This document shows, in pieces, positions 1 through 20,141 of a stretch of DNA of 20,141 bases (position 1 is the first letter of the stretch; every line of letters begins with the position of its first letter). Origin of the DNA: a virus. Made by a program: the position numbers and the translations under genes. The DNA is taken from positions 1 to 20,141 of the IMG/VR virus record IMGVR_UViG_3300043449_000676. One strand, written 5' to 3'. The notes below the pieces were generated by a model, which saw only the letters and a program-made list of their open reading frames with translations, did not search any database and was not told where the DNA came from.

Positions 1-1746
1 ACTCATGGAACGATAAATATTTCCACCGTTTGTCGCTGAATTGGCAATAACTTTGCCACCAGCAACCGACCAACCACCATCTAGCGACCAACCAGTGGCG
101 GAATCAAAACCACCATCAGTTGCAGATTCGACCACGCTAACAATGGAATCTGAATTTCTAGCTTGAAATTCACTATCCCGAGCGCCCAACCACTTACCCG
201 TCAAAGCCTCGTTGTACCAACTGGTGTGCTGGCAACGCTCAGTCCATGCACCACCGTCAGAATCTTTGCTGGTGTCGTACAGGAACATTGCAGTCACAGC
301 GTTAGGGCTACGATGCAATGCTGCTGAGTTAACGCCTGAAAGGTCTTGCTGGACCACGCTGGCAGCACTGGCGGCAAAGCCTTGAGCCACCGAAGCAGCG
401 GCTTGTGCGTTGATCAGGGCGGCTTGCTGAGCAGCAGCCGTGCCGTAAATCGCTAGTGCATTTGCAGCTGAACCACTGGCATTGCCTGCGCTGGTGTTGG
501 CGGCGGCAGCAGAAGAGGTTGCGGATGTTGCGGCGTTCTGAGCAGCGGTGACCGAGGCTTGTTGGGCAGTAACTGAGCCATACACTGACAACGCGGCGTT
601 GGCGTTGGCAATCGCAATACCGGCTTGAGTCGTAGCAACTCCGGCTTGGGTGGTGGCAATACCTGCTTGAGTCGTAGCAACGCCTGCTTGTGTGGTTGAC
701 GTATTCGCCGAGGCCGAAGCGTTGCTTGCGTACGTAGAGGCCTCGCTGGCCTTGGACGTAGCCGTGGTGGCAGCGGTTGTGGCCAGACCTGCTTGAGTCG
801 TTGCAGTGCTTGCCTGTGTGGTGGCTGTCAAGGCTGAAGACGAAGCGCCGCTTGCGCTCGTAGCCGCTGCGGTAGCAGAACCAGCCGCCGCCGTAGCAGA
901 ACTTGCCGCTGCGCTTGCCGACGAAATTGCTTGGTTTTTGGCGGCGGTTGTTGCGTCAACACTCAAACCAGCAGCAAAAGCCGAGTTGTTTGCGTTGGCG
1001 GCGGATGTCGCAGCTTCGGATGCCTTGGTGGTAGCGATACCGGCTTGAGTTGTCGCAACGCCTGCTTGTGTTGTCGCTGTAGACGCAGACGTAGCAGCCT
1101 CGGATGCCTTGGTGGTAGCAATGCCTGCCTGAGTTGTTGCTGTATTTGCTTGGGTCGTTGCGGTACTTGCTTGAGCTGCTGCAGTACCTGCTTGGGTAGT
1201 GGCAATACCAGCTTGTGTTGTAGCCGTGCCAGCTTGGGTCGTAGCAATACCTGCTTGGGTAGTTGCAGTGCTGGCGGAACCCGCAGCGGCAGTGGCCGAG
1301 GTGGCAGCAGCCGTAGCAGAAGTCGCAGCGTTGGTGGCAGATGCAGCAGCAGCGGCGGCCTGAGCAGTCACAGGGGCCAGAGCAGCTTGAGCAGCGACAA
1401 GGGCTTGCTGAGAAGCGTCAACCGTAGGGTATGGGGCTGCTACGATGATCTGGTGCAGGTTACAGGCGCTGTTGGGCACAACCGCAGTGGTGTCTAAGTA
1501 CTTCTGGCCGGTGTCTGGGTTGACCGCTGTGATGCGATACGCCGATCCGGCAACACCCAAAGCGTTGGGCCAGAGTTGCAGAACGCAAACTCCATTGGCA
1601 TCGGCCACACCAACTACTTGCTCAGGAACAACGAAGCCGTTGTAAATCTCAGTGCTGTTAAGACGAGCACGGAAAGTACCGCCAGCGACAGCGTTGCCGT
1701 TTTGGTCGTAAGCTGTGCAGGTGACTGCTACGGTTGGAATGCTCAT
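1..1746 (-). CDS. Alanine/threonine-rich repeat tail fibre-like protein (partial, C-terminus off window)
   Basis: The frame is open without a stop from an ATG at 1746 to the window edge (582 codons), so the C-terminus is missing. Residues 1-105 form a beta-rich N-terminal domain with the look of a virion-attachment domain. Residues about 110-450 are almost entirely Ala, Thr, Ser and Gln, with about 14 TTQA heptads ([21 protein letters not shown]) typical of fibrous trimeric phage tail fibres. From about residue 475 it becomes ordinary globular sequence with [19 protein letters not shown] and [20 protein letters not shown], a segment I recall from phage structural proteins ahead of receptor-binding or lectin-like domains (memory, not a search). 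A GAGG ribosome site lies 6 nt before the ATG. It is last in the minus-strand structural set, as expected for a fibre. Tail fibre is inferred from architecture and position; a different fibrous virion protein is possible. Confidence 0.75.
612..1266 (-). repeat. Degenerate 21-bp (heptad) repeats within the fibre gene
   Basis: The coding strand repeats a seven-codon unit, Ala-Thr-Thr-Gln-Ala-Gly-(Ile/Val/Thr), in runs at about 1266-1100, 1070-1020 and 690-612, separated by Ala/Ser-rich spacers. Codon third positions vary between copies (Thr as ACA, ACC, ACG or ACT; Gly as GGT, GGC or GGA), so the repetition is kept at protein level and is not a recent DNA duplication. The open readings seen on either strand inside this tract are low-complexity shadows. 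Confidence 0.85.
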
Positions 1747-1768
1747 TTAACGCCTCACGAAAAATTTA

Positions 1769-2380
1769 TTATGCTGATGGGCGCTGTCGCACCATCATCC
1801 GAACACCACGGAAATCGCGAATTCGGGCATTTGTGATAGCCCGCTCGTACAACCCCTTGTGCATTCCTGCGAGCGCGGTGTCGGACCATTCTTTTCCGGG
1901 GATCATGGCCAGTTGCGCGATGGCACCGCTGACGATGGTATCCGCAAAAGTCTCGTAAATCCAGTCCTCAACGCCAGTCCCAGAGCGGTTTGGTTTGAGG
2001 GCGGCGTACACCTTGAGAACTGTGTTTTTCTCTGGTGTTGGGAAGACGCGGATGCTGTTGTCTGCTTGCACCCAATACTCGCGTGGCTCGCCAGTTTCTG
2101 ACAACTTTTCAGCGCCGATCAAACGTATGTCAGTGCGCGTGAGCGTAGAATCGCCGTACACCACAGAGATGACGTTCTCAACCAATCCAGTGAATGGGTC
2201 GATGTCATAGTCAACTTGGTTGGGAGCCACGTAGATCGCGTCGATTTCCTCACGCCACAGGTAGGTGCGGGCGAAGAAATCCGAGGCCGTAGAGGCCAGA
2301 TACAGCTTCAAGCTGGGGTCTGGACACCCGGGCAAATGCGGGGCCAGCAGCGGTATGAAGTCAGCCCACAGTTTGGCCAT
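1769..2380 (-). CDS. Probable head-tail adaptor / neck protein, 203 aa
   Basis: A 203-residue protein starting MAKLWADFIPLL. The ATG shares one base with the upstream TAA (TAATG), so the two genes are translationally coupled. The N-terminal half is helical with a conserved-looking LxLASTASDFFARTYLWR segment. The middle is beta-rich (VENVISVVYGD, IRVFPTPEKNTVLKVYAALKP), and the C-terminus is helical and basic. This helix-sheet-helix layout beside a second adaptor-like gene is typical of podovirus connector or neck proteins and small tail-tube-like proteins. I do not recognise a named family with certainty. Position between capsid and fibre genes supports a virion joining role, which is an inference. 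No transmembrane segment or enzymatic motif is visible. Confidence 0.6.
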   Translation of the reverse strand: MAKLWADFIPLLAPHLPGCPDPSLKLYLASTASDFFARTYLWREEIDAIYVAPNQVDYDIDPFTGLVENVISVVYGDSTLTRTDIRLIGAEKLSETGEPREYWVQADNSIRVFPTPEKNTVLKVYAALKPNRSGTGVEDWIYETFADTIVSGAIAQLAMIPGKEWSDTALAGMHKGLYERAITNARIRDFRGVRMMVRQRPSA

Positions 2381-3057
2381 TAAGCGGCTCCCGGCTGCGA
2401 CGCAGCGTTAGTCTGAGCGGAGACGCCCAAAGCATTCTGGAAGGCTTGGTAGTGGGCCACGGCGCGTTGCGCGTTGGCTGTGTACTCTGCGTCTTTGCTG
2501 TATGCGCGGTACAGCACGTAGTCCAGCAGTGCGTTGAAGTAGCTGTCGTCGATGCGGATGACGTCCGCAGTGGTTGGATTAATCAGCTGAGCTTCAGTTA
2601 ACGTGTGCGCCAGCGGCACAGACGAGTAGACCACTTCAAGGCGGGCCGCAGTCGAGGCTGGTGGGTACACCAAAAACTCTTTGGGCAGGCGCGGATCGTA
2701 CATGTAGTGCTGAATGTCTACAGTCGGAGTCTCTGCATACCAGTTGCGGCGCTGGTCATCGAGCATCCGGCGGTTGACCAAGCGGACTGCGCCCTTGGCG
2801 GACGTAGTAGCCGTATTTCGCACGACTTCAATGACGCGAAGCGCCGAAGCAAACGTGGTGGTCACGACTTGTCGCGCCCCTGCAGCGCAGGTGAACTCGC
2901 CAGTTGCCGTATTGGCGTCTGGGCGAAGATTGACAGTCTCGCGGTAACTGTCGTTGAGCCATCCTTGTAGCTCCAATACAGGCCACCGTACAGATGTGGT
3001 GTCTTGGAGCAACGTCTGCGCCCGAGAGACGAGGTCTACAACTTTTGCGGTGGCCAT
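2380..3057 (-). CDS. Adaptor-like phage protein (DUF6682-like), 225 aa
   Basis: A 225-residue protein with a GAGG ribosome site 6 nt before the ATG; the site overlaps the TGA of the gene before it. The N-terminus (VSRAQTLLQDTTSVRWP followed by ELQGWLNDSYRETVNLRPDA) is the pattern I associate with the DUF6682 phage family: an N-terminal helix pair with WLNDxxRE and LRPDA, often found near adaptor genes. The middle is beta-rich, and the C-terminal half has DSYFNALLDYVLYRAYSKD, a helical signature common in head-tail adaptor proteins that sense occupancy of a ring. The family name is from memory and should be checked. A virion connector role is inferred from gene order, downstream of the capsid and coupled to the 203-residue gene. 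Confidence 0.6.
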   Translation of the reverse strand: MATAKVVDLVSRAQTLLQDTTSVRWPVLELQGWLNDSYRETVNLRPDANTATGEFTCAAGARQVVTTTFASALRVIEVVRNTATTSAKGAVRLVNRRMLDDQRRNWYAETPTVDIQHYMYDPRLPKEFLVYPPASTAARLEVVYSSVPLAHTLTEAQLINPTTADVIRIDDSYFNALLDYVLYRAYSKDAEYTANAQRAVAHYQAFQNALGVSAQTNAASQPGAA

Positions 3058-3065
3058 GGTCTACC

Positions 3066-3326
3066 TCACAGTTCAGGCTCTACATTAGCCAATTCTACCG
3101 CAACGGGCTCAACAGGTACATCTTTAGGCTTGCGAGTGCGGGTTGCCTTGGCTTCGGCCACGACTTGGTTGGAGTGTTTGTTAGCCAACTCTTGGCCTTC
3201 AGGGGTGTATTCCCACTCGGTGCCGATCATGCGAGCCAAGACGACAATCTTGCCGTCAACCACTACACGGACTTTGTTGTTCAAGGTTTCGCCACCTAGG
3301 CGAACCATAAGGTCGATTACGTTCAT
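3066..3326 (-). CDS. Hypothetical 86-aa virion-module protein
   Basis: An 86-residue reading frame with a clear GGAG site 5 nt before the ATG. Residues 1-35 (MNVIDLMVRLGGE, VRVVVDGKIVVLAR) are likely beta strands. A Lys/Arg-rich stretch (ATRTRKPKD) follows, and the C-terminus is acidic and proline-containing (VEPVAVELANVEPEL). It is the first gene after the terminator that follows the capsid gene, and its stop is 9 nt before the next gene. I do not recognise a family. Small genes in this position often encode decoration or minor head proteins, but nothing in the sequence proves that here. Confidence 0.6.
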   Translation of the reverse strand: MNVIDLMVRLGGETLNNKVRVVVDGKIVVLARMIGTEWEYTPEGQELANKHSNQVVAEAKATRTRKPKDVPVEPVAVELANVEPEL

Positions 3327-3342
3327 TTGTTCTCCAGAATGT

Positions 3343-3369
3343 AAAAGGGGCTCCGAAGAGCCCCTTTAT
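3343..3369 (-). terminator. Rho-independent terminator after the capsid gene
   Basis: On the minus strand a perfect 7-bp stem, GGGGCTC/GAGCCCC, is closed by a TTCG tetraloop and followed by TTTT, with A residues before the stem. It sits 11 nt past the capsid stop codon. The plus-strand reading also ends in a T-rich tail, so it may act in both directions. It probably lowers expression of the adaptor and fibre genes relative to the capsid gene. Confidence 0.85.
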
Positions 3370-3380
3370 TGTGTCACCAA

Positions 3381-4382
3381 TCAGGTGGCGGAGCCAACGA
3401 TGGTAGTGACCAAGGCTTCAGGTTTCACAACCTTGCGGCCATACACAGCCAGACCACGGACGATATCGCCGAAGTCAGTCTGGTTACGCAGTGGCTCGGT
3501 CTTGTTCACGGTCATGGCGAAGGACATTGCTGCCTTTGTACCAGCAACCATCAAGCGACGGGCCTTGGCGTTCGACACGGCACCGCCAGTGGCAGGGTCG
3601 GTCAGGCCAGCAACCAGAGCTTTACCAGCAGCGCCGCGAGGCAGCAAGTTGGACACGTACACAGTGAAACGATCCAACATACCGATCTTGCCGCTACGGA
3701 TGGTCGACTGAGCGTCGCCAGTGAAGTAGGCTTGAGCGATGTTGGATTGCATCAACAGGTGGCGGTCATAGGGGCTGATCACCAACCAGCGACCATCTTC
3801 AGGCACGTTCTGCTCATCCAACACTGTGGACATACGCAGGATAGCCTTCAAGACGTTCTCAGGAGTGGCTTGATCAACAGGAGCAACGTCAGTGCCCAAG
3901 TTGTATGCGGCAGAGATAGCACCAGCGGTAGCGCCTTCGTTGGCAGCGGCAGGGCCTTCAGTGACCATGTTGTTGAAGAACACTTCGTTTTCGATGCTGA
4001 TCTTCAACTGCTTGGCTGCGTCTTCAGTGAACATGTTCATCAAGTTCATGTCGGACTGATAGGCCAGCACGTCGTTGACTTGCACGCCGAAGTACTTGCC
4101 CTTGTTCACTTGCATATCTTGGAAGATAGGAGTGGGGATTTCGTACGACAGGTTCTGGCCAACGGTGTAGTCAGAGATGCTGATGGAGGGAGCCAGACGG
4201 ATACGGATGGTATCGCCTTGGTTCTTCAACTCGCCTTCGTAATCGGTGTTAGCGATTTCCGACAGCATGGTGTTCTGGTAGAACTTGGCCAGCAACTTGC
4301 CCGACCACAGGGTGGGGATGAACGCACCGGAGTACGAGGGGTTGGTGGCGAAGCCACCGGAGACGGGATAAACTGCAGGCAT
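3381..4382 (-). CDS. Major capsid protein (HK97-fold type), 333 aa
   Basis: A 333-residue protein with a strong GGAGG ribosome site before the ATG. It follows the scaffold gene and precedes a strong terminator, the usual setting for the most expressed virion protein. Its sequence suits a podovirus-type coat protein. The N-terminal arm has WSGKLLAKFYQNTML and IANTDYEG, followed by GDTIRIRLAPSISISDY (a beta segment of the E-loop kind). Next come the FQDMQVNKGKYFGVQVNDVL helix region and a P-domain-like WLVISPYDRHLLMQ stretch, and the C-terminus ends VYGRKVVKPEALVTTIVG. The RLMVAGTKAAMSFAMTVNK segment resembles the beta strands that precede the terminal domain in coat proteins. Assignment rests on these patterns, the size and gene order. 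Confidence 0.87.
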   Translation of the reverse strand: MPAVYPVSGGFATNPSYSGAFIPTLWSGKLLAKFYQNTMLSEIANTDYEGELKNQGDTIRIRLAPSISISDYTVGQNLSYEIPTPIFQDMQVNKGKYFGVQVNDVLAYQSDMNLMNMFTEDAAKQLKISIENEVFFNNMVTEGPAAANEGATAGAISAAYNLGTDVAPVDQATPENVLKAILRMSTVLDEQNVPEDGRWLVISPYDRHLLMQSNIAQAYFTGDAQSTIRSGKIGMLDRFTVYVSNLLPRGAAGKALVAGLTDPATGGAVSNAKARRLMVAGTKAAMSFAMTVNKTEPLRNQTDFGDIVRGLAVYGRKVVKPEALVTTIVGSAT

Positions 4383-4432
4383 GGTGGCCTCCTAAATTAA
4401 AAACAGGTTGGGGTAGATACTTTGCCCACGGA

Positions 4433-5377
4433 TTACGCGATTACGCGACCTTCTGTGAACGCTGCATCAATTTCAGCTTCAAGTTTCTTTGCCTCATCGC
4501 TGCGCCCTTTGATACCCAGATCAGTCGCCCTGCGAAACATCTTTTCAATGTCTGCGTTGGTGTAGACCTTACCTTTTTGAGAGGTAGGGGGTGTGCTTGT
4601 GGCACCACGATTCGGCTGAATTTGAAGTTCAAGCTCAGTGGTCTTGTCGGCAGTTGGCTCTACTGACTTGACGCTCTTTTTGAACATCGCCACGTAGTGT
4701 GCTACTCCTTCAGCGTCGCCTCGGTTGAACGCTTGCTGTGCAACAGAAGCTCGGGGGGCTCGGATCAGCGGGTCAACTTCGTTGAGCCATGCGATCCACT
4801 TGGGGTCAGCATTGACTGCTTCAAAGTCCGGCACCATACGGTACAGACGCTGCTCAAAACTTGCTTCGGACACTTGAGTACCGGTACTGGTCAACTGCTC
4901 GCGCAGCTTATCGTTCTCGGCACGCATGGCGTCTAGCTCACCACGAAACTCTGCTGCCACTTCACGGGCAACTTTGCGCTGGACCTCAATAAGGTCCTGA
5001 CCAAATGCTTCAACATCAGCATCAGTCACCAACTTCTCAGCAGCTTTGGGCTTAGCAGGCTCAACTGGCTTGGTCTCGGAGGCTTTGCGGAGGTTATCCA
5101 CTTGGGCCTTGAGATCACGCAGGTCTGCGTGCAAGCGAGGAACTTCGGCGTCGTACATGCCCTTGAGGGTTTTGTATTTCTGCTCCCATTTCTCTTCCGC
5201 TACAACTGGTTCAGTCGGTGTCGGCGTCGGCTCAACAGGCTTTGGCTCTGCAGGCGCGGGCTGTGGGTCTTGGGGAGGCTCTGCTAATTTTGGCTCGGGG
5301 TTCTGAGCGTCGGTCAGCTGCTTTTCCAGTGCTTCCAGTTCACGTAACTGAGCTTCTACTTGTCTTGGCAATGCCAT
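4433..5377 (-). CDS. Scaffold-like head assembly protein, 314 aa
   Basis: A 314-residue, highly charged protein with an AAGGAG ribosome site before the ATG, lying between portal and capsid genes where head scaffolds normally sit. Residues about 1-25 are a helical Glu/Leu segment and 27-60 a Pro/Glu-rich linker (many PAEP, PVEP and PTPTEP units). Residues 62-100 and 125-165 have coiled-coil character (KYKTLKGMYDAEVPRLHADL, ELDAMRAENDKLREQL). The C-terminal part ends in a helix with YTNADIEKMFRRATD and DEAKKLEAEIDAAF, which could be the capsid-binding end. No protease motif is visible. Scaffold is inferred from composition and context. Confidence 0.75.
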   Translation of the reverse strand: MALPRQVEAQLRELEALEKQLTDAQNPEPKLAEPPQDPQPAPAEPKPVEPTPTPTEPVVAEEKWEQKYKTLKGMYDAEVPRLHADLRDLKAQVDNLRKASETKPVEPAKPKAAEKLVTDADVEAFGQDLIEVQRKVAREVAAEFRGELDAMRAENDKLREQLTSTGTQVSEASFEQRLYRMVPDFEAVNADPKWIAWLNEVDPLIRAPRASVAQQAFNRGDAEGVAHYVAMFKKSVKSVEPTADKTTELELQIQPNRGATSTPPTSQKGKVYTNADIEKMFRRATDLGIKGRSDEAKKLEAEIDAAFTEGRVIA

Positions 5378-5465
5378 TCAATTCTCCTTGGGCTCCAACT
5401 CCGTTTCAGGCTCCTACTGCGGTCTGCCGTCTGCGTAATGGTTTGCTCGGATTTACAAAATCGGA

Positions 5466-5708
5466 TCACTTGATCCGGTCAAAGACCTCTGACGATTTTT
5501 CAACCGCTTCGAGGAAATCTGATAAGGCCTGAGCCTGACCTTGGAGGCGGTACAGTCGGTGCGGTTCTTCTGCCTGCATCAAAGAGACTTTGGTCTCCTC
5601 TAGCTTGGTTCGGAACAGCGCCAGTAGCGGCTCGTTTTCTTGCAGCTTGCATCGAATTAACGCTTGCATGTGCTGCCGGTCAGGCTTTTGGCCTACAAAA
5701 ATCTTCAT
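5466..5708 (-). CDS. Small helical protein of the head module, 80 aa
   Basis: An 80-residue protein starting MKIFVGQKPDRQ. Nearly all of it is amphipathic helix: LIRCKLQENEPLLALFRTKLEETK, then RLYRLQGQAQALSDFLEAVEKS. Small helical proteins of this sort recur between portal and scaffold genes in podoviruses, but I know no assigned function. No good ribosome site precedes the ATG. The predicted promoter immediately upstream would place the transcript start within a few bases of it, so it may be read from a leaderless or near-leaderless message. A 7-bp inverted repeat (CGGATCA/TGATCCG) overlaps its stop codon. Confidence 0.65.
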   Translation of the reverse strand: MKIFVGQKPDRQHMQALIRCKLQENEPLLALFRTKLEETKVSLMQAEEPHRLYRLQGQAQALSDFLEAVEKSSEVFDRIK

Positions 5709-5716
5709 GTGTGGAT

Positions 5717-5744
5717 TCTATACAACAATTTCGATAAAAGTCAA
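5717..5744 (-). promoter_or_regulatory. Candidate sigma70 promoter for the capsid genes
   Basis: On the minus strand TTGACT (5744-5739) and TATAGA (5722-5717) are 16 bp apart; an alternative TAGAAT -10 gives an 18-bp spacer. The -35 box overlaps the portal stop codon. Transcription would start near 5709, next to the ATG at 5708. This is a match to the consensus only. Confidence 0.5.
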
Positions 5745-7831
5745 ACCCCGTTGGGGCGCGAAGAGACAAAATTCCCCTCCCGACCGCCAACTTGGCTGCC
5801 ATCCGGCAACATGTTCTTAGGCGCTTGACCTTGAGTAGCCCCGGGCGTGCCGGGTGCACCACCTTGGAGTTCGCCCATGATCACGGCCAACTGCTCTTGG
5901 AGCTGCGCGTTTTGCTGCTGCAACGTCTGCATGGCTGTCAGTGTCGGACGATCCGGCACGATGCGGTTCACGTTGCCGCTCAAGTTGCGAGCTTGCTCGC
6001 GCAGAAGCTCTGCCGCGCCGTCCATACCCACAATCTGCTGGGCCACTGGGCTGTTGAGCACGATCTGCAGGAACTCATTGCGGCGAACTGCCTCGGCTTC
6101 CTTGACCACCAAGCTTGTCGCGCCTTTGGCCACGGCCTTGACGTCGCCGATTAGGTCTGGGTCTTTGCTGTAGCGCAGGTTGTCTTGATACAAACGCTCG
6201 ATGGACGGCACGATCACGTTGCGGTCGATGTTGCTGATGACCTGCTTGATACCCTTACCGGCGTTGGAGATCAGCATCGACAAGCCAGACGACGTACGGC
6301 CAGCGCCACCCGAGGGGTCGCCAGTCATGTAACGCGGGATCATGGTGTCCTCGTCGGCACGGGCTGAGAACTTCTCAAACACCGCCATGAGTTCCTGAGC
6401 GTTGCTGTTTGGCTGGAAGAACTGCAGGGGCTGCGAGCCGTCGTTGAACTCAGAGCTCTGAAACTGCCAGATTTTCCAAGGATACATCTCGGTGATGTCT
6501 TCGCCCGGGGGCAAGCGCGACACGTTGACGCCCACCTGCGGGCCAGAGCTGATGCCCATGTTGTTGGCCAAGCTGCGAGCAGCGGCGTTCACCATGTTCT
6601 GGGAGTCGCGGCACAGATCAGTCACGCCCTTGCCAGCCACCGCGCCGGGGACTCGCTCATAAGACGTCACGTAGTACGGCTTGCGGCCCAGCGGGTCGTA
6701 GTTCAGCACAGCGCGAATCACCGTGGAGCCGACCAGCCACACTTCGCAGGGGTAGTTCAGGTCCGGGTCAGGAATCTCTTTGGCAGACAGTCCCCATGTG
6801 AGCAGCTCGCTGCCTTTGACGCTGTCCCACATCTGCAGTGCGTCGATCAGGTCTGTCGTAAAAATGGTCTGCGTGGTGTCTTTGCCTTCAGCCGTAGCCT
6901 GAGCGCTGTCAGTCCACAGCCACTCGTTGAGATTGCCCAGCTCGAAGTCTTTGAGCACGGCGCGGATCGCGTCGTCGTTGTACCCGGGCACGCCCAGCAG
7001 GGCCTGCAGGTCTTCGCGAGTCATGCGGTGGCGCTCAACGATGAAGCCATCCTGAATATCCGAGGCCCACGGTGCCCAGTACAGCATGAACGGATCAACC
7101 CGTTCCCACTCGTTGCGAATCTCTTCCGAAGGCACCAGCTGGCCGTTCTGCCAAGCCATGGTCTTGCGTTTGCGTTTGACCGGACCCTTGAGCACAGCGT
7201 AGGGGAACGTCACGATGTCGTCCAAGAACGCGTTCAGTGCGTCAGTCCAGTTACCCTCGATGAGCTGGTCCTCCATTTTGAGTTCCATGCGATCAACGCG
7301 CTCGTTGGCTTCCTCGCGCAGACGGCGCATCGCTGCGTCTTTCATCTGAGCTGCGGCTTCGCGCAACTGCGTCGGGTCTGGCATGGCCAAGCCCTGCTCC
7401 ATCATGACCTGCAACTGCTGCTGCATACTGGCCATCAACTCTTGGACCATCTCAGGGGGCAGCGTGGGCTCGGGTGTAGCTTCAAGGCTCCACGGCTTGT
7501 CAGAGCCAACACCTAGCAGGGTATCTCGCAGCCAGCTCGTAGCAGCGCGGCACTTCACTGAGGACAGCTGGATGTAGATTTCCGAGCCGCCTTGGCGCTT
7601 GATGTCCGCCAATTTGTCAGGGTCATACTCACCGTTGCGCTGGCGCAGACACTGCAGCATGCGCTCTTCGATGGTCCGTTTGGCTTCGCGTGAGGATTCC
7701 CAGCGCTTACGTGCGTGCGCAGCCAACCCTTGGATCACAGGTGTAGCCTGCATGTCCGTGTTGCGTTTTTGCGACTCTCGCTCAAGGTCTGAGCTGCGAG
7801 CGACGGGGATAAGTGCGATGCCTGTGGCCAT
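5741..7831 (-). CDS. Portal protein (P22-like), 696 aa
   Basis: A 696-residue protein. The start chosen is the ATG at 7831 (MATGIALIPVARSS), preceded by AAAGG at proper spacing; a TTG start at 7852 would overlap the previous gene and has no better site. Residues about 25-100 contain WESSREAKRTIEERML and RQGGSEIYIQLSSVKCRAATSWLRDTLLG, typical of the wing and clip region of large portals. A long helical segment with VDRMELKMEDQLIEGNW follows. The central part has YVTSYERVPGAVAGKGVTDL and TGDPSGGAGRTSSGLSML, characteristic of portals that hold the stem and crown. The C-terminus is a Gln-rich coiled coil (MQTLQQQNAQLQEQLAVIM) with a Gly/Pro tail that could form a barrel. In the head it forms the dodecameric DNA entry ring and docks the terminase encoded just upstream. 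Confidence 0.87.
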   Translation of the reverse strand: MATGIALIPVARSSDLERESQKRNTDMQATPVIQGLAAHARKRWESSREAKRTIEERMLQCLRQRNGEYDPDKLADIKRQGGSEIYIQLSSVKCRAATSWLRDTLLGVGSDKPWSLEATPEPTLPPEMVQELMASMQQQLQVMMEQGLAMPDPTQLREAAAQMKDAAMRRLREEANERVDRMELKMEDQLIEGNWTDALNAFLDDIVTFPYAVLKGPVKRKRKTMAWQNGQLVPSEEIRNEWERVDPFMLYWAPWASDIQDGFIVERHRMTREDLQALLGVPGYNDDAIRAVLKDFELGNLNEWLWTDSAQATAEGKDTTQTIFTTDLIDALQMWDSVKGSELLTWGLSAKEIPDPDLNYPCEVWLVGSTVIRAVLNYDPLGRKPYYVTSYERVPGAVAGKGVTDLCRDSQNMVNAAARSLANNMGISSGPQVGVNVSRLPPGEDITEMYPWKIWQFQSSEFNDGSQPLQFFQPNSNAQELMAVFEKFSARADEDTMIPRYMTGDPSGGAGRTSSGLSMLISNAGKGIKQVISNIDRNVIVPSIERLYQDNLRYSKDPDLIGDVKAVAKGATSLVVKEAEAVRRNEFLQIVLNSPVAQQIVGMDGAAELLREQARNLSGNVNRIVPDRPTLTAMQTLQQQNAQLQEQLAVIMGELQGGAPGTPGATQGQAPKNMLPDGSQVGGREGNFVSSRPNGV

Positions 7832-7842
7832 AAGTATGCCTT

Positions 7843-8604
7843 TTAAATCCAAGGTGTTCCGGGTGCAGATACTGACGGGCCTTTAATCAAGTAACCCTCC
7901 TGCGAGATGCTAACAGCGCCAGTCCCAGACTGGACCTTGGCCATGAGTTGGATGTCTGTCTTCTCAAGAAATGGACGAGGCATCACGCGCTGCGTATGGT
8001 AGTTGATCGCAAACGGTGCTTGCTGTGTGAGTTGTACAACACCAGCAGGGCTGGCCGTACGGTTCTGGTATGTACAGAAGTCGTTGCCGTTGAGTGAGGT
8101 GTGGATGTCGATGCGGCTTAGAAAGAACGTGTGGCCTGCAGGGACGGTGTAGATCGCGGACTGTGTGCGACCTACTCCTGCGTTAATCTGTGCGTAGGTC
8201 ACTGTACCAGCGATGTTCTTCAGAGTTACAACCCCAGCGGGATTAGTCGCACTGCCGACGGACACAAACATACCGTTAATCCGCAAGTATGAGTTGGCCG
8301 TAGTGACTGGTGTGGTGCCGGTAAGCACCACACTCTCAGAAATCATGTTGTATGTGGCATCTAACCCGTTGATCGTGATGGCCGCTGTGTCGCCGTTGCT
8401 GCTCGACAGATTCATCTGCTGCGCACTAACCGGATATGTATACAAGCCAGCGTTCTCCCACACAGGTACAAACGTAGTAGACACCGCTGGCTGGTAGCCG
8501 TAAATGTTGAGCGTGCTGTGGCCGGGAATTTGCCCCCTAGCCACCTGAAGGTTGAAATCTTCATGCCGCCCCTCAGAGGTGGTTGACGGGTAGAAAAAAG
8601 ACAT
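7843..8604 (-). CDS. Beta-rich virion-like protein of unknown function, 253 aa
   Basis: A 253-residue protein. The ATG at 8604 (MSFFYPSTTSEGRHEDF) has a GGAG site 6 nt upstream, so it is preferred over the TTG at 8616. The N-terminus (EDFNLQVARGQIPGHSTLNIYGYQPAV) leads into a beta-rich protein with many Thr/Val/Gly stretches (SESVVLTGTTPVTTANSYLRINGMFV, RTQSAIYTVPAGHTFFLSRIDIHTS). This kind of all-beta module is common in neck, spike and decoration proteins of aquatic phages. It has no signal peptide or catalytic motif. Its place between terminase and portal suggests a structural or connector role. Its function is unknown to me. Confidence 0.65.
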   Translation of the reverse strand: MSFFYPSTTSEGRHEDFNLQVARGQIPGHSTLNIYGYQPAVSTTFVPVWENAGLYTYPVSAQQMNLSSSNGDTAAITINGLDATYNMISESVVLTGTTPVTTANSYLRINGMFVSVGSATNPAGVVTLKNIAGTVTYAQINAGVGRTQSAIYTVPAGHTFFLSRIDIHTSLNGNDFCTYQNRTASPAGVVQLTQQAPFAINYHTQRVMPRPFLEKTDIQLMAKVQSGTGAVSISQEGYLIKGPSVSAPGTPWI

Positions 8605-8650
8605 AACTGTCTCCAAGAGTTACCCGATTGTACGCTGCCATGTCAAGGGG

Positions 8651-10123
8651 TCAAGTGTAGGCGTACGAGGACTTTTTCACCTCGCGCTTACCCGTCTGCA
8701 GCCCAGCCCCTCTGAGGTTCATGTCGATTACTGAGTCGGCGTACTGGTTGGCATCGTGGACGTGGGAGAACTGATTCTTGTCCGGCTTGTCTTCCATCTC
8801 GCCGCTTTTCTTGATTTTGTACCGATACCCGTACCGGAACCCCTTGACCAGCTGTGTGCATCGCGGGTCGATCACGTACATCGCCTTACCTTCCAACTGC
8901 TGTACAAGCAAGCGCTCGACAGCCTGTATGCGCTTCTCCGGGTCGTTTGACGGCGGCTTGACGCACTTGAACCCCGCCTGCCTAACAATATCCACCAGCG
9001 ACATCTCACCTTGCTGCTGCTTGGCGTACCCGGCTGGGTCCGGAGCCACGAGGAACGTACAGCCCTGCAGGTTATTGGCCACGTACGGATTCAGTTTCGT
9101 CCGCAGGAATGTCTCTATGCCCATGTTCTCTGACGTCAGCTCACCAAGAGTAACTACGCGCCCGCGTGGATCACGCTGTTTGAACACTGCTGCAGGCGTA
9201 CGACCAAAGTCCAGCCCGATGATCACTGGGTAGTCTTGGCTCTTGATCGCCTTGAGCGGCTCCTTGGACACGTGGAAATCGTGTGTGTATGTCTTCTCGT
9301 ACACCGGGGTGCCCGACAGACTGCGGCCATACTCCGACCGCAGGTACACACGCAGCCAGTCTTCTGTCTTGCCGGGGATGATGTTCGGGTAGTACTGCTT
9401 GGGCAGGTGGTTGTAGTTGTCGCACTCTGGGTTTACCGTCCACTCGTTCTCGTCCTTGTCCAGCAGGATTTCTTCAGGCTCTTCACCAAACCGTTCAAGG
9501 TACACCTCGGGCTTGATGATCGCCGCTGGCTGCTTGTGCACGGCCCAGTTCGACGGCGGGTTCTCCATCTTGTCGTGCCACCATGTGTCCTCGTCTGGCA
9601 TGTTGGTATCGAACAGCGCACATGAGCGCGTAGGCCCACCATCTTTAGCAGACGGGTATCGGTTCAGACGCGACAGCAGGCCATCCACAACCTCACTGTT
9701 GAGCTCTCGGCTCTCGTTGCCCCACAAGAACGTAGTCTCCAACGACAACGCTTTACGCACGTCATCTGGCGTATCCAATGGGATGAAAATCCACTCCGAC
9801 TCTACCTGTGTGCCGTCTGGCAGCTTGGCCATGAGTATGAACGTCTTCTCCACAGCCTTCCAGATACCCGCCTCTCCCGGGGGCAGCCAGTCGAACACCG
9901 TCTTCCTTGTAGTCAGAGCCAGCTGGTCCGCCGTGTTACGCACAATGATCGCCCGAGTCTTGCGGATACCTTTGGCGTTCGGCTTCTGGCCACAGCATAG
10001 ACGCACCAGCTCATGTACACACGTAACGGACTTACCGCCGCCGACCGGCCCTGCCAACACGCGTACGTAGGATTCGTCCAGCATGAAATTCCGCTGGGTC
10101 TCGGTGGGTTTGTATGCGCTCAT
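8651..10123 (-). CDS. terL: Terminase large subunit, 490 aa
   Basis: The DNA-packaging motor and headful or site-specific nuclease. The ATG at 10123 overlaps the previous stop as ATGA and has an AGGA site 7 nt upstream, so it is preferred over the longer reading at 10156. ATPase domain: Walker A GPVGGGKS at residues 25-32 and a Walker B-like TFLWGNESRE at 131-140 with E137 as likely catalytic Glu. Nuclease domain of RNase H type: IIGLDFGRTPAAVF (D305), FLVAPDPAGY (D362) and HDANQYADSVID (D457, D463) supply the acidic metal ligands. The length is normal for the family. It lies beside the probable small subunit, zinc-ribbon gene and portal. Confidence 0.95.
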   Translation of the reverse strand: MSAYKPTETQRNFMLDESYVRVLAGPVGGGKSVTCVHELVRLCCGQKPNAKGIRKTRAIIVRNTADQLALTTRKTVFDWLPPGEAGIWKAVEKTFILMAKLPDGTQVESEWIFIPLDTPDDVRKALSLETTFLWGNESRELNSEVVDGLLSRLNRYPSAKDGGPTRSCALFDTNMPDEDTWWHDKMENPPSNWAVHKQPAAIIKPEVYLERFGEEPEEILLDKDENEWTVNPECDNYNHLPKQYYPNIIPGKTEDWLRVYLRSEYGRSLSGTPVYEKTYTHDFHVSKEPLKAIKSQDYPVIIGLDFGRTPAAVFKQRDPRGRVVTLGELTSENMGIETFLRTKLNPYVANNLQGCTFLVAPDPAGYAKQQQGEMSLVDIVRQAGFKCVKPPSNDPEKRIQAVERLLVQQLEGKAMYVIDPRCTQLVKGFRYGYRYKIKKSGEMEDKPDKNQFSHVHDANQYADSVIDMNLRGAGLQTGKREVKKSSYAYT

Positions 10124-10428
10124 GTTAGTTCCTCGTAGTCCCACTGGCACCCGCATCGCGGGCAGTGGATGCGGTCTTTCAGTAGGTGGAACAGCTGGTT
10201 TTCACATAGCAGACAAGACCACACCTGAGACTCCGGTGCCGGTGCCACATCAAACTTGCTGCGCCCACGCATGCTATTGCACTCGGGGCACTCGAACTCC
10301 ATGGTGCCCGGCTCCCACACGGCGGTCCACTCGTGGTCACATGCTTGGCAGAACAGTTCTCCAGCTACATGCGGCTCACGTTCTTTCCTAGCCTTGGCAA
10401 AGTCAATAATGTCAGTCATCGTCGTCAT
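10120..10428 (-). CDS. Double zinc-ribbon protein, 102 aa
   Basis: A small protein with eight cysteines in four CxxC pairs: counting from the inner start, C24/C27 with C44/C47, then C69/C72 with C86/C89. This makes two four-cysteine zinc ribbons separated by about 20 residues (FCQACDHEW, CPECNSM, CLLCENQ, CPRCGCQW). Such proteins bind nucleic acid or protein. The start is uncertain between 10428 and 10419 (MTDIIDFAKARK); neither has a strong ribosome site, and both lie inside the end of the 49-residue gene. The stop overlaps the large-terminase start by ATGA, so a packaging or terminase-associated role is plausible but inferred. Confidence 0.7.
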   Translation of the reverse strand: MTTMTDIIDFAKARKEREPHVAGELFCQACDHEWTAVWEPGTMEFECPECNSMRGRSKFDVAPAPESQVWSCLLCENQLFHLLKDRIHCPRCGCQWDYEELT

Positions 10429-10561
10429 CCATATGTTCTTGCAAGAGCTGAGCTTTTACGATGTCAAGACACCCCAGCGCCGTTGCCAGCATTACGGTCT
10501 CGTCGTACTTGTGGATCACGGCCAGTATCTCGTCCACCATCCCCTGCGTCAGGTTTCCCAT
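10412..10561 (-). CDS. Small 49-aa protein with acidic tail
   Basis: A reading frame of 49 residues, MGNLTQGMVDEILAVIHKYD at the start and ending in five aspartates (EHMDDDDD). It fills the otherwise empty gap between the probable small terminase and the zinc-ribbon gene. Its stop overlaps the inner start of the zinc-ribbon gene by eight bases. A GTGAG element sits 5 nt before the ATG, and the ATG lies 6 nt after the previous stop. Residues 5-40 form an amphipathic helix pair. No family recognised; its support is its exact fit in the operon. Confidence 0.55.
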   Translation of the reverse strand: MGNLTQGMVDEILAVIHKYDETVMLATALGCLDIVKAQLLQEHMDDDDD

Positions 10562-10566
10562 GTAAC

Positions 10567-11079
10567 TCACTTGATCTCCTTGACCTCTGTGTCCAGTGTA
10601 ACGGGTGTAAGTCCCTGCTGGTTGCTCAGGCTGACGCTGTGCCCACCGCCCAAGTCGATACTGATCGTGAACCCCGGCCCGACATCCTTGGCCCGTTCTT
10701 CTTTCGGCTCAAGCCCCGCAGCTTTGATCAGCGTCTTCAGCACGTCGTGCTTCTGATTCAGGCTGGCATCCGACCCTGACGCTTGTACGTACACCTGATC
10801 GAGCAACTCACCGGCCATCCATGCCGCTTTGGCTTTGAACGTGATGCCGTTTTTCTCGTACTCAGATCGCTTGACCTGAACCTGCAGCTGGAACCAAGGC
10901 TGGGCCTCCAGTTCTCGGAATTTCTCGACGCTCAGGCCATGACGTGCTGCCACGACAAGCTCATCCTCCATGCCAAGTGCAATAGAAGACACCATCTCAT
11001 CACTGATCTGCGGAAACGAGACGGTCGAGGGCTTGTAGTCCAACGGTACGTCGTCCAAGGAGTAGTCATCAAGCGACAT
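10567..11079 (-). CDS. terS: Probable terminase small subunit, 170 aa
   Basis: The ATG at 11079 (MSLDDYSLDDVPLDY) has GGAGG 6 nt upstream and overlaps the end of the regulator gene by 11 nt; the longer reading from 11154 would run far inside that gene. Residues about 30-120 are helical with HGLSVEKFRELEAQPWFQLQV and KAAWMAGELLDQVYVQA, then LNQKHDVLKTLIKAAGLEPKEE. This layout, a helix-turn-helix-like segment with an oligomerisation helix, matches small terminase proteins I recall from podoviruses. The C-terminal tail is Gly/Ser-rich and beta-prone. The name rests on position (two small genes before the large subunit) and architecture. Confidence 0.6.
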   Translation of the reverse strand: MSLDDYSLDDVPLDYKPSTVSFPQISDEMVSSIALGMEDELVVAARHGLSVEKFRELEAQPWFQLQVQVKRSEYEKNGITFKAKAAWMAGELLDQVYVQASGSDASLNQKHDVLKTLIKAAGLEPKEERAKDVGPGFTISIDLGGGHSVSLSNQQGLTPVTLDTEVKEIK

Positions 11080-11239
11080 TTGCGGCCTCCGCCAAGCGTT
11101 TTTCATGTGCTTCCACTGCTTGCAGATACTTTTCCAAGGCAATTCTGACCACATCAGCAGCTGGAACGCGCTTTTTTGCGGCCAATTTCTTGGTTTTTTC
11201 CAGCAGTTCGTCGTCTAAAAACAGGTTCCATCGCTTCAT
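11069..11239 (-). CDS. Ribbon-helix-helix-like regulator, 56 aa
   Basis: A 56-residue protein from the ATG at 11239 (MKRWNLFLDDELLEKTKKLA), with AAAGGA before it; the longer reading at 11269 begins inside the upstream palindrome and is rejected. The pattern is a short basic beta strand (KRWNLFL), helix A (DDELLEKTKKLAAKK), a turn and helix B (ADVVRIALEKYLQAVEAHEKR). This is the MetJ/Arc ribbon-helix-helix plan, which forms dimers that bind short inverted or repeated sites in the major groove. It is first in the packaging operon. A perfect palindrome, GTGTGTATACACAC, lies 17 bp upstream, so autoregulation is likely but not shown. Confidence 0.7.
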   Translation of the reverse strand: MKRWNLFLDDELLEKTKKLAAKKRVPAADVVRIALEKYLQAVEAHEKRLAEAANVA

Positions 11240-11255
11240 TTTTGGTCCTTTTTTG

Positions 11256-11269
11256 GTGTGTATACACAC
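11256..11269. promoter_or_regulatory. Perfect 14-bp palindrome GTGTGTATACACAC (candidate operator)
   Basis: The palindrome lies just upstream of the regulator gene. On the minus strand its core TATACA could serve as a -10 box with TTAAAA 18 bp upstream, so a protein bound here would block transcription. An identical copy occurs at 12907-12920, and half-sites are spread over 11.35-16.65 kb. Confidence 0.6.
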
Positions 11270-11395
11270 ATTTTAGGGGTTTTTTTAATTTTTTGGGGCG
11301 ATTTTATGGGGTGGCGGGGATAATTTTAGTACTTTTGGGTACGAAATAACGTGTGTATGTCGTTAATTTTGGTCATGCTGAGTCTGGCAGTCGTA

Positions 11396-11447
11396 GGCGT
11401 GGGGCGGGCGGGGTGGGGGTGTGGGGGGCCTGTGGGGGGTGGTCGGG
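11396..11447 (+). other. G-run tract with quadruplex potential
   Basis: Seven runs of three to six G occur within 47 bases on the plus strand (11401-04, 11406-08, 11410-13, 11415-19, 11423-28, 11434-39, 11445-47), with loops of one to five bases. This satisfies the usual G-quadruplex motif several times over and is unlike the rest of the window. Confidence 0.8.
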
Positions 11448-11448
11448 C

Positions 11449-11513
11449 TATCAAGGATGCCTAGGGTGTAGGGACTCTGAGTTATCAAGGTTGCCTACAG
11501 TGGAGAGACTCAG
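11449..11513 (+). repeat. Two-copy tandem repeat, period 34 bp
   Basis: Copies start at 11449 and 11483 and share TATCAAGG-TGCCTA and GACTC blocks; 25 of 31 compared positions agree. The pair directly follows the G-run tract. It may be a pair of protein-binding sites; the function is unknown. Confidence 0.7.
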
Positions 11514-11927
11514 CGTCCAGCGGCAGGTGGGGCGAATAGCTGAGGTGTCGAGTAGGTGACACGCCAAGCCCAGTGCGGGTAGAAGCGCGAAGCCGAGGAT
11601 ACGTGGATAGTCACACGCCAACGGGTTAAGCCGGGCCGGGTGTCATGCCGCAACCTGCCTAGCAGGATTGGACTCATCGCGTCGCCGGAAGTGGGCGTGT
11701 CCTGAGAATCCAAGTAGTTGCCGATCATTGCGAGTATGCAAGATGACTCAATGTGCGTAGGGGCTATAAATTTATATCGGGGTCTTTTTGAGGTTGACCC
11801 ACCAAGCAACTAACCGAGCGCCAACAACCGGGGGCGCTAATTCCCGGAAGCCCTCCCAAGGGGCTTGAGTGTAAATCTTAATACTAGGGTTTACATCAAA
11901 GCTCAATCAACCCAACGAAAGTAAATC

Positions 11928-12446
11928 ATGGAAAAAGCACAAATCCTCAAGAATATCGGTCAAATTGGCAAGACAGCCAAGAAGTTAACCGCCGACATTC
12001 AAGCAACCGCAGTTGGTTGCGCTCTCCACGCTGTCAAGCATGGGGACGTGACTCTTGCGGATCAACTCGTAGATGCCTTGGGTAAGGGTATGCGTAAAGC
12101 CTCGCTGCGTGCATGGTTCGAGACCAACACCTGCATGTTCATTGCCAAGGGCAAGGACAAGTTTAGCTTCGATGCTGACAGGGCAAAAACCATGCGTGGC
12201 ATTGATGCCAAAGAACTTGAAGAAACCCTCATGGCCATTGCTTGGGAAGAGGCCAAACCAGAAGAAAAGGTCGTGTCGGTCTTCGACGTGTCCGAAGCCT
12301 TCGACAAGTTCATGAAGCGGGTCGAGACAATGGCCAAAGACGGCGAAGTGCAAGTTCGTAACCGTGAGCTTATGGACATGCTCTTGCAAGCCAGCGCAGA
12401 TTTTCACAGTGCCAAGGCTATGAACGCCCGAGTGTCGCTGTCTTAA
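11928..12446 (+). CDS. Conserved-looking phage early protein, 172 aa
   Basis: The first plus-strand gene after the divergent region, 172 residues. The N-terminal part is helical with VGCALHAVKHGDVTLADQLVDALGKGMRKASLRAWFETN. I recall this pattern (HAxxHGDVTL...LVxALGKGxR...LRxWF) from small early proteins in many podovirus and siphovirus genomes, without an assigned function. The rest is acidic and helical (GIDAKELEETLMAIAWEEAK, EAFDKFMKRVETMAKDG). No strong ribosome site precedes the ATG, only GAAAG, but the 20 bases CCAACGAAAGTAAATCATGG recur almost exactly before the gene at 13432. The family link is memory, not a search. Confidence 0.75.
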   Translation: MEKAQILKNIGQIGKTAKKLTADIQATAVGCALHAVKHGDVTLADQLVDALGKGMRKASLRAWFETNTCMFIAKGKDKFSFDADRAKTMRGIDAKELEETLMAIAWEEAKPEEKVVSVFDVSEAFDKFMKRVETMAKDGEVQVRNRELMDMLLQASADFHSAKAMNARVSLS

Positions 12447-12458
12447 GGTGTCAGCCTG

Positions 12459-12477
12459 AAGCCCATAACGTGGGCTT
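12459..12477 (+). other. Hairpin between early genes
   Basis: A 7-bp stem AAGCCCA/TGGGCTT with a TAACG loop lies just after the stop of the 172-residue gene. No T-run follows, so it is not a standard terminator; it may protect the 3' end of a processed message or affect read-through. Confidence 0.5.
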
Positions 12478-12503
12478 TGGAGTGTTACTTTAAAGGAGTC
12501 ATC

Positions 12504-12659
12504 ATGAAACCCAACCAAAACCAGCACCTGATTGAGGCATACATTGATTACATGAATGCCTTAGATATGTGCCGCCGTGGAATTATAGGTAACGCCAATT
12601 TTCAGCGGGAGCACCTTCGCACCATATATCGCATCATTACGGGAAAGGAACTGTCATGA
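12504..12659 (+). CDS. Hypothetical 51-aa protein
   Basis: The ATG at 12504 follows an excellent AAAGGAG site with 5 nt spacing, so the upstream in-frame start at 12477 (inside the hairpin) is not used. It is 51 residues, predominantly helical: HLIEAYIDYMNALDMCRRG, then REHLRTIYRIITGKELS. No family or motif is recognised. The stop overlaps the next start as ATGA. Confidence 0.65.
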   Translation: MKPNQNQHLIEAYIDYMNALDMCRRGIIGNANFQREHLRTIYRIITGKELS

Positions 12660-12904
12660 GTCGAGTTCATCTAGTCCACGCTGGGGCCATGGCCAAACAC
12701 CACACCAGCCCAACACCAGCCAAGCCCGTGCCCCTATACACACCAACACGTGTCGGGTATGCGAGTCGTCAGGCCAAGTCCACTGGCGGCCAAGCCTTTG
12801 TTTACGAGGCCGCAAAATCCACGGGCTTCAGATACCCCAAGCTTTCCCCAAGCGAATCGGGCACGGGCTTTTGGCACGAGCGCAGCTCCAAGCCACGCGG
12901 ATAA
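12656..12904 (+). CDS. Hypothetical basic 82-aa protein
   Basis: An 82-residue protein whose ATG overlaps the previous stop (ATGA). It is basic, rich in Pro, Ser, Thr and His, and looks disordered (HHTSPTPAKPVPLYTPTRVG, YPKLSPSESGTGFWHERSS). The TATACACAC motif lies in its coding sequence (read as YTP). No domain is recognised. It is the last gene before the non-coding stretch at 12905-13431. The coupling to its neighbour is the main evidence that it is translated. Confidence 0.55.
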   Translation: MSRVHLVHAGAMAKHHTSPTPAKPVPLYTPTRVGYASRQAKSTGGQAFVYEAAKSTGFRYPKLSPSESGTGFWHERSSKPRG

Positions 12905-12906
12905 AT

Positions 12907-12920
12907 GTGTGTATACACAC
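12907..12920. promoter_or_regulatory. Second copy of palindrome GTGTGTATACACAC
   Basis: Identical over all 14 bases to the palindrome before the ribbon-helix-helix gene, and placed 3 bp after the stop of the 82-residue gene. It is the likely second operator of the same DNA-binding protein. Confidence 0.6.
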
Positions 12921-12945
12921 TAGGCCTCCATGTTTCGCTGCATCT

Positions 12946-12966
12946 ACTCCTGCCTACGGCAGGAGT
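12946..12966. other. Strong 9-bp hairpin
   Basis: A perfect stem ACTCCTGCC/GGCAGGAGT with a TAC loop. No T-run follows in either direction, so it does not look like a standard terminator. It is followed by a smaller hairpin ATGGC/GCCAT at 12972-12986. Confidence 0.65.
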
Positions 12967-13008
12967 GTAACATGGCTTTAGGCCATTGAACATACACACG
13001 TTCAAATA

Positions 13009-13050
13009 ATCCAAGCTTTTTGGCTTGGATAGTAGACTTGGATTTCTACT
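13009..13050. other. Two adjacent hairpins near the iterons
   Basis: First stem ATCCAAGC/GCTTGGAT (13009-13030) with loop TTTTTG; second stem AGTAGA/TCTACT (13031-13050) followed by TTTT. Both carry the ATCCAA/TTGGAT sequence that also ends the iterons. The second could act as a weak terminator for rightward transcription. Confidence 0.5.
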
Positions 13051-13081
13051 TTTCCTTTAGAATCAATAGGTTAGGTAGTCG

Positions 13082-13107
13082 AATAATCCAATAATCCAAT
13101 AATCCAA
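13082..13107. repeat. Three tandem AATAATCC iterons
   Basis: Three exact 8-bp copies lie back to back at 13082, 13090 and 13098. A fourth (AATAATCCAAG) is at 13005. The last 18 bases of the array are the exact inverted complement of 13222-13239. Confidence 0.85.
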
Positions 13108-13221
13108 GTTTTTAAGAGAATTTGTACTATAGAAATGTTGTCATGGACGTGAGGGCCTGCGGCGCGACCAAATCACCGCAAAAAACTAGACCCTAAAAAT
13201 CCCTCTGACCCTCCAGAAATT

Positions 13222-13239
13222 TTGGATTATTGGATTATT
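13222..13239. repeat. Inverted copy of the iterons (18 bp)
   Basis: TTGGATTATTGGATTATT is the perfect reverse complement of 13090-13107, 114 bp away. It could form a large stem-loop or position protein dimers on both sides of the intervening DNA. Confidence 0.85.
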
Positions 13240-13296
13240 CACATAGGGTAAACCCTAATACACCTCTGCAAGCCCCTATCCATGCGGGTTTCAGAG

Positions 13297-13694
13297 CATA
13301 CACACCTTGGACCCTACTATCCAAGCCCCTGCCATTTTGTCTTTTAGCCCGACAATTTTGGATTTCAGCAAGCATACACACGTGGCCGTTCCCTCAAAGA
13401 ACATACACATACACACCAACGAAAGCAAGTCATGGCACATACACACCAACACTTCGTATACACATACACACCTGATGGAGGCATGGACGACGACCCCGTC
13501 GTGGTGGACACGTATACACATACACACCTCAATCCCTTTGAGTCAGACGACCCAGAGGTGGCTTACCATGAGTATCTTGCTGAGCGGTTCAGCAGATAAC
13601 GTATACATACACACCAAGGAGAACACCATGTCACCTGAAGACATTGAACTTCTACGCAAGCTGTGCGCCATGCACAATGCACGTACATACACAC
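13297..13694 (+). repeat. Cluster of CATACACAC motifs
   Basis: Exact CATACACAC copies start at 13297, 13373, 13408, 13438, 13463, 13519, 13606 and 13686, all on the plus strand, usually followed by C then A or T. A longer 19-base copy, CGTATACACATACACACCT, occurs at 13455-13473 and again at 13511-13529. Further copies lie at 12735 (TATACACAC), 12991 and 16642, and one on the minus strand at 11351-11359. They fall in genes and between genes alike. Confidence 0.9.
13432..13599 (+). CDS. Possible 55-aa His/Asp-rich protein containing the repeat motif
   Basis: A 55-residue frame starting MAHTHQHFVYTYTPDGG and ending YHEYLAERFSR. Its start is supported by the 20-base leader CCAACGAAAGCAAGTCATGG, which matches the leader of the gene at 11928 at 18 of 20 positions. 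The composition is strange: about half the residues come from three copies of the CATACACAC motif (read as HTH or TYTP), between acidic segments (MDDDPVVVD, FESDDPEVA). Either a real small protein has absorbed the DNA motif, or the frame is partly incidental. No family is recognised. Confidence 0.45.
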   Translation: MAHTHQHFVYTYTPDGGMDDDPVVVDTYTHTHLNPFESDDPEVAYHEYLAERFSR

Positions 13695-13807
13695 CCGAGT
13701 TCATGGAGAGCTGCTCGTACCTCGTGAAGAAGTACCCGGATAGAACCGAGGACGACCACGCCTTATGGCGTGACGCAGTGGCTGAGGCCAAGAAGGAGCC
13801 GACATGA
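13628..13807 (+). CDS. Hypothetical 59-aa protein, first of the coupled gene run
   Basis: The ATG at 13628 follows AAGGAG at good spacing; the upstream frame to 13307 is non-coding repeat. The product is 59 residues, helical and charged: MSPEDIELLRKLCAMHNAR, then ESCSYLVKKYPDRTEDDHAL and WRDAVAEAKKEPT. A CATACACAC copy at 13686 is read as TYTP. The stop overlaps the next start (ATGA). No family recognised. Confidence 0.65.
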   Translation: MSPEDIELLRKLCAMHNARTYTPEFMESCSYLVKKYPDRTEDDHALWRDAVAEAKKEPT

Positions 13808-13944
13808 CAGTAACTCAGACGTTCCTCATCTTCGCCATCGCAATCATGGCCCCACACGTACCGGAGTACGACGCCAAGCTGTTAAGTATTGGTTGCACCC
13901 TAATCGCCGTAGTGTTTTACATCATCGAATGGAAACTCAAATGA
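13804..13944 (+). CDS. Small two-helix membrane protein, 46 aa
   Basis: A 46-residue protein with two hydrophobic stretches: residues 5-16 (QTFLIFAIAIMA), then a short polar loop with His, Glu, Tyr and Asp, then 27-42 (LSIGCTLIAVVFYII), ending in EWKLK. It looks like a two-pass inner-membrane protein. Both ends are fixed by ATGA overlaps. Small holin-like proteins have this shape, but no endolysin is nearby, so lysis is not claimed. Confidence 0.65.
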   Translation: MTVTQTFLIFAIAIMAPHVPEYDAKLLSIGCTLIAVVFYIIEWKLK

Positions 13945-14126
13945 CAGACAAAACAATCACCGTCCGAATCAAGGACGTGTATGGCGTGGCCAAGGTATAC
14001 CCGGTGTGTAAGACAGCACAGCTGTTCGCAGCACTCACTGGCACCACCACGCTGAGGCCCCAAGACCTTGAGATCATCAAGAAGCTTGGGTACACCACCA
14101 CAATTCAACAACGGGAGCTGGCATGA
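13941..14126 (+). CDS. Hypothetical 61-aa protein
   Basis: A 61-residue soluble protein starting MTDKTITVRIKDVYGVAKVY. Two beta strands are followed by helical segments (CKTAQLFAALTG, PQDLEIIKKLGY), then TTTIQQRELA. This beta-hairpin plus helix arrangement could be a small DNA- or protein-binding fold, but no motif identifies it. It is joined to both neighbours by ATGA overlaps. Confidence 0.65.
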   Translation: MTDKTITVRIKDVYGVAKVYPVCKTAQLFAALTGTTTLRPQDLEIIKKLGYTTTIQQRELA

Positions 14127-14305
14127 AACCTTGCTGCAATGGAGACTGTGACCAAGGGCGTAACTGCCCACACAGAAACAATGCCATGTCAATTGGAGAT
14201 GTGGCATTCACGGTGGTCATGATGATCATCACACTGGCAATCGGTGTATCCCTGATGTGGTGGGTAATAACCGCAGTGGCCCTATTAATGGAGAGCCTGA
14301 TATGA
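14123..14305 (+). CDS. Small Cys-rich membrane protein, 60 aa
   Basis: A 60-residue protein. The N-terminus carries four cysteines (MKPCCNGDCDQGRNCPHRNN), a signature I recall from small phage and prophage membrane proteins (CxGxCxQGRxC). Residues 27-57 are strongly hydrophobic (FTVVMMIITLAIGVSLMWWV then ITAVALLM), enough for one long or two short membrane helices. The ATG in the overlap is used; an inner Met at 22 would drop the Cys region. Function unknown. Confidence 0.65.
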   Translation: MKPCCNGDCDQGRNCPHRNNAMSIGDVAFTVVMMIITLAIGVSLMWWVITAVALLMESLI

Positions 14306-14535
14306 CAATCACTGTTAGCGTGGACATAGATGATGTCCTAGAGCAGATCGAAGATGAAGACTTGGTAGCCGAGGTGGAGGAGCGTGGCCTGAAGATCGGC
14401 ACCAACTACCTGTCCAAGGAAGACGCACTGGAGCGCCTAGAGCGCATACACCACCTGATGCGCATGAAACAGCCCAAGCAAGCGTACAAACTGATGTACG
14501 ACTACGTCAGAGACGCACTTGGGAAAGCCATATGA
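14302..14535 (+). CDS. Acidic helical hypothetical protein, 77 aa
   Basis: A 77-residue protein beginning MTITVSVDIDDVLEQIEDED. The start at the ATGA overlap is chosen over an in-frame upstream start at 14257. The sequence is acidic, with helical segments DLVAEVEERG, KEDALERLERIHHLMRMKQP and AYKLMYDYVRDALG. It ends DALGKAI, and its last bases (GGGAAAGCCATATGACCAC) closely match the junction between the next two genes, suggesting duplicated gene ends. No recognised domain. Confidence 0.65.
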   Translation: MTITVSVDIDDVLEQIEDEDLVAEVEERGLKIGTNYLSKEDALERLERIHHLMRMKQPKQAYKLMYDYVRDALGKAI

Positions 14536-14840
14536 CCACGCCAGACCCGACCCCAATGGACGCGGACTACTACCCACGTATAAAGTTCAACAGGCGTTGG
14601 TATCTGGTAGTGCCTGAACTCAATGGAGAAAACCCGCATGAAGGGTGTGCGTTCTACTGCCCGGTCTCTAAGAACGGCGCGTGCAGTCTCATAACAGAAG
14701 CTGGGGGTGACTCAGGTAAGGTAACTCTGTTTAATCGAGTGAACTGCGGTAAGGAGGGAGTGATATTCGTTGCACCGTCCAAGTTCCCCGAGTACCGAGC
14801 CCACCTCGTGGTTGAGAAACTGGAGGGTAAAGCCATATGA
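14532..14840 (+). CDS. Cys-containing small protein, KLEG array gene 1 (family A), 102 aa
   Basis: A 102-residue protein. The core after KFNRRWYLVVPELNG has cysteines at GCAFYC, GAC and NC, followed by GVIFVAP and a helix ending VVEKLEGKAI. This order (aromatic strand, Cys-x-x-Phe/Cys pair, more Cys, hydrophobic IF strand, C-terminal helix) is shared with the genes at 15079, 15297 and 16061. It looks like a small zinc- or disulfide-stabilised fold of unknown function, resembling a Cys-containing family found across phage genomes (memory). The 3' end carries AAACTGGAGGG, which is also the ribosome site of the next gene. Confidence 0.65.
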   Translation: MTTPDPTPMDADYYPRIKFNRRWYLVVPELNGENPHEGCAFYCPVSKNGACSLITEAGGDSGKVTLFNRVNCGKEGVIFVAPSKFPEYRAHLVVEKLEGKAI

Positions 14841-15082
14841 CCACCGAGTGGGTACTTAACACTGGCCTGAGCTATACGGAATCAATGGAGTTCTTCGACC
14901 TGTTCGTGGATGGGCGCTATGCTCAATCCATTTGGATTGAGCATGACGTAGGCAGTGATGTGTGGCAGTTCGTGTCGCCGCGTCCCCATTACCGTTCACC
15001 ATTCTTTAAATCCATGGAGGAGGCCAAAGAGCACCTGACCACATTCAACGTCATCAACAAACTGGAGGGTAAAGCCATATGA
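14837..15082 (+). CDS. Beta-plus-helix small protein, KLEG array gene 2 (family B), 81 aa
   Basis: An 81-residue protein beginning MTTEWVLNTGL. Aromatic beta strands (FFDLFVDGRYAQSIWIEHDV, DVWQFVSPRP) are followed by a C-terminal helix FFKSMEEAKEHLTTFNVINKLEG, ending KAI. The helix motif (F/L)xxLxxAKxxxxxxxVxxKLEG is shared with the genes at 15616, 15852 and 16303 and, without KLEG, 18493 and 18786. Translation starts inside ATGA after a GGAGGG site carried by the previous gene. Function unknown; the conserved fold suggests a small binding module. Confidence 0.65.
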   Translation: MTTEWVLNTGLSYTESMEFFDLFVDGRYAQSIWIEHDVGSDVWQFVSPRPHYRSPFFKSMEEAKEHLTTFNVINKLEGKAI

Positions 15083-15300
15083 AACACTACTCCCCCGGTG
15101 ACACGTTCACCAAGGACAGCTACGAGTTCGTCGCAATAGAAGACGACGAAGATAATGGTTGCATGCTCTGCGTTGGTGGTGGTAATCACTCTATATGCAA
15201 CATGATGCCGCGTGGCTGTGGCCGAGATGGTATTGCGTGGCAACCAGCAAATGACGAAGCCCTTGCGCTAGTCATAGCAAAAAAACTGGAGGGTGTGTGA
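15079..15300 (+). CDS. Cys-rich small protein, KLEG array gene 3 (family A), 73 aa
   Basis: A 73-residue protein beginning MKHYSPGDTFTKDSYEFVAI. Its four main cysteines occur as NGCMLCVGGG, SIC and RGCGRDG, followed by GIAWQP and a C-terminal helix DEALALVIAKKLEGV. The Cys spacing resembles the other family A members more than any enzyme I know; a metal-binding or structural role is possible. The stop overlaps the GTG of the next gene. Confidence 0.65.
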   Translation: MKHYSPGDTFTKDSYEFVAIEDDEDNGCMLCVGGGNHSICNMMPRGCGRDGIAWQPANDEALALVIAKKLEGV

Positions 15301-15533
15301 ACATCAAACTCGACCCTACCAAGCGACTACGCCAACACCCAGATGACCCCAACGTGTGGGAGTACGACGTCGTTTACATACGAGCTATGTTCCCGAACAC
15401 GCCGTGTCGTGGCTGCCAGAACCACCATAGCGAGACGCACTGCGAAGACATACTAATGGATCGGCAGTGCGCCATCACCACTGTGTGGTATGGCGAACAC
15501 ATTGAGATAGCAAACAAACTGGAGGGTGTATGA
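15297..15533 (+). CDS. Cys-rich small protein, KLEG array gene 4 (family A), 78 aa
   Basis: Starts at a GTG inside the GTGA overlap, the only non-ATG start in the run; the GGAGGG site sits 3 nt upstream. The 78-residue product begins MNIKLDPTKRLRQHP and has CRGCQNHH, HCED and QCAITT, with histidines near the cysteines. That favours zinc binding over disulfides. It ends HIEIANKLEGV. Function unknown. Confidence 0.65.
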   Translation: MNIKLDPTKRLRQHPDDPNVWEYDVVYIRAMFPNTPCRGCQNHHSETHCEDILMDRQCAITTVWYGEHIEIANKLEGV

Positions 15534-15619
15534 AGAAACGATTGATCGTACTGATAGCCGCGTACATCGCAGGCTTTGCCATTCTGTTCATGGACATGAT
15601 GGTGTGGAGGCCGGGATGA
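15530..15619 (+). CDS. Single-pass membrane microprotein, 29 aa
   Basis: A 29-residue peptide, MKKRLIVLIAAYIAGFAIL then FMDMMVWRPG: positively charged N-terminus, one hydrophobic helix, short polar tail. It looks like a small inner-membrane peptide. It is real in context because both ends are ATGA overlaps, its ribosome site is the AAACTGGAGGG repeat, and removing it would leave an 80-bp hole in an otherwise unbroken run. Function unknown. Confidence 0.6.
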   Translation: MKKRLIVLIAAYIAGFAILFMDMMVWRPG

Positions 15620-15855
15620 AGTGGACTGACGACTACATAAGCACCGAGATGCGTTACCGCTGGCATGACCTGATGGATGGTGACGGTGAAGATACTGATG
15701 GCCTGCTTGGGTACGTACGAGAAGACATCATCGACCACACCTTTGTCTCAGTCATCAACGCCCATGGTGGCCCATCAAAGAAGTTCGACAACCTCAAAGA
15801 CGCCAAGGCTCACATCATTACCTACTACGTATTACAAAAACTGGAGGGCGCATGA
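15616..15855 (+). CDS. Beta-plus-helix small protein, KLEG array gene 5 (family B), 79 aa
   Basis: A 79-residue protein beginning MKWTDDYISTEMRYRWHDL. The longer reading from 15526 runs through the microprotein and is rejected. Charged strands (TDGLLGYVREDIIDHTFVSV) are followed by the family helix KKFDNLKDAKAHIITYYVLQ, ending KLEGA. Shared helix and ending with the genes at 14837 and 15852; function unknown. Confidence 0.65.
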   Translation: MKWTDDYISTEMRYRWHDLMDGDGEDTDGLLGYVREDIIDHTFVSVINAHGGPSKKFDNLKDAKAHIITYYVLQKLEGA

Positions 15856-16064
15856 TATGGATACCACTTAGTAGTAGCGGCTCGAGCTGGTGGCTGCAAA
15901 GTGACGAAGGCATAACGCAAGGTTATGTCATCAAGATCAAAGGTCAGTACCTGCCACGCCTCATGGGCGGTGGAGAAGGTGTGCGCCCGCATCTTGACAC
16001 GCTCGAAGCGGCACAAGAGCGGGTCTTGGTCTTGCTGGCTGAAAGAAAACTGGAGGGCACATGA
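15852..16064 (+). CDS. Beta-plus-helix small protein, KLEG array gene 6 (family B), 70 aa
   Basis: A 70-residue protein beginning MIWIPLSSSGSSWWLQSDEG, then strands QGYVIKIKGQYLPRLMG and the C-terminal helix LDTLEAAQERVLVLLAER, ending KLEGT. It is the shortest family member; the Gly-rich middle is a loop. It is joined on both sides by ATGA overlaps. Confidence 0.65.
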   Translation: MIWIPLSSSGSSWWLQSDEGITQGYVIKIKGQYLPRLMGGGEGVRPHLDTLEAAQERVLVLLAERKLEGT

Positions 16065-16306
16065 GAACTAAGATCAGAGTCAACGACAAATGGTACAAGC
16101 CTGTGCCATGGCATGTAGATGGCGAATGCGATGGCTGCGTGTTCGATGGTGACGGCAGCGCAAACGTGTCTGGTAAGTTCGCCGGGCTGTGCGATCCCGA
16201 CTGTGAGTTCGGGGGGATGATCTTCATCCACAACACCAAAGAATCCTTGGCCAAGTACGTGGCCAAAAGACTCGAAGGTAACCAAGAGTATGAGGAGGAC
16301 ACATGA
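16061..16306 (+). CDS. Cys-rich small protein, KLEG array gene 7 (family A), 81 aa
   Basis: An 81-residue protein beginning MRTKIRVNDKWYKPVPWHVD. The core ECDGCVFDGDG, LCDPDCEFGGMIFI is the clearest family A signature: CxxCxF, then CxxxC, then an IF strand. It ends with helix KESLAKYVAKRLEG, extended by NQEYEEDT because the next start lies farther downstream. I recall similar Cys-x-x-Cys-x-Phe proteins in many phage genomes without known function. Confidence 0.65.
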   Translation: MRTKIRVNDKWYKPVPWHVDGECDGCVFDGDGSANVSGKFAGLCDPDCEFGGMIFIHNTKESLAKYVAKRLEGNQEYEEDT

Positions 16307-16617
16307 CATTCACATGGGAAGGCGGGACGCATGAGGACGGCACATACGCATACCTCCGCTGCCACTTAAACAACTCCATCCTAGTCATGGCCAAAGACTG
16401 GGGCTGTGGCAGAAGCCCCTTGGTGATCAACCAAGTGGGCTACGTCCAAGTCAATGCGCATCCTGTAACTAAGTATGGAAGCTTTCATGCAAACCTGTAT
16501 AGCAGCGTATCCGATGCAATGCCAAGGTCGTTCCGCACACTGGAAGAGGCCAAGCAGTACGTGGAAGACAACGCCACCACAGGGCTGGTGCTCAAGAAGT
16601 TACACATCGACGTGTGA
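16303..16617 (+). CDS. Beta-plus-helix small protein, last of the coupled run (family B), 104 aa
   Basis: A 104-residue protein beginning MTFTWEGGTHEDGTYAYLRC. Several beta strands (NNSILVMAKDWGC, GYVQVNAHPVTK, FHANLYSSVS) precede the helix SFRTLEEAKQYVEDNATTGLVLKKLHIDV. The helix matches family B, but the KLEG tail is absent, as is a following overlapping gene. This supports the idea that KLEG exists to supply the next ribosome site. It closes the run. Confidence 0.65.
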   Translation: MTFTWEGGTHEDGTYAYLRCHLNNSILVMAKDWGCGRSPLVINQVGYVQVNAHPVTKYGSFHANLYSSVSDAMPRSFRTLEEAKQYVEDNATTGLVLKKLHIDV

Positions 16618-16855
16618 CCGTGTAAGCGTCAAGTAAGACGACATACACACAATAAGAATTCAGATTCGGCTACCCCATCGTTCAGACGTCACGCATGGGG
16701 GCAGGCATCCAGACGTTACACAACTATCTTTCAACACACAAGGAAATCAAATGCGCTACAATAAAAATTCAACACGGGCTAGCTCGACGGAGCGAAAAGT
16801 GGAATAGACCACCACCTGCCTAGTGTTCCTCAAGGTCTGCGTCATCGAGGTCAAG
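16618..16855 (+). other. Intergenic region before the HNH gene
   Basis: The 238 bases contain one CATACACAC copy (16642-16650) and a hairpin CCCCATCG...CGCATGGGG (16673-16700). A possible 18-codon reading frame (16751-16807) begins MRYNKNSTRAS and has an AAGGAAA site. It could be a leader peptide, but the support is weak and I do not call it a gene. No clear promoter or terminator is seen. Confidence 0.5.
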
Positions 16856-17467
16856 ATGAAAACCTGCACTAAGTGCGGCTGTACAAAGCCGCTCTCTGAT
16901 TTCCACAAGTACGCCCAATCAAAAGATGGGCACAAACCTGCATGCAAGCAATGCAATACGGCAGCAGCTGTGGCGTATCAGTCAGCTAACACTGACTCAA
17001 GAAAAACCAAAGATGCGAGTTACCGCGCTAAGAACCTTGAGACTGTACGCATTTCATCTTTGGCGTATGCACATAGCAATGCAGGCAAACAGAAGTCAAA
17101 AGCTTGGAGGTCCGCAAACAAGCAGCCTATCAAGCTAAGGCACGATTTGTGGGTGCAAGAAAACAAAGACCGCGACAGAGAACACAAACGCAACTGGATG
17201 CAGCGTAACAAGGCGTACATGCTTGCAAAAGTCAGACACCGTCAGATGGTGGCACGCAGAGCAGAACCCCCATGGGCAGACGCAGCACTCATCAAGCTGC
17301 TATACACAACGCGCCAGTACATGACCGAGCAAACCGGTTTTGAATGGCATGTAGACCACGTTGTTCCACTTCAAGGACGCAATGTGTGTGGGCTCCACGT
17401 CCACTTCAATCTAAGAGTAATTCCCGCCATAGATAACCTGCGCAAGGGCAACAAGTTTTCAACCTAG
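16856..17467 (+). CDS. HNH endonuclease with N-terminal zinc finger, 203 aa
   Basis: The ATG at 16856 has GAGG 5 nt upstream; the longer reading from a GTG at 16823 has no site. Zinc finger: C4, C7, C30 and C33 (CTKCGCTK...CKQCN). A long basic helical middle (KAWRSANKQPIKLRH, RDREHKRNWMQRNKAYMLAK) probably contacts DNA. HNH nuclease motif: FEWHVDHVVPLQG (H165, D167, H168), then LHVHFNLRVIP (N185) and IDNLRKGNKF (N194, N199). This is the form of phage free-standing homing endonucleases: a mobile gene that cuts related genomes lacking it and spreads to them. It breaks the ATGA-coupled layout at this point. Confidence 0.85.
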   Translation: MKTCTKCGCTKPLSDFHKYAQSKDGHKPACKQCNTAAAVAYQSANTDSRKTKDASYRAKNLETVRISSLAYAHSNAGKQKSKAWRSANKQPIKLRHDLWVQENKDRDREHKRNWMQRNKAYMLAKVRHRQMVARRAEPPWADAALIKLLYTTRQYMTEQTGFEWHVDHVVPLQGRNVCGLHVHFNLRVIPAIDNLRKGNKFST

Positions 17468-17475
17468 GAGTAATC

Positions 17476-18480
17476 ATGAACTATCAAAACATCAAAACGT
17501 CGGTGCTGGAACAATTCAAAGTCGAAGGCGGTAACGCCGTCGTGCCCTTCATCCTCGGGGCTCCCGGTGGTGGCAAGTCCGCATGTGCCCGTGAGGTAGT
17601 GGCCGAATTGGGTATCGAGGCCGACAAGGTCGTCGAGTTCACCGCGTCCCTGCGTGACCCTGTTGACGTGTTGGGCGTGCCTGACAACCAAGGCGAGTTC
17701 ACCCGCTGGGTTCCACCCCAAGAGTTCTATCAACTGCGTGCAGGTGTCGGTCGCTGCGCGTTGATCCTCGAAGAGCTCTCAGATGCACCAGTGCCCATGC
17801 AAAATGCCCTGTGCGGCGTCATATATGATCGTCGTGCTGGCAACCTCAAGCTGTCTGACGAGCTGTTCATCATTGCTACAGGCAATCGAACCGAAGATAA
17901 GAGTGGGGCGAACCGCATCACCAGCAAGCTGGCCAACCGCACACGCCGCTTCGACTTCCAAGAGAACATCGACTCGTGGACAGAGTGGGCGCTCGACCAT
18001 GACATCGACCCTGTGTTGATTCAGTTCCTGCGCTTTCGCCCCGGCCTGCTGTCTGACTTCTCTGCTGACCGCTTCGCTAACCCTACGCCTCGTAGCTGGG
18101 AGCGTGTCAACCTCATCCCCAAGGCACTCGACAATGGCCTGTTCTTCGACAACTGCGCTGGTGAGGTAGGTGAGGGTGCAGCTGCTGAGTACACTGGATT
18201 CAAACGTATCTACGAGTCACTGCCTGACGTCGATTCCATCCTGCTCGATCCCGCAGGTGCCGATGTGCCGCAAGACCCTGCAACGCTGTACGCCCTGACT
18301 GGTGCGCTGGCTCGTAAGTCCACCAAGGACAACTTCGACCGCGTGTCCAAGTACCTGTCGCGTATGTCGCCAGAGTTCAACGTCATGGCCACCAAGGACG
18401 CGATCAAGTTGCAGCCGACCATCAAACACAGTCGAGCTTTCGTCGAGTGGGCGTCTAAGAACGCTGAGGTATTGATGTAA
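17476..18480 (+). CDS. MoxR-type AAA+ ATPase, 334 aa
   Basis: A 334-residue AAA+ ATPase with an AGGAG site 5 nt before the ATG. Walker A GAPGGGKS at 28-35; Walker B LILEELSD at 96-103 with E99/E100; sensor-1 FIIATGNR with N137; arginine-finger region NRTRRF at 154-159. This order and the DxxDVLGVP segment near 61-69 fit the MoxR group. Members remodel or load partner proteins and usually act with VWA-domain proteins encoded nearby. None is fully visible, but the gene cut at the right edge could be part of such a set (inference). The C-terminal half is helical and shows no nuclease or helicase motif. Confidence 0.87.
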   Translation: MNYQNIKTSVLEQFKVEGGNAVVPFILGAPGGGKSACAREVVAELGIEADKVVEFTASLRDPVDVLGVPDNQGEFTRWVPPQEFYQLRAGVGRCALILEELSDAPVPMQNALCGVIYDRRAGNLKLSDELFIIATGNRTEDKSGANRITSKLANRTRRFDFQENIDSWTEWALDHDIDPVLIQFLRFRPGLLSDFSADRFANPTPRSWERVNLIPKALDNGLFFDNCAGEVGEGAAAEYTGFKRIYESLPDVDSILLDPAGADVPQDPATLYALTGALARKSTKDNFDRVSKYLSRMSPEFNVMATKDAIKLQPTIKHSRAFVEWASKNAEVLM

Positions 18481-18492
18481 AGCACACTGACA

Positions 18493-18789
18493 ATGAGCCG
18501 CATGTACTCCAACTATAGGTGGGAGAAACCCGGTCGCAAGGGCGACCGGTACTACTATAAGCGCGATGTGAGCTGGTCATACAACCCGACCCGCAAACCT
18601 GAAGAGCAAGTAATAGCTACCGTCACCTACGATGCGGACGCCAAGTCACGGTACTGGGGCAAGTGGCACGTCCACATCGGTGCTCAGTCACCTGAGCTAA
18701 ACGCACTGCGATTGTCGAACATACCCACGTTCACCCGAAAGGATGACGCTATCGCTTGGACTACAGCAATGGTGAGGTTAAGCATATGA
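18493..18789 (+). CDS. Beta-plus-helix small protein (family B relative), 98 aa
   Basis: A 98-residue protein beginning MSRMYSNYRWEKPGRKGDRY. Strongly aromatic and basic strands (YYYKRDVSWSYNP, YWGKWHVHIGAQ) lead to the C-terminal helix FTRKDDAIAWTTAMVRLSI. The plan matches family B of the KLEG array, without the KLEG tail. It follows the ATPase by 12 nt and overlaps the next gene by ATGA. Function unknown. Confidence 0.65.
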   Translation: MSRMYSNYRWEKPGRKGDRYYYKRDVSWSYNPTRKPEEQVIATVTYDADAKSRYWGKWHVHIGAQSPELNALRLSNIPTFTRKDDAIAWTTAMVRLSI

Positions 18790-19058
18790 GCTACGTCTGG
18801 GAAGAAGAGCTGCAGCCCAGCAAGTACGACGAGGATGACAACCTTGTATGGCGAGTCGAGCACCACCTAAAGAAGAAGTTCACTGAAGACGCAGTCGGTA
18901 GAGAAAGGGACTTCAAGATCACTGTTGCATGGGTAGTCAAGGTATCTGATCGCAAGTGGCACTGCCAGTTCGTCAGGCACAACGACGAGGGCAGGGTGTT
19001 CCGCTCTCTGAAAGCAGCCAAGGCATACGCCGTGGCAATCATCACACTGGAGCAATGA
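18786..19058 (+). CDS. Beta-plus-helix small protein (family B relative), 90 aa
   Basis: A 90-residue protein beginning MSYVWEEELQPSKYDEDDNL. The ATG in the ATGA overlap is chosen over the in-frame start at 18756. Strands RDFKITVAWVVKVSDRKWHC and QFVRHNDEG precede the helix FRSLKAAKAYAVAIITLEQ, which ends in Leu-Glu encoded by CTGGAG, the same embedded ribosome core as in the KLEG genes. Function unknown. Confidence 0.65.
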   Translation: MSYVWEEELQPSKYDEDDNLVWRVEHHLKKKFTEDAVGRERDFKITVAWVVKVSDRKWHCQFVRHNDEGRVFRSLKAAKAYAVAIITLEQ

Positions 19059-19059
19059 C

Positions 19060-19581
19060 ATGGCAACACCAAAGAAAGTCGAGCTTGGAGAACCAACCGA
19101 GCTTCGCAGAGCTACCGTCAGCGAGATCGCAAATCGACTCAAAGACGCGTTCGTAGTCGTAGCCACCGAACGGGCTGACCGCACAGAAGCTGAAGAAGTA
19201 GTGAGCGAGATCATCAGCGACCTCGAAGCCCAGAAGCGCGAAGTCACCATGAAGCTACTTGGCTTGGACAATCGGTGGGGTAAGTGGGAAGTAGACCGCA
19301 CCAACAGTCGCCAGTCTCCTCTCACAGACTATCTAGCCAGCGAAGGTAAGGAAAAGATCAAGATGTGGGTACGTCAAGCTGTCGATGAGGTGCTGACACC
19401 CGACGCCAAGGACAAGTTTATGAAGGAATGCAAGAAGGCGCTCCTTAACGAAATCAAAAATATGGTCGGCAGTTACAAGACTCGTGAATATGTAGACGAG
19501 ATGATCACAGGAATCCGCCGCGCACTGGTGGAACAAGCAGCCAAAGAACTACGAGCTGAGCTCGGAATACTGGAGAACTAA
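19060..19581 (+). CDS. Helical hypothetical protein, 173 aa
   Basis: A 173-residue, mostly helical and charged protein beginning MATPKKVELGEPTELRRATV. Its ribosome site is the CTGGAG at the end of the previous gene, 1 nt away from it by the stop. Segments LKDAFVVVATERADRTEAEE, VSEIISDLEAQKREVTMKLL and EKIKMWVRQAVDEVLTPD look like a coiled helical bundle; the C-terminus has RRALVEQAAKELRAELGILEN. No enzyme motif or named family seen. It may serve the ATPase or DNA metabolism, but this is only context. Confidence 0.7.
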   Translation: MATPKKVELGEPTELRRATVSEIANRLKDAFVVVATERADRTEAEEVVSEIISDLEAQKREVTMKLLGLDNRWGKWEVDRTNSRQSPLTDYLASEGKEKIKMWVRQAVDEVLTPDAKDKFMKECKKALLNEIKNMVGSYKTREYVDEMITGIRRALVEQAAKELRAELGILEN

Positions 19582-19582
19582 C

Positions 19583-19825
19583 ATGAAGAAAGTAACGCTT
19601 GCAATCAACATACCAGACAACGGAGGCATTACGTTCTTCGGACCTCTGACATCTATGGCGTCGAAGAGTTCAATTAGTTACAACAACGGCCACCAACGCA
19701 TGTACATCTGTGCCAATCAAGACCCGTTAGAAGTTGGACAGACACTGTTGGCCATGTTGGCTGACTTGCAATTGTCGGAGCCTATCTCCACGGTAGACGC
19801 AGACATACCAGACATATCGTTCTGA
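19583..19825 (+). CDS. Hypothetical 80-aa protein
   Basis: An 80-residue protein beginning MKKVTLAINIPDNGGITFFG, one base after the previous stop. It has a GAGAAC site that is the end of the previous gene. Beta strands (VTLAINI, QRMYICAN) are followed by a helix (EVGQTLLAMLADLQL) and an acidic tail (STVDADIPDISF). No recognised family. Confidence 0.65.
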   Translation: MKKVTLAINIPDNGGITFFGPLTSMASKSSISYNNGHQRMYICANQDPLEVGQTLLAMLADLQLSEPISTVDADIPDISF

Positions 19826-19826
19826 C

Positions 19827-20060
19827 ATGAACGCCAAGCAGCGCCGCCGCTTCGTGCGGCAGTACAAAGAGAAGATCAACACCGACAGGGTGTTGCGCAT
19901 CCTTGAAGGCAGCATCTCAAATTGGTTTGACTCAGCCGACGAAAAAAACTTGCGCAGATACAAATACGACGGCGAATCTGTTGTTGAGACAGTAGCTCGC
20001 TTGAATTACTACTACGCCCTTTACGTGAAAGAACAGGAGAAACACAATGAACGTATCTAA
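19827..20060 (+). CDS. Basic helical hypothetical protein, 77 aa
   Basis: A 77-residue basic protein beginning MNAKQRRRFVRQYKEKINTD. Helices LRILEGSISNWFD and EKNLRRYKYDGESVVETVAR are followed by YYYALYVKEQEKHNERI. The N-terminal Arg/Lys cluster suggests nucleic-acid binding, but no motif proves it. No strong ribosome site; the ATG is one base after the previous TGA. It overlaps the next start by 14 nt. Confidence 0.6.
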   Translation: MNAKQRRRFVRQYKEKINTDRVLRILEGSISNWFDSADEKNLRRYKYDGESVVETVARLNYYYALYVKEQEKHNERI

Positions 20061-20141
20061 GCTCTCAGACAAAGCGGTCCTCGTCAAGCTGACGATTCGT
20101 CGTGCAGCACTCACTCGCAGGGACCATGGTCTTACAGCAAC
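20047..20141 (+). CDS. Start of a further gene, cut by the window edge
   Basis: Only about 31 codons are present (MNVSKLSDKAVLVKLTIRRA then ALTRRDHGLTA). The ATG has CAGGAG 8-13 nt upstream inside the previous gene. The N-terminus resembles a conserved phage family (LSxxAxLVxLxIs) that I recall near MoxR-type ATPases and VWA proteins (compare DUF3150-like genes). That is memory from a short fragment, so the identity is uncertain. Confidence 0.5.
   Translation, partial: MNVSKLSDKAVLVKLTIRRAALTRRDHGLTA

Follow-up and report, generated by a model that had tools for sequence, protein, structure and literature searches.

Arc of phage P22, a small ribbon-helix-helix (RHH) protein, is autoregulated from an operator at its own promoter. 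RHH proteins bind multiple operators cooperatively (PMC5569661). The archaeal virus RHH repressors SSV1 F55 and SIRV1 SvtR act on their own and on other promoters, F55 at tandem repeats and SvtR by cooperative spreading from strong to weak sites (PMC5569661). Arrays of short direct or inverted repeats are bound by the RHH proteins omega of pSM19035 and ParG of TP228 (PMC5016525). Cluster A mycobacteriophages carry 20–30 asymmetric sites oriented with transcription, some of which are operators while most are not associated with promoters (PMC6550527).

The locus described here shares features with several of these systems. Like Cluster A phages (L5/Bxb1), it has small asymmetric sites lying along transcription, with promoter operators and many non-promoter sites, and the repressor and its sites have diverged in concert from lineage to lineage (PMC6550527). 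Unlike Cluster A, it encodes an RHH protein and not one of the L5 gp71 type, the mycobacteriophage repressor using a helix-turn-helix domain; its sites are packed into ca. 2 kb plus the RHH and ATPase promoters, rather than 20–30 being spread through the genome; and some lineages contain perfect palindromes. With P22 Arc and the repressors of PHROG 3180 it has in common a small RHH protein with an operator at its own promoter, although the protein is not specifically Arc by Pfam, the operator is a different one and a distant array is present. F55 and SvtR give a precedent for autoregulation and cooperative spreading by a viral RHH repressor, as predicted here, but come from archaeal viruses, recognise other motifs and have no described in-gene array (PMC5569661). 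CopG and pRN1 ORF56 are the closest solved structures by profile and fold and are also autoregulated, but in a plasmid replication setting. To our knowledge, no multi-site array is known for either. What is new, as read from the sequence, is an RHH-based set of asymmetric sites that point along transcription around a conserved non-coding element; the one literature collection searched held no text pairing stoperator with ribbon-helix-helix.

The motif and its array

The window, a virus record of 20,141 bases analysed as a whole, consists of leftward late genes (terS, terL, portal and others) and a rightward module, diverging near 11.3–11.9 kb. Relatives, located using the ATPase and small terminase as queries, retain this layout. 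In a megablast search the whole window matched no cultured phage, and the stretches examined of Rollin and RHph_TM3_14A, cultured phages whose terminase is related, showed neither an RHH protein, by pattern search, nor a motif cluster.

YATACACAC matches the window 17 times, compared with 0.26 expected from dinucleotide shuffles (the largest of 100 shuffles gave 2), and ATACACAC is the commonest 8-mer, with an expected count of 0.47 by a Markov-2 estimate. Twelve copies of ATACACAC are concentrated in the 1 kb between 12.7 and 13.7 kb and three in 11240–11380; outside 11.2–13.7 kb only 2 remain against 0.33 expected, which is near chance. A first-pass annotation had listed eleven plus-strand copies of YATACACAC (12735, 12991, 13297, 13373, 13408, 13438, 13463, 13519, 13606, 13686 and 16642), nine of them within about 700 bp, and two perfect palindromes at 11256 and 12907. 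All of these coordinates hold, the nine copies spanning 12991–13694 and the palindromes being 14-bp GTGTGTATACACAC at 11256–11269 and 12907–12920. Its single minus-strand copy at 11351 is also present, while a further one at 9283 had been missed. The sites outside the RHH promoter and the features around them are as follows.

9283..9291, minus strand: copy in the terL (large terminase) gene, probably a chance occurrence given the near-chance frequency outside the array
12735..12743, plus strand: site TATACACAC, inside ORF 12656-12904 and kept in relative L164
12907..12920, unstranded: array site, perfect palindrome, immediately past the stop of ORF 12656-12904
12921..13431, unstranded: conserved non-coding element, candidate origin or leader
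12991..12999, plus strand: array site at the left edge of the non-coding element
13297..13305, plus strand: array site beside the invariant CATGCGGGTT box, with syntenic counterparts in several divergent relatives
13373..13381, plus strand: array site
13402..13416, plus strand: array double site CATACACATACACAC
13432..13599, plus strand: small gene of 55 amino acids, hosting three site clusters
13438..13446, plus strand: array site inside ORF 13432-13599, read as HTH
13455..13473, plus strand: array double site CGTATACACATACACACCT, inside ORF 13432-13599
13511..13529, plus strand: array double site, the same 19-mer in another frame, inside ORF 13432-13599
13602..13614, plus strand: array site, ATACATACACAC region, upstream of the Shine-Dalgarno sequence of the gene at 13628
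13686..13694, plus strand: array site inside gene 13628-13807
16642..16650, plus strand: outlying site, separated in the window from the MoxR-type ATPase gene by an endonuclease gene

Most array sites do not lie at recognisable promoters, being located in leaders, gene gaps and coding sequence. Inside genes the motif is read as LYTP, HTH or TYTP with differing codon phases, the 13686 copy giving TYTP because its gene starts at 13628. The 19-mer CGTATACACATACACACCT is exact at both 13455 and 13511, and since the offset is 56 bases the two copies fall in two frames of ORF 13432-13599. These codon phases bear out the earlier reading that the DNA, rather than the peptide, is kept. Several relatives retain the C-terminus of the 13432-13599 product together with an internal site. 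An Rfam scan of the array gave no match there, and since the motif has palindromic versions and one site lies upstream of a promoter, a role at the RNA level was judged unlikely.

The RHH gene and its promoter

The same motif occurs at the promoter of a small regulator gene, which is the first gene before terS-terL and is directly followed by terS in nearly every relative.

11069..11239, minus strand: RHH (Arc/CopG-like) regulator gene, 56 amino acids
11256..11269, unstranded: predicted proximal operator, perfect palindrome GTGTGTATACACAC; nearly all relatives have a palindrome or RCATACACAC
11270..11275, minus strand: −10-like box TAAAAT, flush upstream of the operator; RHH/late operon promoter
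11351..11359, minus strand: distal site CATACACAC, upstream of the RHH promoter and pointing along RHH transcription; distal sites also occur in relatives

The product of 11239-11069 is predicted to belong to the RHH (MetJ/Arc/CopG) superfamily, having the N-terminal strand followed by two helices. It matches the PHROG 3180 'Arc-like repressor' family (E 1.5e-5), and RHH proteins of the relatives match Pfam RHH_5/RHH_1, with the window member just below the cut-off. Arc itself is matched in Pfam by one family member only (E 0.035), and an RHH profile search against structures matches CopG and ORF56. The AF2 model (pLDDT 93.5) has two high-confidence helices and a strand that is unpaired in the monomer; its best PDB neighbours are CopG/CopASO, none with E<0.001. 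A tblastn search with the RHH protein gave no match. Strand residues R3 and N5 are invariant across the RHH alignments.

Nearly all of more than 70 relatives have the RHH gene with sites in its promoter, usually two. The profile of 48 proximal sites consists of TANAAT at −12..−7, the operator from −6 and A-tracts at −31..−19. A sigma-70 scan of 10.8–17 kb predicted no promoters, though this comparative profile shows a −10 box. The operator is downstream of the −10 box and therefore in a repressor position, and its predicted overlap with the gene's own promoter is the mark of an autoregulated RHH repressor. Exceptions are L226, without a site in the 135 bases examined, and L205 and L219, with no typical site near the gene, that of L219 being farther upstream. 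In L169 and L210 the RHH gene was not found in a search covering ca. 100 bases upstream of terS.

Very probably the motif is what the small RHH protein of gene 11239-11069 binds, and we infer that this protein recognises the promoter and array sites alike. The proposal of a DNA-conserved array of protein-binding sites, read by the 56-residue regulator, gains support from the presence of the same sites at the RHH gene promoter in nearly all relatives.

Conservation and direction of the sites

The relatives contain between 2 and about 14 motif copies at the same place. The motif is rare elsewhere in near-complete relatives, and at this place it is kept while the surrounding sequence changes faster, so that the two observations by which the first-pass annotation would have been overturned were not made. 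In 13 of 14 aligned pairs its substitution rate is 0 to 0.63 times that of the flanks, taken as the bases within 30 bp of a motif; in the 14th (L028/L032) the motif rate is lower by very little. Of the 16 copies of ATACACAC in G004, a record of 59.7 kb, 14 lie inside 1.9 kb. The 60 kb analysed of G006 contain exactly four, none of them outside this region, where the GC content is 60%. In some lineages a 60-kb genome carries six or seven perfect TGTGTATACACA palindromes grouped in 1.9 kb, and in L012, L013, L016, L044 and L046 perfect TGTGTATACACA palindromes occur both at the RHH promoter and in the array. The array of the window lineage looks like an expansion, because MRRRNLYI-type lineages have about two promoter sites and two array sites.

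Promoter and array sites agree within lineages, rho being 0.68 for palindrome number and 0.46 for the C/T variant; both values ignore the kinship of the lineages. L216/L217 have ATACATA at both places. L218 has V in place of F in the RHH strand (RRWNMVF), and its promoter (L218:1-277) contains TACGTA-type elements, not the palindrome, beside one ATACACAC. A one-residue base code (F7Y changing CAC to CAT) was dropped, as MRRRNLYI proteins with Y7 use ATACACAC and L216/L217 combine F7 with ATACATA; no single-residue code accounts for the site variants.

Asymmetric promoter sites point leftward, toward the RHH gene, at 33:1, while asymmetric array sites, which take the form RC-ATACACAC, point rightward at 63:13 against a 56% background (P 7e-7; one genome per RHH lineage in both counts). 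Of the stoperator hallmarks, orientation is hence found at both places, whereas genome-wide spread and an L5 gp71-type repressor are not. Against a directional reading, orientation is undefined in palindrome lineages (e.g., L192), and the arrays of L172, L173, L201 and L236 are of mixed orientation. Outside the array, whole records follow no orientation rule, except that the intergenic ATPase site points along its gene; in several relatives a site lies ca. 100–130 bp upstream of the MoxR-type ATPase gene. A compact site pair, GTATACACACTGTGTATACAC, is located between convergent genes far from the array at G010:C1:52640-52661.

Proposed role and alternatives

It is reasonably likely that the RHH protein is an autoregulated repressor and, at the array, a silencer of rightward transcription. 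Bound to the operator, it would shut its own promoter, and transcription of the RHH gene and late operon would limit itself because the operator is flush against the −10 box. It would also bind the 12.9–13.7 kb array and, in a stoperator-like manner, block or terminate transcription running rightward across the non-coding element and the small genes that follow. By analogy, binding would repress transcription or silence elongation, and the direction of a site would matter mechanically. Since operators and directed sites match the Cluster A description and archaeal RHH proteins provide a precedent, a silencing repressor is favoured. Of the roles offered by the first-pass annotation (centromere, replication enhancer, silencer), the silencer is the best supported. 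Counting against silencing, the array genes showed no clear promoter, the sigma-70 scan being empty.

Replication control is the chief alternative, given that the array is arranged around a conserved non-coding element that carries iterons and invariant boxes. The array would then flank the phage origin, with the RHH protein adjusting initiation or transcription at the origin, as plasmid copy number is set by CopG and ORF56. The element, with RHH sites at its edges, is conserved across lineages; it contains 8-bp iterons AATAATCC at 13082-13107 with an inverted copy TTGGATTATTGGATTATT from 13222, inverted TTGGATTATT repeats, GGGTAAACCCT and the invariant CATGCGGGTT, and may from its sequence be the origin. 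The iteron varies by lineage (AATTATCC, AATTAGAC, ATTAATCC, AATATCC), so that the iterons seem to be a second repeat family diverging along with the phage. CopG and ORF56 are also closest to the RHH profile, and control of both copy number and its own promoter has been proposed for ORF56 (PMC3869888). Nevertheless we regard this alternative as rather unlikely: no initiator was identified, many sites lie past the element and within genes, and an orientation bias would not be predicted. The GC skew is ambiguous as to an origin, its turning points being placed only to within several kb and confounded by gene direction.

The remaining explanations carry less weight. Sites oriented with transcription and lying upstream of the RHH and ATPase genes would suit directional promoters for the late, array and ATPase genes, of which the motif would form part for a phage polymerase or an RHH activator. 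Such a role is improbable in view of the repressor position of the operator downstream of the −10 box, the perfect palindromes of some lineages and the sites within genes; no T7-type RNA polymerase was found, though the control search was also silent. A parS-like centromere of a plasmid-like prophage would combine an RHH protein with a repeat array as in pSM19035 and TP228 (PMC5016525). Unlike for omega and ParG, however, no ParA-type ATPase partner was found (AAA_31/ParA in 0/10 near-complete genomes, with the positive control matching 14/14), which makes a ParA-type centromere very unlikely, and the RHH gene adjoins the terminase and not an ATPase partner. An integrase was found in 1 of the 10 near-complete relatives. 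Coincidence, through codon usage or simple-sequence drift, can draw on the simple, AC-rich nature of the motif and on the microsatellite-like run ATACATAC in L010. It is hardly credible when only 0.26–0.47 copies are expected, and it is contradicted by conservation in relatives, the motif being syntenic in non-coding DNA and present in different frames.

Under the preferred silencing repressor, it may be ventured that stoperator-type silencing evolved a second time, independently, through an RHH repressor of uncultured ~60-kb phages with directional operators in genes and around the origin; lineages would have moved between palindromic and directional sites as repressor and sites co-diverged, possibly forming separate immunity groups. 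If the silencing reading is right, many-site directed silencing would occur beyond the mycobacteriophages and their kin. There would then be a compact natural set of about twenty related RHH proteins, each with its own array, that have diverged in specificity, site symmetry and site number, making it testable how RHH proteins switch specificity and why non-promoter repressor sites face along transcription.

Further features were observed elsewhere in the window. An int-alpA RNA (Rfam RF02996, 39.6 bits, above the gathering score) is located at 16772-16841 (plus strand), directly upstream of the endonuclease-VII/HNH-like gene 16856-17467 (plus strand), which separates the 16642 site from the ATPase gene; RNA and endonuclease gene may be one inserted unit, because three relatives scanned have no Rfam match. 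Between 14532 and 16306 there is a row of small overlapping genes with repeated C-termini (KLEGKAI, KLEGV or KLEGT), which arise because each gene's tail also encodes the ribosome-binding sequence (aaactggagggt..atg) of its successor. At 614-1330, close to the left end of the record, degenerate 21/42-base tandem repeats code a repetitive protein, the composition of which changes with the strand that is read.
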